DNA of 64,000 nucleotides, taken from positions 124,001 to 188,000 of the forward strand of contig NZ_AP017372.2 of NCBI RefSeq assembly GCF_002356555.2. The letters are read 5' to 3'. Each line of letters begins with the position of its first letter. Position 1 is the stretch's first letter. Both the position numbers and the translations under genes were made by a program. Positions 1 through 64,000 of this stretch are shown here, piece after piece. Source of the stretch: Halorhodospira halochloris (GTDB lineage Bacteria > Pseudomonadota > Gammaproteobacteria > Nitrococcales > Halorhodospiraceae). The notes below the pieces were generated by a model that did no database searches, was not told where the DNA came from, and saw only the letters and a list, made by a program, of their open reading frames with translations.

Positions 1-295
1 CATATCGCAGAAGGTCTCCCTGGACTTGGAGATGGCTACGGATGTCTCACGTGCAGCGGCATCGGATTCAATTGATGATGCGCTGGATTATAAAGCATTG
101 GGCAAGAGGATTATTGCTTACGTAGGCGCAAGCGAATTCCTGCTGGTCGAGACCCTGGCAGAGGGTGTAGCCGGTATTGTTCGAGAGGAGTTCAAGGTAA
201 GTTGGGTGCGCTTGTCGGTGAGCAAGCCTGGGGCACTTAGGGGTGCTAAGGACGTCGGGGTTACTATTGAAAGGGGGCAGCGCCCAGATCATTAA
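1..295 (+). CDS. folB: Dihydroneopterin aldolase, 3' part (5' end outside window)
   Basis: The reading frame is open from base 2, before the first Met at base 26, so the gene starts upstream of the window. The visible part (about 97 residues) has the FolB C-terminal pattern: a beta strand (QKVSLDLEM), then AAASDSIDDALDYKALGKR and a helix with LVETLAEGVAGI, ending in a VRLSVSKPGALRGAKDVGVTIER strand. FolB converts 7,8-dihydroneopterin to 6-hydroxymethyl-dihydropterin and glycolaldehyde in the cytoplasm. The next gene, 45 bp downstream on the same strand, is folK, the following enzyme of folate synthesis, which supports the assignment. Confidence 0.9.
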   Translation, partial: ISQKVSLDLEMATDVSRAAASDSIDDALDYKALGKRIIAYVGASEFLLVETLAEGVAGIVREEFKVSWVRLSVSKPGALRGAKDVGVTIERGQRPDH

Positions 296-340
296 GTGCC
301 TTGCCGGTCCACCAAGCCACCATTGCAAAAAGGTTAAGCA

Positions 341-841
341 GTGCCAGACGTATATCTAAGTATTGGAACCAACATTGATCGCGAGCAAAATATTTGCTCG
401 GCGATGAGTGCGTTGCGCGAACACTGGCCGAGTGTGCTCTTTTCGCCCGTCTATGAGAGTGTTGCGGTGGGGTTTGCTGGCGAGGATTTTTTTAATCTTG
501 CCGCAGTGTTCACTACCGAAGAGCCCCTCTACTACGTTCTAGATACGTTGCGGGGTATTGAAGATGCGCATGGGCGTGCCCGCAGCGGCCCAAAGTTCGC
601 AGCTCGAACGTTGGATCTAGATTTGCTCAGTTGGGGCGATGAGATTATCAATACTGAGTCCCTCACTTTGCCGCGCGCAGAGATACTAGAGCACGATTTC
701 GTCCTCCTCCCGTTAGCGGAAATCGCGCCCGAATCGGTTCATCCGGTAAGTGGTCTAACTTATAGGCAGCTCTGGCAGCAATTTACTGGTGTCCATTCGA
801 TCCGCCGGGAGGTCTCTATTGGCGATGTGACTCAAGATTGA
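341..841 (+). CDS. folK: 2-amino-4-hydroxy-6-hydroxymethyldihydropteridine diphosphokinase
   Basis: Cytoplasmic HPPK, which transfers pyrophosphate from ATP to 6-hydroxymethyl-dihydropterin in folate synthesis. The 166-residue length is normal for HPPK. Visible family signatures are the N-terminal YLSIGTNI strand-loop (usually SLGSNL), SPVYES, an F-x-N-x-A substrate loop (DFFNLAAVF), an R-x-RSGPKFAARTLDLDLL block corresponding to the R(x)4R..R-x-x-D-x-D-L motif that holds the two Mg2+-binding Asp, and LPRAEILEHDFVLLPLAEIAP near the C terminus. It starts with GTG at 341; no ATG gives a complete N terminus. It is probably cotranscribed with folB. Confidence 0.94.
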   Translation: MPDVYLSIGTNIDREQNICSAMSALREHWPSVLFSPVYESVAVGFAGEDFFNLAAVFTTEEPLYYVLDTLRGIEDAHGRARSGPKFAARTLDLDLLSWGDEIINTESLTLPRAEILEHDFVLLPLAEIAPESVHPVSGLTYRQLWQQFTGVHSIRREVSIGDVTQD

Positions 842-861
842 GGCCTATAGCCTGCCTATTG

Positions 862-1010
862 GGTACCTCTAAAACTTCGCCGGCGCCACCATCCGCCCCG
901 GTGTGGAGGTCTTGGCGCCAGGGATGGCGCCATGAAGCCTCCAGGGATGGATTCACGGCGTCCTCCACACCGGGGCGGATGGTGGCGCCGGCGAAGTTTT
1001 AGAGGTTCCC
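862..1010 (+). repeat. Foldback element copy 1 (with 5-bp TSD)
   Basis: Near-perfect snap-back palindrome of 149 bp. Left arm: GGTACCTCTAAAAC, then CGCCGGCGCCACCATCC, then the conserved head beginning CCGGTGTGGAGG. The right arm is the reverse complement, ending AGAGGTTCCC. The head loop holds GGCGCC-AGGGAT-GGCGCC. The element is flanked by the direct repeat TATTG at 857-861 and 1011-1015. It fills the gap between convergent folK and the acyltransferase gene, so a transcript from either side would fold into a stem of more than 40 bp. I see no ORF of its own with any family signature. Confidence 0.93.
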
Positions 1011-1019
1011 TATTGGTGA

Positions 1020-1985
1020 TTAATAGGGCGAGGGTTCGGTTGGATCCGGGCGGGTCTTAAAGCGCCTATGCAGCCACAGGTACTGTTCCGGCGCTCGCCT
1101 TACTTGCTCTTCTATAATGGCATTTATACTAGCCGCATCCTTATGGTCATCGCCTGAGGGGAAGTCTGCTAATGGGGGATCCAACCTTACATGCCAGCGA
1201 TTGCCGGCCAGCCTCTGGCAGTGTAAAGGCACCACCGGTGCAGCCGAGGCACGTGCAATACGTGCAGTAACTGTAAGGGTGCTGGTTTGAACACCCATGA
1301 AAGGGGCAAACACTGAACTTTCACGACCGAAATCTTGATCGGGTGAGTAGGAGACGACATGGTTATCCTTTAGCACCTTGAGCACTGCACGCATGTTTTC
1401 GCTAGCTATCGGCTTAGCTACCCCAGTAGAGCGGGCCTTGAGCATCGCTGCATTGAAGGCAGCGTCCTTAGCTGGTTTGTAGGTAGGATAAAAGTCAGCT
1501 ACGTGAAGACCGATTATCTTGCCGCACATCTCCATGGAAGTGTAGTGCGGCATCAAGAGGATCACCCCTCTACCGTACCGGCGGGCTTTTTCCAGGTTCT
1601 CTAAGCCTTCTATGGTGTAGTATGGGCTTAGCTTATCGCCGGGAGTCCACCATGCTAGTGCCCCTTCGAGCATACCCCGCGAGGCTGAACGAAAATGGCG
1701 ACGTTCAAGCTCCCTCTGCTTGTTAGTTGGCCAATCGGCAAAGGCCAGCTCAATGTTGGTGCGCACTATATGCCTACGTTTCGATACCAGTGCCCAAAGC
1801 AGCATTCCAAGGCCGTCACCTAATCGCCCAAGCGCTGCGACAGGTAAGAGAGTCAATAGCCGCATTGCCCCGAGTCCAAGCCAGGTTGGCCAGTAGTAGG
1901 GGTGGTAAATGTTGTGCGGCGGTTTTTTCTTCTTCTTTTTGGGGCGCATCGGTTTCAACTGGGTTGGTTCCGGTTTTTTGCTCAT
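1020..1985 (-). CDS. Lipid A biosynthesis acyltransferase, LpxL/HtrB family (copy 1)
   Basis: Inner-membrane acyl-ACP-dependent acyltransferase of the HtrB/LpxL (LpLAT) family, which adds a secondary acyl chain to Kdo2-lipid A. The 321-residue length is typical. A basic N-terminal stretch (KPMRPKKKKKKPP) is followed by one hydrophobic anchor (GAMRLLTLLPVAALGRLG). The catalytic H-x4-E motif appears as HYTSME about residue 145, with SPDQDFGRESSVFAPF and PVVPLHCQRL in the usual order and the C-terminal YLWLHRRFKTRP signature. Exact acyl specificity cannot be told from sequence. A paralog of almost the same length lies at 28468-29427 beside waaA. The N-terminal KKKKKK run is unusual for the family. 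Confidence 0.9.
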   Translation of the reverse strand: MSKKPEPTQLKPMRPKKKKKKPPHNIYHPYYWPTWLGLGAMRLLTLLPVAALGRLGDGLGMLLWALVSKRRHIVRTNIELAFADWPTNKQRELERRHFRSASRGMLEGALAWWTPGDKLSPYYTIEGLENLEKARRYGRGVILLMPHYTSMEMCGKIIGLHVADFYPTYKPAKDAAFNAAMLKARSTGVAKPIASENMRAVLKVLKDNHVVSYSPDQDFGRESSVFAPFMGVQTSTLTVTARIARASAAPVVPLHCQRLAGNRWHVRLDPPLADFPSGDDHKDAASINAIIEEQVRRAPEQYLWLHRRFKTRPDPTEPSPY

Positions 1986-2029
1986 ACCAATTTGCTGTAG
2001 TAGCTAATCCTAAGGAGTTAACTATATAA

Positions 2030-2154
2030 AACTCCCCCTGAGCTTAGTTGCCTCGGTGTAGAGGGCTTTGAGGCTAGGGGGGCGCCATGAGGCCTCCAGG
2101 GATGTCTTCATGGCGCCCCCATACTCGCCGAGGTGGCTAGGCTCTGGGGGAGTT
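2030..2154 (+). repeat. Foldback element copy 2 (diverged)
   Basis: A 125-bp palindrome of the same family but older. Outer arms are AACTCCCCC at 2030-2038 and GGGGGAGTT at 2146-2154; inner arm TTGCCTCGGTGTAGAGG pairs imperfectly with CTCGCCGAGGTGG. The head has diverged: GGGGGCGCCATGA and TCATGGCGCCCCC have become a second perfect inverted repeat around CCTCCAGGGATG. No clear target duplication remains. Its outer arm resembles the older copy at 56652-56934 (CTCCCC..TGAGC..TGCCTCGG). Confidence 0.8.
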
Positions 2155-2190
2155 GTTGTCGGCGCTATTTGGGATAGCCAATTTGCATTA

Positions 2191-2340
2191 GGGAACCTCT
2201 AAAAACTTCGCCGGCGCCACCATCCGCCCCGGTGTGGAGGTCTTGGCGCGGGGATGGCGCCATGAAGCCTCCAGGGATGGATTCACTGCGTCCTCCACAC
2301 CGGGGCGGATGGTGGCGCCGGCGAAGTTTTTAGAGGCCAC
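2191..2340 (+). repeat. Foldback element copy 3 (with 5-bp TSD, ends swapped)
   Basis: Snap-back element with arms GGGAACCTCTAAAAAC and GTTTTTAGAGGCCAC, flanked by the exact duplication CATTA at 2186-2190 and 2341-2345. The arm sequence is the same lineage as copies at 862, 7043, 11166 and 56662. Here the GGGAACCTCT end is on the left and the GTGGCC-type end on the right, while the head loop keeps the same orientation, so the head is inverted relative to its ends. The loop also has a small deletion (CTTGGCGCGGGGATGGCGCC). It lies 36 bp after the diverged copy 2 and just downstream of the groEL terminator. Confidence 0.93.
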
Positions 2341-2365
2341 CATTAGAATTTACGCAAAACAACAA

Positions 2366-2403
2366 TAAAAACCCCCGCCGAGCTAAGCCCAGCAGGGGTT
2401 TAT
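2366..2403 (-). terminator. Rho-independent terminator of groESL
   Basis: Read on the minus strand, the sequence 37-75 nt past the groEL stop forms a hairpin with stem AAACCCC(T)GC paired to GC(G)GGGGTTT and an 11-12 nt loop, followed directly by TTTTTATTGTT. A GC-rich stem plus a T run in the correct orientation is a canonical intrinsic terminator for the groES-groEL transcript. Confidence 0.85.
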
Positions 2404-2440
2404 GATACATGGCGCCTATAGGCCACGGAAGCAGGGCAGC

Positions 2441-4144
<1,704 letters not shown>

Positions 4145-4197
4145 CTAAGTTGTTTGTCTACAACCGCCTTGTGGTTGGAGATGGTACGCCTATTCGG

Positions 4198-4488
4198 CTA
4201 TTGGAAGACGGCCATGATGTCGTCTTCACGCATCACGAGATAATCCTCGCCGTCGATCTTCACTTCGGTGCCGGAGTATTTGCCGAACAGCACCTGATCA
4301 CCGACGCTCACTTCCACCGGTCGGCGCTCACCATTGTCAAGCATCTTGCCGTTGCCGACGGCGATAACCTTGCCTTTCATCGGCTTTTCGGCAGCGGTTT
4401 CAGGGATCACGATCCCGCCTGGCGAGGTACGCTCCTCCTCAAGGCGTTGTATCACTACTCGGTCGTGTAGGGGACGGATGCTGCTCAT
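4198..4488 (-). CDS. groES: Co-chaperonin GroES (10 kDa)
   Basis: The heptameric lid of GroEL. The 96 residues match the family exactly: [16 protein letters not shown] at the N terminus, the mobile loop [27 protein letters not shown], then [36 protein letters not shown]. It is the first gene of groES-groEL, with a CIRCE operator and promoter upstream at 4581-4634. The start ATG at 4488 follows GGAGTGAGGATAG-type Shine-Dalgarno sequence on the minus strand. Confidence 0.98.
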
Positions 4489-4580
4489 CTATCCTCACTC
4501 CTTTATTTATGTTCGTTAAGAGTTGAGTGAATGGTGCTCATTTGATTATTCGATTGCCTCTCCAGTCTTAGACTGGGCTG

Positions 4581-4607
4581 TTAGCACTCGCTTGAGTTGA
4601 GTGCTAA
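4581..4607 (-). promoter_or_regulatory. CIRCE operator (HrcA binding site) of groESL
   Basis: A perfect CIRCE element: TTAGCACTC, a 9-bp spacer, then GAGTGCTAA. This is the binding site of the heat-shock repressor HrcA. It lies 93 bp upstream of the groES start and directly follows the -10 hexamer of the proximal promoter, so bound HrcA would block initiation. The hrcA gene itself is not in this window. Confidence 0.95.
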
Positions 4608-4634
4608 TAATACCGGTCAACGTGGCATCGTCAA
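4607..4634 (-). promoter_or_regulatory. Proximal sigma70-type promoter of groESL
   Basis: On the minus strand, TTGACG (-35, bases 4634-4629) and TATTAT (-10, bases 4612-4607) are separated by 16 bp. The -10 hexamer shares its last base with the start of the CIRCE operator, the usual arrangement for HrcA-controlled genes. Confidence 0.65.
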
Positions 4635-4679
4635 GTGGATTGGCCCAGCGAGCGATGCCGGCGCTTGCCTTGCATCACT

Positions 4680-4708
4680 AGATGCGGACGGTAGTGATAG
4701 AATTCAAC
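4680..4708 (-). promoter_or_regulatory. Candidate distal sigma32 (RpoH) promoter of groESL
   Basis: On the minus strand GTTGAAT (4708-4702) and CCGCATCT (4687-4680) are separated by 14 bp. This compares with the RpoH consensus CTTGAAA / CCCCATNT at 11-16 bp spacing: five consecutive TTGAA matches in the first box and seven of eight in the second. It lies upstream of the CIRCE promoter and would give dual heat-shock control. It is pattern-based only. Confidence 0.4.
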
Positions 4709-4808
4709 CCCGAGCAGGTCTACCCGCTGCAAATTTTTTTGCCTACGGTGAACTGCTTTAGAGAAAAGCTATTGAGGGCGTCGCAATTTCGTCGAAGAGG
4801 AGGTGCCA

Positions 4809-5147
4809 ATGGCTAGTACCCAACTAGTAGTCCTATGCACGTGCCCTGATGAACAGACCGCGAGAAGATTGGCAGGCGAGGTAGTGGAGGCTGGGCTAGC
4901 GGCTTGTGTCAATATCATCCCCGGCCTGACCTCGGTCTTCTTTTGGGAAGGGCAAGTGCAAAGTGATAGTGAGCAGTTGCTGGTCATTAAGACTAGTGAT
5001 GTGGCCTATTCCCAACTTGAGGAGCACCTTGCCGGTAGCCATCCATACGATCTGCCTGAGGTTATAGCGTGCCCTATAGAGAGAGGTTTGGCGGGCTTCC
5101 TGGATTGGATCACGGAGCAGACGCGCCACTTGCCAAAGGGCGACTGA
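4809..5147 (+). CDS. cutA: Divalent-cation tolerance protein CutA
   Basis: A small trimeric ferredoxin-like protein of the CutA1 family, linked to copper/divalent cation tolerance; its biochemical role is unsettled. The 112 residues show VVLCTCPDEQTARRLAGEVVEAGLAACVNIIPG, then SVFFWEGQV, LLVIKTSDVAYSQLEEHL and HPYDLPEVIACPIERG. I start it at ATG 4809 because GAAGAGGAGG lies about 6 bp upstream; the in-frame GTG at 4803 overlaps that Shine-Dalgarno sequence. dsbD follows 71 bp downstream, the same pairing as in E. coli, where both also lie near groESL. Confidence 0.93.
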   Translation: MASTQLVVLCTCPDEQTARRLAGEVVEAGLAACVNIIPGLTSVFFWEGQVQSDSEQLLVIKTSDVAYSQLEEHLAGSHPYDLPEVIACPIERGLAGFLDWITEQTRHLPKGD

Positions 5148-5218
5148 CTGCGATAGTGTGACACATTATCAATGCCGCATACGTTGCGGGTAAACTAATT
5201 GTTGCGGGAGCTTTCGAG

Positions 5219-7027
5219 ATGAGGGGAGTAGTGCGTCTTGCCGGGGTTGTCTGTCTCTTGCTCTGGGCTGCGCCAGGTGCTGTTCTAGCCCAAGCGGAGC
5301 TAAAGCCGGTCGAAGAGGTGTTCCCCTTCCACGTCGAACAGCTCTCCTCGGATCGCTTAGTAGCTACCTGGCAAATCGAAGATGACCACTATCTGTATCG
5401 CCATGCCTTAGATTTTGCCATCGACGATGGCGATAACGAGATCAAAGAGGTCAGCATACCTGATGGTGAGAAGCACGCAGATGAGTTCTTTGGTGAGGTC
5501 GAGATTTACCGTGAGGTGCTTCAGGTTCATATCCAAACCACTCAGGAGATCTCCGCTGAGGCTACCCTGCGTGCTGATTATCAGGGCTGCAATGAGCCGC
5601 GCTCAATCTGTTACCCGCCAAGCACTGCTGAAGCTGGCATGGATGATGCCGCCACGGTTAGCGTAGGTGGGGCAGCCGAAAGGGGAGGAGGGCCAGGCGA
5701 GCAGCTCACCGACCTGCTAACGGGAGGTAGCCTGTGGGCTATATTGGGCGGGTTTTTTGTCGCCGGGCTGGCGTTGGCTTTCACCGCCTGTTTATATCCG
5801 ATGATTCCCATACTCTCAGGCCTTATCGTCGGTGCTGGGCGCAACGGCGAGAGCCCGGGCACAGGTCGGGCGCTATGGCTCTCTTTCCTCTATGTGCAAG
5901 CAGTGGCGCTCACCTATGCCGGGGCTGGGGCGCTGGCTGGTCTGTCAGGGCGGGCTGTGCAGGCAGATTTGCAGGGGCCGGTGGCAACCGCTTTGTTTAG
6001 TGGACTGTTCGTGCTGCTGGCATTGGCCATGTTCGGGCTATACAACCTGCAGATGCCTGCCTCTGTCCAAGGGCGCTTGCAGGCTGCCTCGAGCCGCCTG
6101 CCCGGCGGCCATGAAGTCGGCGTTATAGCCATGGGTGCATTGTCTGCATTGATCGTAGGGGCCTGTTCGGGGCCGGCTCTGATAGCCGCACTAGCGTTTA
6201 TCGGCAATACCGGTGAGGTAGCCTTGGGCGCTGGCGCGCTCTACGTGATGGCGCTGGGCATGGGTGCCCCGCTGCTGTTGGTCGGAACAGCAGCAGGACG
6301 CTGGATGCCGCGCTCCGGCCCGTGGATGGAGGCGGTCAAGCAAGCCTTCGGTTTTGTCTTCCTCGGTGTCGCCCTGTGGATGGCGTCACGCTTTATGCCT
6401 GCGGCACTGGAGTTGGCCGCTTGGGGAATGTTGTTGGGTGGAGCCGCTGCTTGGCTGCTGTGGCGCGTTAGCCGTGCGGCAGGCGTGGCTGGGTCGAATC
6501 GCCAGGCCCAGGGCGTGGCGTGGGTCGGCGTCGGTGTACTCAGCATAGCGGCGAGTGCCCAGTTTTTCGGTGCAGCAACTGGGGCTAGTGATCCACTGCG
6601 GCCCTGGGCTGCGGCGCTAGGTGATGATCTAGCGGCCGCCCGCGAGCAGATGTTGGCCGAATGGCGCGCAGTAGATGGCAGTAACGATCAGCTGGATGAG
6701 GCGGTAGCCGCAGCGGCTGAACAAGGCAAGGCCACGGTTGTAGATGTTACTGCCGAGTGGTGTGCCTATTGTATCCAGCTCGAGGAACGTACCTTGCCGG
6801 CTGCAGAAGTACGTGAGGTATTGGATGGGGTTGAGAAACTGAAGGTAGACGTTACCTCCATGACCGATGACAACCGTGAGTTGCTTGAGTCGCGGGGGAT
6901 ATATTTGCCACCGGCGATTATGTTCTTTGACACGGAAGGTCAAGAGTTGCGTGATTATCGCGTTGTTGGTTTCAAGGGGGCAGAGGAGTTTGCCGAGCAT
7001 GCTCGCCAGGCTCTGAAGAGGAAATAA
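5219..7027 (+). CDS. dsbD: Thiol:disulfide interchange protein DsbD
   Basis: Inner-membrane electron conduit that passes reducing power from cytoplasmic thioredoxin to periplasmic DsbC/DsbG-type proteins and cytochrome c maturation. The 602 residues show the full three-part layout: a signal peptide (VVCLLLWAAPGAVLAQA), an N-terminal domain with Cys124 and Cys131 (YQGCNEPRSICYPP), an eight-helix membrane domain with Cys191 (FTACLYP) and Cys316 (GACSGPA), and a C-terminal thioredoxin-like domain with Cys515-Ala-Tyr-Cys518 (EWCAYC). All six redox cysteines are present. The membrane-domain first motif reads FTACLYP instead of the common FTPCVLP. It is probably cotranscribed with cutA. Confidence 0.95.
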   Translation: MRGVVRLAGVVCLLLWAAPGAVLAQAELKPVEEVFPFHVEQLSSDRLVATWQIEDDHYLYRHALDFAIDDGDNEIKEVSIPDGEKHADEFFGEVEIYREVLQVHIQTTQEISAEATLRADYQGCNEPRSICYPPSTAEAGMDDAATVSVGGAAERGGGPGEQLTDLLTGGSLWAILGGFFVAGLALAFTACLYPMIPILSGLIVGAGRNGESPGTGRALWLSFLYVQAVALTYAGAGALAGLSGRAVQADLQGPVATALFSGLFVLLALAMFGLYNLQMPASVQGRLQAASSRLPGGHEVGVIAMGALSALIVGACSGPALIAALAFIGNTGEVALGAGALYVMALGMGAPLLLVGTAAGRWMPRSGPWMEAVKQAFGFVFLGVALWMASRFMPAALELAAWGMLLGGAAAWLLWRVSRAAGVAGSNRQAQGVAWVGVGVLSIAASAQFFGAATGASDPLRPWAAALGDDLAAAREQMLAEWRAVDGSNDQLDEAVAAAAEQGKATVVDVTAEWCAYCIQLEERTLPAAEVREVLDGVEKLKVDVTSMTDDNRELLESRGIYLPPAIMFFDTEGQELRDYRVVGFKGAEEFAEHARQALKRK

Positions 7028-7042
7028 TCCAGTGCCTATCTG

Positions 7043-7193
7043 GTGGCCTCTAAAAACTTCTCCGGCGCTACCATCCGCCCCGGTGTGGAGGTCTTGGCGC
7101 CAGGGATGGCGCCATGAAGCCTCCAGGGATGGATTCACGGCGTCCTCCACACCGGGGCGGATGGTAGCGCCGGAGAAGTTTTTAGAGGTTCCC
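7043..7193 (+). repeat. Foldback element copy 4 (with 5-bp TSD)
   Basis: Snap-back element of 151 bp starting GTGGCCTCTAAAAAC and ending GTTTTTAGAGGTTCCC, flanked by exact ATCTG duplications at 7038-7042 and 7194-7198. Relative to its closest relatives it carries two substitutions in the left arm (CTTCTCC for CTTCGCC, GCTACC for GCCACC), both mirrored in the right arm (GGAGAAG, GGTAGC). The stem has therefore changed on both sides together. It lies between dsbD and aroQ. Confidence 0.95.
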
Positions 7194-7198
7194 ATCTG

Positions 7199-7322
7199 TA
7201 GCAGTTTACATGCAATACTGGTAAAGAAATAAGCTGAAAGTGTAGCGATCCTCAGAGAACTGGACAAAAAAGGCAACCTCGGTCAAAATCCCCGAATTGA
7301 TCTTGAGGGGTAGCAGCCAAGT
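7199..7322 (+). other. Leader region of aroQ-accB-accC
   Basis: 124 bp between foldback copy 4 and aroQ. It must hold the promoter of the aroQ-accBC set if the foldback element ends transcription from dsbD. I see no convincing -35/-10 pair. A short partial inverted repeat (CTCGGTCAAAATCCCCGA and TTGAGGGG) lies just before the Shine-Dalgarno region. Confidence 0.3.
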
Positions 7323-7772
7323 ATGCCGAAGTTGCTAGTTGTCCATGGGCCTAACTTGAATCGTCTGGGTAGCCGAGAGCCCCAGCGTTACGGTCGTGCC
7401 ACATTGGATTCAGTGAACGAGCGGCTGCGAGGCCTGTGTGACCAGCACGGCGTTAGCTTCCAAGCTACCCAGTCCAACTATGAAGGCGAACTTATCGAGA
7501 CTATCCACGCCGCAGCTGACTCAGGCGTCGGGTTCATAGTCATTAATCCAGCCGCCTTGACCCATACCAGTATCGGTCTGCGTGACGCCTTGTTGGCTGT
7601 AGAAATACCCTTTATTGAAGTTCATCTTTCCAACATCCACGCCCGCGAGCCGTTCCGTAGCTGTTCTTATCTTGCTGACATAGCTCAGGGAGTTATCTCT
7701 GGGCTAGGGGCAGAAGGCTACGAACTCGCCGTCCAAGCCGCTTTGCGGCGCATGGTAGGGCAGCAAAACTAG
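7323..7772 (+). CDS. aroQ: 3-dehydroquinate dehydratase, type II
   Basis: Shikimate-pathway enzyme that removes water from 3-dehydroquinate; a cytoplasmic dodecamer. The 149-residue length is typical of type II. Visible signatures are HGPNLNRLGSREPQRYG at the N terminus (with the catalytic Tyr), QSNYEGELIETIH, NPAALTHTSIGLRDAL and EVHLSNIHAREPFR (catalytic His). accB and accC follow closely, the common gammaproteobacterial aroQ-accB-accC order. Confidence 0.96.
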   Translation: MPKLLVVHGPNLNRLGSREPQRYGRATLDSVNERLRGLCDQHGVSFQATQSNYEGELIETIHAAADSGVGFIVINPAALTHTSIGLRDALLAVEIPFIEVHLSNIHAREPFRSCSYLADIAQGVISGLGAEGYELAVQAALRRMVGQQN

Positions 7773-7790
7773 AGATAGGGCGCCATCGAC

Positions 7791-8282
7791 ATGGATATTC
7801 GCAAGATCAAGCGGCTCATTGAATTGCTCGACGAATCGGGCATACACGAAATAGAAATAGCTGAGGGCGAAGAGTCGGTCCGGATCACCCGCAACTCGCC
7901 TCAGCCATCCCCCCCCCCTGCCCAAATGGGTTATCCACCTTATCCGCAGCCGGCTCCTGCGCCTCAGCCTGCAGCTGAACCGCAGCCCAGCGCGACTTCA
8001 ACGGGCAGTGAAACTCCAACAGAGCCCGGCGAAGAAGAGCCTGAAGGTGAGCCGATTCGCTCACCGATGGTCGGCACCTTCTATCGCTCCCCCTCTCCCA
8101 CATCCAAGCCGTTTGTCGAGGTGGGGCAAAAGGTACGTGCGGGAGACACCCTGTGCATTATTGAAGCGATGAAGATGCTCAACCAGATTGAGGCAGATCG
8201 TGACGGGGTTGTTACTGCTGTGCTAGTAGAAAACGGCCAGCCGGTTGAGTTTGATCAACCGCTATTCCTGGTTTCCAACTAA
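7791..8282 (+). CDS. accB: Biotin carboxyl carrier protein of acetyl-CoA carboxylase
   Basis: Carries biotin between the carboxylase (AccC) and carboxyltransferase (AccAD) half-reactions for malonyl-CoA synthesis. The 163 residues show an N-terminal helix region ([16 protein letters not shown]), a long Pro/Ala/Glu-rich linker (about residues 38-85), then the biotinyl domain with [12 protein letters not shown], the thumb region [11 protein letters not shown], and EAMKM with biotin attached at Lys128. The start ATG lies 18 bp after aroQ. Confidence 0.96.
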
Positions 8283-8291
8283 GTGAGCGCT

Positions 8292-9635
8292 ATGCAGAAG
8301 GTTCTCATTGCTAATCGCGGGGAGATAGCCCTGCGAATATTGCGAGCGTGCCGCGAACTTGATATCAAGAGCGTCGCTGTTCACTCCTCGGCTGATCGAG
8401 AGCTCAAGCACGTGAGGCTTGCTGATGAGTCGGTCTGCATTGGGCCGAATAGTGTAACCGAAAGTTACCTGAACATACCTGCCTTGGTTTCCGCTGCTGA
8501 AGTTACCGACTCTACAGCTATTCATCCGGGCTACGGCTTTCTCTCTGAGAACGCCGATTTCGCCGAGCGAGTTGAGCAGTCGGGGTTTGTCTTTATTGGT
8601 CCACCGCCCGATTGCATCCGTACTATGGGCGATAAGGTTTCAGCTATACGGGCCATGCAAGAGGCAGGGGTTCCCTGTGTGCCCGGTTCCGGAGGGCCGA
8701 TCCCGGAAGATGATCCCGACGAGACACTACGAATAGCGGCGAGCATCGGCTATCCGGTGATGATCAAGGCGGCGTCAGGCGGCGGCGGGCGCGGCATGCG
8801 TGTGGTGCGCAGTGAAGCTGCTCTACTGAATGCCGTTTCGCTTACTCAAAATGAGGCCAAGAACGCATTCGGTGATAGCACCGTTTACATGGAGAAGTAC
8901 CTGGAAAAGCCGCGCCATATCGAGTTCCAGGTGCTTGCGGATAACTATGGCAATGCGATCCACTTAGGCGAGCGCGATTGCTCGATGCAGCGGCGCCATC
9001 AGAAGGTTGTCGAGGAGGCTCCGGCACCAGGGATAACCGACCAACAGCGCCATGAGATTGGCGAAAGGTGCGCAGAGGCCTGCCGGCAGATGGGCTACCG
9101 AGGAGCCGGAACGTTCGAATTTCTCTACGAAAACGGTGAGTTTTACTTCATCGAGATGAATACGAGAATTCAGGTTGAACATCCAGTAACTGAGATGGTC
9201 ACGGGGTGCGACCTGGTGGCTGAACAGATTCGCATAGCTGCCGGCGAGCCGCTGAGCTGGGGTCAGCAGGATATCGTGATCCGTGGCCATGCTATGGAGT
9301 GCCGCATAAATGCTGAGGATCCCAAGACACTAATGCCTTGCCCTGGAACCATCGACCACTTTCACGCACCTGGAGGTCCAGGGGTGAGGATGGATTCCCA
9401 TGTGTACACAGGTTATGCTGTTCCTCCGTACTATGATTCTATGATAGGCAAGTTGATAACCCACGGGCCGAGTCGGGATAGCGCGTTGGCACGTATGCGG
9501 ACAGCCCTATCTGAGATAGTAGTCAGCGGCATTCGTACCAATATATCCTTACAGCAGGATATAATCTCGGACGCTGCTTTCCGTGCTGGGGGGACTGATA
9601 TCCATTACCTGGAGAAAAAACTTTCTTTAGACTAG
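8292..9635 (+). CDS. accC: Biotin carboxylase of acetyl-CoA carboxylase
   Basis: ATP-grasp enzyme that carboxylates AccB-bound biotin. Order of motifs: [18 protein letters not shown] at the N terminus, [21 protein letters not shown], the ATP-grasp Gly loop [47 protein letters not shown], and [20 protein letters not shown]. About 447 residues is the normal length. An in-frame GTG at 8283 abuts the accB stop; I prefer ATG 8292 because homologs begin directly with (M)[12 protein letters not shown]. It is translationally close to accB. The prmA gene that often follows is absent here. Confidence 0.96.
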
Positions 9636-9681
9636 TGGCCTAATAGCTGGTTCTAGGTTACTAACCTGCGGAGGCCGAGAT

Positions 9682-10323
9682 ATGTTTAGAGTTACACATT
9701 GCAGTGGGAGAAAGAGGTTTATTTATCCCGTTGCAACTTTGGTCGCGTTAATGCTCTTCGCTTCTTCGGCTGGCGCACAGTTTCAGCAGCAGGCCGAAGG
9801 AGAGTATAAGTTCGACTTCAACCTGCATGATAATGCGGCGGAGGTTGTGTTTACCTCGCCCTTAGGAGATCGTGTCGATGTTGCGGGTCCTGTGACGCAG
9901 AATCTCGGCCTATTTTTCAATTCGGCAGGAGATGTTGCGGCTAGTGCGGGGCTCCACGCATCTGGTGGACCTACACAGGGGTTTAACCCGATGGAGGTGG
10001 GTGCCGGCGCCAAGCTTTACGGCATCTATTCCGAAGAAGCAGACCGGTTGGTTGCTGCTCTTGCTATTAGTGGTTCGATGGTTTTCAGCATTACCGGACA
10101 AGTTCCACAGGCTTTCATAGTAAAAGGGAACGTGGCTCCGAATATAACTTCATTTGGTCGCGCGCGCAGGCTTTTTGAGGCCACTATGCGCTATCAGTTT
10201 GATGTGACGCCGCACTCAGCCGTTTATTTGGGCTATCGCTACCTAAGGATTCAAATGGGTAGTGGCACGAGTAACACCACCATGGACAACAATCTACACC
10301 TAGGGATGCAAGTCAACTTCTAG
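9682..10323 (+). CDS. Probable outer-membrane beta-barrel protein (YfaZ-like)
   Basis: A 213-residue exported protein of uncertain role. The N terminus is a signal peptide: basic start (CSGRKRF), hydrophobic core VATLVALMLFASS, cleavage at AGA-QF. The rest is an alternating beta pattern (AEVVFTSPL, NLGLFFNSAGDVAASAGLH, GVGAKLY-type strand, RLVAALAISGS, AVYLGYRYLRIQ) and the protein ends in Phe (MQVNF), as outer-membrane barrels do. The GLFFN..AGLHASG..GAGAKLYGIY pattern resembles the YfaZ family. That link is from memory of the family, so treat it as tentative. A Shine-Dalgarno GCGGAGG precedes the ATG. Confidence 0.6.
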   Translation: MFRVTHCSGRKRFIYPVATLVALMLFASSAGAQFQQQAEGEYKFDFNLHDNAAEVVFTSPLGDRVDVAGPVTQNLGLFFNSAGDVAASAGLHASGGPTQGFNPMEVGAGAKLYGIYSEEADRLVAALAISGSMVFSITGQVPQAFIVKGNVAPNITSFGRARRLFEATMRYQFDVTPHSAVYLGYRYLRIQMGSGTSNTTMDNNLHLGMQVNF

Positions 10324-10353
10324 AGTGTGCCTGCACAGAGACGGAGTTGCAAT

Positions 10354-11148
10354 TTAATTGCTAAGCACCATAAGGGCGCCGGTGGAGGCCAATATAAAAG
10401 CAAACAGGTAGGTCAGGCTTCTACTGGAAATGCTGTGGCAGATCCTAGCTGATAGGCTCGAAAAAAGCATACTGCTTAGGGTAATGCCGAGGAGTGCAGG
10501 CAGGTATACATAACCCAATGATCCGGCGGGTATTGCTTCATCTCCCCAGCCAATAAACACATAACCAACCGCAGCAGCTCCCGCGAATGGGACGGCGCAT
10601 GCCGCTGAAGAGCCTATGGCAGCGTGAGTATGGTGACCTCGCCAGATTAGATAAGGCACGGACATTGTGCCTCCTCCTACCCCTAATAGGGCTGAGATAG
10701 CACCAAAGCTCGTACCAGCTAGCAGATGAGAGCCGGGGCTCGGGGCTCTACTTTGAGAGGGTCTTATCTCAAGGACAAGGGTTATTGCTATTAGCAACAA
10801 AAAAGTCCCGAAAAGCTGTTTAAGCAATTCCGTGCCGATGTAATTAGCCGCGCTGACGCCTACAGCGGCTCCGCAAATCATCGCCGGGGCCAGTTTGCGT
10901 ACGGTCCTAACGCTCACAGATCCTAAACTGTAGTGAGTTAAAGCAGAACTTGCTGAGGTGAAACAGATGGTTGCCAACGAAGTGCCTAATGCCAAGTGCA
11001 TCGTTACAGAGGAATCGATATCCTGCAGGGCAAATACTCCTACTAATAGTGGGACTATTACGATGCCGCCACCTATGCCAAAGAGGCCGGCGCTCGCCCC
11101 GGCTATGGTGCCGATAAACAGATAGAGCACCATCTCTAACAGCAGCAT
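10354..11148 (-). CDS. Sulfite exporter TauE/SafE family permease
   Basis: Multi-pass inner-membrane protein (264 residues, about 7-8 hydrophobic segments) of the TauE/SafE (DUF81) family, thought to export small organic or inorganic sulfur anions or similar. The two internally repeated glycine-rich segments typical of the family are visible: GAFAGLFGIGGG-type sequence (ASAGLFGIGGGIVIVPLL) near the N terminus and GAISALLGVGGGTMSVPYL in the middle. Substrate cannot be deduced. A foldback element (11166-11316) sits 17 bp upstream of its start codon. It is convergent with the YfaZ-like gene across only 30 bp. Confidence 0.85.
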   Translation of the reverse strand: MLLLEMVLYLFIGTIAGASAGLFGIGGGIVIVPLLVGVFALQDIDSSVTMHLALGTSLATICFTSASSALTHYSLGSVSVRTVRKLAPAMICGAAVGVSAANYIGTELLKQLFGTFLLLIAITLVLEIRPSQSRAPSPGSHLLAGTSFGAISALLGVGGGTMSVPYLIWRGHHTHAAIGSSAACAVPFAGAAAVGYVFIGWGDEAIPAGSLGYVYLPALLGITLSSMLFSSLSARICHSISSRSLTYLFAFILASTGALMVLSN

Positions 11149-11165
11149 TTCGCGTCGACCTTCTG

Positions 11166-11316
11166 GTGGCCTCTAAAAACTTCGCCGGCGCCACCATCCG
11201 CCCCGGTGTGGAGGTCTTGGCGCCAGGGATGGCGCCATGAAGCCTCCAGGGATGGATTCACGGCGTCCTCCACACCGGGGCGGATGGTGGCGCCGGCGAA
11301 GTTTTTAGAGGTTCCC
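11166..11316 (+). repeat. Foldback element copy 5 (with 5-bp TSD)
   Basis: Snap-back element, GTGGCCTCTAAAAAC to GTTTTTAGAGGTTCCC, flanked by exact TTCTG duplications at 11161-11165 and 11317-11321. The arms are complementary through about 45 bp. It sits in the divergent gap between the TauE-type permease (minus) and cca (plus), where both promoters should lie. Confidence 0.95.
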
Positions 11317-11413
11317 TTCTGCAGCGCAGTCTGGCAGTGAAATTTAAGCTGTCGGGGGGCTGGTTGGCTCATATGGCTTGGTAGGTTTTTATTCACGTAT
11401 ATGGTAACCGATA

Positions 11414-12631
11414 ATGGATATTTATCGCGTCGGAGGTTCTGTCCGGGACGAACTGCTGGGGCTGGATGTAAAAGAGCGGGATTGGGTGGTAGTTGGAGCT
11501 ACTGCTGAGCAGCTTGAAGATGCGGGATATCGCCGGGTGGGCAAAGATTTTCCGGTCTTCTTGCACCCGCAAACAGGCGAAGAGTATGCACTAGCACGAA
11601 CTGAGCGCAAAACCGCGGCTGGCTACCACGGTTTTGAAGTCCATGCCTGTCCTGATGTGACTCTCGAGGAAGACCTAGCTAGGCGGGATCTGACCATCAA
11701 TGCCATGGCAATCGATTCCGATGGTCAGCTAATTGATCCGTATGGTGGCAGAGAAGACCTGGCTAAGCGTCAGTTACGCCATGTTACCCAGGCGTTTGCC
11801 GAAGACCCGCTAAGGATATTGCGCCTGGCAAGATTCGCTGCCCGTTTTGCCAAACTCGGCTTTAGAATTGCGCCGCAAACTATGGAGCTATGTCGGCGTA
11901 TGGTTGACGCTGGTGAAGCCGATGCGCTGGTACCGGAGAGGGTATGGCAGGAACTGTCCAGGGGGCTGATGGAGCCGTCTCCCCAGCGTATGATAGAGGT
12001 CTTGCGCGAGTGTGGAGCCCTGGAGAAGGTTCTAGTTGAGGTAGATGATTTATACGGCATTCCTCAGCGCAGCGATTATCACCCGGAAGGGGATGCTGCT
12101 AAACACACCTTGCTGGCTCTAGAAGTAGCAGCTAATCATGGCATGCCGCTCGCGGTTCGCTATGCAGTACTCCTTCACGACTCCGGCAAAGCGCAAACGC
12201 CTTGTGCGGAGTTGCCCAGCCATCCTGAGCATGATGTGCGAGGTGAACAGCTTAGCGAAGCGGCTAGTGAGAGGTTGCGGGTGCCGAGGGAGTGTCGCGA
12301 TGTAGCGCGCATTGTTGCGCGCTACCATTTACATGCTCACCGCGCACTGCAATTACGGCCAGGGACAATTGTCGAGCTGCTAGAGAGGCTCGATGCATTT
12401 AGGCGCCCGCAGCGATTTGAATATTTCCTGCTGGCTTGTAAAGCTGATTACCTAGGCCGTGAAGGGGTTGCTAGTCATGCTGAATATCGGCAGGGGGTCT
12501 TGCTGCGTCGAGCCCTGGATGCGGCGCAGGAGATTACCGCTAAGGAGTTCGTCGAGCGAGGCATGCGCGGGCCAGAAGTCGGTGAGGCTGTGCGCCAGGC
12601 CCGCTGCCAGGCAGTGGCTGAGCTGTTGTAG
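11414..12631 (+). CDS. cca: CCA tRNA nucleotidyltransferase with HD domain
   Basis: Adds or repairs the 3' CCA of tRNA; the gammaproteobacterial multifunctional form also has an HD phosphohydrolase domain. The 405 residues show VGGSVRDELLGL, the metal site VKERDWVVVG (E. coli has D-R-D here, so the first Asp is Glu), DFPVFLHPQTGEEYALARTERK, the EEDLARRDLTINAMAID motif, the RILRLARFAAR helix, and the HD motif YAVLLHDSGKAQTP near residue 250. It is divergent from the TauE-type permease. Confidence 0.95.
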   Translation: MDIYRVGGSVRDELLGLDVKERDWVVVGATAEQLEDAGYRRVGKDFPVFLHPQTGEEYALARTERKTAAGYHGFEVHACPDVTLEEDLARRDLTINAMAIDSDGQLIDPYGGREDLAKRQLRHVTQAFAEDPLRILRLARFAARFAKLGFRIAPQTMELCRRMVDAGEADALVPERVWQELSRGLMEPSPQRMIEVLRECGALEKVLVEVDDLYGIPQRSDYHPEGDAAKHTLLALEVAANHGMPLAVRYAVLLHDSGKAQTPCAELPSHPEHDVRGEQLSEAASERLRVPRECRDVARIVARYHLHAHRALQLRPGTIVELLERLDAFRRPQRFEYFLLACKADYLGREGVASHAEYRQGVLLRRALDAAQEITAKEFVERGMRGPEVGEAVRQARCQAVAELL

Positions 12632-12726
12632 GTTGCTTTGCAGCAGCACGCATATCATCTATGCTTGCAACCGAGCACTGTGACCGCTCTTAGCAAAAAT
12701 TGGAATCAACGAATGAAGCGCGCCTT

Positions 12727-13323
12727 ATGATAGATATCGGATTAGTGATAATTGGCTACTTAGTTGGTTCTGTCTCGTCGGCCATTCTGGTTTGCCGGGT
12801 GCTGCAGCTTGGCGATCCTCGCGAAGATGGCTCGGGCAATCCTGGTGCGACCAATGTGCTGCGTTTGGCCGGCAAGGGCCCTGCTGTAGCAACGCTGGCC
12901 GGAGACTGGCTCAAAGGCACCCTGCCGGTGGTGCTGGCTTGGTTGGTTACATCTGACCCGGTAATAATCTCTGCTACCGGCTTGGCTGCCTTCTTTGGCC
13001 ACTTATACCCGGCTTACTTTCGCTTCCAAGGCGGTAAAGGGGTGGCTACTGGAATGGGTGTGTTGTTGGCCTGGTCACCAGTTGCCTTAGCGGCAACCGC
13101 TCTGACCTGGTTGGCTATCGCCGCGGCCTTCCGGTTCTCATCCTTGGCTGCCATCGTCGCCTTTGCAATGGCGCCAGCGTACATGCTTTGGCATATGGAA
13201 GATCCGGTGTTGACCGCAGCTACCGCAATAATCGCTGTGGCTGCTGTATGGCGGCATAGGGAAAACATAGTTCGATTGGCCACGGGTGAGGAGAGCCAGA
13301 TCGGCAAATCCTCCGACTCATGA
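12727..13323 (+). CDS. plsY: Acyl-phosphate glycerol-3-phosphate acyltransferase
   Basis: Inner-membrane enzyme that makes lysophosphatidate from acyl-phosphate in phospholipid synthesis. The 198 residues contain five to six hydrophobic segments and the three PlsY motifs: GSGNPGATNVLR (motif 1), the Gly-rich FQGGKGVATGMGVLLA (motif 2) and HRENI near the C terminus (motif 3). The start is at ATG 12727; upstream in-frame codons to 12700 have no hydrophobic or family character. The stop overlaps the tsaC start (ATGA), so the two are translationally coupled. Confidence 0.93.
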   Translation: MIDIGLVIIGYLVGSVSSAILVCRVLQLGDPREDGSGNPGATNVLRLAGKGPAVATLAGDWLKGTLPVVLAWLVTSDPVIISATGLAAFFGHLYPAYFRFQGGKGVATGMGVLLAWSPVALAATALTWLAIAAAFRFSSLAAIVAFAMAPAYMLWHMEDPVLTAATAIIAVAAVWRHRENIVRLATGEESQIGKSSDS

Positions 13324-13916
13324 GTAAGGATTTTTCGCGATCAGGGCGAAGCTACAGCTCATTTAGAGTGAACTACTGCGCAACAGCGTTGCGCCGCGGC
13401 GGGGTTGTGGCATATCCGACCGAGGCGGTCTGGGGGCTGGGGTGCAATCCTTGGGATAGGTCGGCGGTAGCAAAGTTGCTCGAACTGAAAGTGCGCTCGC
13501 CCAGGAAGGGTTTGATAGTCATAGGCGCCGATATACGATCTTTGACGCCCTTCATTGGTGAGCCATTGAGTGAGAATGTTCGGCTGCTCGAGCAGGCGAT
13601 CGCAGCTAGGCCGGAGCCGATTACATGGTTAGTTCCTGCTGCGCGGGCACTTCCAAGCTGGGTTAAGGGGGTATACTCCAGCGTGGCCATCCGCATTACC
13701 CAGCACCCACCCGCTGTCGCTTTGTGTCGCGCCTATGGCGGGGCGATCATCTCCAGTAGTGCTAATCGATCGGCCTCACCTCCGGCGACCACGGCAGCGC
13801 AGGTAAGAAGGTACTTCGGATACCGGATTGATGCACTGTTACCAGGTGCTGTTGGTCGATTGACCCGGCCCACGCCGATAATGGATCTATATACGGGAGA
13901 GATGCTGCGTGCCTGA
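13320..13916 (+). CDS. tsaC: Threonylcarbamoyl-AMP synthase
   Basis: YrdC/Sua5-type enzyme that makes threonylcarbamoyl-AMP from Thr, bicarbonate and ATP for tRNA t6A37. The 198 residues show [36 protein letters not shown] (the KxR...K substrate pocket; homologs have KxRP.KG), [15 protein letters not shown] and [17 protein letters not shown]. It shares ATGA with plsY and overlaps tsaD by 8 bp. tsaD encodes the partner that transfers the threonylcarbamoyl group, so the two successive steps are coupled in one operon. Confidence 0.94.
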
Positions 13917-14940
13917 TCTTGGTCGGGTCTTGGGTATTGAGACATCATGCGATGAGACAGCAGTAGCCGTCTACGCTGCGGGCGAAGGGATCTTGGGCCA
14001 CGTTCTGCATAGTCAGGTTGATGATCATGCAGTATACGGAGGCGTAGTCCCTGAACTGGCCTCGCGCGACCATGTCCGTAAACTACCCGGACTGGTGGCC
14101 GAGCTTTTTGCTCAAACCGGTTTGAGCGGCCGCGACATCGACGCTGTTGCTTGGACTCGTGGACCAGGCCTGCCGGGCGCATTGATGGTTGGCGCCGGCT
14201 TTGCACGCTCCTTTGCTTGGGCTGCTCAAGTCCCGGCCATAGGGGTTCATCACATGGAAGGGCATCTGCTTGCCCCTTTGCTAGAGCCCAATCCACCTGC
14301 CATGCCACTGGTGGCCCTGTTGGTATCTGGTGGTCATACCCAGTTAGTCCAAGTCGCCGGATTGGGTCGCTATCACATTCTTGGTGAGTCGCTAGATGAT
14401 GCCGCAGGCGAGGCCTTTGATAAAACCGCCCGACTGCTTGATCTGCCGTATCCAGGCGGACCGGCGATAGCCCGTTTAGCGGCGCGGGGCAATCCTGGGG
14501 AGATTGATTTGCCGCGTCCTATGACTAAGCGACCAGGCATGGATTTTAGTTTCAGCGGTTTAAAAACCGCGGTCTTGCATTGTTTTCGAGAGAGCTGTGG
14601 TGGTGCTAATGAGCAAAGGCGTGCCGATATCGCCTATGCCTTTCAGGAGGCAATGGTTGACACATTGACTATCAAATGTCGACGAGCCCTTCAGCACACC
14701 GGCTGTAGGCGACTGGTGGTAGCCGGCGGAGTGGGGGCAAATGCTAGGTTGCGGGAGCGGCTTGATCAGCTAGCGGCGGGCGATGGGTTTTCGGTCCACT
14801 ACCCTAGTTTGGAGTACTGCACCGACAACGCGGCGATGATAGCTTATGCTGGGTACTTGCGGTTGAATGCCGGCGGCGGGGATAACCTTGACTTTACAGT
14901 CCGTCCGCGCTGGCCACTGGGTGATTTGGAACGACCATGA
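13909..14940 (+). CDS. tsaD: tRNA threonylcarbamoyladenosine transferase subunit TsaD
   Basis: Catalytic Kae1/TsaD subunit that transfers the threonylcarbamoyl group to A37 of ANN-decoding tRNAs, working with TsaB and TsaE. The 343 residues show [28 protein letters not shown], the metal site HMEGH at residues 115-119, [21 protein letters not shown] and [15 protein letters not shown], then [12 protein letters not shown]. It starts with GTG at 13909 inside the last codons of tsaC. The stop overlaps the next ATG (ATGA). Confidence 0.96.
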
Positions 14941-16133
14941 GCAACTCAGCCAGGATAAGTCCCCACGATCTGCCAGAGCCTGATGAACTGGCTTTACTAA
15001 GTAGCGCGCGACTGCATGAGCTGATTGCGGATGAGATAGCTGATGCCGGCGGGGTGATTAGTTTTGCAAGGTTCATGGAACTGGCACTTTATGCCCCTGG
15101 TCTGGGGTACTATCGCGCCGGTGCGGCTAGGTTTGGGGCTGGGGGCGACTTCTCTACTGCGCCCGAGCTGAGCGCTCTATTTGGCCGTACGCTGGCAAGG
15201 CAAATCGCCGAGATGATGGCCCATTTAGGCGGTGCTGAAGTAATCGAGCTCGGGCCGGGAACGGGAAAGCTGGCTGTAGATGCGCTTGCTGAGCTCAAAA
15301 GTCTCGACGCTCTGCCGCAACGTTGGCGTATGCTCGAGGTCAGTGGGGCCTTGCGTGCTGAGCAGGCGCAAACACTCTCTTGCGCTGGTACTGATCTGCT
15401 GGACAGGGTCGAGTGGCTGGAGCAGCTGCCCGAAGACAGTGAAAAGAGCATCTGGATTGCCAACGAGGTGATCGACGCCTTGCCGGTGCGTCGCTTTATC
15501 CGGACCGATGACGGCGTGCTAGAGCTTGGCGTAGCTAACCAAGCAAATAGTTTTGCCTGGAGCCGGATGGCTGCTGATAAGGACTTGGTGGCTGCGGTTG
15601 AAGCCATAGAGTCACGGCTTGGTCGGCTACCTACAGGTTATGTCTCTGAAGTATGTACCCGTTTGCCGGCATTTATTAACGGTATAGCGCAGTCACTACA
15701 GCGCGGAGTTACGCTGTGGATCGATTACGGATACCCGCGGCGAGAGTACTATCTGCCGGAGCGGGGCAGTGGCACACTAATCTCTCACTATCGTCATCGT
15801 GCCCACAATGACCCATTTCTCTATCCCGGGCTGCAGGATATTACAGCTTTTGTCGATTTTAGCGCCTTAGCCGATGCCTTGATGGAGGCGGGCCTAGACC
15901 TGCTTGGGTACGCCCCGCAGGGGCCATTCTTGCTCGGCGGCGGGTTAGCAGAGTTGGCTCAGCCGGATATAGAATCAGCAGACGAGCGCCAACGCCTGGC
16001 CGCCTCTCAGTCCATTCAGAGGCTTACCCACCCTGGCGATATGGGTGAGAAGTTCAAGGTCATGGCAGCCGGCAGGGGTTATTCGGGGCCGATAAGCGGA
16101 TTTCGCTTATCTGATCGGCGCGGTTTTTTGTAG
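14937..16133 (+). CDS. SAM-dependent methyltransferase, MidA/NDUFAF7 (COG1565) family
   Basis: A 398-residue class I methyltransferase of the family related to mitochondrial NDUFAF7/MidA, whose human member methylates a complex I subunit; the bacterial substrate is unproven. Visible signatures are [42 protein letters not shown], the SAM-binding [31 protein letters not shown], and [17 protein letters not shown] with [20 protein letters not shown]. It is coupled to tsaD by ATGA overlap. A hairpin with T run overlaps its 3' end. Confidence 0.87.
16088..16130 (+). terminator. Candidate intrinsic terminator overlapping the 3' end of the midA-like gene
   Basis: An outer stem GCCGAT (16089-16094) pairs with ATCGGC, an inner stem AAGCG pairs with CGCTT around GATTT, and the run GGTTTTTTG follows within a few bases. 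The structure lies inside the last codons of the reading frame and would end the plsY-tsaC-tsaD-midA transcript. Confidence 0.5.
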
Positions 16134-16262
16134 CTGGTTGGGGCTCGAGTGACGTTGAGCTGCCTCGGTGGGAGCTTCTGTTCCTGACTCCCCTCTCTTT
16201 TGCCTCGTGTGCTTTACCGTGGTGAGAAACGCGGGGGAGCTGAGAGTAACCAAAAAGTAACT
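16134..16262. other. Convergent gap between midA-like gene and topA
   Basis: 129 bp without a gene. A stretch near 16156-16180 (GAGCTGCCTCGGTGGGAG) resembles the inner arm of the older foldback elements, but I cannot find a matching right arm, so I do not call a copy. No other structure was recognised. Confidence 0.3.
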
Positions 16263-18881
16263 TTATGCCTTCTCTTTTTTGGCCTTGCTTTTTGGCGTTG
16301 TCCCGGACTTGACTGTCGAACTACCGCTAGTGCTGCCCTCTCCCGCAGCTGATTTCTTGGTGCTGGTACTGCCCTTTTTCTTGGCGGATCCGGTACTAGT
16401 GGCTTTCTTGCTGGAGCTGGCGGATTTGGACTTGGTGCCAGAGCTACCGGACTTGGCTTTAGCAGCTGTGCTTGACTTGCCGGAGGAGGTGGTCGCGCCT
16501 TTTTTGGTCGTGCCACCCTTAGACGCGCCTCTGCGGCCCTTGCGGGCAGGTGCGTTGGCGATCATCTCGAGGCACTCCTCGTGGGTGAGCGTCTCAGGCT
16601 CACGGTCTTTGGGCACTTTAACGTTCTTCTCGCCGTTGGTTACATAAGGCCCATAGCGACCGCGCAGGATCTGAATGCCGTCACCAAAATCCTGGATGGT
16701 GCGATTGGCGTCGGCATGCTTCTTTTCACGGACAAGTTCCAGAGCGCGCTCGCGGCTTATTGTGTAGGGGTCTTCGTCTTTGGGAATGGAGACGAATTTG
16801 CCCCCGAAACGCACATAGGGCCCGAAGCGACCGATATTTACCTGTACCTCTTCGCCTTCCTCAGTCTCGCCCATATCCCGTGGTAGCTGGAAGAGCACCA
16901 AGGCTTCATCGAGGGTTATCTTATCTATACTCTGTCCCGGGCGTAGTCCAGCGAAGCGCGGCTTCTCTTCATCATCTCGCGAGCCGAGCTGGGCAAATGG
17001 GCCATAGCGGCCGATTCGCACCGTAACCGGCTTGCCCGTTTTAGGGTCTGTGCCAAGTTCGCGGGCTTGGACTGCCTCTTGGCGGGAGACGTTCTTCTTC
17101 TCCTCAACACGCTGCTCGAATGGAGCCCAGAACTCTTTAAGGACCGGAACCCAATCACGCTCGCCACGCGATATGGCGTCGAGATCATCTTCCAGCCTGG
17201 CGGTGAAGTCGTAATCGACGTAACGGTCGAAATGTTCGGTAAGAAACTTATTTACCGTGCGCCCGATGTCGGTGGGTATGAAACGCTTGCCGTCCATCTC
17301 GACATAGTTTCTTTGCTGCAAGGTCGAGATGATTGAGGCGTAGGTCGATGGCCTGCCTATGCCGTACTCTTCAAGGGTGCGAACTAGGCTAGCCTCAGTA
17401 TACCTCGGCGGCGGTTCGGTAAAGTGCTGCTCGGGGCGGATCGCGTTGAGCGGGATCCGCTCTCCTTCGCTTAGCTCGGGTAGGAACTTCTCTCCCGATT
17501 CATCTTTGCCGTCATCGGTGCCTTCACGGTAGACAACCATGAAACCCGGGTCAGCAACCGTCGATCCGGTGGCGCGCAGCAAGTGTCGGTCGTCGCTATC
17601 GGCAGCTAGATCGACCGCTACGGTATTAATCGTCGCGTGTTTCATCTGGCAGGCAAGGGCACGCTTCCAGATCAGCTCATAGAGCTTGTGTTGTTCTTGC
17701 GAGAGACTGCCGCGAAGCTCAGCAGGGTGACGAGCCGCGGAGGTGGGACGAATGGCCTCGTGCGCCTCCTGCGCGTTTTTTGAGCGGGTTTTATATGACT
17801 GTGGCTTGCTCGGCAGTTTGTCCTCGCCAAAGCGTGAGGCAATAACCGAGCGCATTTCGGCAACCGCCTCTTGCGATAGACTGACGGAGTCGGTACGCAT
17901 GTAAGTGATCAAGCCAACGGCTGCGCCCTCACCGACATCAATGCCCTCATAGAGCTGTTGAGCGATGCGCATAGTCCGGCTAGCTGTGAAACCGAGCTTG
18001 CGCGATGCCTCTTGCTGCAAGGTCGAGGTGATGAACGGCGCAGCAGGATTGCGCCTGCGCTGCTTACGCTCAACGTTGGTAACCCGCAGCTCACCTATTA
18101 CGCCGCTGCTGTCGTTGGGCGCGGCGGTATCTATGGGCTGTTGCGCCTGCTCTTGAGCGCAGCGCAGAAGCGTCTGCTCGACCTCGCGGGCGTGCTCTTC
18201 GTTGGTGATCGAAAACTGTTTGACCTTTTCACCGGCATAAACGGAGAGTTTGGCAGTGAATGGCTGTTCGCCTTTGGTCGCATCGGCCTCGACCGTCCAG
18301 TACTCTTGCGGCTCGAAGCGCTCAATCTCATTTTCGCGCTCGCAGATCAAGCGCAGCGCCGGGCTCTGCACGCGGCCGGCGGAGAGGCCGCTGGTGATCT
18401 TGCGCCACAGCAGCGGTGAGAGGTTGAAGCCGACTAGGTAGTCGAGTGCGCGCCGGGCCTGTTGGGCGTTGACCAACTCTGCGGAGATGCCGCGCGGGTG
18501 CTCCATTGCCTCTTGGATCGCAGTCTTGGTGATTTCGTGAAAAACCACCCGGTAGACCGGCTTATCCTTAAGGACACCTGCATCGTTTAACAGCTCTACT
18601 AAGTGCCAGGAGATGGCCTCACCCTCGCGGTCGGGGTCCGTTGCCAGATATAGCGCATCGGCCTTTTTGAGGGCTTTGGTTATGGCATCAACATGGCGCT
18701 GATTTTTATCTATTGGCGCGTACTTCATGGCGAAGTCGCGCTCTGGATCCACCGCCCCCTCTTTGGGGATAAGGTCGCGCACATGGCCATACGAGGCCAT
18801 TACCTCGAACTCTGAGCCGAGATATTTGTTGATAGTTCGCGCCTTAGCTGGCGACTCGACGATGAGCAGGTTTTTTCCCAT
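16263..18881 (-). CDS. topA: DNA topoisomerase I
   Basis: Type IA topoisomerase that relaxes negative supercoils. The 872 residues show the N-terminal Toprim domain (LLIVESPAKARTINKYLG, the Asp triad in ATDPDREGEAISWHL), LSAGRVQSPALRLICERE, and the active-site Tyr in GLITYMRTDSVSLS about residue 330. Instead of Cys4 zinc ribbons the C terminus has repeated GRYGPYV/GRFGPYVRFGGKF-type topoisomerase C-terminal repeats. It ends in a roughly 75-residue Lys/Ser/Thr/Gly-rich tail, probably a flexible DNA-binding extension. The dprA-smg-topA order is common in gammaproteobacteria. Confidence 0.97.
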   Translation of the reverse strand: MGKNLLIVESPAKARTINKYLGSEFEVMASYGHVRDLIPKEGAVDPERDFAMKYAPIDKNQRHVDAITKALKKADALYLATDPDREGEAISWHLVELLNDAGVLKDKPVYRVVFHEITKTAIQEAMEHPRGISAELVNAQQARRALDYLVGFNLSPLLWRKITSGLSAGRVQSPALRLICERENEIERFEPQEYWTVEADATKGEQPFTAKLSVYAGEKVKQFSITNEEHAREVEQTLLRCAQEQAQQPIDTAAPNDSSGVIGELRVTNVERKQRRRNPAAPFITSTLQQEASRKLGFTASRTMRIAQQLYEGIDVGEGAAVGLITYMRTDSVSLSQEAVAEMRSVIASRFGEDKLPSKPQSYKTRSKNAQEAHEAIRPTSAARHPAELRGSLSQEQHKLYELIWKRALACQMKHATINTVAVDLAADSDDRHLLRATGSTVADPGFMVVYREGTDDGKDESGEKFLPELSEGERIPLNAIRPEQHFTEPPPRYTEASLVRTLEEYGIGRPSTYASIISTLQQRNYVEMDGKRFIPTDIGRTVNKFLTEHFDRYVDYDFTARLEDDLDAISRGERDWVPVLKEFWAPFEQRVEEKKNVSRQEAVQARELGTDPKTGKPVTVRIGRYGPFAQLGSRDDEEKPRFAGLRPGQSIDKITLDEALVLFQLPRDMGETEEGEEVQVNIGRFGPYVRFGGKFVSIPKDEDPYTISRERALELVREKKHADANRTIQDFGDGIQILRGRYGPYVTNGEKNVKVPKDREPETLTHEECLEMIANAPARKGRRGASKGGTTKKGATTSSGKSSTAAKAKSGSSGTKSKSASSSKKATSTGSAKKKGSTSTKKSAAGEGSTSGSSTVKSGTTPKSKAKKEKA

Positions 18882-18959
18882 GCGTTCGCTTAGTCTACTT
18901 AGTGGAGGGGAAACGATAGAGCCAGGCGGGGTGGTATTGCAATCCCTGTGCCCAAGTCG

Positions 18960-18985
18960 AAGGCCGCCGGCAAGCCGGCGGCCTT
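18960..18985 (-). terminator. Perfect GC-rich hairpin after smg
   Basis: AAGGCCGCCGG and CCGGCGGCCTT form a perfect 11-bp stem around CAAG, 5 bp past the smg stop. There is no T run, so it may act as a weak terminator or 3'-end stabiliser of the dprA-smg transcript upstream of topA. Confidence 0.5.
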
Positions 18986-18990
18986 ACGAA

Positions 18991-19461
18991 TCAATGGACT
19001 AGATGAGTTGGAACATCAAACATAAGGTTTTCCATCCAAGTGTAAGCCTCTTCTTCACCGGGGCGGTTGAAAAGAACCATGAGGATTACCCACTTGACAG
19101 TATCCAGATCCACCTCGTGATCATCCAGTGCGAGTATCCGATCCAGCACTAGTTCGCGGCTCTCCGGCGTTAGTATGCCCGCCTGCTCAAGATAAAGGAT
19201 GAACCCCCGAGTATCTGTGTCAAGGCGCATCAGCTCCGGTTCACCAAACAAGCGTATCGAGGGTGTGCCGGAGGGCGATGCGGGAAGACTGCGCGAGTCG
19301 GCGAGGGCGTCGAGCCACTCAAACGCCTTGCGAATCTCAAACCCGCTAAATCCAGCTTCATGCAACTCGCTCTCGAGCGAGTCACGATCTTCCGGCTCTT
19401 CCTCGTTGTAGAGGTAGTTCTCGAACAGGTACATAAGGACTTCGAAAACGTTCTGTTTCAT
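18991..19461 (-). CDS. smg: Smg family protein (DUF494)
   Basis: A 156-residue protein of the Smg/DUF494 family, with no known biochemical activity, found beside dprA in gammaproteobacteria. Visible features are the N-terminal NVFEVLMYLFENYLYN helix, acidic residues (EEPEDRDSLESEL), and the C-terminal DLDTVKWVILMVLFNRPGEEEAYTWMENL segment, which is the most conserved part of the family. It shares ATGA with the dprA stop, so it is translationally coupled to dprA. Confidence 0.92.
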   Translation of the reverse strand: MKQNVFEVLMYLFENYLYNEEEPEDRDSLESELHEAGFSGFEIRKAFEWLDALADSRSLPASPSGTPSIRLFGEPELMRLDTDTRGFILYLEQAGILTPESRELVLDRILALDDHEVDLDTVKWVILMVLFNRPGEEEAYTWMENLMFDVPTHLVH

Positions 19462-20615
19462 TTTTTGACCTCTGGCCCGCGCCGCTGATACCTGCCTCCG
19501 GGTAACGCAGCTACTAAGCCTTTAATCTCCATATTGAGCAGAATGGATGAAACCCGGTCAAGCGTCAATCCGGATCTGCACATTAATGTATCTAAAGTCA
19601 CCGGGTCATGGCCAAGGGCCGCCATTAGCAAGGCTTGTTCTTTGTCGGCTGCAAAAGATTTATTTATAGTAACATCAGCTTCGGGCGAGTTGTCCCAGTT
19701 AAGGTTCAGCTCAGGCTGTTCGTCACCGCCACCCTCCCAGTACGGCAGCTCCTCGATTATATCATACACAGACTCCACCAGTTTGGCTCCCTGGCGCAGT
19801 AGGGCGTGGCAACCGCGAGCCAGTGGATCGTGGATTGAGCCGGGCACGGCAAATACTTCACGGCCTTGATCGGCGGCCATCCGAGCCGTTATAAGAGCGC
19901 CGCTGTGACGTCCGGCCTGGATCACGACCACGCCTTGGCTGAGGCCGCTGACGATGCGATTGCGGCGGGGGAAAAGATTGGCTCGCGGGGTGACACCGGT
20001 AGGATTTTCCCCAAGCACTGCCCCTTGCGCAGCGATCTGATCACGCAGGCGGTGGTGCCGACGGGGGTAGGTTAGGTCCGGTCCGGTAGCGATAACCGCC
20101 AGGGTTGCGCCGTTAGCCTCGATAGCGGCACGGTGGGCTGCGGCGTCAATACCCGTTGCCAGTCCGCTGGTTATGGCATAGCCCCTGTGGACCAAGGCCT
20201 TGGCGAATTCGCTAGCGAGTTCGATGCCCGCAGCATTGGCATGGCGACTACCGACAATTGCTATCTGTGGCAGGTGCAGAGATTCTGGCGGTCCATCGAG
20301 GAACAGAACCGGGGGTGGGGAGGCTATCTCGCGTAGCTTTTCCGGGTAGTTGGGGTCGTCTATAGTTATCAGATGGTGGCTGTCCTTGGCACGCAACCAG
20401 GCGAGGTCAGCGCCAGCGCCGTCCCAATCAGGATTAAGAATGCCATTGGCTACCCCCTCTGGCATGCTCAGGGCGAGGAGTGCGCGCTTATTGGCGTGGA
20501 AGATGGCAGGTGTCTCGCCAAACGCCTTATGAAGTTGTCGCCACCTCTTTGGGCCTAGGCCGGGCACTCGGGCGAGTCCCAGGGTGTAAAGAGAGTGATC
20601 CGATTTTTCTGTCAT
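19458..20615 (-). CDS. dprA: DNA processing protein DprA (Smf)
   Basis: A Rossmann-fold single-strand DNA-binding protein that protects incoming DNA and loads RecA during natural transformation. The 385 residues from ATG 20615 have an N-terminal SAM-like helix-hairpin region (LARVPGLGPKRWRQLHKAF), the Rossmann core (AIVGSRHANAAGIELASEF, ITSGLATGIDAAAHRAAIEA, VIATGPDLTYPRRH), FPRRNRIVSGLSQGVVVIQA, and a C-terminal winged-helix part (LDTLMCRSGLTLDRVSSILLNMEIKGLV). The longer frame to 20711 would overlap the divergent def gene and has no family match. No other competence genes are in the window. Confidence 0.93.
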   Translation of the reverse strand: MTEKSDHSLYTLGLARVPGLGPKRWRQLHKAFGETPAIFHANKRALLALSMPEGVANGILNPDWDGAGADLAWLRAKDSHHLITIDDPNYPEKLREIASPPPVLFLDGPPESLHLPQIAIVGSRHANAAGIELASEFAKALVHRGYAITSGLATGIDAAAHRAAIEANGATLAVIATGPDLTYPRRHHRLRDQIAAQGAVLGENPTGVTPRANLFPRRNRIVSGLSQGVVVIQAGRHSGALITARMAADQGREVFAVPGSIHDPLARGCHALLRQGAKLVESVYDIIEELPYWEGGGDEQPELNLNWDNSPEADVTINKSFAADKEQALLMAALGHDPVTLDTLMCRSGLTLDRVSSILLNMEIKGLVAALPGGRYQRRGPEVKK

Positions 20616-20702
20616 GAGCACTGTCCGTGTGCAGTTAAGGTGTCCGATACCAGCTCGGAAGAGTATAATGAAAGAGTCTAAACAGCAAGTAGATTTGGCA
20701 CC

Positions 20703-21206
20703 ATGGCCCAACGTGAAGTTTTAGTCTTTCCTGATCCGCGTCTGCGCGAGCCAGCTCAACCGGTTGTGGAGGTGGATGAATCGATAGAAGAGCTTATCGC
20801 CGACATGCTAGAAACTATGTACCACGAATCAGGCATCGGCCTCGCAGCCACCCAAATAGGTGTTGCCAAGCGGGTGATTGTGATAGATGTCTCTGAGGAG
20901 CGAGATCGGCCTCTAGTATTAGTCAATCCGCAGATAGTAGAGGGCCGTGGTGAGGTGGTGCGCGAGGAGGGTTGCCTGTCTGTGCCCGGCTACTACGCCG
21001 AGGTTACCCGTGCAGCAGAGGTCAGCTATCGCGGCCTTGATCGCGACGGCCAAGAGGTTGAGGGTACGGCAGACGGCCTGTTGGCTATCTGCATTCAACA
21101 TGAGATCGACCATCTGGACGGCAAACTTTTTGTCGACTATCTCTCGGAGCTTAAGCGCAAGAGGGTGCGCAAGCGGCTCGAAAAGCGTGAGCGGGTGGCT
21201 AGTTAG
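20703..21206 (+). CDS. def: Peptide deformylase
   Basis: A metalloenzyme that removes the N-formyl group from new proteins. The 167 residues carry all three motifs: [19 protein letters not shown] (metal Cys) and [12 protein letters not shown] (metal His pair and catalytic Glu). The def-fmt-rsmB order and divergence from dprA-smg match E. coli. It begins 87 bp from the dprA start on the opposite strand. Confidence 0.97.
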
Positions 21207-21210
21207 GCCG

Positions 21211-22143
21211 ATGAGCGCACGTATCATTTTCGCCGGCACCCCGGATTTTGCTGTGCCCGCCTTAGAGTCGCTGGTTGCCGCCGGCTACCCGCCGCTCCAG
21301 GTCTATACCCAACCTGACCGGCGGGCAGGGCGTGGCCGCAAGTTGAAGCCCCCGCCGGTCAAGGTCGCTGCAGATAAGCACGCTATTCCAGTGAAACAGC
21401 CTGAGCGGCTCGATGCCGAGGAGGCGGCGGCGATAGCTGCACAGCAACCAGATCTCATGGTAGTGGTCGCCTACGGCCAGATCCTGCCCGCTGCGGTGCT
21501 TGAGGCGCCGCGCTGTGGGTGCGTAAATATACACGCCTCGCTCTTGCCGCGCTGGCGCGGGGCGGCCCCGGTCCAGCGGGCCCTGATGGCCGGTGATAAG
21601 CAGACCGGGATCACCCTGATCCGCATGGATGAAGGGTTGGATACTGGGGCAATGTTCGCCCGGGAAAGTACCCCGATAGGCCCTGAGGATACCGGAGGGA
21701 GCCTGCACGATCGACTGGCTGATCTGGGAGCCCGGCTACTGGTTGAGCATCTTCCCGCAATACTGGAAGGGAGTATCAGCGCAGTCGCACAACCCGCGGA
21801 TGGAGTAACCTACGCGGCCAAATTGGGCAGCGCCGACTATTGGCTTGATTGGTCGCGTCCGGCTGTGGAATTGGAGCGCCAAGTCAGGGCCCTGTATCCG
21901 CTGCCTGGGGCCCGAACCCGACTCGGCAAACGTGATGTGCGGGTGCAGGAGGCTCATCATAGTTCCGGGGTTGCGGGCGATGAGCCAGGGCGGGTGGTCG
22001 ATATAAGTAGTCGCGGCATAGCTATTGCCACAGCCGCAGGTCGGCTGGTCATAACCCGCCTTAAGCCTGCTGGCGGGCGAGAGCAGGCTGTAGCCGCTTA
22101 TCTTAATGGCAACGATTTAGGCTTAGGGGAGCTGGCAGGTTGA
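21211..22143 (+). CDS. fmt: Methionyl-tRNA formyltransferase
   Basis: Formylates initiator Met-tRNA using 10-formyl-tetrahydrofolate. From ATG 21211 it has 310 residues: RIIFAGTPDFAVPALESLV, TQPDRRAGRGRKLKPPPVK, the catalytic region VNIHASLLPRWRGAAPVQRAL, MDEGLDTGAMF, and a C-terminal OB-like domain ending IATAAGRLVITRLKPAGG. The longer frame starting at 20947 is an out-of-frame extension over def. It is 4 bp from the def stop, and its stop overlaps the TTG start of rsmB. Confidence 0.96.
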   Translation: MSARIIFAGTPDFAVPALESLVAAGYPPLQVYTQPDRRAGRGRKLKPPPVKVAADKHAIPVKQPERLDAEEAAAIAAQQPDLMVVVAYGQILPAAVLEAPRCGCVNIHASLLPRWRGAAPVQRALMAGDKQTGITLIRMDEGLDTGAMFARESTPIGPEDTGGSLHDRLADLGARLLVEHLPAILEGSISAVAQPADGVTYAAKLGSADYWLDWSRPAVELERQVRALYPLPGARTRLGKRDVRVQEAHHSSGVAGDEPGRVVDISSRGIAIATAAGRLVITRLKPAGGREQAVAAYLNGNDLGLGELAG

Positions 22144-23441
22144 GTCAGCCGCCCCGGGTCGTCGCCGTTCGTGTTATTGAGCGGGTGGTGAGCGGCAAGG
22201 AAAACCTTGATGAAGCCTGGGCGAGATTTGCTGGGCAAGCAAAGGCCGAGGACCGGCCGCTTGTGCAAGCGCTAATTTACGGTTCACTGCGCTGGTTAAC
22301 GTGGCTGGAGGCCCAGGTCAGCGCACTAACCAAGCGCGATGACTGGCGCCGTGATTCAATTCTGCGCTCGCTGTTAGTGCTCGGCGCATGGGAGGCGGTG
22401 GGCCTGTCAACACCGCCCCATGCTGCAGTCTCTGAAAGTGTTGCTGCAGCACGGACGCTAAAGCGGGCACGGGCAAGCGGGATGGTGAATGCTGTATTAC
22501 GCCGCTTGCGCCGCGAACCGCCCCATGTGCCGGCTGACGAGGCGGCGCGCTTGGCCTTCCCTGAATGGCTGCTAAGCGAGCTTAAACAGGCTTGGCCTGA
22601 GAACTGGCGGCAAATAGCACTGGCTAGTAACGAGCACCCACCCATGGCCTTGCGGGTCAATCTTGATCAGCTTAGCCGGGCGGATTATGCCGGCCTTCTG
22701 AGTAGCTGCGGGTTAACAGCTAGATCGGGTCAACTGGTACCCAGTTCTCTTGTGCTTGAGCAGCCATGCGGGGTTGAGGCGCTACCCGGCTTTGTTAATG
22801 GGAGGGTGTCAGTGCAGGATGAGGCAGCGCAGCTGGCCCCATATCTGCTCGAGCCGGGCTGCGGTGAGAGGGTGCTCGATGCCTGTGCTGCTCCCGGCAG
22901 CAAGAGTGTCCATATACTTGAATACTGCCCGCGGGCCGAGCTGACTGCCGTCGACCGCTCGGCGCGGCGGTTGCAGCAAGTGCGGGAAAACTTGCGCCGT
23001 GCCGGGCTTGAGGCCCACTGTATCGCAGCCGATGCCGCTGACCTAGGTTCGTGGTGGGATGGCGAGCCTTTCCACCGTATCTTGCTTGATGCCCCGTGTA
23101 CCGCGAGTGGTGTTATCCGTCGCCATCCAGATATCAAATGGCTGCGCGGGCCAGACGATGTCGAGCGCATGGCGCAGGCGCAGCTCCACTTGCTTGAATC
23201 CCTCTGGCCGGTGCTGGCCCCGGGAGGGGTTCTGCTCTATGCGACCTGTTCTGTGCTCAAGCAAGAGAACGATGCGGTGATTGGCCGCTTCGTTACTGAG
23301 CAGGCTGACGCCGAATCGCTCTCGCTTGCTCGGTATAGCGATTATGTTCAGCTGAGCGAGCATGGTTTGCAGCTGCTGCCCGGCAATGCAGCTAATACCG
23401 ACGGTTTTTTCTACTCATTACTCCGCAAAGAAGCCCTTTGA
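22140..23441 (+). CDS. rsmB: 16S rRNA (cytosine(967)-C(5))-methyltransferase
   Basis: Methylates C967 of 16S rRNA using SAM. The 433 residues have an N-terminal NusB-like helical domain (VIERVVSGKENLDEAWARF, VQALIYGSLRWL) and a C-terminal Rossmann methyltransferase: DACAAPGSKSVHILEY, AADAADLG, the Cys motifs DAPCTASGVIRRHPDIKWLR and LLYATCSVLKQENDAVI, ending GFFYSLLRK. Initiation appears to be TTG at 22140, overlapping the fmt stop (TTGA); the first ATG lies too far inside the NusB domain. Confidence 0.95.
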   Translation: MSQPPRVVAVRVIERVVSGKENLDEAWARFAGQAKAEDRPLVQALIYGSLRWLTWLEAQVSALTKRDDWRRDSILRSLLVLGAWEAVGLSTPPHAAVSESVAAARTLKRARASGMVNAVLRRLRREPPHVPADEAARLAFPEWLLSELKQAWPENWRQIALASNEHPPMALRVNLDQLSRADYAGLLSSCGLTARSGQLVPSSLVLEQPCGVEALPGFVNGRVSVQDEAAQLAPYLLEPGCGERVLDACAAPGSKSVHILEYCPRAELTAVDRSARRLQQVRENLRRAGLEAHCIAADAADLGSWWDGEPFHRILLDAPCTASGVIRRHPDIKWLRGPDDVERMAQAQLHLLESLWPVLAPGGVLLYATCSVLKQENDAVIGRFVTEQADAESLSLARYSDYVQLSEHGLQLLPGNAANTDGFFYSLLRKEAL

Positions 23442-23477
23442 GGGGATAAGCTGCTGCCTATTTGGGCGCCTATAAGC

Positions 23478-23595
23478 TCCCCTCTTAGTCTTGCTACCCC
23501 GGTGTGGAGGTCTTGGCGCCAGGGGATGGCGCCATGAAGGCTCCAGGGATGGATTAACGGCGTCCTCCACACCGGGGCAGCAAGACTAAGAGGGG
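23478..23595 (+). repeat. Foldback element copy 6 (different arm lineage)
   Basis: Snap-back element with outer arms TCCCCTCTTAGTCTTGC and GCAAGACTAAGAGGGG, inner arm CCCCGGTGTGGAGG pairing CCTCCACACCGGGG, and a nearly intact head loop (TTGGCGCC-AGGGGAT-GGCGCC). The outer arms share nothing with the CCTCTAAAAAC lineage, yet pair perfectly except for one A/C position. I find no convincing target duplication. It lies in the convergent gap between rsmB and the M48 protease gene. Confidence 0.9.
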
Positions 23596-23651
23596 TTAGA
23601 GGGTCCTAACGGTCCTAACTCTATCGGTGCGAAAGTCTTGGCAAGCCTCTC

Positions 23652-24605
23652 TTAACGTAGCCGCCGCACAGGAATCTGAACCCAGCCGTCAGCCCTCTCA
23701 TGGCTGCAGTCAATCCCTATCACTGGCGGTGTCGGCGGCGGGTTGGTCAAATCCTGCAGACGCCTTATGCGCTCCTGGATAGGCGGGTGACTGCTCAACC
23801 AGCGATGCCGTAGCGGCAGCCTGCGTTTTTTACCGAAAATACTCTCCAGCCAGGCGCTTTGATAGTGCTCCAGGACCTCGAGAGCTTGAGCCAAGCCCTC
23901 TGGGTCCCCGGTTAAGGCAACCGCCTCGAGGTCTGCTGCGTATTCGCGATTGCGCGACAGGCTAAGCTGCAGCAGTAGTGCCGCAGTCGGTGATATGACA
24001 ATTATAAACAGCGAGATCAGCGGGATACCCTGCTCGTGCTCGAGCAGCCAAGGAAAGGCAATCAGCAGCGTAAGCTGAGCAAACAGGCCGAGGTAGACAA
24101 TAGCGTTTGTTAAGAACGATGCGAGGGCGAGCATGCGGGTATCGCCATGGCGCAGATGGCTCAGCTCGTGAGCAATAACAGCGGCCGTCTCGCGCAGGCT
24201 AAGAGCCCGCAAAAGCCCCTCTGTTATCGCAATGCCGCCGTTACCGCGCTGGGCACTGCCGACTGCAAAGGCGTTGATCTGTTCATCTGGGATGTAGTGG
24301 AGTAAAGGGACGTATTTTAGCTCGGCGCGGCGGGCCAGTTCGCTGGCGATCTGGTAGAGCCGGGGCGCTTGCCAATGGGCCAGGGGCAGTGCCCCAGAGC
24401 GGCGTAGAACTATGGTTGCTGGGACGCCGGATAGAGCCGCTGCGGCCACGGCTACCATAGCCGCAGTCCACAGCAGGCCAGCCCAGCCAGCAAACAGATA
24501 GCCCAGCAGCCCGGCCAGAGTAGCCAGCGATCCGAGTAGTAGGCAGGTGCCTAGAAAGTTTTCCAGGCGGCGCTGAATCAACTCGCTGCGGTTTATCGCC
24601 GGCAC
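23652..24605 (-). CDS. M48 family membrane metallopeptidase (HtpX-like)
   Basis: A 317-residue inner-membrane zinc protease of the M48 family, probably acting in membrane protein quality control. Two hydrophobic segments at the N terminus (LLLGSLATLAGLLGYLFAGWAG and LLWTAAMVAVAAAAL) precede the catalytic domain. Key residues are the zinc motif HELSH with its following DTRML and a third ligand Glu in SRNREYAADLEAV. Two further hydrophobic segments lie between them. A C-terminal HPPIQERIRRL motif is typical. The gene replaces trkA, which follows rsmB in E. coli. Confidence 0.88.
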   Translation of the reverse strand: MPAINRSELIQRRLENFLGTCLLLGSLATLAGLLGYLFAGWAGLLWTAAMVAVAAAALSGVPATIVLRRSGALPLAHWQAPRLYQIASELARRAELKYVPLLHYIPDEQINAFAVGSAQRGNGGIAITEGLLRALSLRETAAVIAHELSHLRHGDTRMLALASFLTNAIVYLGLFAQLTLLIAFPWLLEHEQGIPLISLFIIVISPTAALLLQLSLSRNREYAADLEAVALTGDPEGLAQALEVLEHYQSAWLESIFGKKRRLPLRHRWLSSHPPIQERIRRLQDLTNPPPTPPVIGIDCSHERADGWVQIPVRRLR

Positions 24606-24635
24606 TGCTGAGCTGCCCTCGGCTGACCAGGAGGT

Positions 24636-25652
24636 TTAAGCCTCCTGGTGGAATTGGATGACGCGCTCGACTTCCTGCTTAGAGCCCAGAATGACCGGGG
24701 CGCGCTCGTGGATTTCTTCAGGCTGGATGTCGAGGATCCGTTTCCTTCCGGTGTTGCTCAGGCCGCCAGCTTGTTCGACTATCATGGACATGGGGTTGGC
24801 CTCGTACATCAGGCGTAGCCTGCCCCGCTGCCCTTTGGCCTTGGTCTTCTCGTCGATGGGGTACATAAAGATGCCGCCACGGGTGAGTATGCGGTGGACT
24901 TCCGCGACCATAGAGGCGACCCAGCGCATATTGAAGTCTTTGCCAATCTCCCCCTCTTTGCCGGCTAGGCATGCGTCAATATAGCGCTTTACCGGCGGCT
25001 CCCAAAAGCGGCTGTTAGAGACATTAATGGCAAATTCTTGAGTCTCTTGCGGGATCTGCACGTCCTTGCGCGTCAGGATGAACTCGCCAAAGTCCTTATC
25101 GAGAGTGAACATCTGCACACCGTGGCCCCGAGTAGTGAAGACCATCGTCGTAGAAGGGCCATAGAGGCAGTAGCCGGCGGCAATTTGCTCGGTTCCAGGG
25201 CGCAGGAAATCTTCGGTGCGCGGGTCTTCTACGTCGTCCGGTGCTTTAAGGATCGAGAATATAGTGCCTACAGAGATATTCACATCAATGTTGGAGGAGC
25301 CGTCCAAGGGATCAGCCAGGATCAAATAACGGCCCCGCGGTGCACCCTTGGGGAGATGGTAGACGTCCTCCATCTCTTCAGTTACAAGCCCGGCGATGTG
25401 GCCGTTATGGGCTAGCGCTTCTATAAAGACATCATTACTGACGACGTCGAGCTGTTTTTGGGTTTCGCCCTGAACATTTTCACTGTCGGCGCTGCCCAGC
25501 ATCCCGATCAGTCCGCCTTTGTTGACTAGGTCGGAGATGCGCTTACAGGCAACCGATATGTCATTGAGTAGACCGGTGAACTCACCGGTGGCCTCGGGTA
25601 AATTGCGTTGTGTCTCGATGATATAGTTGGTAAGAGTTGTACCTATGTACAT
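24636..25652 (-). CDS. fbp: Fructose-1,6-bisphosphatase, class I
   Basis: Hydrolyses fructose-1,6-bisphosphate to fructose-6-phosphate in gluconeogenesis and the Calvin cycle. From ATG 25652 it has 338 residues: [11 protein letters not shown], the metal site VTEEMED, the [20 protein letters not shown] core, [40 protein letters not shown], and GGIFMYPID with [14 protein letters not shown]-type C-terminal motif. AGGGGG lies 7 bp upstream of this ATG; the in-frame start at 25670 lies upstream of that Shine-Dalgarno sequence. It is divergent from the pyrophosphate phosphofructokinase gene, which catalyses the opposing reaction. Confidence 0.95.
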
Positions 25653-25785
25653 AAGTTTTCCCCCTGGCAATTATTGTGTATTTTCATGCTTCAAGGTTAG
25701 GCTTTATTACCTTAGCCTCAGCACCGGTAGTTTATCAAAATCGGCTTAATGATAAGACTCTTGTTAATCTCAAGGTGAGGATGTA

Positions 25786-27051
25786 ATGCCCAATAATGCA
25801 CTTTATGCCCAATCCGGGGGCGTCTCCGCGGTCATAAACGCTAGTGCCTGGGGGGTGATTGAGGCTGTGCGCGGCCACCCTGCCCACTTTAGTACTTGTT
25901 ACGCGGCGCGCAACGGTATCCTCGGTGTTCTCAACGAGGAGATAATTGACCTCGATGAGGAGGATCCGTTGACCTTGGCCTCGCTGCGCCATACCCCTGG
26001 GGGGGCCTTCGGTTCATGTCGTTTTGATCTCGGCGACCCGGATACCGATCGTGAGCAGTACGAGCGCCTGGTTGAGGTTTTTAAGGCGCACAATATTGGC
26101 TATTTCTTCTATAACGGCGGCGGTGGCTCGATGGATACTGCCCTGAAGGTTTCGCGCATGGGCGATTTGATGGGCTACCCAATAACGGCTGTAGGTGTCC
26201 CGAAGACAATCGATAACGACATGGGTTATACCGATACTAGTCCAGGTTTCGGCTCCGCTGCTAAGTTCATTGCGACGACCGTGCGCGAGGCTAGCCTTGA
26301 TGTTGAGTCTGCCCATACAAGCTCGACGCGAGTGTTTATTATCGAGGTTATGGGGCGTCATGCTGGCTGGCTGGCAGCTGCCGCTGCCCTGGCTCAGGAG
26401 TACGATGGGCGACCACCCATGCTCATCCTCTTCCCCGAGGTGCCTTTCGATAAGAGTGAGTTTCTTACCAATCTGCAGATGGCCGTTCACTGTCACGGTT
26501 ACTGCGTGGTTGTTGCTGCCGAGGGAATCAAGAACCCTGATGGTAGCCTTTTCTCGGTAGCTCAAGAGCATGATGTCTATGCCTATACCCAGCTCGGTGG
26601 TGTCGCGCCTCGGTTAGGTGAGATGATTCGCCAGGAGACGGGGCATAAACTGCATTGGTCAGTAGTCGACTACCTTCAACGTGCGGCCCGCCATCTGGGT
26701 GCTAAGACTGATGTTGATCAGGCTTATGCGGTTGGGCGCTCGGCGGTCGAGGGGGTAGTGGCCGGCAATAAAAGCTTTGTGCCGGTAATAAAACGGCTTA
26801 GCAATAACCCCTACCGCTGGGGTATAGATCAGGTGCCGCTTGAACAGGTGGCAAGCATTGAGCGGGGTATGCCCAAAGAGTTCATTTCCCCGGACGGTTT
26901 CGGCATCACCGCTGCCTGCCGCGACTATCTGCGGCCTTTAATCGGGGGAGAAGATTTCCCGCCTTTCGAGAGCGGATTACCGTGTTATCCACGTATCCGT
27001 GGGGTCTTACGGCCCCAGCGTTGCCCGCCTATGGCGTATGGGAGCCTATAG
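25786..27051 (+). CDS. Phosphofructokinase, probably pyrophosphate-dependent
   Basis: Interconverts fructose-6-phosphate and fructose-1,6-bisphosphate, probably with PPi, reversibly. The 421 residues start with LYAQSGGVSAVINASAWG and show the phosphoryl-donor loop NGGGGSMDT (residues 110-118), PKTIDNDM at 139-146, TSPGFGSAAKF, VEVMGRHAGWLAAAAALA-type sequence and ILFPEVPFD. Lys140 in PKTIDND is the usual PPi-type marker, but the donor loop lacks both Asp of GGDD. The donor therefore cannot be fixed from sequence. The Shine-Dalgarno GGTGAGG lies 6 bp before ATG. The stop codon TAG lies within the left duplication of a foldback element. Confidence 0.85.
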   Translation: MPNNALYAQSGGVSAVINASAWGVIEAVRGHPAHFSTCYAARNGILGVLNEEIIDLDEEDPLTLASLRHTPGGAFGSCRFDLGDPDTDREQYERLVEVFKAHNIGYFFYNGGGGSMDTALKVSRMGDLMGYPITAVGVPKTIDNDMGYTDTSPGFGSAAKFIATTVREASLDVESAHTSSTRVFIIEVMGRHAGWLAAAAALAQEYDGRPPMLILFPEVPFDKSEFLTNLQMAVHCHGYCVVVAAEGIKNPDGSLFSVAQEHDVYAYTQLGGVAPRLGEMIRQETGHKLHWSVVDYLQRAARHLGAKTDVDQAYAVGRSAVEGVVAGNKSFVPVIKRLSNNPYRWGIDQVPLEQVASIERGMPKEFISPDGFGITAACRDYLRPLIGGEDFPPFESGLPCYPRIRGVLRPQRCPPMAYGSL

Positions 27052-27201
27052 GGAACCTCTAAAAACCACCCCGGCGCCATTATCTGCCCCGGTGTGGAGG
27101 TCTTGGCGCCAGGGAGGGCGCCATGAAGCCTCCAGGGATGGATCCACGGCGTCCTCCACACCGGGGCAGATAATGGCGCCGGGGTGGTTTTTAGAGGTTC
27201 C
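27052..27201 (+). repeat. Foldback element copy 7
   Basis: Symmetrical snap-back element, GGAACCTCTAAAAACC to GGTTTTTAGAGGTTCC, with an arm variant (ACCCCGGCGCCATTATCTGCCCC) matched exactly on the right. It is flanked by TATAG at 27047-27051 and CATAG at 27202-27206, a 4-of-5 duplication. The left copy supplies the pfp stop codon TAG. It fills the convergent gap between pfp and waaA and probably ends both transcripts. Confidence 0.92.
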
Positions 27202-27214
27202 CATAGCAGGCTCC

Positions 27215-28468
27215 CTAGCGCACATGCTCGAGTACTGCATCAGCGTAGAGTGAGGCGATATCCTGTGCCGCACTGACCGTGGCGGCAGCGTTTGTGCCGA
27301 GTTGTTTGCGTCCCTGCTCGTCGCGAAAGAGTTCTATGATTGCCTGCTGCAGGTCGGTCTCATTGATAAAGCGTTGCGCCCCGCCGGTGGCACGAAGTCT
27401 GTCCGACTCTTCGGCAAAGTTGTACATGTGCGGCCCAAAGAGAATCGGCAGTCCCAGGCGCGCCGGCTCAACAAGGTTCTGGCCGCCGCGATCAACCAGT
27501 GAGCCACCGATTATCACCACCTCTGATGCGGCCATGAACGATTCGAGCTCGCCGATGGTGTCGGCTATATAGATGTCTGCGTCTTGCCAGTTCTCGTCAG
27601 CTGAGCGCAAAGCAACCCGGAAGCCGGATCTGTGCAGGGTGTCGCGTATTCTTGGACCGCGCTCGGGGTGGCGGGGAGCTACAATTAGCAACCTTGGGAC
27701 AAGCTGTTCCTCACGTGCAGCTGCTGCCCAAGCCGAGGCTATCCGCTGTTCCTCATCGTCGTGGGTGGAGGCGGCAAGGATTGCCTTTCTGCCGAGAGGG
27801 AATGGCTCTATAGCAGAGTCATCTGAGTGGGCAAGCTTCAAACTGCCCAAGGCCCGGATGTGGGCAGGATCGACGCCAAGTTTACTGAAGCGTTTGGCCT
27901 CTTCTGTGCTGCGGGCAAGTACAACGTCTACTCGCGCCAGGGTTGCGCTTTGCAAGCGCTGAACCATTGCTGGTACATCCATGGAGCGAGAGGATAGGCG
28001 AGCATTGGCGAGTAATAGGGGAATGCCAAAGCGCTTGGTGGTAAAAAAAAGGTTGGGCCAGATCTCGGTTTCCAACACAACCGCCATGCGGGGCTGGTAG
28101 ACGCGCAAAAAGCGGCGTATTGCCCCCGGCCAATCGATCGGTTGATAGGCGTGGAGAACCCCCTCCGGCAGTTTGGTACGAGCCGTTTCAGCTCCCGTAG
28201 CGGTAGCGGTAGTGATCAGCAGGGGAATATCCGGACGGCGCTTTTGGATGGTGCTGATAAGTGGCGCAGCAGTGCGCACCTCACCGACCGAGGCGCAGTG
28301 TAGCCAGATTGGTCGCGTTTTGTGCGGCAATTGACCGGCCGCAGAGTAGCGGCCGAGCCGCTCGCTGAGCATGCGTTTGCCCCCGTTCCGATGTGCGCAG
28401 CTCAACAACCAGATAAAAATAATTGGAGAGGCGGCGTAGAGTAGGAATGTATAGATAGTGCGCAGCAT
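27215..28468 (-). CDS. waaA: 3-deoxy-D-manno-octulosonic acid (Kdo) transferase
   Basis: Membrane-associated GT30 glycosyltransferase that attaches Kdo to lipid IVA in LPS synthesis. The 417 residues show one N-terminal hydrophobic anchor (IYTFLLYAASPIIFIWLLSC), the KTRPIWLHCASVGEVRTAAPLI block, LLITTATATGAETA, VLETEIWPNLFF, and the C-terminal donor-binding region VVIIGGSLVDRGGQNLVEPARLGLPILFGPHM. Its ATG overlaps the stop of the upstream acyltransferase (TAATG), so the two LPS genes are coupled. Confidence 0.95.
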   Translation of the reverse strand: MLRTIYTFLLYAASPIIFIWLLSCAHRNGGKRMLSERLGRYSAAGQLPHKTRPIWLHCASVGEVRTAAPLISTIQKRRPDIPLLITTATATGAETARTKLPEGVLHAYQPIDWPGAIRRFLRVYQPRMAVVLETEIWPNLFFTTKRFGIPLLLANARLSSRSMDVPAMVQRLQSATLARVDVVLARSTEEAKRFSKLGVDPAHIRALGSLKLAHSDDSAIEPFPLGRKAILAASTHDDEEQRIASAWAAAAREEQLVPRLLIVAPRHPERGPRIRDTLHRSGFRVALRSADENWQDADIYIADTIGELESFMAASEVVIIGGSLVDRGGQNLVEPARLGLPILFGPHMYNFAEESDRLRATGGAQRFINETDLQQAIIELFRDEQGRKQLGTNAAATVSAAQDIASLYADAVLEHVR

Positions 28469-29427
28469 TAGTAGACTTTAGGTTCTCCGTCGGGGCGGCT
28501 CTTAAAGCGCTTATGGGCCCAGAAGTATTGTTCGGGCTGTTCGCGAACCCACCTTTCAATGGTTCGGTTGATGCGCGCGGTGGCTTCGTGCAGATCGCCA
28601 CCGGGAAAATCTTCAAGTGGCGGCTCAAATATCAGCCGATAACGTCCATCCGGGAGCCGCTTTGGGTAGTAAGGCAATACTATGCAGCCGGTGCGCTCAG
28701 CAAGGCGAGCACTGGCCGGGGTGGTTGCCGCAGAGATCCCAAAAAACGGTGCGAATATCCCGCCACGCCGTGGACTTATGTTCTGATCCGGAGCGTACCA
28801 GATCACATCGCCGGATTTAAGGGCGCGCATCATGCCGCGCATGTCATGGTTAGAGATGACGTTATCGACCTTTCTGCGCCGGGCACGGCGGATTATTGTA
28901 GCGGTTAACGGGTTGCGGTCTTCACGGTAGAGGACTTTGAAGTTGGTTAGCTGACGCAATTTGGCGCCGCTTATCTCCAGCCCCATCATGTGGCAGGAAA
29001 GAAGTAGGATGCCTTTGCCGCTCGCCTGTGCTGCGCGCAGGTGCTCGAGCCCCTCAACATCGAAAAGCTCGGCAATATGCTCATCGCTAAGCCACCATGC
29101 GGCGCCTATGTCGGTCAGGCCGATGCCCATGTTGCGGAAGTTTTGCTGAGCCATCTCCTGGCGCTGGTGCTCATCTAGCTCAGGGAAACAAATCTCAAGG
29201 TTGCGCAGCACTATCCGGCGTGGCTCCGGTGCTAGGTGCCAGCCTATTGCCCCGAGCTTAGCGCCTACCATTTCGCGGGTTTGGAGTGACAAGCTTGCAG
29301 CAATTCGCAGCAGGCCGAACTGGAGCCATGTTACCCAAAAGCGCGGATGGCAGAAGCGCAGCCGTAACAGCCTATCGTCAGTAGGCGTAGACTGTCCGCC
29401 ACGCCGCTTTCGTTTGGTGCTTGTCAT
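28468..29427 (-). CDS. Lipid A biosynthesis acyltransferase, LpxL/HtrB family (copy 2)
   Basis: A second Kdo-dependent secondary acyltransferase, 319 residues. The catalytic H-x4-E motif is HMMGLE (within LLLSCHMMGLEISG). Other family blocks are VLYREDRNPL, WYAPDQNISPRRGGIFAPFFG, CIVLPYYPKRL, and the C-terminal EQYFWAHKRFKSRPDGEPKVY. It is coupled to waaA, whose Kdo product is the usual prerequisite for this acylation. Together with the copy at 1020-1985 it could supply lauroyl and myristoyl additions, though which is which cannot be told. Confidence 0.92.
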   Translation of the reverse strand: MTSTKRKRRGGQSTPTDDRLLRLRFCHPRFWVTWLQFGLLRIAASLSLQTREMVGAKLGAIGWHLAPEPRRIVLRNLEICFPELDEHQRQEMAQQNFRNMGIGLTDIGAAWWLSDEHIAELFDVEGLEHLRAAQASGKGILLLSCHMMGLEISGAKLRQLTNFKVLYREDRNPLTATIIRRARRRKVDNVISNHDMRGMMRALKSGDVIWYAPDQNISPRRGGIFAPFFGISAATTPASARLAERTGCIVLPYYPKRLPDGRYRLIFEPPLEDFPGGDLHEATARINRTIERWVREQPEQYFWAHKRFKSRPDGEPKVY

Positions 29428-29453
29428 CAGATTTTGGCTAAAGTTGGTGGTGT

Positions 29454-30131
29454 TCAGGGCATCTGATAGGGGTCAGGAGTCGGTGCCGGCGCGCCTCGCA
29501 GTGCTGGCAACCGGGTGTCAAAAAGACTTTGGCAATCCCATGAGTTGTTGCCGGTGCGAGTTATCAATAGCGCCTCCATTACCGGATCAGTGCCTACTAT
29601 AACGAAAAGTCGTCCACCTATAACCAAAGAGCCGTGGAAACCGCGGTGAAGTTCGGGCAGCGATCCGGTGACCGCGATTACATTATAGCGCTGACCATCC
29701 CGCCAACCCTTGGCTGCGTCCCCCTCGAGAACGTCAACCCGCCGATTTGAGCGCACTGTGGCGAGGTTCTCCAGGGCTTGCTCACGCAGTTGCGGGTCAA
29801 TCTCGACGCTGGTTACTTGATCGCACATCTCGGCAAGGCAGGCGGTGATGAAGCCGCTACCAGTGCCTACCTCTAAGGCACGCTCGCCCGGCTGGGGGTT
29901 GAGGGCTTGGAGCATGCGGGCCTCAACCCGGGGTTCCATCATAACCTCGCCGTTGCCAATGGGTAGCTGGGTGTCGCTAAAAGCTAACGCGCGCTTGGCG
30001 GCGGGGACGAAGTCCGCACGCGGGATAGTTGCAAGAAGATCGGTGACACGCTGATCAAGGACCTGCCACGGCCTGACCTGGCGGTAGACCATGTTGTACT
30101 GGGCTGTTTCCGTCGCCGTTGAGTGACCCAT
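29454..30131 (-). CDS. Protein-L-isoaspartate O-methyltransferase family protein
   Basis: A 225-residue SAM-dependent methyltransferase of the PCMT family. Visible signatures are RADFVPAAKRALAFSDTQLPIG (the family N-terminal substrate region), the SAM site ALEVGTGSGFITACLAEM, VTSVEIDPQLREQALENL, and GDAAKGW then NVIAVTGSLPELH. Compared with canonical PCMT, the SAM loop has GF-ITA in place of GYQTA and the C-terminal part is shorter. It may be a paralog with altered specificity. It is upstream of lpxL-waaA on the same strand. Confidence 0.8.
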   Translation of the reverse strand: MGHSTATETAQYNMVYRQVRPWQVLDQRVTDLLATIPRADFVPAAKRALAFSDTQLPIGNGEVMMEPRVEARMLQALNPQPGERALEVGTGSGFITACLAEMCDQVTSVEIDPQLREQALENLATVRSNRRVDVLEGDAAKGWRDGQRYNVIAVTGSLPELHRGFHGSLVIGGRLFVIVGTDPVMEALLITRTGNNSWDCQSLFDTRLPALRGAPAPTPDPYQMP

Positions 30132-30258
30132 CGTTGCGCTTCCTCCTGGGTAATTTTTCTTTATTGGAGTTATGTCTCGGCACTTCCGTCGAGCGTATCT
30201 TAGTCTATTATCACGCGCATTCTAAGCCAATCTGGTCGCTACTTTGTAGAAGCACCTC

Positions 30259-30287
30259 TTGCGCTTGAGCGCGTATGTTGATATAAA
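30259..30287 (+). promoter_or_regulatory. Candidate promoter of rpmB-rpmG-mutM
   Basis: TTGCGC (30259-30264) and TATAAA (30282-30287) are separated by exactly 17 bp, 53 bp before the rpmB start, in the divergent gap with the PCMT-family gene. A Shine-Dalgarno GAGGAG follows at 30329. Confidence 0.5.
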
Positions 30288-30340
30288 TTGTCGTTTTTCC
30301 CGGCGAGGTGCCGGAGATTAAGGTATCGAGGAGCATAACC

Positions 30341-30577
30341 ATGTCCAAGGTCTGCCAAATAACAGGCAAGCGTCCAGGCACCGGGAATAATGTCTCCCAT
30401 GCCAATAACAAGACGCGGCGGCGGTTTCTACCGAATCTGCACCACCATCGTTTTTGGGTGGAGAGCGAACAGCGCTGGGTGCGTCTGCGGGTATCTACCC
30501 AAGGCATGCGGATCATCGACAAGCGTGGCATAGACACGGTGCTCGCCGAGATGCGTGCCCGTGGGGAGAGGGTCTAA
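30341..30577 (+). CDS. rpmB: 50S ribosomal protein L28
   Basis: Large-subunit ribosomal protein, 78 residues from ATG 30341: [26 protein letters not shown], then [37 protein letters not shown]. The in-frame start at 30308 lies upstream of the GAGGAG Shine-Dalgarno and is not used. The stop overlaps the rpmG ATG (TAATG). Confidence 0.97.
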
Positions 30578-30747
30578 TGGCCGGAAAGAGTGGACGTGAG
30601 AAGATTAAGCTAGTCTCAAGTGCGGGAACCGGGCACTTCTACACTACTGATAAAAACAAGCGCAACACCCCGCACAAACTGGAAATGAAAAAGTACGATC
30701 CGGTAGTGCGCCAGCATGTAACCTACCGTGAGAGCAAACTCAAGTAA
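30577..30747 (+). CDS. rpmG: 50S ribosomal protein L33
   Basis: Large-subunit ribosomal protein, 56 residues: [26 protein letters not shown], then [20 protein letters not shown]. It has no cysteines, so it is the zinc-independent form of L33. It is translationally coupled to rpmB (TAATG) and followed by mutM, the same rpmB-rpmG-mutM order as in E. coli. Confidence 0.97.
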
Positions 30748-30784
30748 CCCTAGCGCATGCGACTGAAGGGGAGTGGTTGGCAAA

Positions 30785-31603
30785 TTGCCTGAACTCCCCG
30801 AGGTCGAGACAACTAGGCGTGCGCTGGAGCCGTATCTGCAAGGTAAGCGGATTGTCGGCTGCGAGGTATACCAGCCACGCCTGCGCTATCCGATACCTGC
30901 CAACCTGCCCTCCCTGCTTCGGGGGCGCAGCGTAATCGCGCTGCGGCGGCGCAGCAAGTATCTGATACTCGATCTTGATAACGGTAGCTGGCTGTTAGTC
31001 CATCTGGGCATGTCCGGCAAGATTAGGCTGGTAGATAGTCTTGTCGAGCGCGACCGCCATGATCACGTCGAGTTGGTTGTAGATCGTGAGCAACCTACGC
31101 GCCTCCGTCTTAATGATCCCCGCCGCTTCGGCTGTGTTATATCCGGGACCGGTGATCCTTTGGAGCATAAGCTGCTCGCCCGCCTTGGTCCTGAGCCATT
31201 TGAATCAGGCTTTGATGGTGCCTACTTGTATAGGCGGGCCCGGGGAAGGCGTATAGCTATCAAGGCATTCCTGATGGATGCCAGCGTAGTGGTGGGAGTG
31301 GGTAATATATACGCCAATGAGGCCCTCTACAGGGCAGGGATCAGGCCTGATCGAGCAGCCGGCAAGGTCGCCGAGAAGCGCTACGCTAAGCTGGCAGCGG
31401 CGGTGCGTGAGGTGTTGGAGGATGCGCTTGCAGCAGGTGGGACGACACTGCGCGATTACACCGATAGCAACGGCAAACTAGGCTACTTTGTGCAGCAACT
31501 GGCGGTATATGGCGGCGGCAGCTGCCCATCTTGTGGCGGAGAGCTCAGACACGTCCGCCTGGCTCAACGCAGTACTTGGTTTTGCGCATGTTGCCAGCGC
31601 TGA
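30785..31603 (+). CDS. mutM: Formamidopyrimidine-DNA glycosylase (Fpg/MutM)
   Basis: Removes 8-oxoguanine and formamidopyrimidines and nicks the DNA backbone. I place the start at TTG 30785, so that the protein begins (M)PELPEVETTRR. The N-terminal Pro is the catalytic nucleophile of this enzyme and must be exposed after Met removal, so starting at GTG 30773 (adding VGKL) would abolish activity. The 272 residues show Glu3, HLGMSGKIR, DPRRFGC, VVGVGNIYANEALYRAGI, the QLAVYGGGSC hinge and a C-terminal zinc finger (CPSCGG....CACCQR). GAAGGGGAG upstream serves as Shine-Dalgarno. Confidence 0.95.
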   Translation: MPELPEVETTRRALEPYLQGKRIVGCEVYQPRLRYPIPANLPSLLRGRSVIALRRRSKYLILDLDNGSWLLVHLGMSGKIRLVDSLVERDRHDHVELVVDREQPTRLRLNDPRRFGCVISGTGDPLEHKLLARLGPEPFESGFDGAYLYRRARGRRIAIKAFLMDASVVVGVGNIYANEALYRAGIRPDRAAGKVAEKRYAKLAAAVREVLEDALAAGGTTLRDYTDSNGKLGYFVQQLAVYGGGSCPSCGGELRHVRLAQRSTWFCACCQR

Positions 31604-31708
31604 TAGCAAGATGACTAACAATGCTAACACCGCGATTAACACCGCGGGTTACAGCAAGCACTCTGCTTCGTTATTTGCGCTCGTTTAATTGACCCGCGTT
31701 GCCATGCG

Positions 31709-32578
31709 CTATGCACTGGCAACCGCGCTACGCAGCTTCTTGATAGCATTGTTTTCAAGTTGGCGAATCCGCTCCGCTGATACGCCGTAACGTTCTGCAA
31801 GCTCCTGCAGCGTTTGCCGCTCTTCCTCAAGCCAGCGCCCCCGCAGGATCTGCTGACTGCGATCATCCAATTTTTCCAGTGCTGTGTAGAGGGTACCGTC
31901 CTGGTGCTGTTCCCAGTCATCGCTTTCAGCTAACTCCGCCGGATCGAAGCGCCTGTCCTCAAGGAAGGCGGCCGGAGAGTGTATCCTGCCATCTTCGTCT
32001 TCATCGTTTACTAGCGGGTCGAAGCCGATGTCCTGGCCAGATAGCCGCGACTCCATTTCCAGCACGGTTTCAGGCTTGACGCCTAGATCTTTGGCAACCG
32101 CCTCAACCTCATCATTAGTCAGCCAGCCCAGGTTCTTTTTTGCGCTCCTCAGGTTGAAGAATAACTTGCGTTGGGCCTTGGTGGTAGCGACTTTAACGAT
32201 GCGCCAGTTGCGCAGGATAAACTCATGTATCTCAGCCCTGATCCAGTGCACCGCGAACGATACCAGACGTACTCCGACATCAGGATCAAAGCGTTTTACT
32301 GCCTTCATCAGGCCGATGTTGCCCTCTTGTATGAGGTCGCCTAGAGCCAGACCATAACCGCGATAACCCCGGGCAATATGGACGACAAAGCGCAGGTGCG
32401 ACATGACCAGCTGGCGGGCAGCGTCTACGTCGCCCTGATCATGATAGCGCTTGGCCAAATCAAGTTCCTCTTCAGCATCCAGCACCGGTATTTGGTTAAC
32501 AGCCTGTATGTAGGCCTCTTCGCTGCTGGTTGGCGTCGGTAGCTTGGCGGTATTGAGTTTTATCAGTGCCGTGCTCAT
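31709..32578 (-). CDS. rpoH: RNA polymerase sigma factor RpoH (sigma32)
   Basis: Heat-shock sigma factor. From ATG 32578 it has 289 residues: region 1.2/2.1 ([23 protein letters not shown]), region 2.2 ([24 protein letters not shown]), region 2.4 ([24 protein letters not shown]), the RpoH box [10 protein letters not shown], and region 4 ([32 protein letters not shown]). GGAGGAGGAG precedes this ATG; the longer frame to 32632 is upstream of it. It neighbours ftsX-ftsE-ftsY as in E. coli. Likely targets here include groESL. Confidence 0.97.
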
Positions 32579-32637
32579 ATGCTCCTCCTCCGTCGCTAAC
32601 CCATAAGCTAACGACATGTGTCCTTTCGTCACACCCC

Positions 32638-32666
32638 ATGTTGGGGTTCAGCGAAGGCTTTTCAAG
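32638..32666 (-). promoter_or_regulatory. Candidate sigma32-type promoter of rpoH
   Basis: On the minus strand a perfect CTTGAAA (32666-32660) is followed after 13 bp by CCCCAACAT (32646-32638), close to the RpoH -10 CCCCATNT. It lies 60 bp upstream of the rpoH start and suggests autoregulation. The -10 box overlaps a short palindrome (CCCCAACATGGGG). Confidence 0.5.
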
Positions 32667-32766
32667 GGGGTTAAGCGCAAAATCTGCTACCTTCTTGGTC
32701 AGCTTTACTTATGCATTTTATCACAAAGCTGCGCTTAATTTATAAACGAAGTGCTTACCCAGCCCA

Positions 32767-33840
32767 TCAGCGGGGCTCTATGATCTTAAGGTGACGGCCA
32801 ACCGCGAGCCAGGCCCCAAGCAGCCCCAACAGGCCGCCGCCGAACAGGAGTACCAGAGTATCGGTAAGGCCAACACCTTGCAGCGCTATATCGCCGGTGT
32901 AGGCATCAGCTACCCGCTGCACCGGCTCCTTGAGGCTTAACCGCGCCGCTTCAGTCAGTAGCAAAGCTACAGCGCCGCCGAAGAAACCGCACCAAAATCC
33001 CTCATAGAGGAACGGGCGGCGCACGAAGCCATTGCTACCACCGATAAGCTTGGTGATTTCTATCTCTTCGCGGCGACTCTCGATGGTTAGTTTTATAGTG
33101 TTGCCTATGACCAGGATGACCGCTATAGCGAGCATAATAGCTAGTGCCCCCAGGGCTCTCTCGGTAAGGCTCATTAAGGCGTGGAGCCTGTTCACCCAGT
33201 CTTGATCTAGGCGCATACGCTCAATGTGGGTGTTTTGAGCTAGCTCATTAGCCAGTTCACCAACCTCTTGCGGGTCAAGATCGGTTGATGCCGTGACGAT
33301 CAGCACCGGGGGCAGTGGGTTTTCTTCGAGTAGCTCAAGTGCTGCCTCAAGCTCGGTTTCAGCCCGAAACTCTGCCAGGGCCTGCTCGGGAGTTATGGTT
33401 TCCACGCCGGCAACTCTAGCGTCACTGTCGATCTGCCCGGCTATATCGTGGAGTTGGCTATCTTGGGTCCCCCTGTCCAGGAAGAGTGATATCTGCGGCG
33501 CGCCATCTTCCCAGCCACCGGTAGCTCGTTGGAAGTTGTCAAGCGCAAGCCAGAAAGCAGTAGGTAGAGCTATGGCTATCCCGATCACTGCGGCGGTGAT
33601 CAGGCTGTGCAAAGGCGAGTAACCCAGGCGCACTAACGCTGCGCGCGCTGCTTGCAAATGCTGGAGAAGGTAGAGTATTGGTAGCGGTGGTGGTCTCCCC
33701 GAACGAGGCGCATCACTGCGCTTAGGCCGCTTCAGCCGGGTTTTTTCGGGTTTGGATGGTGCGTTGCTGCGCCGTTGCGTTACCTTTTTAGCTGGACGGC
33801 GTTGGCGCGGGGTTGCTCCTCGCTCAGTGCGTCGTGCCAT
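32767..33840 (-). CDS. ftsX: Cell division protein FtsX
   Basis: Membrane subunit of the FtsEX complex at the division septum, where it activates periplasmic amidases via EnvC-type partners. The 357 residues have an unusually basic, proline-rich cytoplasmic N-terminal extension of about 80 residues (RRPAKKVTQRRSNAPSKPEK), then a first membrane segment (LITAAVIGIAIALPTAFWLAL), a periplasmic domain (ITPEQALAEFRAETELEAAL), and three C-terminal segments (LGALAIMLAIAVILVIGNTI, GFWCGFFGGAVALLL, LVLLFGGGLLGLLGAWLAVG). Its ATG overlaps the ftsE stop (TAATG). Confidence 0.93.
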   Translation of the reverse strand: MARRTERGATPRQRRPAKKVTQRRSNAPSKPEKTRLKRPKRSDAPRSGRPPPLPILYLLQHLQAARAALVRLGYSPLHSLITAAVIGIAIALPTAFWLALDNFQRATGGWEDGAPQISLFLDRGTQDSQLHDIAGQIDSDARVAGVETITPEQALAEFRAETELEAALELLEENPLPPVLIVTASTDLDPQEVGELANELAQNTHIERMRLDQDWVNRLHALMSLTERALGALAIMLAIAVILVIGNTIKLTIESRREEIEITKLIGGSNGFVRRPFLYEGFWCGFFGGAVALLLTEAARLSLKEPVQRVADAYTGDIALQGVGLTDTLVLLFGGGLLGLLGAWLAVGRHLKIIEPR

Positions 33841-34520
33841 TAGAGTTCCCCCCGGTTTGCCGGGCGATCATCAGCCAACTCGCCGTTGCTTAGAGAGATG
33901 GTTCGATAGCCAAGAGAGTCGACGAGATTTAGGTCGTGAGTCGCTATCAGCACGGTAGTGCCCAACTCTTTGAAGCCGGCGAATAGCTTCATGATTTCAG
34001 CTGAAAGCCCGGGGTCCAGATTGCCAGTCGGTTCATCAGCTAAAAGTACTGGGGGGCGGTTGACAACCGCCCGGGCAATACCTACCCGTTGTTGTTCGCC
34101 ACCGGAGAGGGTTTGCGGCAGGGCCGACAGTTTGTTCAAAAGCCCCACCTTATCGAGTGCGGCTTGCACCCGGCGGCTGCGCTCACGCACTGGAATACCG
34201 GCTATGACCAACGGCAGGGCAACGTTTTCGAAGACGTTGCGGTCAGCGAGCAGGCGGTGGTCCTGAAAGGTCACCCCGATGCGCTGGCGCAACAGAGGCA
34301 CTTTGCGCCGCGCTAAGGCATTGACGTCTACCCCAGCCACCACCAGGCGCCCACCACTGGGGCGTTCAAGCCGGGGAATCAGGCGTAATAAGGTGCTTTT
34401 GCCAGCGCCAGAGTGGCCGGTGACAAAGACCATCTCGCCTTCATCAATGTTGAGCGTAACTCCGCGCAGGCCGTCTGCACCGGCGCGGTAACGCTTGCTA
34501 ACCCGATCAAAGTGGATCAT
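33840..34520 (-). CDS. ftsE: Cell division ATP-binding protein FtsE
   Basis: ABC ATPase partner of FtsX. The 226 residues have Walker [10 protein letters not shown], the Q-loop FQDHRLL, the signature [14 protein letters not shown], Walker [13 protein letters not shown] and the His switch ATHDL. It is coupled to ftsX (TAATG) and shares ATGA with the ftsY stop. Confidence 0.97.
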
Positions 34521-35464
34521 TCCGAGGCTAGTGCCGTGGCAAACTCCTTGGCGTTGAATGTGCGCAAGTCGTCGACACCTTCGCCGACTCCAACGTAGCG
34601 TACCGGTACTTGGAGGCGTTGGGCTAGTGCCAGCAAGACCCCGCCTCGAGCCGTGCCGTCCAGCTTAGTCACAGCGAGGCCGCTGACATTGACCGCCTCA
34701 CCGAATTTTTCAGCCTGGGCGAGGGCATTTTGGCCATTACCGCCGTCAAGCACTAGCAGGGTCTCGTGCGGCGAGCTTGAGTCCTGGCGGGAAAGTACGC
34801 GGCGAATCTTGCGCAGCTCCTCCATAAGGTTGCCCTGGGTATGCAAACGACCGGCAGTGTCGGCGATTAGAATGTCGACGCCGCGAGCGCGCGCCGCCTC
34901 ATAGGCATCGTAGACTACCGATGCCGAGTCGGCTCCAGTTGCTTGCGCCACCACCGGGCAATTGATCTGTTCACCCCACTCTTTGAGCTGTTCAACGGCC
35001 GCTGCGCGGAAGGTGTCGCCGGCGGCGATCATCACCGAGTAACCTTGTTGCTGGTAGCGGGAAGCAAGTTTGCCGATGGTCGTGGTCTTTCCGGCACCAT
35101 TTACACCTACGGTTAGGATGACGAATGGTTGCCGACTTAGGTCAATCTGGAGCGGCTGTTCGACCGGTTTTAAAACCTTAGCGATCTCATCTTGCAGGGC
35201 TTCGAGTACAACGCTACCATCCCGCAGCTCAGAACGACCTAGCTTTTCGATTAGGCCATCAAGAACGGTTTGGGCAGCTTCAATCCCCATGTCGGCCGAT
35301 AGGAGTCGCGTCTCCAGTTCCTCCAGCATCTCATCGTCGAGGCGCTTACGGCCGACAAAGACATTAGCCAACCCCTCGGTTAGGCCGCTGCGAGTGCGCT
35401 TGAGGCCATTACGCAAGCGGCCCATTAGGCCGCGACGTTCTCCGCTTTTCTTGTCATCGCTCAT
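34517..35464 (-). CDS. ftsY: Signal recognition particle receptor FtsY
   Basis: SRP receptor GTPase that docks SRP-ribosome complexes at the membrane. The 315 residues have a short basic N terminus, an N domain (ELETRLLSADMGIEAAQTVLDGL) and the G domain: ILTVGVNGAGKTTTIGKLA, DTFRAAAVEQLKEW, IADTAGRLHTQGNLMEEL, LAVTKLDGTARGG, ending VGVGEGVDDLRTFNAKEFA. The acidic A domain of E. coli FtsY is missing, as in many bacteria. It is the first gene of ftsY-ftsE-ftsX. Confidence 0.96.
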   Translation of the reverse strand: MSDDKKSGERRGLMGRLRNGLKRTRSGLTEGLANVFVGRKRLDDEMLEELETRLLSADMGIEAAQTVLDGLIEKLGRSELRDGSVVLEALQDEIAKVLKPVEQPLQIDLSRQPFVILTVGVNGAGKTTTIGKLASRYQQQGYSVMIAAGDTFRAAAVEQLKEWGEQINCPVVAQATGADSASVVYDAYEAARARGVDILIADTAGRLHTQGNLMEELRKIRRVLSRQDSSSPHETLLVLDGGNGQNALAQAEKFGEAVNVSGLAVTKLDGTARGGVLLALAQRLQVPVRYVGVGEGVDDLRTFNAKEFATALASE

Positions 35465-35563
35465 ACGGCAATACAGTCCTGACAGTTCAAGTGATTAGCA
35501 GGTTGACGATTTCTCTACTGAAATATTTTAACATTACGCGCCTGTCAGGGATGGCAAAACTTA

Positions 35564-35677
35564 CTTGAGGCCCTCAACTGCTTCGGTGTGGAGGACGCCG
35601 TCAATCCACCCCTGGAGGCTTCATGGCGCCATCCCTGGCGCCAAGACCTCCACACCGAAGCAGTTGAGGGCCTCAAG
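35564..35677 (-). repeat. Foldback element copy 8 (head in reverse orientation)
   Basis: Short snap-back element (114 bp) with outer arms CTTGAGGCCCTCAACTGC and GCAGTTGAGGGCCTCAAG, pairing perfectly, then TTCGGTGTGGAGG. The head reads in the opposite direction to most copies (CCTGGAGGCTTCATGGCGCC on the plus strand). The outer arm is unrelated to the CCTCTAAAAAC lineage. No clear target duplication. It lies in the divergent gap between ftsY and rsmD. Confidence 0.92.
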
Positions 35678-35738
35678 GTGGAGTTCTTAGGGGTCTAAAA
35701 TGGCTCTATTGGCTCTATGAAGTGGTGATAGCTGGCAA

Positions 35739-36308
35739 ATGAAAAAAACTTCGAGTAGTGGCAAGGTTCGCATCGTCGGTGGGCGATGGCGCCGGCACCG
35801 CTTGCGGGTGATTGATGTGCCGGGGTTGCGCCCAAGCACTGACCGTGCCCGCGAAACCCTGTTTAATTGGTTGGCCCCGCAGCTTGCGGGTGCCCGCTGC
35901 CTAGATCTGTTCGCCGGCAGCGGTGCCCTCGGCCTTGAGGCTCTATCCCGGGGGGCGGCTAGTGCGACTCTGGTAGAGAAAAACAGCAGCGCTGTGGCTT
36001 TATTGCGTGAACAAGTTGCCCATCTGGGGGCGAACGCTTCCATTGAGCATGCAGATGCGCTAGTGTTTCTGCGTTGCAACACTGCCACTAGATTTGACAT
36101 CGTTTTCGTCGATCCCCCCTATGGTAGTGCATTGATTGGTAACTGTATTGACCTTTTGGAACGAGGTGGGTGGCTGAGCAGCTCCGCCTACATATATCTG
36201 GAGACCGGCCTGAATGAAGAGCTGCCTCAGCTCCCCTTAGAGTGGCGGGAGTGCCGCTCGGGACGTTGTGGGGGCAGTGCTGTGCGTCTGCTGCGCAAAG
36301 ATTATTGA
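35739..36308 (+). CDS. rsmD: 16S rRNA (guanine(966)-N(2))-methyltransferase
   Basis: Methylates G966 of 16S rRNA. The 189 residues show VRIVGGRWRRHRLRV, the STDRARETLFNWLAP block, the SAM motif CLDLFAGSGALGLEALSRG, and the catalytic DPPY (IVFVDPPYGS). It is divergent from ftsY and followed by coaD, the standard gammaproteobacterial arrangement. Confidence 0.95.
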   Translation: MKKTSSSGKVRIVGGRWRRHRLRVIDVPGLRPSTDRARETLFNWLAPQLAGARCLDLFAGSGALGLEALSRGAASATLVEKNSSAVALLREQVAHLGANASIEHADALVFLRCNTATRFDIVFVDPPYGSALIGNCIDLLERGGWLSSSAYIYLETGLNEELPQLPLEWRECRSGRCGGSAVRLLRKDY

Positions 36309-36818
<510 letters not shown>

Positions 36819-36871
36819 ACAATCCACCGGGGGGTCAGCCCCGAGCTCGGAACCGCAAACTTGCGGGGGAA

Positions 36872-36928
36872 GTCCGCGACTGCCATTTGAGTCATACCAA
36901 TGAGGCCTTCTCCGATGCCAGCGCGGAC
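36872..36928. terminator. Imperfect hairpin between convergent coaD and radC
   Basis: GTCCGCG(A)CTGCCAT at 36872 pairs imperfectly with ATGCCAG(CG)CGGAC ending 36928, with about 28 nt between. It could end transcription from either side. There is no conserved foldback head, so it is not counted in that family. Confidence 0.35.
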
Positions 36929-36939
36929 CGACTAAAACC

Positions 36940-37614
36940 TTAAACCACCCCCCTCTCAGCAAGCGATACCGGTTCCCCATCGCCGATAACTAAGTGATCC
37001 AGCAAGCGGATATCGACTAGATTGAGCGACTCTTGCAGCCTTTTGGTTAGGTTCTCATCGGATTTGCTCGGCTCGGTTACCCCAGATGGATGATTGTGGG
37101 CGATTATCACTGCCGCAGCGTTGTGCGCCAGCGCCTTTTTTACCACTTCACGCGGATAGACCGCTGCCCCATCAATGGTGCCGCGAAAAAGCTCTTCAAA
37201 CCGGATCACTCGGTGGCGGTTGTCGAGGAAGATGCAGGCGAAAACCTCGTGAGGTTCGTGGCGCAGGCGGGCGGCTAGATAGTCACGGGTCTGGAGCGGG
37301 CTGGTCAGGGCCGGGCCGCGGGATAGGGACTCCCACAGGTGGCGTCGGCCCATTTCCAGGACCGCTTGAAGCTGGGCAAACTTGGCATCGCCAAGCCCCG
37401 GCCGGGCGGCAAAAGAGTCCCGATCAGCTTCGAGCAGGCCGCGCAGGCCATCAAAAGAGCTCAGCAACTCGCGGGCTAAATCGACCGCAGAGAGGCCCTT
37501 ACGACCGGTGCGCAGAAATATCGCCAGCAATTCGGCATCGGATAATGAAGCGGGGCCATTTTGGATGAGCCGCTCGCGTGGCCTCTCCTCAGCGGGCCAA
37601 AGGCGTATCGACAT
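36940..37614 (-). CDS. radC: RadC family protein (JAB/JAMM domain)
   Basis: A 224-residue RadC protein; despite the name, its role in DNA repair is unproven. The N-terminal helix-hairpin-helix part ([41 protein letters not shown]) is followed by the JAMM metalloisopeptidase-like domain: [16 protein letters not shown]-x in [19 protein letters not shown] and the metal motif [15 protein letters not shown]. In E. coli radC sits next to rpmBG and coaBC; here it is between coaD and coaBC. Confidence 0.95.
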
Positions 37615-37752
37615 AGTTCTGCCCTCCTTGGCAGTTGGGTGTAAAGATACCTTTAACTGTCGTGCGGGCGATTATACCATGTCGATGTACAATTGCCTGC
37701 TGTGATAGTCCAATAAACGAAGTGCACCGGCCTTCTACTAGGAGATCTGATC

Positions 37753-38133
37753 ATGACCCTCGCCCACACGATGGTACTGCTTGCCATCTTCATTCCCATA
37801 GGCTTTGCGGCAGCAGCTAAAATTGGTGCTGGCAAGTTTGATAACACTCGCCCGCGTGAGAACCTAGAGCGCCTAGAGGGGTGGCCGCAACGCTCGCACT
37901 GGGCACAGCAAAATGGCTACGAAGCATTTCCGCCATTTGCTGCGGCAGTGCTGGTTGCACACCAGGTTGGTGCGCAACAGGAGTGGGTAGATGTCCTTGC
38001 GGTGCTCTTTGTGGTTTTGCGCATTGTATATGGCCTCTTCTACATAGCTGACCTGTCGGCGTGGCGCAGCGCAGCGTGGGCCGGGGCGTTCTTCTGTATC
38101 ATTGGCTTGTTCTTGCTAGCAGCTCAGGCCTGA
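37753..38133 (+). CDS. MAPEG family membrane protein
   Basis: A 126-residue inner-membrane protein of the MAPEG (membrane-associated eicosanoid and glutathione) family. It has four hydrophobic segments, with the family motif region RLEGWPQRSHWAQQNGYEAFPPFAAAVLVAHQ between the first and second and RIVYGLFYIADLSAWRSAAW before the last. Function in bacteria is unknown; glutathione-linked activity is only suggested by the family. It ends 11 bp before coaBC and is probably cotranscribed with it. Confidence 0.85.
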   Translation: MTLAHTMVLLAIFIPIGFAAAAKIGAGKFDNTRPRENLERLEGWPQRSHWAQQNGYEAFPPFAAAVLVAHQVGAQQEWVDVLAVLFVVLRIVYGLFYIADLSAWRSAAWAGAFFCIIGLFLLAAQA

Positions 38134-38144
38134 CGAACGACGAC

Positions 38145-39413
38145 ATGGATCGAGAGCAGAAGAGCCTTTACCGGGTGCTGCTGATAGTCTCGGGCGGCAT
38201 AGCAGCGTATAAGTCAGCTGAACTGGTGCGCGAACTGCGCGGTAGGGGTTGTGACGTTAGGGTGGCAATGACGAGCGGGGCGCAACATTTTATCACCCCG
38301 CTGACTTTGCAGGCTTTATCCGGCAACCGGGTCCATACCGAGTTGCTTGACGCTGAGGCTGAAGCGGGTATGGGCCATATTGAGCTGGCGCGCTGGGCCG
38401 AACAGGTTTTGGTAGCTCCGGCTACGGCCGATTTCCTGGCGCGCCTTGCCCAAGGTCGCGCCGATGATCTACCCGCTGCACTCTGTCTTGCTACTCGTTG
38501 CCCGATTGCTGTCGCTCCGGCCATGAATAACGCTATGTGGGAGGCGCCAGCAACCCGCGATAATATAGCTATCTTGCAACGTCGCGGGGTCACCTTTATC
38601 GGTCCGGTTAGCGGCGATCAGGCCTGCGGTGAGAGCGGCATGGGGCGCATGTGTGAGGCCAGGGAGATTGCCGCAGCGCTACTCTCATCGGGTAAACAGG
38701 CTGGTGCTGCGCCACCATCTGCTCCTGCCTCACAGGATGATACTACGGATGGGGCGTTTGATTACCTGCCGTTGGCTGGCAAAGCGGTTATGGTGACCGC
38801 TGGGCCGACTAGAGAACCTCTCGATCCAGTCCGGTATCTGACCAACCGCAGTTCTGGGCGCATGGGCTTCGCTATAGCCCAGGCAGCTCACAGTGCCGGG
38901 GCGCGGGTGATTTTGATAGCTGGCCCGTGCGCCTTGCCGACGCCTGCCGGTGTCGAGCGTCATGACGTTGAGAGAGCCAGCGACATGTACTCTGCGGTCA
39001 TGGCCCGTATAGATGAGGCAGATATTTTCATAGGATGCGCCGCTGTCTGCGACTATCGGCCTATTGATGAGGCGCATGAGAAGATCAAAAAGGGAGCCCA
39101 GGGGATTGACCTGGCACTAGTGCCGACCCCGGATATACTCCGTGATGTGGCCTCGCGCAGTCCGCGCCCTTTTGTGGTAGGGTTTGCCGCTGAAACCCAC
39201 GATGTTCAATCACATGCGCGCGGTAAGCTACTAGCCAAGAATTTGGATATGATCGCCGCAAATCAGGTTGGGGATGGGCAAGCCTTCGATGTCGACGAGA
39301 ATAGCCTGGAGCTACTCTGGGACGGTGGCGGTAAATCCTTGCCGCAGCAGCCTAAACATGAGCTTGCCCTAGCCTTAATTAAAGTGATTGTGGAACGGAT
39401 GGGATTGCCCTAA
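38145..39413 (+). CDS. coaBC: Bifunctional phosphopantothenoylcysteine decarboxylase/phosphopantothenate-cysteine ligase
   Basis: Two successive steps of coenzyme A synthesis in one flavoprotein. From ATG 38145 it has 422 residues. The CoaC half shows [47 protein letters not shown], and the catalytic Cys in [13 protein letters not shown]. The CoaB half shows [33 protein letters not shown], and EKIKKGAQG with the catalytic Lys, then FVVGFAAET and LDMIAANQV. The coaBC-dut-algC-argB order is as in Pseudomonas. Confidence 0.96.
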
Positions 39414-39436
39414 CAGTTAGGCACCCGAGTGAGCTA

Positions 39437-39898
39437 ATGGCCAAAAAGATTGAGACACGCATAGTAAATGACCGTTTAGGCGTAGAGATGCCGTTACCTG
39501 CGTACGCCACTAGTGGTTCAGCAGCCCTGGATCTGCGTGCCTGTAACCAAGAACCGGTGACTCTTGAACCGGGTCAGCGGGAATTATTTCCAAGCGGCAT
39601 CGCGGTTAATATCAATGATCCGGGGCTGGTTGCCATTGTCGCCTCCAGGTCTGGGCTTTCGCTTAAGCACGGTGTGCGGGTCGGGCAGGGGATAGGGGTT
39701 ATTGATTCGGATTACCACGGCGAGATTGGAGTAATCCTCATCAATGATGGCGACCGTCCTTACACGGTAAATCCCGGAGACAGGATTGCACAGTTGTTGT
39801 TTCAACCGGTTGAGCAGGTCGAGTTAAAATATGTCGATGAATTCTCTGTGACCACTGAGCGTGGCACTGGAGGGTTTGGCCATAGTGGCAAGTCTTGA
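39437..39898 (+). CDS. dut: Deoxyuridine 5'-triphosphate nucleotidohydrolase
   Basis: Trimeric dUTPase that hydrolyses dUTP to dUMP and PPi. The 153 residues carry the five motifs: [11 protein letters not shown] (1), [12 protein letters not shown] (2), [18 protein letters not shown] (3), GDRIAQLLF (4) and [10 protein letters not shown] (5). It starts 23 bp after coaBC; the stop is 14 bp before the next start. Confidence 0.97.
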
Positions 39899-39912
39899 AA
39901 GGGGAGATGCAA

Positions 39913-42221
<2,309 letters not shown>

Positions 42222-42246
42222 AGGTCCCGGATTCCGGAGCTGAGGG

Positions 42247-42394
42247 CGCCCTTCCCGAATCGCCGGGAGACAACTGACCGCCCCGGTGTGGAGGACGCCG
42301 TGAATCCATCCCTGGAGGCTTCATGGCGCCATCCCTGGCGCCAAGACCTCCACATCGGGGCGGTCAGTTGTCTCCCGGCGATTCGGGAAGGGCG
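42247..42394 (-). repeat. Foldback element copy 9 (third arm lineage, head reversed)
   Basis: Snap-back element with a long perfect arm, CGCCCTTCCCGAATCGCCGG continuing GAGACAACTGACCGCCCC, and its complement on the right. One mismatch occurs near the head (CACATCGGGG against CCCCGGTGTG). The head loop is in reverse orientation (CTGGAGGCTTCATGGCGCC). The outer arm shares no sequence with other lineages. The direct repeat TCCCGGAT flanks it at 42225-42232 and 42405-42412, but with unequal gaps, so it may not be a true target duplication. Confidence 0.92.
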
Positions 42395-42418
42395 GCGTTC
42401 CTGATCCCGGATACTTTA

Positions 42419-42895
42419 CTACCGCTGGTCGCGCTGATTACTTTCCTTCTCAATGACCGATCCGGGTCTAATGCCCCAGCTTCGGGTACGCTCTGGCGCC
42501 ATCTCTAGGGCGGCGACAACTGGTTTTGGTGGTTTATACCCACTCTCCTGCGGTTCCATGATATCCACCGCGACTACCACATTAGCCGCATCTATCCAGG
42601 CGATTGCCAACGGCTCGCTGACGTTGCGCATATGGAATGAAGGCCGCGATGAATCGCCCCAGTAGAAGTATATCTTCTCGGTGGCGAGCTGCTCGCTAGA
42701 TGCCCCTTGAAAGCCCTGGGCCATATGCTCCGGGGTTTTGGCAATGCGCGCTCCCGCTTGTTGGCCATCAATGAGCAGTTGCCCCTGGGGCATCTGTTCG
42801 AGCGAATCACGCTGGGGATGTAGACCCATCCCGGCTAGCAGTGGAACCGTCAGCAGTGCCATCAGCAGTATTTTGCTGCGGCGAATCATCTTCAT
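42419..42895 (-). CDS. Exported DUF192 family protein
   Basis: A protein of about 158 residues from ATG 42895. The signal peptide (MIRRSKILLMALLTVPLLAG) is followed by a DUF192 domain: QLLIDGQQAGARIAKTPEHMAQGFQ, SFHMRNVSEPLAIAWIDAANVVVAVDIMEPQ, and VVAALEMAPERTRSWGI. The family has no established function. The first 89 bp overlap the 3' end of the RND pump gene in another frame. Because the signal peptide itself is encoded in the overlap, the overlap seems real rather than a wrong start. It is the last gene of the icd-ppc-pyrE-efflux string. Confidence 0.82.
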   Translation of the reverse strand: MKMIRRSKILLMALLTVPLLAGMGLHPQRDSLEQMPQGQLLIDGQQAGARIAKTPEHMAQGFQGASSEQLATEKIYFYWGDSSRPSFHMRNVSEPLAIAWIDAANVVVAVDIMEPQESGYKPPKPVVAALEMAPERTRSWGIRPGSVIEKESNQRDQR

Positions 42896-45800
42896 AGATA
42901 CCGTGGAAAAGGACGTATAGCGCGGGCGCAACCCCCAAGATCAGCACTGTGCCGAAGGCCAGACCGGTCATGACCGCGATCGCCATCGGTGCCCAGAAGG
43001 GTCCTGATAGCGCCAGTGGCAGCATGCCCAGAATGGTTGTGGCTGCGGTTAGAAGCACCGGGCGCAAGCGGCTCACACACGCCTCTACCACAGCTTGCCA
43101 GGCAGTGTACTGCTCGCTGCGCAGTAAGCGGATTTGATCAATCAGCACTACGGCGTTACGGATCAACATACCAGCTAGGCTCATTGCCCCCAGAAGGGCA
43201 ATAAAACCGAATGGCTGCTGGAATGCCAACAGACCGACAACCACACCGACCAGCGCTAGCGGCACGGTCAAGGCGACAATGCTAGCATCGCGCAGGCTAT
43301 TAAACTGCGCGACCAGCAGCAGGGCTATAGCTGCGAGCACTAGCGGGACCTGAGCCAACACACTGGTTCTAGCCTCCCAGGATGCTTCGTGCTCACCGCC
43401 CCATTCGAGCTCTATCCCCGGGGGCAAATCATGTTCGCCGAGCTCACTGTCCAGCCGAGCAACCACCCCCTCCGAGGTAGCACCCGGGCGCAGATCTGCT
43501 TGGATAGTTATGGTTGGTACGCGGTCTTGGCGCCATATCGAACGCTCCTCCCAACTAGCTTGCAGCTCTGCTACTTGGCGCAATGGGACTGAGCCCTCAC
43601 CGTTCTGTGGCCAGATGTTTAGCGTTTCCAGGCGCGAGATGTCGCCCCTTTCTGTCTCCGGGAGGCGCCAATGGATGGGTAGGCGGCGATCACCATCAAT
43701 TAGAACCCCGATAGGACCATCGGCATAAGCCATCTCCAGGGTTTCAGCTATTTCAGCAGTTGAAAGCCCGGCAGCGCGAGCGCGCTCCTGATCTACCTCA
43801 ACGTCCAGAGAGATAGCCTTTTGACGCCAATTATGGCGAGCGCGAACTGTATCGGTGTCGGCATCAATCCAGTCGCGTAGCTCGTCAGCAACGTTGCGCA
43901 GTTGCTGGTGGTCGCCCAATCCGGAAACCCTCAGCTCCAGTGGATAGCGCACCGGGTCGCCCAACTGCATTGGTCTAACCCGTGGCTGGGCGTCTGGAAA
44001 TCGACCGCTGAGCCAGTTATCGATATCCGCGATAATGGCTTCTAGATCGCTGTCCGGTTTGGTCTGCACAAGGATCTGTGCGTACGCAGGGTTGGGCAGT
44101 TCCGGGATCATGGGCAGGTAGAAGCGTGGTGTTCCCTCGCCAATGAAACTCGTCGCAGAAACAACTTTGGGGTGTTGGGCCAGAAACTGCTCAATTCGAC
44201 GGGTGTCATCAGCCACCGATTCAATGCGGGTGCCTTCGCTGCGCCAATGATCGATAAGCAGCTGATCGCGGTCAGCGGGGGGGAAAAAGATACGCGGGAC
44301 CAACGTAAACGCCGCAGCGGAGCAAACCAGCACTAGCAGCGTCGCTACCACTGTCTTCAAGCGGTGGCGGAGCATCGTCTCCAGGAGCCGTCTATAGGTG
44401 CGGTGATAGATAGTAGCGTGGGGGTCTTCGCCCTGCCCACTTTGGGGCTCAGGCAAATAACGGTAAGCGAGTACTGTGGTCAGGGTAATGGCGAGCAACC
44501 AGCTTAAGGCTAGAGCAATGGCGACCACCCAGAACAGCGAGCGGGTGAACTCGCCGACTGCGGTTGGTGTCATGCTGATTGGCGAAAAGGCCAGGGCCGC
44601 GATCAGGGTGCCGATCAGCAACGGCCCGGCAGTCTCGCTGACTGCCTCACGGGCAGCTCGAGCCCGATCTACTCCGCGCTGGATGCGGGTCATCATCAGC
44701 TCGGCAACTACTATGGCGTTATCAACGAGCATGCCGAGAACGATGATCAAGGCACCGAGTGAGACACGGTGAAGATCGATGCCGATGAAGTACATCACCA
44801 GGAAGGTGCTGATGATAGTAAGGGGGACTCCGCTGCCGACTATAACTCCAGTGCGCCAGCCTAGGGCGACGAGCAGGACAGCCACGACGATGGCAACTGC
44901 TGTTGCCAGATTGGTGCTGAACTCGTTAACAGCCGCCTCGACATCACGCGGCTGGTCATTGACTGTATGGATCTCCATGCCCACAGGCCTTTCGGCTGTG
45001 AGCTGCTCGAGCCGTTCCTCAATCCTTTTGCCCAGCTCGGCGACATTGGTGCCGGGGTCTGGCACAATGCCCAGGGCTATGCCCGGCTCACCATCATGGC
45101 GCAAGATGCGTTCGGGTGGGTCGGCATAACCACGATGGACGTTGGCAATATCGCGCAGATAGATGCGCTCATCGGTCTCAGGATTGCGCACTGAGACGCT
45201 TTGGACGTCTTCGACGGTGTCAAAGACCCCGGAGACGAAAAGCCCAACACGGTTATCATCAAGATCGATGGCACCCCCCGGGGCGACCACATTCTGACGC
45301 TGCAGGGCTTGCACGATTTGACCGGGGTGCAGACCCAGGGCGGCTATCCGTTCGCGGCTGATTTCGACGAAGATTCGCTCGCCCTGGCGCCCAAATAGCT
45401 CGCTGCGTGCTACCCCTGGGACGCGCAGCAGCTCACGGCGCAGCTCATCGGCGTAGTCGTCGATCTCGCGCTGGGTAAAACCGTCGCCGGTAACGGCGTA
45501 GAGTAGGCCGAAGACGTCACCGTAATCGTCGTCGACAAACGGGCCGCGAGTGCTATCGGGTAGTTCTGCGGCAGCACGCTGAACCTTTTTATTCAGCTCA
45601 TCCCAGATCTGGCGCAGGCGCTGTCCAGTGTACCGTTCTTGGACGTGGACATAGATTATGGCATTACCGTCACGGCTAACCGATTCTATCTCCTCTAGCT
45701 CGCCGAGCTGTTGGATATGGCGCTCGAGGACTTCGGTTACTTCGGCCTCAACGCGCTCGGCCCGCGCCCCCGGATACTCGACGTGAACTAAGGCGGTATG

Positions 45801-45926
45801 GATGGTGAAGTCAGGGTCTTCTAGCTTACCGAGCTCGCCATATGCCCACACGCCTGAGAGGGCGAGCAAAACTACGCTAAACAGGATCAGGCGAGCTCGG
45901 CCAATAGCCCAGGCGCCTATGCTCAC
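42807..45926 (-). CDS. RND efflux transporter permease subunit (AcrB/MexF-type)
   Basis: A large inner-membrane proton-driven pump of the RND (HAE1-like) family, 1039 residues. The layout is one N-terminal membrane segment (LILFSVVLLALSGVWAYGEL), a first periplasmic loop, a six-helix block with LGALIIVLGMLVDNAIVVAELM, a second periplasmic loop, and a second helix block (LLGAMSLAGMLIRNAVVLIDQI). The intramembrane Asp used for proton relay is in GMLVDNAIVV. Substrate is unknown. The last ~27 residues are low-complexity (DGTADGSTASRDGST) and overlap the DUF192 gene. It shares ATGA with the adaptor gene. No outer-membrane factor is in the window. Confidence 0.93.
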   Translation of the reverse strand: MSIGAWAIGRARLILFSVVLLALSGVWAYGELGKLEDPDFTIHTALVHVEYPGARAERVEAEVTEVLERHIQQLGELEEIESVSRDGNAIIYVHVQERYTGQRLRQIWDELNKKVQRAAAELPDSTRGPFVDDDYGDVFGLLYAVTGDGFTQREIDDYADELRRELLRVPGVARSELFGRQGERIFVEISRERIAALGLHPGQIVQALQRQNVVAPGGAIDLDDNRVGLFVSGVFDTVEDVQSVSVRNPETDERIYLRDIANVHRGYADPPERILRHDGEPGIALGIVPDPGTNVAELGKRIEERLEQLTAERPVGMEIHTVNDQPRDVEAAVNEFSTNLATAVAIVVAVLLVALGWRTGVIVGSGVPLTIISTFLVMYFIGIDLHRVSLGALIIVLGMLVDNAIVVAELMMTRIQRGVDRARAAREAVSETAGPLLIGTLIAALAFSPISMTPTAVGEFTRSLFWVVAIALALSWLLAITLTTVLAYRYLPEPQSGQGEDPHATIYHRTYRRLLETMLRHRLKTVVATLLVLVCSAAAFTLVPRIFFPPADRDQLLIDHWRSEGTRIESVADDTRRIEQFLAQHPKVVSATSFIGEGTPRFYLPMIPELPNPAYAQILVQTKPDSDLEAIIADIDNWLSGRFPDAQPRVRPMQLGDPVRYPLELRVSGLGDHQQLRNVADELRDWIDADTDTVRARHNWRQKAISLDVEVDQERARAAGLSTAEIAETLEMAYADGPIGVLIDGDRRLPIHWRLPETERGDISRLETLNIWPQNGEGSVPLRQVAELQASWEERSIWRQDRVPTITIQADLRPGATSEGVVARLDSELGEHDLPPGIELEWGGEHEASWEARTSVLAQVPLVLAAIALLLVAQFNSLRDASIVALTVPLALVGVVVGLLAFQQPFGFIALLGAMSLAGMLIRNAVVLIDQIRLLRSEQYTAWQAVVEACVSRLRPVLLTAATTILGMLPLALSGPFWAPMAIAVMTGLAFGTVLILGVAPALYVLFHGIYEDDSPQQNTADGTADGSTASRDGSTSPA

Positions 45927-47038
45927 CGTTCCTCCTCACCTAACCGGCGGGTCTTTTGGCCCTCACGCAGATGATCTACGCCAGCAACTACAACCTCATC
46001 GCCAGCCTCTAGGCCGGCGCCCACCACCACCCGATCACGGTCAAAGCCGATCGCCTCAATGCTTTGCCGCGATACACTACCCTGCTCGGCATCACGCAAC
46101 CAAACGGAAGGTTCACCGTTATGCTCGAAAACCGCGGCGAGAGGTAGCCGGAATCCATCACCAGGACCCATATCGGCGTGGAATATGACCTCGGCGGTCA
46201 TGCCGGGGAGCAGCCGCTCATCGTGCTCTTCAACAACGACTCGAACTGGATAGGTTTGGCGCTCAGGCAGGATGTCGACGCCAACGCTCTCTAGCCTGGC
46301 GGGATAACTGGTCTCCTTACCCAGCGCCGGGATGCGCACGGTTATCTCTTCTATGCGCTCGCGATAGAGCATAAACTCTTCGGGAATTCCTACCTCTATC
46401 TCTATGTGCTGCAGATTTTCGAGGAAGAATACCGGCTCTTGCGGCTGCACCGGTTCATGCTTTTCAAAGCGCCGCTCTGCTACCGCGCCGTCAAATGGGG
46501 CGCGCAACTCGGTATATTCAAGGCGGTTGCGCGCATGGGATAGGCGGGCCCGCAGGGAGGCGATATCTGCTTCTGCTTCCTGCCTTTGGCGCTGCGCTTG
46601 ATCGTACTCCGAGCGCGATATGGCCTGTTCTTCGACGAGATCGGCCGCTCGGCTGTGTTCGGCGCGGGCGTGCGCCAGCCGTGCCTGAGCAGCTAGCAGT
46701 GTCGCCTCTAGCTCGTCGACTTCATTGCGAAAGTCACGCTGATCAAGTCGGGCGAGCAGATCCCCCTCGGTGACTCTATCGCCTGTGTCTACTTCCAGTT
46801 TATCTATCTCGCCACCGACCCGGAAGGCAAGCCATGCCCGATCAGTCGCCCTGGTGCGCCCAGTAAAGCGACGTTCAGCGAGTTGATCAGGGGCCTCCAA
46901 GGTTATGGTTTTGACCGGTCGGGGTAGCTGTTGGTGAGGCTCCTCCACACCTACATCACAAGCACCCAGGCTGGTAGCCAAGAGCAGAATGAGAAGCAGG
47001 CGCCGTAGCGGCGGCCATTTACTGTGCATTGGTGCCAT
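45923..47038 (-). CDS. RND efflux periplasmic adaptor (MFP) lipoprotein
   Basis: Membrane-fusion protein linking the RND pump to an outer-membrane channel. From ATG 47038 it has about 371 residues: basic start, hydrophobic core (LRRLLLILLLAT) and lipobox SLGAC, so it is probably a lipoprotein. Then a barrel-sandwich half (AFRVGGEIDKLEVDTGDRVTEGDLLARLD), a coiled-coil hairpin rich in Ala/Glu/Arg (ATLLAAQARLAHARAEHSRA), the second half (LRAPFDGAVAERRFEKHEPV), and beta-barrel strands (GMTAEVIFHADMG). ATG 47029 is an alternative start. It overlaps the pyrE 3' end by up to 20 bp, and the RND gene by ATGA. Confidence 0.9.
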   Translation of the reverse strand: MAPMHSKWPPLRRLLLILLLATSLGACDVGVEEPHQQLPRPVKTITLEAPDQLAERRFTGRTRATDRAWLAFRVGGEIDKLEVDTGDRVTEGDLLARLDQRDFRNEVDELEATLLAAQARLAHARAEHSRAADLVEEQAISRSEYDQAQRQRQEAEADIASLRARLSHARNRLEYTELRAPFDGAVAERRFEKHEPVQPQEPVFFLENLQHIEIEVGIPEEFMLYRERIEEITVRIPALGKETSYPARLESVGVDILPERQTYPVRVVVEEHDERLLPGMTAEVIFHADMGPGDGFRLPLAAVFEHNGEPSVWLRDAEQGSVSRQSIEAIGFDRDRVVVGAGLEAGDEVVVAGVDHLREGQKTRRLGEEER

Positions 47039-47672
47039 GTTTTTGCCGATAAGCACGGATAGCCTCGAGAGTTTCTTGGTCACCTTGGTTTTGAACCAGG
47101 TACTCGATGAGATTGTCGAGGGTTATTACAGGCACTACTGGGGCAGATATCGCCTGCTCAACTTCAGCGACTGCTGAGTGCTCGGACTCGCCGCGCTCCA
47201 TGCGATCTAGGGCGATTGCCGCGGCTACTACCTCGCCACCCTCCTGTCTGATTGTCTGCGCCGCTTCGAGTATCGAGCTGCCTGAGGAGATGACATCGTC
47301 AACTACTACTACCCGCCGATTCGCGATCGGCGCACCAACTATCCGCCCCCCTTCGCCATGGTCCTTGAGCTCTTTGCGATCAAAGGCGTACTGCTTATCT
47401 GAGCCGCTTAGATTAGCTGCGGCCATAGCCAGGGCGGCAGCTAGGGGAATGCCCTTGTAGGCGGGGCCATAGACTAGATCATAGTTAACCGCTGCGCGCT
47501 GAAGGGATTCAGCATAGCAGCGACCGAGCCGATTAAGGGAAGCGCCACTGCTGAAGATGCCGGTATTGAAGAAGTAGGGGCTGAGGCGTCCGGACTTGAG
47601 GGTGAACTCACCGAATCGCAGTGCTCCTACCTCCAGCGAGAAGCTGATGAAGTCTTCCTGGTACTTGTACAT
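47019..47672 (-). CDS. pyrE: Orotate phosphoribosyltransferase
   Basis: Fifth step of pyrimidine synthesis, forming OMP from orotate and PRPP. The 217 residues show FGEFTLKSGRLSPYFFN, VYGPAYKGIPLAAALA, YAFDRKELKDHGEGGRIVGA (flexible loop), and the PRPP motif VVVVDDVISSGSSILEAA. It is 9 bp after the ppc stop and overlaps the adaptor start, placing a pyrimidine gene inside a carbon-metabolism and efflux string. Confidence 0.96.
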   Translation of the reverse strand: MYKYQEDFISFSLEVGALRFGEFTLKSGRLSPYFFNTGIFSSGASLNRLGRCYAESLQRAAVNYDLVYGPAYKGIPLAAALAMAAANLSGSDKQYAFDRKELKDHGEGGRIVGAPIANRRVVVVDDVISSGSSILEAAQTIRQEGGEVVAAAIALDRMERGESEHSAVAEVEQAISAPVVPVITLDNLIEYLVQNQGDQETLEAIRAYRQKHGTNAQ

Positions 47673-47681
47673 GTGAAGGCC

Positions 47682-50333
47682 TTAACCGGTATTGCGCATC
47701 CCGGCAGCTATGCCGTTAATGACAATCTTAAGTGCTCGCTGCAGGGCCTCGTCCTCAGTTTGCCGCGCCCGCCTTAAAAGCTCAACCTGTAGTAGATTGA
47801 GCGGGTCGACGTAGGGGTTGCGCACCTCTACAGCCCGTCGCACGACCGGGTAATCAGCTAGCGGAGCTTCATGGCCGGTAATAGTTAGCACAGCTTGGCG
47901 AGTCCGATAAAAGCGCTCACGTAACTCCTCGCCGATAGCGCGACACTCTTGCGGTACCAGAGTCTGCTCATAGAGCTGGGTGACGCTAGGCTCGCCCTTG
48001 GCGAGAACCATCTCGACCATGTCAAGCAGCGCCTCAAAGAACGGCCAGCGCTGAAACATCTCCTGCAGCTCTTCAGTTAGCCCGGCCTCAATGGCCTCCT
48101 CAAGGGCCTCACCAACACCGAGCCAGGCCGGGAGCATGAGGCGCGTCTGGGTCCAAGCAAAGACCCACGGGATGGCGCGCAGGTTGTCTACGCTCATCTG
48201 CTGCGGGGTCCGTTTCGCCGGCCGGCTACCGATAGTCAGCCGGGATATCTCTTCGATCGGCGTAGCGTGACGAAAGTACTCCATAAAATCGGCCCGCTCC
48301 TTAACCGTGGAGCGGTAGGCCTGCATGGCTCGGTTATCGAGCCGATCCATTATCTCACGCCAGCGCTGAGAGGGTGAGCTGGGCACCTGCAGGCTGGCCT
48401 CAAGGACTGACGTGGTGTACAGCTCAAGGTTGCGTAAGGCGATGCCGGGCAGGCCGAACTTAGCCTGAATCACCTCGCCTTGCTCGGTCACCCGCAGGGT
48501 TCCGTCAACCGAGCCCGGGGGTTGGGCAAGTATAGCCGAGTGGGTCGGCCCGCCGCCGCGCCCTATGCTACCGCCACGACCGTGGAATAGGGTCAGCTCA
48601 ACCCGCTGTCGACGAGCTAGGGAGACCAGGCGCTCCTGGGTTTGAAAGAGGGTCCAGGTCGAGGTCAGATGGCCGGCATCCTTGGTCGAATCGGAGTAGC
48701 CGATCATTATCTCCTGGCGCCCCTGGATACGCTCACGATACCAGGAGCTTTCGAACAAGGTCTCCATAGTCTGTTCGGCCGCAGCTAGGGTGTCACGGGT
48801 CTCGAACAACGGCACAACGCGGGGTGGGTTGCTCAAGTCACAAGCCTTGAGCAGTAGCTCCACAGCGAGTATGTCGGAGGGTGATGAGGCGTGGGAGATA
48901 ATGTAGGCGCCTACGGCGTCGGGGCCGATTTCCTCCAGAGTATATATAGTATCAAGTACCTCGCGTACCTCACGCTCCGGTGCGAAGCCGTGAGGTATGA
49001 GTGGGCGCGGGCTGGAGAGCTCGGCAAGTAGCCAGCGTTGTCGAGTCTGCTCATCCCATTGAGCATAACCGCCGAGGCCGAGCTCACGGGTGATCGCATC
49101 GAGGGTGGCGGTATGCATATCGGCGTGCTGGCGAATGTCCATCGGCATTAGGTTGATGCCAAAACAACTGACCCGCCGAATGGTATCGAGCAACTCCCCT
49201 TCCGCTACCACCCCGGCACCGACTCGCTGCAGTGAGTAGTAGCAGCGCAGCAAGGGCTGGCGAATGTCATCGACACTGCGCAAGATTTCGCCCTCGGGGG
49301 CGCGGCTGCCTTGGAGTTTGGCCTCGGCCCAGCGTTGGGTCAGGCGCAAACGGGCACGCAGGCGCTTGAGGATGACGCGATAAGGCTCCCAAGCCTCGCC
49401 GCCGACCTCGGCGCGCAGATCCTCATCACAGACCTGTAGGGTGATGGTGGAGGTTAACTGCTGGATATCGCGCTCATATAGGTTCGCGGCCATCCAGCGT
49501 CCCAGCAGGGCAACATCCCGGGTAACTCGGTGGGTGACGTTCGGGTTGCCATCGCGGTCACCGCCCATCCAGGTGCCAAAGGTTATCGGTGCGCAGTCGA
49601 GCGGCAATCTGCGCCCGGTATGGTCGCGCAGAACTTGATCTAGATTGCGCAGGTAGCGCGGTACGGCATCCCAGAGTGTTTGCTCAACCACGGCAAACCC
49701 CCAGCGCGCCTCATCCTGCGGGGTGGGGCGCTTACGCCGAATCTCGTCGGTATGCCACGCTGCAGTGATCTCACGCTTCAGGCCCACCCTGGTGTCCGAC
49801 TTTTCGGTCGGGGTCTGGCCATAGCGATCCCTATTATCAAGCAGAGCAGCAATGCGGTTGTACTTCTGAAGTAGGGTCCGTCGCTGGATCTCGGTTGGGT
49901 GGGCAGTAAGTACTAGATTTATATCTAGATTACAGATAGTTGTGTGCAGCTGCTCAGGGTCGATCTCCTTGGCAAGACGGGGAATCGTCTCAGCGAGTGA
50001 GCCGAAAAGGGGCGAGGATTCTGGCTCCATCGCCCACTCTCTACTGCGTCTGACCCGATGGTGCTGTTCGGCAATGTTGGCCAGATTGAGAAACTGCGAG
50101 AAGGCACGAGCTACCGGCGCTACTTGATCTGGCGGCAGCTCAGCCAAGGAGCGTTCGAGCTCCTTGGAGGCCTCCTCGTGCCCGGCGCGAGCGGCCTTGG
50201 CCAGCCCCCGAACCCGTTCGACAGTATCAAAGAGCGACTGGCCGCCCTGCTCGCGCAAAGTCTCTCCAAGTAGCTCGCCCAGTTCGCGAATATCTTCGCG
50301 CAGGGCACTATCACTGCCGCTAAGCTCTTCCAT
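47682..50333 (-). CDS. ppc: Phosphoenolpyruvate carboxylase
   Basis: Forms oxaloacetate from PEP and bicarbonate to refill the TCA cycle. The 883 residues match bacterial PEPC: the catalytic His in VLTAHPTEIQRRTLLQK, GSWMGGDRDGNPNVT-type motif (FGTWMGGDRDGNPN), IMIGYSDSTKDAG, the FHGRGGSIGRGGGPTH loop, VFAWTQTRLMLPAWLGVG, and the C-terminal NGIAAGMRNTG that binds aspartate. Its ATG overlaps the icd stop (TAATG), so icd and ppc are translationally coupled and supply oxaloacetate and 2-oxoglutarate together. Confidence 0.97.
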   Translation of the reverse strand: MEELSGSDSALREDIRELGELLGETLREQGGQSLFDTVERVRGLAKAARAGHEEASKELERSLAELPPDQVAPVARAFSQFLNLANIAEQHHRVRRSREWAMEPESSPLFGSLAETIPRLAKEIDPEQLHTTICNLDINLVLTAHPTEIQRRTLLQKYNRIAALLDNRDRYGQTPTEKSDTRVGLKREITAAWHTDEIRRKRPTPQDEARWGFAVVEQTLWDAVPRYLRNLDQVLRDHTGRRLPLDCAPITFGTWMGGDRDGNPNVTHRVTRDVALLGRWMAANLYERDIQQLTSTITLQVCDEDLRAEVGGEAWEPYRVILKRLRARLRLTQRWAEAKLQGSRAPEGEILRSVDDIRQPLLRCYYSLQRVGAGVVAEGELLDTIRRVSCFGINLMPMDIRQHADMHTATLDAITRELGLGGYAQWDEQTRQRWLLAELSSPRPLIPHGFAPEREVREVLDTIYTLEEIGPDAVGAYIISHASSPSDILAVELLLKACDLSNPPRVVPLFETRDTLAAAEQTMETLFESSWYRERIQGRQEIMIGYSDSTKDAGHLTSTWTLFQTQERLVSLARRQRVELTLFHGRGGSIGRGGGPTHSAILAQPPGSVDGTLRVTEQGEVIQAKFGLPGIALRNLELYTTSVLEASLQVPSSPSQRWREIMDRLDNRAMQAYRSTVKERADFMEYFRHATPIEEISRLTIGSRPAKRTPQQMSVDNLRAIPWVFAWTQTRLMLPAWLGVGEALEEAIEAGLTEELQEMFQRWPFFEALLDMVEMVLAKGEPSVTQLYEQTLVPQECRAIGEELRERFYRTRQAVLTITGHEAPLADYPVVRRAVEVRNPYVDPLNLLQVELLRRARQTEDEALQRALKIVINGIAAGMRNTG

Positions 50334-52105
50334 TACTCGGGAAGCCCGAATTGCTCGACACTAGCGAATATATCGGTATCCGATATGATGCCTATCGGGT
50401 GCCCTTGAGTATCAACCACAACCATCCGCCGGATGTTATCCGAGCCCATGCGCTCAGCGCAGTCGAGCAAGGAGGTGTCCTCCGGAACAGTGATAAGCGG
50501 CCGTGTTGCCGCCTCGGATATGCGCACTTGATTCGGCTTCTTGGTTGCGGAAACTACACGGCTGATGACGTCGCGTTGGGTCATGATCCCCCAGCCGGTC
50601 TCTTCGTCATCAGCTGTGGGTTGGACAACTACCGACGAGATACGCTGCTCACGCATCAGGTGCATGGCGTCTTCGACACTGGTGTCGCCAGACATGGTCA
50701 CCAGGTTAGGGTTCATCAAATCGGCTACCGTGTGCGGCACCCGACCGGACGCCACCATCTCCTCGAGCGGAGCAACGACACGGCGCTGCTCGCGGGCTTG
50801 GCGCTCGGCCTCAATTGCCTCTTCGCGCTCCCGGCGGATGCGCTCCAGATCAATCGTCCCGCACATCTGATCGATTATGGCATCGGCAAACTGGCTGGTC
50901 TTGACCTCCGTCGCCCCCTCCAGAGAGCGGGCGAAGTCGTAAGTAACAATGCCGGCGTTGACAACTTTCTCGTAGGCGGCGCTGATCAGATCGGCGGCCT
51001 CGTTCCAGCCGATGTGCTCAAGCAGCATGACCCCGGAAAAGAGCAGCGAGCCGGGGTTGACTTTGTCTTGGTTGGCGTATTTGGGAGCAGTGCCGTGGGT
51101 CGCCTCAAAGACCGCGACGTTATCGGACATGTTGGCGCCAGGGGCGATGCCAACTCCACCAACCTCTGCAGCTATAGCGTCGGAGAGATAATCGCCGTTG
51201 AGGTTCATGGTGGCAATCACATCGAACTCATTGGGCCGTAGCAGCATTAGCTGGAACATGATGTCGGCGATGCGGTCCTTGATCACCACCTTGCCCTCTG
51301 GACGTTTGCCGCCATAGGTGGCGTAGAGTTCCTCCTCGGTTATGGTCTGATCGGCGAACTCCTCGCGGGCAACCTCATATCCCCAAGTGCGGAAGGCGCC
51401 CTCGGTAAACTTCATGATATTGCCCTTGTGCACCAAGGTGACGCTTTCCCGATCATGCTCTATAGCATACTGGATCGCCTTGCGCACCAGGCGCTTGGTG
51501 CCGAATGGGCTGATCGGTTTGACACCGATGCCGGCACCTTCGAAAAACTCTTCGCCCATCTCCGAGCGCAGGAAATCAGCGACCTTATTGTTCTCGGCGC
51601 TGCCTGCTTGATACTCAATGCCAGCGTAGACGTCTTCAGTGTTCTCCCGGAAGATCACTACGTCGACGTCCTCAGGCCGCTTAAGCGGCGATGGGACACC
51701 AGCATAGTGACGCACTGGACGAACACAGGCGTAAAGGTCGAGCTCTTGGCGCAGTGAGACGTTGAGTGAGCGAAAACCGCCGCCGACAGGCGTTGTTAGA
51801 GGGCCCTTGATGGAAATCAGCAGATCCTTGAGCGCTGCCTTGGTCTCATCAGGGAAGTAGTCGCCATTGAACAGCGCAGCGGCCTTCTCGCCCATGAATA
51901 GTTCGGCCCAGTGTATTTTGCGCCTGCCGCCGTAAGCTTGTTCGACGGCGGTATCCCAAATGCGCATGCAGGCGCGATTGATATCGGGGCCAATGCCGTC
52001 CCCTTCGACATAGCCGATTATGGGGTTGTCTGGCACTTGAATGCGGCCGTTGCCGTCGACTGTTATCTTTTGGCCAGTTTCAGGGTACTGTGTCTGCTGG
52101 CTCAT
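50333..52105 (-). CDS. icd: NADP-type isocitrate dehydrogenase fused to a CBS-domain pair
   Basis: The first ~417 of 590 residues are a complete bacterial isocitrate dehydrogenase: [35 protein letters not shown] (Ser113, the site phosphorylated by AceK in E. coli), [53 protein letters not shown] and [12 protein letters not shown] charged helical linker ([15 protein letters not shown], about 420-459) leads to two CBS domains: [12 protein letters not shown] to TQRDVISRV (460-515) and [12 protein letters not shown] to [10 protein letters not shown] (528-585). Normal Icd is about 416 residues, so the CBS pair is an added regulatory module, perhaps binding adenine nucleotides. It is coupled to ppc by TAATG. 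The start has GGGAGG 4 bp upstream. Confidence 0.95.
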
Positions 52106-52260
52106 GGTTCCTCCCGCTGGGTTTTGGTCGGGGACGCATAGCCCGGTCAGGCTTTTGGCCTAGGGTACCGGCGCCCGCTAAATGCGCATATTGTCGATCA
52201 GCCCAGCAGGCGGATCAAGAAGTTTTACTTTGCTTGGTTCAAAAGGATGGTTGTGACAAG
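52106..52260. other. Upstream region of icd
   Basis: 155 bp between the icd start and the next foldback element. It should contain the icd-ppc-pyrE promoter. On the minus strand a weak TTGATC / GACAAT pair at 17 bp spacing is the best I see; I do not call it a promoter. Confidence 0.25.
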
Positions 52261-52415
52261 GGGGACAACTCTAAAAAAACATCCCCGGGGCCATTACCTG
52301 TCCCGGTGTGGAGGTCTTGGCGCCAGGGATGGCGCCATGAAGCCTCCAGGGATGGATTCACGGCGTCCTCCACACCGGGACAGGTAATAGCTCCGGGGAT
52401 GTTTTAGAGTTGCCC
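52261..52415 (+). repeat. Foldback element copy 10
   Basis: Snap-back element, GGGGACAACTCTAAAAAAAC to GTTTTAGAGTTGCCC, with a canonical head loop. Flanking ACAAG (52256-52260) and ACAAT (52416-52420) match at 4 of 5. The arms pair imperfectly (GGGGCCATTACC against GGTAATAGCTCC), suggesting an older copy. It lies between the icd promoter side and the ampG end. Confidence 0.9.
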
Positions 52416-52425
52416 ACAATTGCCA

Positions 52426-53814
52426 TCATTCTGACTTGCCAGGCTGACTGATCCTGTCTGGGTGCGCCCACTTGAGCAGTAAAATTGCCAGTAAAATTGC
52501 CGGCATGCCGGCCGCGGCGGAGATCATAAAGAAGTGCACCCAACCGACGTTATCAGCGACAATGCCGGTGAAACCACCAAGGAACTGACCGGGTAGGGTC
52601 ATTAAGGAGCTGAATAGGGCGTATTGAGTGGCGGTGTATGCCGTATTGGTAAGGCTAGAAAGGTAGGCGATGAAAACGGCGATGGCCATGCCGCCGGTGA
52701 CATTGTCAGCGACTATGGCGGCGATAAGCCCATATATTTCAGGGCCAATGGTTGCTAACCAGGAAAAAGTTAGATTTGTTAATGGGGCGAGAATTGCCGT
52801 GGCAATCAGCATCGGGGCTATGCCCAACCTGCTAACCAATATGCCCCCGACAGCGGCCCCGAACAGTGTCATGGCTAGGCCGAAGGCTGCGGCGATGTTG
52901 GCGATCTGTTCCTTGCTAAACCCTATATCGAGGTAGAAGGGGTTAGCCATGACCCCCATGACAATATCACTGACCCTAAAAGTGGCTATAAAGAGCAGAA
53001 TGAGTATTGCTACCGGCAGGCCAAAACGCTTGAAAAATTCGGCGAACGGGCAGATAACTGCGCCTATCAGCCATGCGGTGATCCGCCGGCGAGTTCCTTG
53101 GTCTTTAGTCCGGGCGAGGTAGTCTACAACCCGTTGCTCAAGCTTGTGAGTGTCCCGGCTAACACCTACCTCTGGCTCGCGAATAATCAAGGTGGTAGTT
53201 ATCCCTATGCCCATAAGCAAAGCCATGACGGCGTAGGAGAGAGTCCAATTGCCCCAGGCGGCAATATGCAGGGCGCCTGCGCCGGCGGCTAGCAGGGCGA
53301 CGCGATAGCCAAAGACGTAGGTGGCAGCCATAGCAGCTTGGCGATGGCGGGCCACGGCCTCGACGCGGTACGCGTCGATGGCTACATCTTGGGTCGCTGA
53401 CCCAAACGCGGCGAGGATCGCCCATATGGCTACTAGCCATAGGTGCTCGGTGGGATCGCTAAGCGCAATACCGGCCAAGGCAACCGCTACAGTAAGCTGG
53501 GCCAATAGCATCCATGAGCGCCGCCGCCCGAAAACCGGCCCCAGTATAGGTAGGGTCAGGCGATCAACCAATGGAGCCCAGACTACCTTGATGCTGTGGG
53601 CAATACCGACCCAGCTCAAAAAGCCGATCGCAGTAAGCCCTACGCCTAGATCCTTAAGCCAGGCGGTGAATGTTCCCCCAACCAGTAATAGGGGCAATCC
53701 GGCTGAAAAGCCGAGAAAAACCATACCGATAACCCGCGGATGCAGGTAAACTCGCAGCCCGGTATAGGTCTGCTGCTGGTCGGACGCAGGTGCAGCGGGA
53801 TGCCCTTTGGTCAA
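52426..53814 (-). CDS. ampG: AmpG-family MFS muropeptide transporter
   Basis: Inner-membrane permease for anhydro-muropeptides in cell-wall recycling. I place the start at TTG 53814, which overlaps the stop of the channel gene (TTGA) and has CGGAGG 5 bp upstream; the earlier TTG at 53847 lies inside the upstream gene without such a site. The 462 residues show the AmpG signatures: VIGMVFLGFSAGLPLLLVGGTFTAWLKDLGV, KVVWAPLVDRL, GRRRSWMLLAQL, and GSATQDVAIDAYRVE, with 12 or more hydrophobic helices. It is the last gene of a three-gene minus-strand group with the channel and its small neighbour. Confidence 0.9.
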   Translation of the reverse strand: MTKGHPAAPASDQQQTYTGLRVYLHPRVIGMVFLGFSAGLPLLLVGGTFTAWLKDLGVGLTAIGFLSWVGIAHSIKVVWAPLVDRLTLPILGPVFGRRRSWMLLAQLTVAVALAGIALSDPTEHLWLVAIWAILAAFGSATQDVAIDAYRVEAVARHRQAAMAATYVFGYRVALLAAGAGALHIAAWGNWTLSYAVMALLMGIGITTTLIIREPEVGVSRDTHKLEQRVVDYLARTKDQGTRRRITAWLIGAVICPFAEFFKRFGLPVAILILLFIATFRVSDIVMGVMANPFYLDIGFSKEQIANIAAAFGLAMTLFGAAVGGILVSRLGIAPMLIATAILAPLTNLTFSWLATIGPEIYGLIAAIVADNVTGGMAIAVFIAYLSSLTNTAYTATQYALFSSLMTLPGQFLGGFTGIVADNVGWVHFFMISAAAGMPAILLAILLLKWAHPDRISQPGKSE

Positions 53815-55514
53815 GTTTGCCTCCGGCGCTGTTCTAGCCAGCGCCAAATGGTTCCGTCAGGGCGCTGTTCACCGGTTAGTAAAAACCGCAGGGTGTTGCG
53901 ATGGTGCATAGTCCAGTGCAGCTGGGCACGGGCCTGCGGGGTGCCGCATAGTAGCAGACGATCGCCATGCTCCAGAGGCACTTGGCTATCAGGTATGGGG
54001 ACTATGGCCTCGGGGCGAACTAGCAGCAGAGTTACCGCATTGATCTGAGCAGCTTCAGTATGCGGGTTGCTGAAAATGTTTTCGATCGTAATCTCGGCCT
54101 CTTCTGCTAATAGCTCGGCTAGCGCCGGTGTGCCCTGCTCGGATATCTCCAAGGTCCAGATTTCCGGTACTAAGCCGCCGCTGACTTCACGTATTCTACG
54201 CGCTAGCGCTGCCTGCCAGGAACGGTCGTAGCCGCGGGCGATGCGCAGGAATTCGGGCAGTAGTGGTGCGGTGATGAGGCTGAGCATGCGCGTCGATATT
54301 ATGTAGCTTGGTTCGACTGGCAGATGCAGATGCGCGGCCTTGAAGAGGGAGCGGTGTGCCATCTGGTTTTCTCGTGCCGCGAGGTAGATGTCCGGATTTA
54401 TATCGCGAGCGGTCATGACTATAGAGAGATTGTCGGCATCATCGTCTGTACCGGCAAGGACCGCGGACGCGTGCTCTATGCCAGCTTGGCGTAAGGTGAC
54501 CGCCTCGGTGCCTTTGCCAACAACCGTTTCAGGCGGGGCACCAGCTTGTTCAGGGGTTCTTTCGATTATCGTATAGGGGACCTCAATCTTATCTAGGCGC
54601 CGGCATACTGCCTTACCAAAGCGGCCGTAGCCGCAGATCAACCAGTGTCCGGACGGGGGGTGAACCGGCTCAAAGAGTGGTGTGTTGGGCATGCCGGAGA
54701 GCCACTCGTAGATACGGTGCATTTCGGGCTTACGAATTGCTAGGGCCAGGCGGTCGGCGAACGACTCGAACGGGTTAACCACGTAATCCGTGCCGAAAGA
54801 GGCCATATTGTCGGCGGTGGAGCGGTTTTCGGCGCGGCAGATGACGCGTAATTCCGGGCGCAACAGCTTGACGCTGATCGCTACTTGCAGATTAGTGTGG
54901 TCATCGTTGGTGACAGCCAGAACGCCAGCGCACAGGGGGTGATCTAGGCCTGCGGCGCGGAGGTTTTCAGTGCTGTTGGCATCGGCCTGCCATGCCGGGA
55001 CAAACAGGCGCAGATCACGTGTCCAGAGCTCGGCTACCGGTTCATGGCGCAGATCAAGGACCGTTGCCTCCCAGCCGCGCTCGGTTAGTGACCGCACTAG
55101 TATTGAGCCGGTATCGCCACAGCCACATACTATCCAGAACGGATCAGCCAGGCGCTTGACCCGGCGGCGAAACCGCCCAGCTTCGACGGTGCGCCGAAAG
55201 ACTGGGTCCTGCACTAACCCGATCAGGGTGACTATTGAGTATGCCCAGGCCAATACCGGCATATAGATAGCGGCCATATAACCGAGGCGCTGAGCGTAGT
55301 TAAATTCGTAGGGGTACTCGCCGAAGCCGATTGTCGGTGCTGTATAGGTCAGGAAATAGAGGGCATCGATGAAGTTCATCCGCCATTTTTCACCGTCCGC
55401 ATGCTCGCCGGGTATGGCAATTAGGATGACGATGCTGATGGCGTAGGAAATTATCAGCAGCAGAATAGGACCGCGCATGCGGCGCAGCACCATGTAAAAG
55501 GCAGCGTTACCCAT
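53811..55514 (-). CDS. Potassium-channel-like protein with two RCK (TrkA-N/TrkA-C) modules
   Basis: A 567-residue inner-membrane protein. The N terminus is a two-helix pore module: helix (ILLLIISYAISIVILIAI), pore loop and selectivity filter Thr61-Ile-Gly-Phe-Gly65 (APTIGFGEYPY, against the classical TVGYGD), then a second helix (MAAIYMPVLAWAYSIVTLIGL). Two cytoplasmic NAD-binding RCK domains follow: WIVCGCGDTGSILV and LICGYGRFGKAVCRRL, the latter with VVGKGTEAVTLRQAG and VLAGTDDDADNLS. A degenerate TrkA-C-like end (PDSQVPLEHGDRLLLCG) closes it. It is probably a ligand-gated K+ channel; the ion preference is inferred. Confidence 0.85.
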   Translation of the reverse strand: MGNAAFYMVLRRMRGPILLLIISYAISIVILIAIPGEHADGEKWRMNFIDALYFLTYTAPTIGFGEYPYEFNYAQRLGYMAAIYMPVLAWAYSIVTLIGLVQDPVFRRTVEAGRFRRRVKRLADPFWIVCGCGDTGSILVRSLTERGWEATVLDLRHEPVAELWTRDLRLFVPAWQADANSTENLRAAGLDHPLCAGVLAVTNDDHTNLQVAISVKLLRPELRVICRAENRSTADNMASFGTDYVVNPFESFADRLALAIRKPEMHRIYEWLSGMPNTPLFEPVHPPSGHWLICGYGRFGKAVCRRLDKIEVPYTIIERTPEQAGAPPETVVGKGTEAVTLRQAGIEHASAVLAGTDDDADNLSIVMTARDINPDIYLAARENQMAHRSLFKAAHLHLPVEPSYIISTRMLSLITAPLLPEFLRIARGYDRSWQAALARRIREVSGGLVPEIWTLEISEQGTPALAELLAEEAEITIENIFSNPHTEAAQINAVTLLLVRPEAIVPIPDSQVPLEHGDRLLLCGTPQARAQLHWTMHHRNTLRFLLTGEQRPDGTIWRWLEQRRRQT

Positions 55515-55525
55515 AGCGAGTGGCC

Positions 55526-55909
55526 CTAGCGGTGGATTTTGACGGTCTCAATGATGAGTAGGGTGACCGAAACTATATTGGCGAGCAGGGCGCCTCCAGC
55601 CAATGAGACTATGCTTGCCATGGTCATCTCCGTAAGTCCTGCGCCGGTGCCGTATACCGCAATTCCCCATACCATCGCGGCAGCGATAAGCTGCAAGTCA
55701 GCTACTAGGCTTGAGGCAAGAAGTATGGCACCAATCTGGGTGCGCTCACCGAATTTCAGAGCGGTTGCAATCAGGTTAACAATTATGGCGGCAAACAGCT
55801 CCCACGAGGCGTGATGAGCGGGATTGGCTATTTCGCCATAGACAAAGCCGAAATTTAGGGTCAGGGCGAGGAGGATAAAAAAGCCGAAGACCACCTTTTC
55901 AAGATTCAT
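55526..55909 (-). CDS. Small conserved membrane protein (resembles DUF6394)
   Basis: A 127-residue protein with four hydrophobic segments: VVFGFFILLALTLNFGFVYG, LFAAIIVNLIATALKFG, GAILLASSLVADLQLIAAAMVWG, and LLANIVSVTLLIIETVKI. It resembles the DUF6394 family from memory; no function is known. It lies 11 bp upstream of the two-RCK channel on the same strand, so a subunit or partner role for the channel is plausible. Confidence 0.65.
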   Translation of the reverse strand: MNLEKVVFGFFILLALTLNFGFVYGEIANPAHHASWELFAAIIVNLIATALKFGERTQIGAILLASSLVADLQLIAAAMVWGIAVYGTGAGLTEMTMASIVSLAGGALLANIVSVTLLIIETVKIHR

Positions 55910-55928
55910 GGGTTATTCCTCTAGGGGG

Positions 55929-56615
55929 TCATTGTTTGTTCTCTGATGCTAGCCGATGGGCAGCCCGGATCGGTTGGGGGATCTTGTAGCTTGTACAACA
56001 GGATAAAACCCAGTCTGCCGCCGAGGCGAAGTGTAGGCGGTGACCAGGTGAGATGTACAGAGGTGAGACATTGCTCCTGCTCCGTAAAACTGTTCCGATT
56101 CGTTCGCCTTTATCAATTAGCGGCTGGGTAGCTCCACGTTCAGGTGCAACCTCAGCGTGTTCGCCAAGCAAGCGCGTCTTGCCAACTCCGATTGTTGGAT
56201 ACCCGGTTAATACTCCTAGGTGAGTGGCAATGCCGCAGCGACGTGGATGAGCAAATCCCTGGCCGTCACAGAGGATCAATCCTGCTCCGGTGCTCAATTC
56301 ATTGAGTGCTTCTAGTATCGCGGGTAGCTCGCGAAACGATAAAAGCCCGGGAACGTAAGGCATTTCGACTTTTTTATATGCTTGTTTGGACTCGATTACA
56401 TTGAGCCCTGGCCAAGAGAAAACTACTGCTGCCGCGCAGGCTAAAGTGCCTTTATCGTGAAAACCGACATCGACCCCAACAATGTTCCCTGGTTCGGTGA
56501 CCTCATCCTGGAGTATAGCCTGTTGAGCGATCGATGTTTGTATTTGCCAGGCCTGGGCAGGGGTTACCTGCCAAGGGTGATGGATATTGCTCGATTGCAT
56601 AGTGGTATTTTGCAT
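55929..56615 (-). CDS. nfi: Endonuclease V (deoxyinosine 3' endonuclease)
   Basis: Repair nuclease that cleaves DNA at deoxyinosine and other deaminated bases. The 228 residues carry the catalytic Asp in IVGVDVGFHDKG, the substrate-reading YVPGLLSFRELPAIL, the second Asp and His in LILCDGQGFAHPRRCGIATHLGV, and YPTIGVGKTRLLG. It is at the head of a minus-strand group with the small membrane protein (19 bp gap). Its own upstream region holds foldback elements. Confidence 0.93.
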   Translation of the reverse strand: MQNTTMQSSNIHHPWQVTPAQAWQIQTSIAQQAILQDEVTEPGNIVGVDVGFHDKGTLACAAAVVFSWPGLNVIESKQAYKKVEMPYVPGLLSFRELPAILEALNELSTGAGLILCDGQGFAHPRRCGIATHLGVLTGYPTIGVGKTRLLGEHAEVAPERGATQPLIDKGERIGTVLRSRSNVSPLYISPGHRLHFASAADWVLSCCTSYKIPQPIRAAHRLASENKQ

Positions 56616-56651
56616 TTTTGCCGATTTCTCTTCTTATGGGTGCCCCTAATA

Positions 56652-56934
56652 CTCCCCACTGGTGGCCTCTAAAAACTTCGCCGGCGCCACCATCCGCCCC
56701 GGTGTGGAGGTCTTGGCGCCAGGGATGGCGCCATGAAGCCTCCAGGGATGGATTCACGGCGTCCTCCACACCGGGGCGGATGGTGGCGCCGGCGAAGTTT
56801 TTAGATGTTCCCCACTGAGCCTATAGCTGCCTCGGTGTGGAGGTCTCTTGGCGCCCAGGATGGCGCCATGAAGCCTCCAGGAATGGATTCACGGCCTCCT
56901 GCTACACCGAGGCAAATATAGGCTCAGTGGGGAG
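56652..56934 (+). repeat. Foldback element copy 12, split by insertion of copy 11
   Basis: An older snap-back element whose left outer arm is interrupted. Its right arm TATAGGCTCAGTGGGGAG (56917-56934) pairs with CTCCCCACTG (56652-56661) plus AGCCTATA (56818-56825), an exact 18-bp match once copy 11 and one copy of CACTG are removed. The remaining part is inner arm CTGCCTCGGTGTGGAGG, a slightly diverged head (GGCGCCCAGGATGGCGCC) and right arm CTACACCGAGGCA. Confidence 0.93.
56662..56812 (+). repeat. Foldback element copy 11, inserted in copy 12 (5-bp TSD)
   Basis: Snap-back element GTGGCCTCTAAAAAC to GTTTTTAGATGTTCCC, of the same lineage as copies at 862, 2191, 7043 and 11166. It is flanked by exact CACTG duplications at 56657-56661 and 56813-56817; CACTG is part of the arm of copy 12. 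This is a nested insertion. Confidence 0.97.
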
Positions 56935-57165
56935 CCTTTAGAGTTTACCTAAGGGCCGTTTATTTGGAGGCCCCCCTTATGAGGCCCCAGAAGTACCTAA
57001 GCTAGCCTTCTCAACTCAAGAGTAATATTTATCCGCCGATGGCAATAATAGATAGCTTACGTTAAGCTGAGGCGGGTTAGCTGCCAAGGTTTTTTGGCCG
57101 CGCGGAAGCTCCCAACAGGAAGCTTCTGTGAGTGTTAAGACGCCACTCCATGGGTTGGTAGATCA
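56935..57165. other. Upstream region of the small lipoprotein gene
   Basis: 231 bp without a gene. It holds a GC-rich stretch with GAGGCCCC repeated twice (56970-56990 region) and a palindromic GAAGCTTC near 57120. No confident promoter was recognised. Confidence 0.3.
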
Positions 57166-57549
57166 ATGTTGTCAAGAGCGCTTACAGTCACCGTTGTGGC
57201 TATCGCTGCTAGTGCCTGCATGCCGCCTGCTCCACCCGAGCAGCCGCGTCGTCTGGTGGAACCAGGCGAATTTTACTGGGCACAGCTGGAGTGCGTGGCT
57301 GGAGCGCAGTTGGCGGTTACAACCCCGCAAGCGACGAACAATAATGCTGCTCCTAATCAACCTGGGCAATGGATGGGTATGATTGATGGGCAGCAGGATT
57401 TTCGCACTCAAAATCCTCACTATATTGAGAATCAACGCCTCAGTGCTATGCAGCAGCAGTACGTCGAGGATTGCATTCGCTATAAAGGATATGGCTGGTA
57501 TCTTGACCGGATGCGAGACTTGCAAGATTGGCTACAGTACATGCGCTAG
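57166..57549 (+). CDS. Small lipoprotein of unknown function
   Basis: I do not recognise a family. The 127 residues begin with a lipoprotein signal (MLSRALTVTVVAIAASAC, lipobox ASAC), followed by a proline-rich stretch (MPPAPPEQPRR). The mature part is hydrophilic, rich in Gln, Asn and Tyr (FYWAQLECVAGAQ, QWMGMIDGQQDFRTQNPHY, MQQQYVEDCIRYKGYGWY). Two mature-domain cysteines besides the lipid Cys (in LECVAG and VEDCIRY) could form a disulfide. It lies 80 bp before ubiD on the same strand. Confidence 0.6.
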   Translation: MLSRALTVTVVAIAASACMPPAPPEQPRRLVEPGEFYWAQLECVAGAQLAVTTPQATNNNAAPNQPGQWMGMIDGQQDFRTQNPHYIENQRLSAMQQQYVEDCIRYKGYGWYLDRMRDLQDWLQYMR

Positions 57550-57629
57550 TTGGACATGTTCCGTTAAACTGCGCTTATAGGCTACTTGATGATGCCCAGC
57601 GTGGGGATGATGCCGCTGGTTAGGAAGCT

Positions 57630-59096
57630 ATGAATTTTGCGGACCTGCGTGGCTTTATTGGCGACCTGGAACTCTCCGGGGAGTTGAAGCGGATCCAGCA
57701 TCCGGTAGACCCTCATCTAGAGATGACCGAGGTTTGCGATCGGACGTTGCGTGCTGGTGGGCCGGCACTGCTTTTCGAGCAGCCGTTGGGTTACGAGGTG
57801 CCGGTTCTGGGCAACCTATTTGGTACTAGTCAGCGTGTCGCTAAAGGCATGGGGGCAATGGATGCCTCAGCTCTTCGTGAAGTTGGTGAATTGCTGGCTT
57901 TCTTGCGTCAGCCAGAGCCGCCTAAGGGAATGCGCGACGCTTGGAGCCAACTACCAATCTTCCGTAAGGTCCTGGACATGGCGCCGCGTAGTGTGCGCAG
58001 GGCGGCTTGTCAGCAACGCATAATAGAGGCTAGTGATGTCGATTTAGCGCAGTGGCCGATCCAGACTTGTTGGCCAGGTGATGCTGCGCCGCTCATCACT
58101 TGGGCTCTGGTCATTACCTGCGGGCCTGATAAGGAGCGGCAAAACCTCGGCATTTACCGTCAGCAAGTGGTCGGCCGCAATCGCGTGATAATGCGCTGGC
58201 TGGCCCATCGCGGCGGGGCACTCGATTTCGCCGATTGGCGGCAGAAGTATCCTGATAAGCCTTTTCCAGTTGCTGTGGCCATAGGGGCTGATCCAGCAAC
58301 GACGCTCGCTGCCGTGACCCCGATCCCGGATGCGCTATCGGAATACGCGTTTGCCGGTTTGTTGCGTGGCTCTAAAACGCCAGTCGTCGACTGCCAAGCG
58401 GTGCCGCTACAGGTGCCAGCGACAGCAGAGATGGTTTTTGAAGGCCACATCTACCCGGATGACTTTGCAGCAGAAGGGCCTTTTGCTGATCACACCGGCT
58501 ACTACAATGAGGTCGAGAATTTTCCGGTATTGACTATTGAGCGTATCACCCACCGCGAAGATCCGATCTACCACTCAACCTATACCGGTCGCCCCCCTGA
58601 TGAACCCGCAGTGCTTGGAGAAGCCCTCAATGAGGTCTTTATCCCTATCCTGCAAAAACAGTTTCCAGAGATTGTCGACTTTTATTTGCCTCCCGAGGGC
58701 TGTTCATATCGCCTGGCTGTGGTGACTATTCGCAAGCAGTATCCTGGGCATGCCAAGAGGGTCATGCTTGGTGTATGGTCATTCCTGCGTCAATTCATGT
58801 ACACCAAGGTTATTATAGTGACCGATGATGATATCGATGCGCGGGACTGGCAAGCTGTGGTGTGGGCTATAACAACTAGGTGTGATCCGCGTCGAGATAG
58901 TACATTTATCGACAACAGTCCTATCGACTACCTCGATTTCGCCTCGCCAACATCGGGCCTAGGGTCGAAATTAGGGCTTGATGCAACCAACAAGCTGCCT
59001 GGTGAGACTGAGCGTGAGTGGGGAACACCGGCAACCATGGATCTGCGTACCAAGCAACGGGTAGATGAATATTGGGAGCACCTAGGTATCTTCTGA
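57630..59096 (+). CDS. ubiD: UbiD-family decarboxylase (4-hydroxy-3-polyprenylbenzoate decarboxylase)
   Basis: Prenylated-FMN-dependent decarboxylase of ubiquinone synthesis. The 488 residues match Ubi[21 protein letters not shown], the [20 protein letters not shown] region, [25 protein letters not shown], and [33 protein letters not shown] with Glu and Arg of the active site, ending [16 protein letters not shown]. Its partner UbiX, which makes the cofactor, is not in the window. The ferredoxin-reductase that follows 60 bp later often neighbours ubiD. Confidence 0.95.
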
Positions 59097-59156
59097 ATTG
59101 AGCTGATTGACTCAGCAATGCCCCTTTAACTAGTTGTGTAGCTAACGGAGAAAAGA

Positions 59157-60188
59157 GTGTCGACATATCGGATTATGCTCGCCGATGGCAGTAGCTTCAC
59201 AGCAGAACAGGGCGAGACGGTGCTCGATGGTGCTTTACGTCAGGGCATGCACTTGCCTTATGGCTGTCGGAGTGGAGCATGTGGCAGCTGCAAGCTCCAA
59301 GTCAGTACAGGAAGTGTTGAATATCCAGACGGCTTGCCTCAGGCGCTTACCAGTGAGGAGCAAAAATCAGGCTTGGCAATCATGTGTCAGGCCCTACCAC
59401 AAAGCGATTTAAGCCTTGACTGGAGTCCCGATCCGGGCGTTTTGCCGCCCGAGCCGCGGCTGCTCGCGGCACGGGTGACAGATATCGAATTTCTCTCTGC
59501 GGATGTGTGTAGATTGTTGCTGCAGCTGCCGGAGGGTAAGCGGTTGCCCTTTTGGGCCGGGCAATATATCGATATTTTGCTCCAGGATGGCGCGCGTCGC
59601 TCCTTCTCCCTGGCCAACTCGCCGCATAATGATGAGCGCTTGGAGTTGCACATCCGTCGGGTTCCAGGTGGCCGGTTTACCGAGTACGTATTTGAACATC
59701 TGCGTATGGGGGCCTGGTTGAGGTTCGAGGGACCGCTGGGACAATTCTATCTGCGCGAAAACAGCTCCAGACCGGTTATCCTGGTTGCCGGGGGTACCGG
59801 CTTTGCCCCTATAAAGAGCATTATTGAGTACGCTATGGCAGCCTCGATAGACAGGTCGTTTGAGATCTACTGGGGAGCTGGCTCCGTTCAAGGTATCTAT
59901 ATGGACCAGCAGGTTAGGAACTGGTTAAGCAAGACTAGAGGCAACAAAGGGCCACGCTTGAGCTATACGCCGGTGGTAGCCGATGTCGGAGCAGAAGGTG
60001 GCTGGCAGGGGCGAGAAGGCATGGTGCATGAAGCCGTGCTTGCTGATCATCCCAATCTGTCTGATTATGAGGCCTATGTTGCTGGTCCGCCCCCTATGGT
60101 CGATGCCGCCGAGCGAGAGTTCTTAAGACATGGCCTAGATCCGCAGCGGCTGTTTTACGACTCGTTTGAGATTAGTGCCGGCAACTAG
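59157..60188 (+). CDS. Ferredoxin/FAD/NAD reductase (AscD/CDP-6-deoxy-glucoseen reductase type)
   Basis: A 343-residue electron-transfer flavoprotein. The N-terminal plant-type [2Fe-2S] domain has PYGCRSGACGSCKL plus a fourth Cys in IMCQALPQ. The FAD domain has RSFSLANSPH, and the NAD domain has VILVAGGTGFAPIKSIIEYA and ends YDSFEIS. Such genes beside ubiD are often annotated as CDP-6-deoxy-delta-3,4-glucoseen reductase, but the true acceptor is unknown; an oxygenase partner is also possible. It starts with GTG 59157, with ACGGAG upstream. Confidence 0.88.
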   Translation: MSTYRIMLADGSSFTAEQGETVLDGALRQGMHLPYGCRSGACGSCKLQVSTGSVEYPDGLPQALTSEEQKSGLAIMCQALPQSDLSLDWSPDPGVLPPEPRLLAARVTDIEFLSADVCRLLLQLPEGKRLPFWAGQYIDILLQDGARRSFSLANSPHNDERLELHIRRVPGGRFTEYVFEHLRMGAWLRFEGPLGQFYLRENSSRPVILVAGGTGFAPIKSIIEYAMAASIDRSFEIYWGAGSVQGIYMDQQVRNWLSKTRGNKGPRLSYTPVVADVGAEGGWQGREGMVHEAVLADHPNLSDYEAYVAGPPPMVDAAEREFLRHGLDPQRLFYDSFEISAGN

Positions 60189-60234
60189 AACAACATAGTG
60201 GAGTAGGAGATTGGCGACAGTGCAGGAGCCGAGC

Positions 60235-61311
60235 ATGGCACAACATAGAGGCAGCGAGAGAGCGCGAGCTTATCGATGGGCGGTAGATAGGGCCTATCAG
60301 GATGCTGCCTTACCGGGTGTATCCCGCACCTTTGCCCTGACAATCCCGCAGTTGCCAGAGGCTCTGCGCGATACTGTGACCAATGCCTACCTGCTATGCA
60401 GGATAGCCGATACGCTTGAGGATCACTCTGCGCTTGAACCGGGCGGCAAACAGGATCTCTTTATCGGCCTTCAGGAGGTCCTCCAGGGGCAGCGCCAAGC
60501 TGAGGATTTGGCCAAGGAAGTGGGTCTAGTGCTCAACCTAAACACCCCCACAGCAGAGCAGGATCTGGTTCTCTCCTTGCCTCGTGTTGTCTCAGTTACC
60601 CGGGGGCTGCCTGAGGAGCATCAGGAAGCGGTAAAGCGCTGTGTCTCAATAATGGGCGGGGGCATGGCGCGCTTTCAAAGGTTGAAATCACCCGCCGGTT
60701 TGCCGGATAGAGCAGCCTTTGAATCCTACTGCTACTACGTTGCTGGGGTAGTTGGAGAGATGCTCACCGACCTCTTTGCCATGGAGGTAGAGAGTATTGG
60801 TGAGCGGCGTGAAGAGATGATGGAGTTAGGACGCCGGTTTGGTCTCGGCCTTCAAGCGACAAATGTTATCAAAGACGTCTGGGATGATCGTCAACGGGGG
60901 TTGTGCTGGCTGCCTCGTGATGTTTTTGCCGATGTTGGCTGTGACCTTGAGCCGGACGAGGACTGGAGTGCTGATCCGGCCTTCCGCAAAGGTATAGTCC
61001 GAATGGTCGCGATAGGTACTGAGCACATGGAAGCGGCGCGCACTTATATTCACAATGTACCTGTCAGTGAGCCGGGGATCAGGCGCTTCTGTGCTTGGGC
61101 TGCCACTATGTCGTTCGCTACCTTGCGGCGCATCCACAAGCGCCCCGGTTTTGTTTCTGCTGATCAAGTCAAGATCAGTCGCAGTCAGGTCAGGCGCTTG
61201 GCGCTATGGAGCAACTATGGCGCCGAACGCGACGGGGCAATGCGGATGGTTTTGGCTTGGAGCGGGCGCGGCTTGCCTCGACCTTTGGTCAAGTCTAATG
61301 GCGATGGTTAA
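60235..61311 (+). CDS. Squalene/phytoene synthase family protein
   Basis: A trans-isoprenyl diphosphate synthase of the head-to-head class, about 358 residues. It has the first aspartate-rich motif CRIADTLED near residue 60 (D-x3-D type), the YCYYVAGVVGEMLTDLF signature near 168, and the second motif NVIKDVWDD near 218. The overall pattern is closer to bacterial squalene synthase than to CrtB, but which product forms is not certain. I use ATG 60235 because AGGAG lies exactly 6 bp upstream; in-frame TTG 60211 and GTG 60220 lack that spacing. The stop codon lies inside a long inverted repeat. Confidence 0.88.
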   Translation: MAQHRGSERARAYRWAVDRAYQDAALPGVSRTFALTIPQLPEALRDTVTNAYLLCRIADTLEDHSALEPGGKQDLFIGLQEVLQGQRQAEDLAKEVGLVLNLNTPTAEQDLVLSLPRVVSVTRGLPEEHQEAVKRCVSIMGGGMARFQRLKSPAGLPDRAAFESYCYYVAGVVGEMLTDLFAMEVESIGERREEMMELGRRFGLGLQATNVIKDVWDDRQRGLCWLPRDVFADVGCDLEPDEDWSADPAFRKGIVRMVAIGTEHMEAARTYIHNVPVSEPGIRRFCAWAATMSFATLRRIHKRPGFVSADQVKISRSQVRRLALWSNYGAERDGAMRMVLAWSGRGLPRPLVKSNGDG

Positions 61312-61355
61312 GGGCACTTCTAAAAATCCCATCGAACTACGCGACGCCCTTAACC
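61306..61355 (+). terminator. Inverted repeat over the squalene/phytoene synthase stop codon
   Basis: GGTTAAGGGC (61306-61315) and GCCCTTAACC (61346-61355) form a perfect 10-bp stem around about 30 nt. The loop contains CTACGC, which can pair instead with GCGTAG just downstream, so two mutually exclusive hairpins are possible. CTTCTAAAAATCCC in the loop recalls the foldback arms, but there is no head. It lies in the convergent gap and could act as a terminator. Confidence 0.5.
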
Positions 61356-61366
61356 TTATAGCGTAG

Positions 61367-62260
61367 CTAGTGCCCTAGATGTGCTAACAGGCTGTCGATC
61401 TGACGTCTCGCTTGGTTGCGGTACATACCCCCGAATAGATTGTAGTGATTGAGTACGTGGTATAGCTGGTAAAGCTCGCGCCTGACGGTATAGCCGCTTT
61501 GGAGTGGCCAAGCACTCTCGTAACCTTCGTGAAAAGAGGCAGGGAAACCGCCAAAGAGCTCTGCCATAGCCAGATCTGTTTCGCGGTCGCCGTAGTAGGT
61601 AGCAGGATCATATATCGCGGGAGAGCCGCTGCGCGTGAAGTCGGCATTACCTCCCCACAGATCGCCGTGGAGCAGGGAAGGCGCCGGAGTGTGGTTGCTG
61701 AGCAGGTCGTCTAAGTTTTCAGCTAGCTTGCGACCTGAATCAATGAGCTTGCTGCCCGCCCCGCGGCGTTCAGCAAGGTTTAATTGATGCTCAAGGCGAT
61801 GGGTGCGGAAAAACTCAGCCCAGTCGGACAACCAGGCATTGGGCTGCGGGGTAGAGCCTATGAAGTTGTCGCTATGCCAGCCGTAGGCCTTGCCTTGGGC
61901 CGCATGCAGTGCTGCCAGCTGCTCGCCCATTAGGCGATAGCCTTCTTTACTGCCGCGTCCGCCTAGGTCAAGGTGTTCAATTACCAGAAAGGCTTGGTTG
62001 CCGTGGCTGCCGTAGGTTATCGGCCGGGGTACTACTATTGCACGTGGCTCGGCCAATTCTCGCAAGGCTTGCGCCTCACTGGCGAACATCTGCTCTGCAG
62101 CATTGCCGCTATTGAGTTTGACGAAGTAGCTGCGCTGCTTGTCGCTAAGAATTATTGCATTATTGATACAGCCACCGCCGGCTTGGGTGCTACTTGATGG
62201 CGAAAAAGGCTCTCCGGTAGCTGTGCTTATGGCGTTAGCTATGGCTTGATCAAGTTTCAT
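61367..62260 (-). CDS. Fructosamine kinase family protein
   Basis: A 297-residue protein-kinase-like enzyme that phosphorylates ketoamines (fructosamines, ribulosamines) on glycated proteins. Visible features are the Lys of the ATP site in YFVKLN, VIEHLDLG hinge, YGWHSDNFIGSTPQPN (a family hallmark), the catalytic LLHGDLWGGNADF, and PAIYDPATYYGDRETDLAM. I start at ATG 62260, with AGCAGGA about 9 bp upstream; an in-frame ATG at 62287 is possible. It is divergent from the lipoprotein hydrolase. Confidence 0.9.
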   Translation of the reverse strand: MKLDQAIANAISTATGEPFSPSSSTQAGGGCINNAIILSDKQRSYFVKLNSGNAAEQMFASEAQALRELAEPRAIVVPRPITYGSHGNQAFLVIEHLDLGGRGSKEGYRLMGEQLAALHAAQGKAYGWHSDNFIGSTPQPNAWLSDWAEFFRTHRLEHQLNLAERRGAGSKLIDSGRKLAENLDDLLSNHTPAPSLLHGDLWGGNADFTRSGSPAIYDPATYYGDRETDLAMAELFGGFPASFHEGYESAWPLQSGYTVRRELYQLYHVLNHYNLFGGMYRNQARRQIDSLLAHLGH

Positions 62261-62454
62261 TGCCGTTTTCCTGCTGGTAAATCGCATTAGTAAAGCTAGG
62301 CTAAAAGTGATTGGGAGGGCTGGTAGCCTAATCTGCTAAAATCGCCAGCCATCTTCAACTAGTTCCTATTGTGCTTTATTCGATCGAATGGATGCAGTAT
62401 GCCTGATAGCCAATCCAATAGCGGCGGAGAACAAATTATCACCGGTACCAATAG
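62261..62454. other. Divergent upstream region with a short inverted repeat
   Basis: The gap between the fructosamine-kinase-like gene and foldback copy 13. TAGGCTA (62297-62303) and TAGCCTA (62324-62330) form an exact 7-bp inverted repeat with 20 bp between, which could be an operator. No confident promoter boxes were recognised. Confidence 0.3.
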
Positions 62455-62605
62455 GGCGCCTCTGAAAGCTTCCCCGGAGCCATCATCTGCCCCGGTGTGG
62501 AGGTGTTGGCGCCAACGAGGGCGCCATAAAGGCTCCAGGGATGGACTCACGGCGCCCTCCACACCGGGGCAGATGATGGCTCCGGGGAAGCTTTCAGAGG
62601 CGCTC
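62455..62605 (+). repeat. Foldback element copy 13
   Basis: Snap-back element GGCGCCTCTGAAAGCTTCC to GGAAGCTTTCAGAGGCGCTC, with arms matching exactly over about 40 bp. Differences from the main lineage (TGAAAGC for TAAAAAC, GGAGCCATCATCTG for GGCGCCACCATCCG) appear on both sides. The head loop has changed (GGCGCCAACGAGGGCGCC). AATAG (62450-62454) and GATAG (62606-62610) match at 4 of 5. It sits 24 bp upstream of the lipoprotein hydrolase ATG and is read through by an in-frame ORF. Confidence 0.92.
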
Positions 62606-62629
62606 GATAGGCGCAACGAAACAAGAGGG

Positions 62630-63775
62630 ATGCTAGCTTTTAACCGGCAGCTTAGCGGTTGGGCAAAGATCCCCATTATGGCTCCTTTGCTGGCGCTGTG
62701 TGCCTTCTTTCTGATCGGCTGTGCCAGTGTTGAACGAAGCTACCAGGCCAATCTCTTTTTGCATGATATACAAGCCCAGCCGGATGACGAAACATGGCTG
62801 AAGAGACGCACCGATGAGCCGAGCAAGGAAGAAATATCTTTCGAGATCAATGATGCAGAGCATCAGGCTTTGCTATATCGCCCTTATGACAGCGCAGCTG
62901 GCTCTATAGTCTTGGTGCCTGGATTAATTGAAGAGGGCATAAACGATCAGCGGCTCAAGGGCTTTGCGGAAAGCCTGGCCAGGCTAGGCTACAGAGTGAT
63001 GTTACCCAACCTGGCAGATACGCAAGATATGCGCTGGGGCCCAGAGTCCATCAACAGAGTTAGTAAAGCCCTAAGCCATATGGCCAACAGGGATGGCAGT
63101 CAGCAGCTGCCCCTAGGTGCAGTTGCCATGAGCGCCATGGGAGCGCCTACCTTGGTGGCAGTGGCTGAAGACGATTTTGAGAGCAAAGTTGATTTTGTGG
63201 CTTTGGTTGGCAGCTATTACGACCTAAAGGCTTGGGTGGAGTACGTGACCACAGGTTATGACAGCGTTGAAGGTTCTGATCAGCTAACCCCGGAAGATGG
63301 CCTTCGCTGGCAGTTGCTAAAGCATGTAGCCCATTGGCAAGGTTCAGATGAGGATAGAGAGTGGCTCAGCCAGATGGTGCAAAGACGCCAGGCAAATCCC
63401 GAGGCCACTATAGACGTGGAGCTTAGCGCCTTGTCTAGTGGGGCAGCGAGCGTTGCTGAGCTGATGATAAATGAAAAGCAGGAAGATTTTGCGCGGCTTT
63501 ACGATGAATTGGCCGAGAATTACCGCGATTCGATGGCAAGGTTGGATCTTTCTGAGAGGGATTGGGACGAGTTCCAGCCTGATTTGATTCTGATCCACGG
63601 CACCCGTGATCGCATCATCCCCTTTTCCCACAGTGTGGCTCTTAGCGAAGCTGTCCCCGATGCCAAGCTTTATCGAATCACTGGCCTCTCGCATACTGAA
63701 TTAGATCCGGGACGCTTTGATTCCTTACGGCTGTGGCGGGCGGCAGCGGCAATTCTAGATTATCGGGTAGAATAG
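62630..63775 (+). CDS. Lipoprotein alpha/beta hydrolase
   Basis: A 381-residue exported hydrolase of unknown substrate. The N terminus is a lipoprotein signal (IMAPLLALCAFFLIGC, lipobox LIGC). The hydrolase domain shows SIVLVPGLIEEGIN, RLGYRVMLPNLADT, an altered nucleophile elbow AVAMSAMGAP (Ser present, but the usual G-x-S-x-G first Gly is Ala), the acid loop LILIHGTRDRIIPF, and a catalytic His in GLSHTELDPG. I start at ATG 62630 because only this places the signal peptide near the N terminus; the longer frame runs back through a foldback element. It is probably an esterase or lipase-like enzyme. Confidence 0.8.
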   Translation: MLAFNRQLSGWAKIPIMAPLLALCAFFLIGCASVERSYQANLFLHDIQAQPDDETWLKRRTDEPSKEEISFEINDAEHQALLYRPYDSAAGSIVLVPGLIEEGINDQRLKGFAESLARLGYRVMLPNLADTQDMRWGPESINRVSKALSHMANRDGSQQLPLGAVAMSAMGAPTLVAVAEDDFESKVDFVALVGSYYDLKAWVEYVTTGYDSVEGSDQLTPEDGLRWQLLKHVAHWQGSDEDREWLSQMVQRRQANPEATIDVELSALSSGAASVAELMINEKQEDFARLYDELAENYRDSMARLDLSERDWDEFQPDLILIHGTRDRIIPFSHSVALSEAVPDAKLYRITGLSHTELDPGRFDSLRLWRAAAAILDYRVE

Positions 63776-63795
63776 CGTTGAGTGTGACTCAACAG

Positions 63796-63950
63796 GGGAT
63801 CTCCAAAAACCCTTCCTGGAGCCACCCCACTACCTCGGTGTGGATATCTTGGCGCCCGGAATGGCGCCATGAAGCCATCCTGGGATGGATTCACGACGTC
63901 CTCTACGCCGGGGCAGTGGAGTGGCTCCAGGGAGGGTTTTTGGAGTTTCC
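63796..63950 (+). repeat. Foldback element copy 14
   Basis: Snap-back element GGGATCTCCAAAAACCC to GGGTTTTTGGAGTTTCC, a diverged copy with partial arm mismatches (GGTGTGGATATC against GTCCTCTACGCC). The head keeps GGCGCC-CGGAAT-GGCGCC. It is flanked by TCAACAG at 63789-63795 and 63951-63957, extendable to the 9-bp CTCAACAGG. It lies 20 bp after the hydrolase stop. Confidence 0.9.
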
Positions 63951-64000
63951 TCAACAGGTTTAATTAGAAGCTCCCGGTTAGGAGCAAAGGGGGAGACTGG

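Follow-up and report, generated by a model that had tools for sequence, protein, structure and literature searches.

Small RNAs such as CsrB, RsmY and RsmZ are encoded by regulated genes at few loci. The loops recognized by CsrA/RsmE follow the consensus ANGGAN (given for RsmE), the SELEX consensus is RUACARGGAUGU, and one CsrA dimer can bridge two sites that are 10–63 nt apart, with the best distance above 18 nt (excerpts of PMC7652899). Among the short mobile elements, bacterial MITEs include RUP, NEMIS, Bcr1, ERIC, YPAL, Nezha and EFAR, as named in part of PMC3733652. The database entry closest to the element described here is Ysr224 (Yersinia sRNA 224, RF02770), which is present in multiple copies in Yersinia ruckeri (excerpt of PMC12112432) and is among the most prevalent sRNAs if every copy is counted (excerpt of PMC9029176).

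The window, i.e., the whole stretch of 64,000 nucleotides that was analyzed, corresponds to bases 124001–188000 of a one-contig genome of 2,834,560 bases (G+C 0.57). Positions without a prefix are those of the window, and all features are described on the + strand. A palindromic repeat occurs 14 times in the window, as 12 members of family D2 and 2 of family D4. In the whole genome, 241 cores (136 + 105) were found with at most 3 mismatches of 37, compared to none with the reversed-pattern control.

Evidence for one palindrome nested in the arm of another

The younger copy spans 56661–56812 and is 152 bp long, which corrects the 151-bp copy at 56662–56812 of the original prediction. Its ends, GGTGGCCTC and GATGTTCCC (reverse complement GGGAACATC), are those of the family, and both are flanked by the tetranucleotide CACT (left copy 56657–56660, right copy 56813–56816; target C|CACT|G). 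A 5-bp duplication, CACTG, had been proposed here; it is reduced to these 4 bp, as the base after the right copy is not always G among the 22 duplicated copies. The best 40 genome matches of the younger copy, its own locus among them, are 93–100% identical, and the copy is predicted to fold as RNA into one continuous hairpin (−124.4 kcal/mol, z −13.1). It contains a conserved 70-nt apex at 56702–56771, modelled as a three-way junction and matched by the covariance model R1 at G000:C1:180702-180771. Both hairpin loops of this apex read AGGGAT (56721–56726 and 56744–56749), with the start of loop 2 located 23 nt past the start of loop 1.

In the older copy, 56638–56660 (GGGTGCCCCTAATACTCCCCACT) is assigned to the left end and the outer part of the left arm, and 56817–56949 to the remainder, comprising the inner left arm, core, right arm and right end (approximately ...GTTTACC). 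Its core at 56858–56894 belongs to repeat family D2 (pattern match C1:180858-180894, 1 mismatch). The extent first given for this older copy was too short, as the left end lies at 56638 and the right end at ~56949. No intact duplication of its own was recognized around these ends, where TTAT precedes 56638 and TAAG follows 56949. Judged from the sequence, the younger copy is almost certainly inserted into the older copy's left arm, and both belong to the same palindromic family.

The right arm at 56917–56934 reads TATAGGCTCAGTGGGGAG. When the inserted copy is omitted, its reverse complement is formed by CTCCCCACTG (56652–56661) and AGCCTATA (56818–56825), with 18 of 18 bases matching, and omission of the insert together with one CACT gives CTCCCCACTGAGCCTATA, the full complement of the right arm. 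The original prediction stated that the arms pair exactly only after this removal. The exact pairing was reproduced, but the word "only" does not hold: with the insert retained, the 18-base stretch up to 56825 (TTCCCCACTGAGCCTATA) keeps 17 of 18 matches to the right arm, because the end of the inserted copy, GTTCCC, provides the C run. Local alignment to the right arm also gave equal scores for the joined and unjoined sequences (54 in both cases). By itself, the arm argument is weaker than claimed.

Sister copies were used as stand-ins for empty sites. The joined flank (56621–56660 + 56817–56840), GGTGCCCCTAATACTCCCCACTGAGCC-TATAGCTGCCTCGGTGTGG, is collinear with the uninterrupted copy C1:1053924 (GGTGCCTCTAAAACTCCCC-CGGAGCCATTTAGCTGCCCCGGTGTGG) at a score of 55, while 50 shuffled versions of the left flank averaged 36.5 and peaked at 48. 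This was the sole sister that scored above the shuffles (next best 47), and the left flank alone reached 29. The 64-base stretch with the insert in place scored 69, but this match lies over the arm of the younger copy itself, and any family member matches that arm. The joined flank is collinear with C1:1053924 across the junction, and therefore the left end of the older copy lies to the left of the insert, at 56638. The alignment of the joined flank to a sister copy is better proof of nesting than the arm match.

The orthologous region was also compared in same-genus genomes (20 stretches for three sites in seven genomes, G001–G004 and G006–G008, none of the same species). The intergenic sequence of these stretches does not align across the three sites, so an empty site is unreadable there. 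No exact inverted repeat of 13 bp occurs within 200 bp in any of the 20 stretches, and therefore the hairpins are absent from them. Within the window, diverged copies were seen at 2076–2133 and 63859–63916 (66% over 58 nt compared to the reference), the first of them some tens of bases ahead of a younger copy at 2187–2350.

A covarying apex shared across the class

Other genomes share the 70-nt apex, but not the arms. Of 140 genomes of the class, drawn one per genus, 24 have the apex according to the 70-position covariance model. Eight of these 24, the genome studied here included, had at least 24 matches among at most 36 scored candidates. In a draw from the phylum, the apex was present in 19 of 249 genomes, all 19 of the same class, where the 249 include this class and are counted without a split by class. 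The hits of model R1 lean to GGA loops, because the model was built from sequences that mostly have such loops.

Of the 21 references, alignment A1 omitted three, namely two cores from the window and an L159 stretch that lacks the first hairpin. Alignment A3 retained 22 of 37 matches, each from a different source and covering the 70 nt without gaps. It omitted seven further copies of represented sources (L154, three from L159, two from L160, and L162) and eight copies with indels (L167, L172, L174, L180, L182, L183, L017 and the second L163 match). Among these indel copies, the first loop ends with GGT in L183, has five bases in L182 and starts with C in L174. Across the 22 aligned sequences from 22 sources, 97.3% of the cells of 25 pairs are paired, with two-sided changes in 21 of the 25 pairs. 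The covariation score was 0.766, compared to 0.203 for shuffled and at most 0.150 for slid alignments. The four helices are the outer arm, the first hairpin and the second hairpin with its lower stem and a five-base TTNAC bulge. RNA folding predicted the same shape for the window copy, L164 and L169, and a partly different one for L171 and L176. As modelled from this alignment, the apex is a covarying three-way junction.

Several arrangements of the apex were seen in other genomes. G009 (L143–L151) carries the same apex on different arms (CNAACCTTTCGG...). Of its seven copies with both flanks visible, six have TA on both sides and one has TA/TG; such a TA is indistinguishable from a slightly longer palindrome because TA is its own reverse complement, and these flanks are a hint of a second kind of vehicle. 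On the Enterobacter chuandaensis plasmid NZ_CP097174.1 (L163), the apex was matched twice, with 70.8 and 51.6 bits; the two matches are separated by ~150 bp and lie on opposite strands. Apex copies near each other and in opposite orientation were also seen in G038 (L159 and L160).

Apex loops and the CsrA reading

Both hairpin loops of the apex have the form A-N-G-G-A-N and start 23 nt apart, so the apex carries two ANGGAN hairpins at a distance that a CsrA dimer can bridge. Among the 22 sources, A and GGA are invariant in both loops with the exception of one G to A change (L181, AGA), and positions 2 and 6 vary. The second hairpin is TACAGGGATGTA in 6 of 22 sources, and the full 12-letter SELEX consensus is fitted in 3 of 22. 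Within the genome studied here, 74 copies were collected from the window and 40 fetched stretches, allowing up to 9 mismatches in 37 irrespective of their position. The N positions of their loops were changed in 31 of 296 cells and GGA in 5 of 444 (Fisher p 1.2e-8), and GGA was changed in 1.1% compared to 2.7% for the rest of the core (p 0.05), which is little extra conservation; both p values are too small because the 74 copies are related to one another, with 39 distinct cores among them. Outside the loops, variation in the core is highest at the third base of the bulge (11 of 74). CsrA binding leaves the equally conserved TTNAC bulge and GGCGT unexplained. Reading GGGA as a GNRA tetraloop was rejected, since the first base of the tetraloop varies while GGA is constant.

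The csrA gene was found in the genome studied here. All 24 apex-bearing genomes (24 of 24) have it, as do 99 of the 116 that lack the apex (Fisher one-sided p 0.033). This association is weak, and 123 of the 140 genomes of the class draw have csrA. Nineteen flanking genes read into the GGA strand and 25 into the other, with many flanks undecided. There is thus no strand bias, which counts against CsrA binding, and an argument for RNA function from placement was dropped. Mismatches in the arms were considered as a sign of the RNA strand. They were G-T in 47 and A-C in 25 by cell (p 0.013), but 28 and 21 by distinct type, which is not significant (p 0.39), and this test was also discarded. The outer ends were excluded from it, because a left-right end difference shared among copies inflates the first count (74 and 39).

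If the GGA strand is transcribed, the apex would bind one CsrA dimer across its two hairpins. Insertion could then put a CsrA-binding hairpin pair into a transcript, and many copies could jointly titrate CsrA. On the form and spacing of the loops, we give binding of CsrA by the apex about an even chance. Among the open-access papers listed for CsrA together with mobile or repetitive elements, none pointed to CsrA sites within mobile repeats, and the excerpted text of PMC4383904 is unrelated.

Alternatively, the apex could be a DNA-level signal. The machinery of transposition or replication would then recognize the two hairpins and the TTNAC bulge in the form of a cruciform or single-stranded hairpin, and the likeness to CsrA sites would be coincidental. 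Such a signal would fit the scarcity of G-T pairs: nearly all apex pairs are Watson-Crick, with 4 G-T and 2 A-C in 550 cells. This purity suggests upkeep of the palindrome at the DNA level, which it would fit better than ordinary RNA evolution. The lack of orientation bias relative to genes is also in line with a DNA signal, as are the conservation of the whole apex beyond its loops and the self-complementary arms in nearly all copies from other genomes (in 19 of 20, the arms extend at least 13 bases past the apex; in one, 4 bases). However, both loops vary in the manner of the CsrA/RsmE ANGGAN consensus, and a DNA signal has no reason to copy this twice at bridging distance. Moreover, short target duplications suggest a double-strand transposase that recognizes the ends of an element and not an apex, and they are found in this family (see below). 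We regard the DNA signal as a plausible reading of somewhat less than even probability.

Target duplications and mobility of the family

An exact 4-bp duplication was found at the expected ends of 22 of the 74 copies, which are no random sample because they were picked mostly around forward-strand cores from the listed part of the 241. When the right flanks were dealt randomly, the mean was 0.65 and the maximum 3 in 200 trials. The base that precedes the duplication is C in 18 of the 22 copies, and the base that follows it is G in 17, A in 3 and T in 2, which gives the target C|NNNN|G. The G in this target resembles a fifth duplicated base because all 22 elements begin with G. The five copies without a following G set the length of the duplication at 4 bp. 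Copy C1:217778, which had passed as duplicated, was a spurious end call and was removed by a stricter duplication test.

A second clear nest was found at C1:253932 (L080), where joining the flanks rebuilds a further element (82 aligned bases, 86.6% identity, with 12 bases on the shorter side of the junction). The insertion site, CCC|TGGA|G, falls within the older copy's core. The nest at C1:1378376 is weaker (37 bases, 9 on the shorter side), and at C1:717539 the match stops at the junction. C1:717539 has the same TGGA duplication as C1:253932 and a core-like left flank, and the TGGA site of the core may be a repeated target.

The mobility claimed in the original prediction rests securely on the duplications (22 of 74 copies, compared to a shuffled maximum of 3) and the nest at C1:253932. 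Its order of events, an older copy followed by a later insertion with a short duplication, likewise remains the best reading in the light of the family-wide duplications and this second nest.

The family also has other characteristics of MITEs. The 152-bp copy is short and non-coding, with no ORF of at least 100 aa over 56661–56812, and GGGNNCCTC-like terminal inverted repeats are present on both sides of the 22 copies. The end motif GGGWDCCTCTAAAA occurs 95 times in the genome, compared to 0 for the reversed control. The family very probably consists of ~150-bp non-coding palindromic MITE-like elements that spread by MITE-type transposition. The ends GGGNNCCTC would be cut and joined by a transposase acting in trans, supplied by an element that was not found or has been lost. 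The near-perfect arms would be maintained at the DNA level by the repeated spread of perfect copies and template-switch correction. In 57 endonuclease V loci of other genomes, none from a near relative, the core was not matched even when 12 mismatches of 37 were allowed.

Some copies look chimaeric (L214, L204, C1:540540 and C1:1813587), with arms of mixed subfamilies, an inverted core or an end motif within the arm. In L113 (C1:485300), the right arm runs on into a tandem array, and the arm sequence GCCTGGCACAGCGGG is part of the units of this array; the arm may have given rise to this local tandem repeat. The arms of C1:159634, C1:166334 and L113 appear specific to their loci, which raises the idea that arms are copied from the flank at insertion. 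Against this, many arms in the genome share subfamily sequences and ends.

The nest and the repeats could also have arisen without transposition, by recombination, gene conversion or template switching among copies, and the two-subfamily arms of L214, C1:540540 and C1:1813587 indeed make copies seem to swap sequence. However, 22 of 74 copies, whose flanks differ, have exact 4-bp duplications at fixed ends; recombination between copies does not make such duplications, and this origin is very unlikely. To our knowledge, single-strand transposition by a Y1 transposase makes no 4-bp target duplication. A REP/BIME-type identity of the family, with movement by a RAYT (Y1 tyrosine) transposase, is equally improbable: REPs are common small palindromes of Gammaproteobacteria, some REP dimers lie within longer palindromes, and 9 of 22 sources have CGTC at the apex foot, but the REP unit is 20–40 bp long with a GTAG or CGTC tag (portions of PMC3733652), in contrast to a 152-bp unit with terminal inverted repeats and a 4-bp duplication.

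Taken as a whole, the preferred explanation, which joins nested MITE-like palindromes, a transposase in trans, DNA-level upkeep of the arms and a CsrA-binding apex, is in our estimation slightly more probable than its negation.

Comparison with known systems

Like bacterial MITEs, the family is short and non-coding, with terminal inverted repeats, a target duplication and a high copy number. In contrast to them, no parent IS with the same ends was found among six PF01609 loci or at 8 of the 95 end-motif places, the element is almost wholly one palindrome, and its single 70-nt apex is common within the class while the arms differ by genome. Nested MITEs are themselves ordinary. What is unusual is a conserved part that is carried on different arms in many genomes of the class and whose loops are built and spaced like those of a dual CsrA site. 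With GTAG/CGTC REPs embedded in longer palindromes, for example in H. neapolitanus (part of PMC3733652), the family shares small conserved hairpins within a longer palindrome; it differs from them in unit size, end motif and target duplication.

No Rfam family was matched in the window at its gathering score. TwoAYGGAY (RF01731) has, by its name, two AYGGAY motifs, and the apex loops are mostly AGGGAT; its Rfam model gave no match in the window (gathering score), in 56500–57100 (E 5) or in eight loci of relatives (E 1). The Rfam model of Ysr224 matched 15 of 21 apex genomes at E ≤0.01. Its gathering score of 70 bits was reached in none of the 21, the best score being 38. In all 31 overlapping pairs listed, which were paired by eye, Ysr224 lies on the strand opposite to the GGA loops. 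Ysr224 may be an interspersed repeat that was annotated on the wrong strand.

Like the CsrB, RsmY and RsmZ sponge RNAs, the apex presents several GGA hairpins that could sequester CsrA dimers. If CsrA binds the apex, mobile DNA would rewire a global post-transcriptional regulator, copy number could set the level of free CsrA, and an sRNA family that is often annotated would require reinterpretation. As a tentative extension, the class-wide mobile palindromes with their dual CsrA-hairpin payload might constitute a distributed transposable CsrA sponge, with hundreds of copies in the genome studied here and with Ysr224 as an element of the same kind described on the wrong strand. Transposition would then scatter CsrA sites through genomes. 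Unlike in CsrB, RsmY and RsmZ, the hairpin pair described here is borne by a transposable palindrome.
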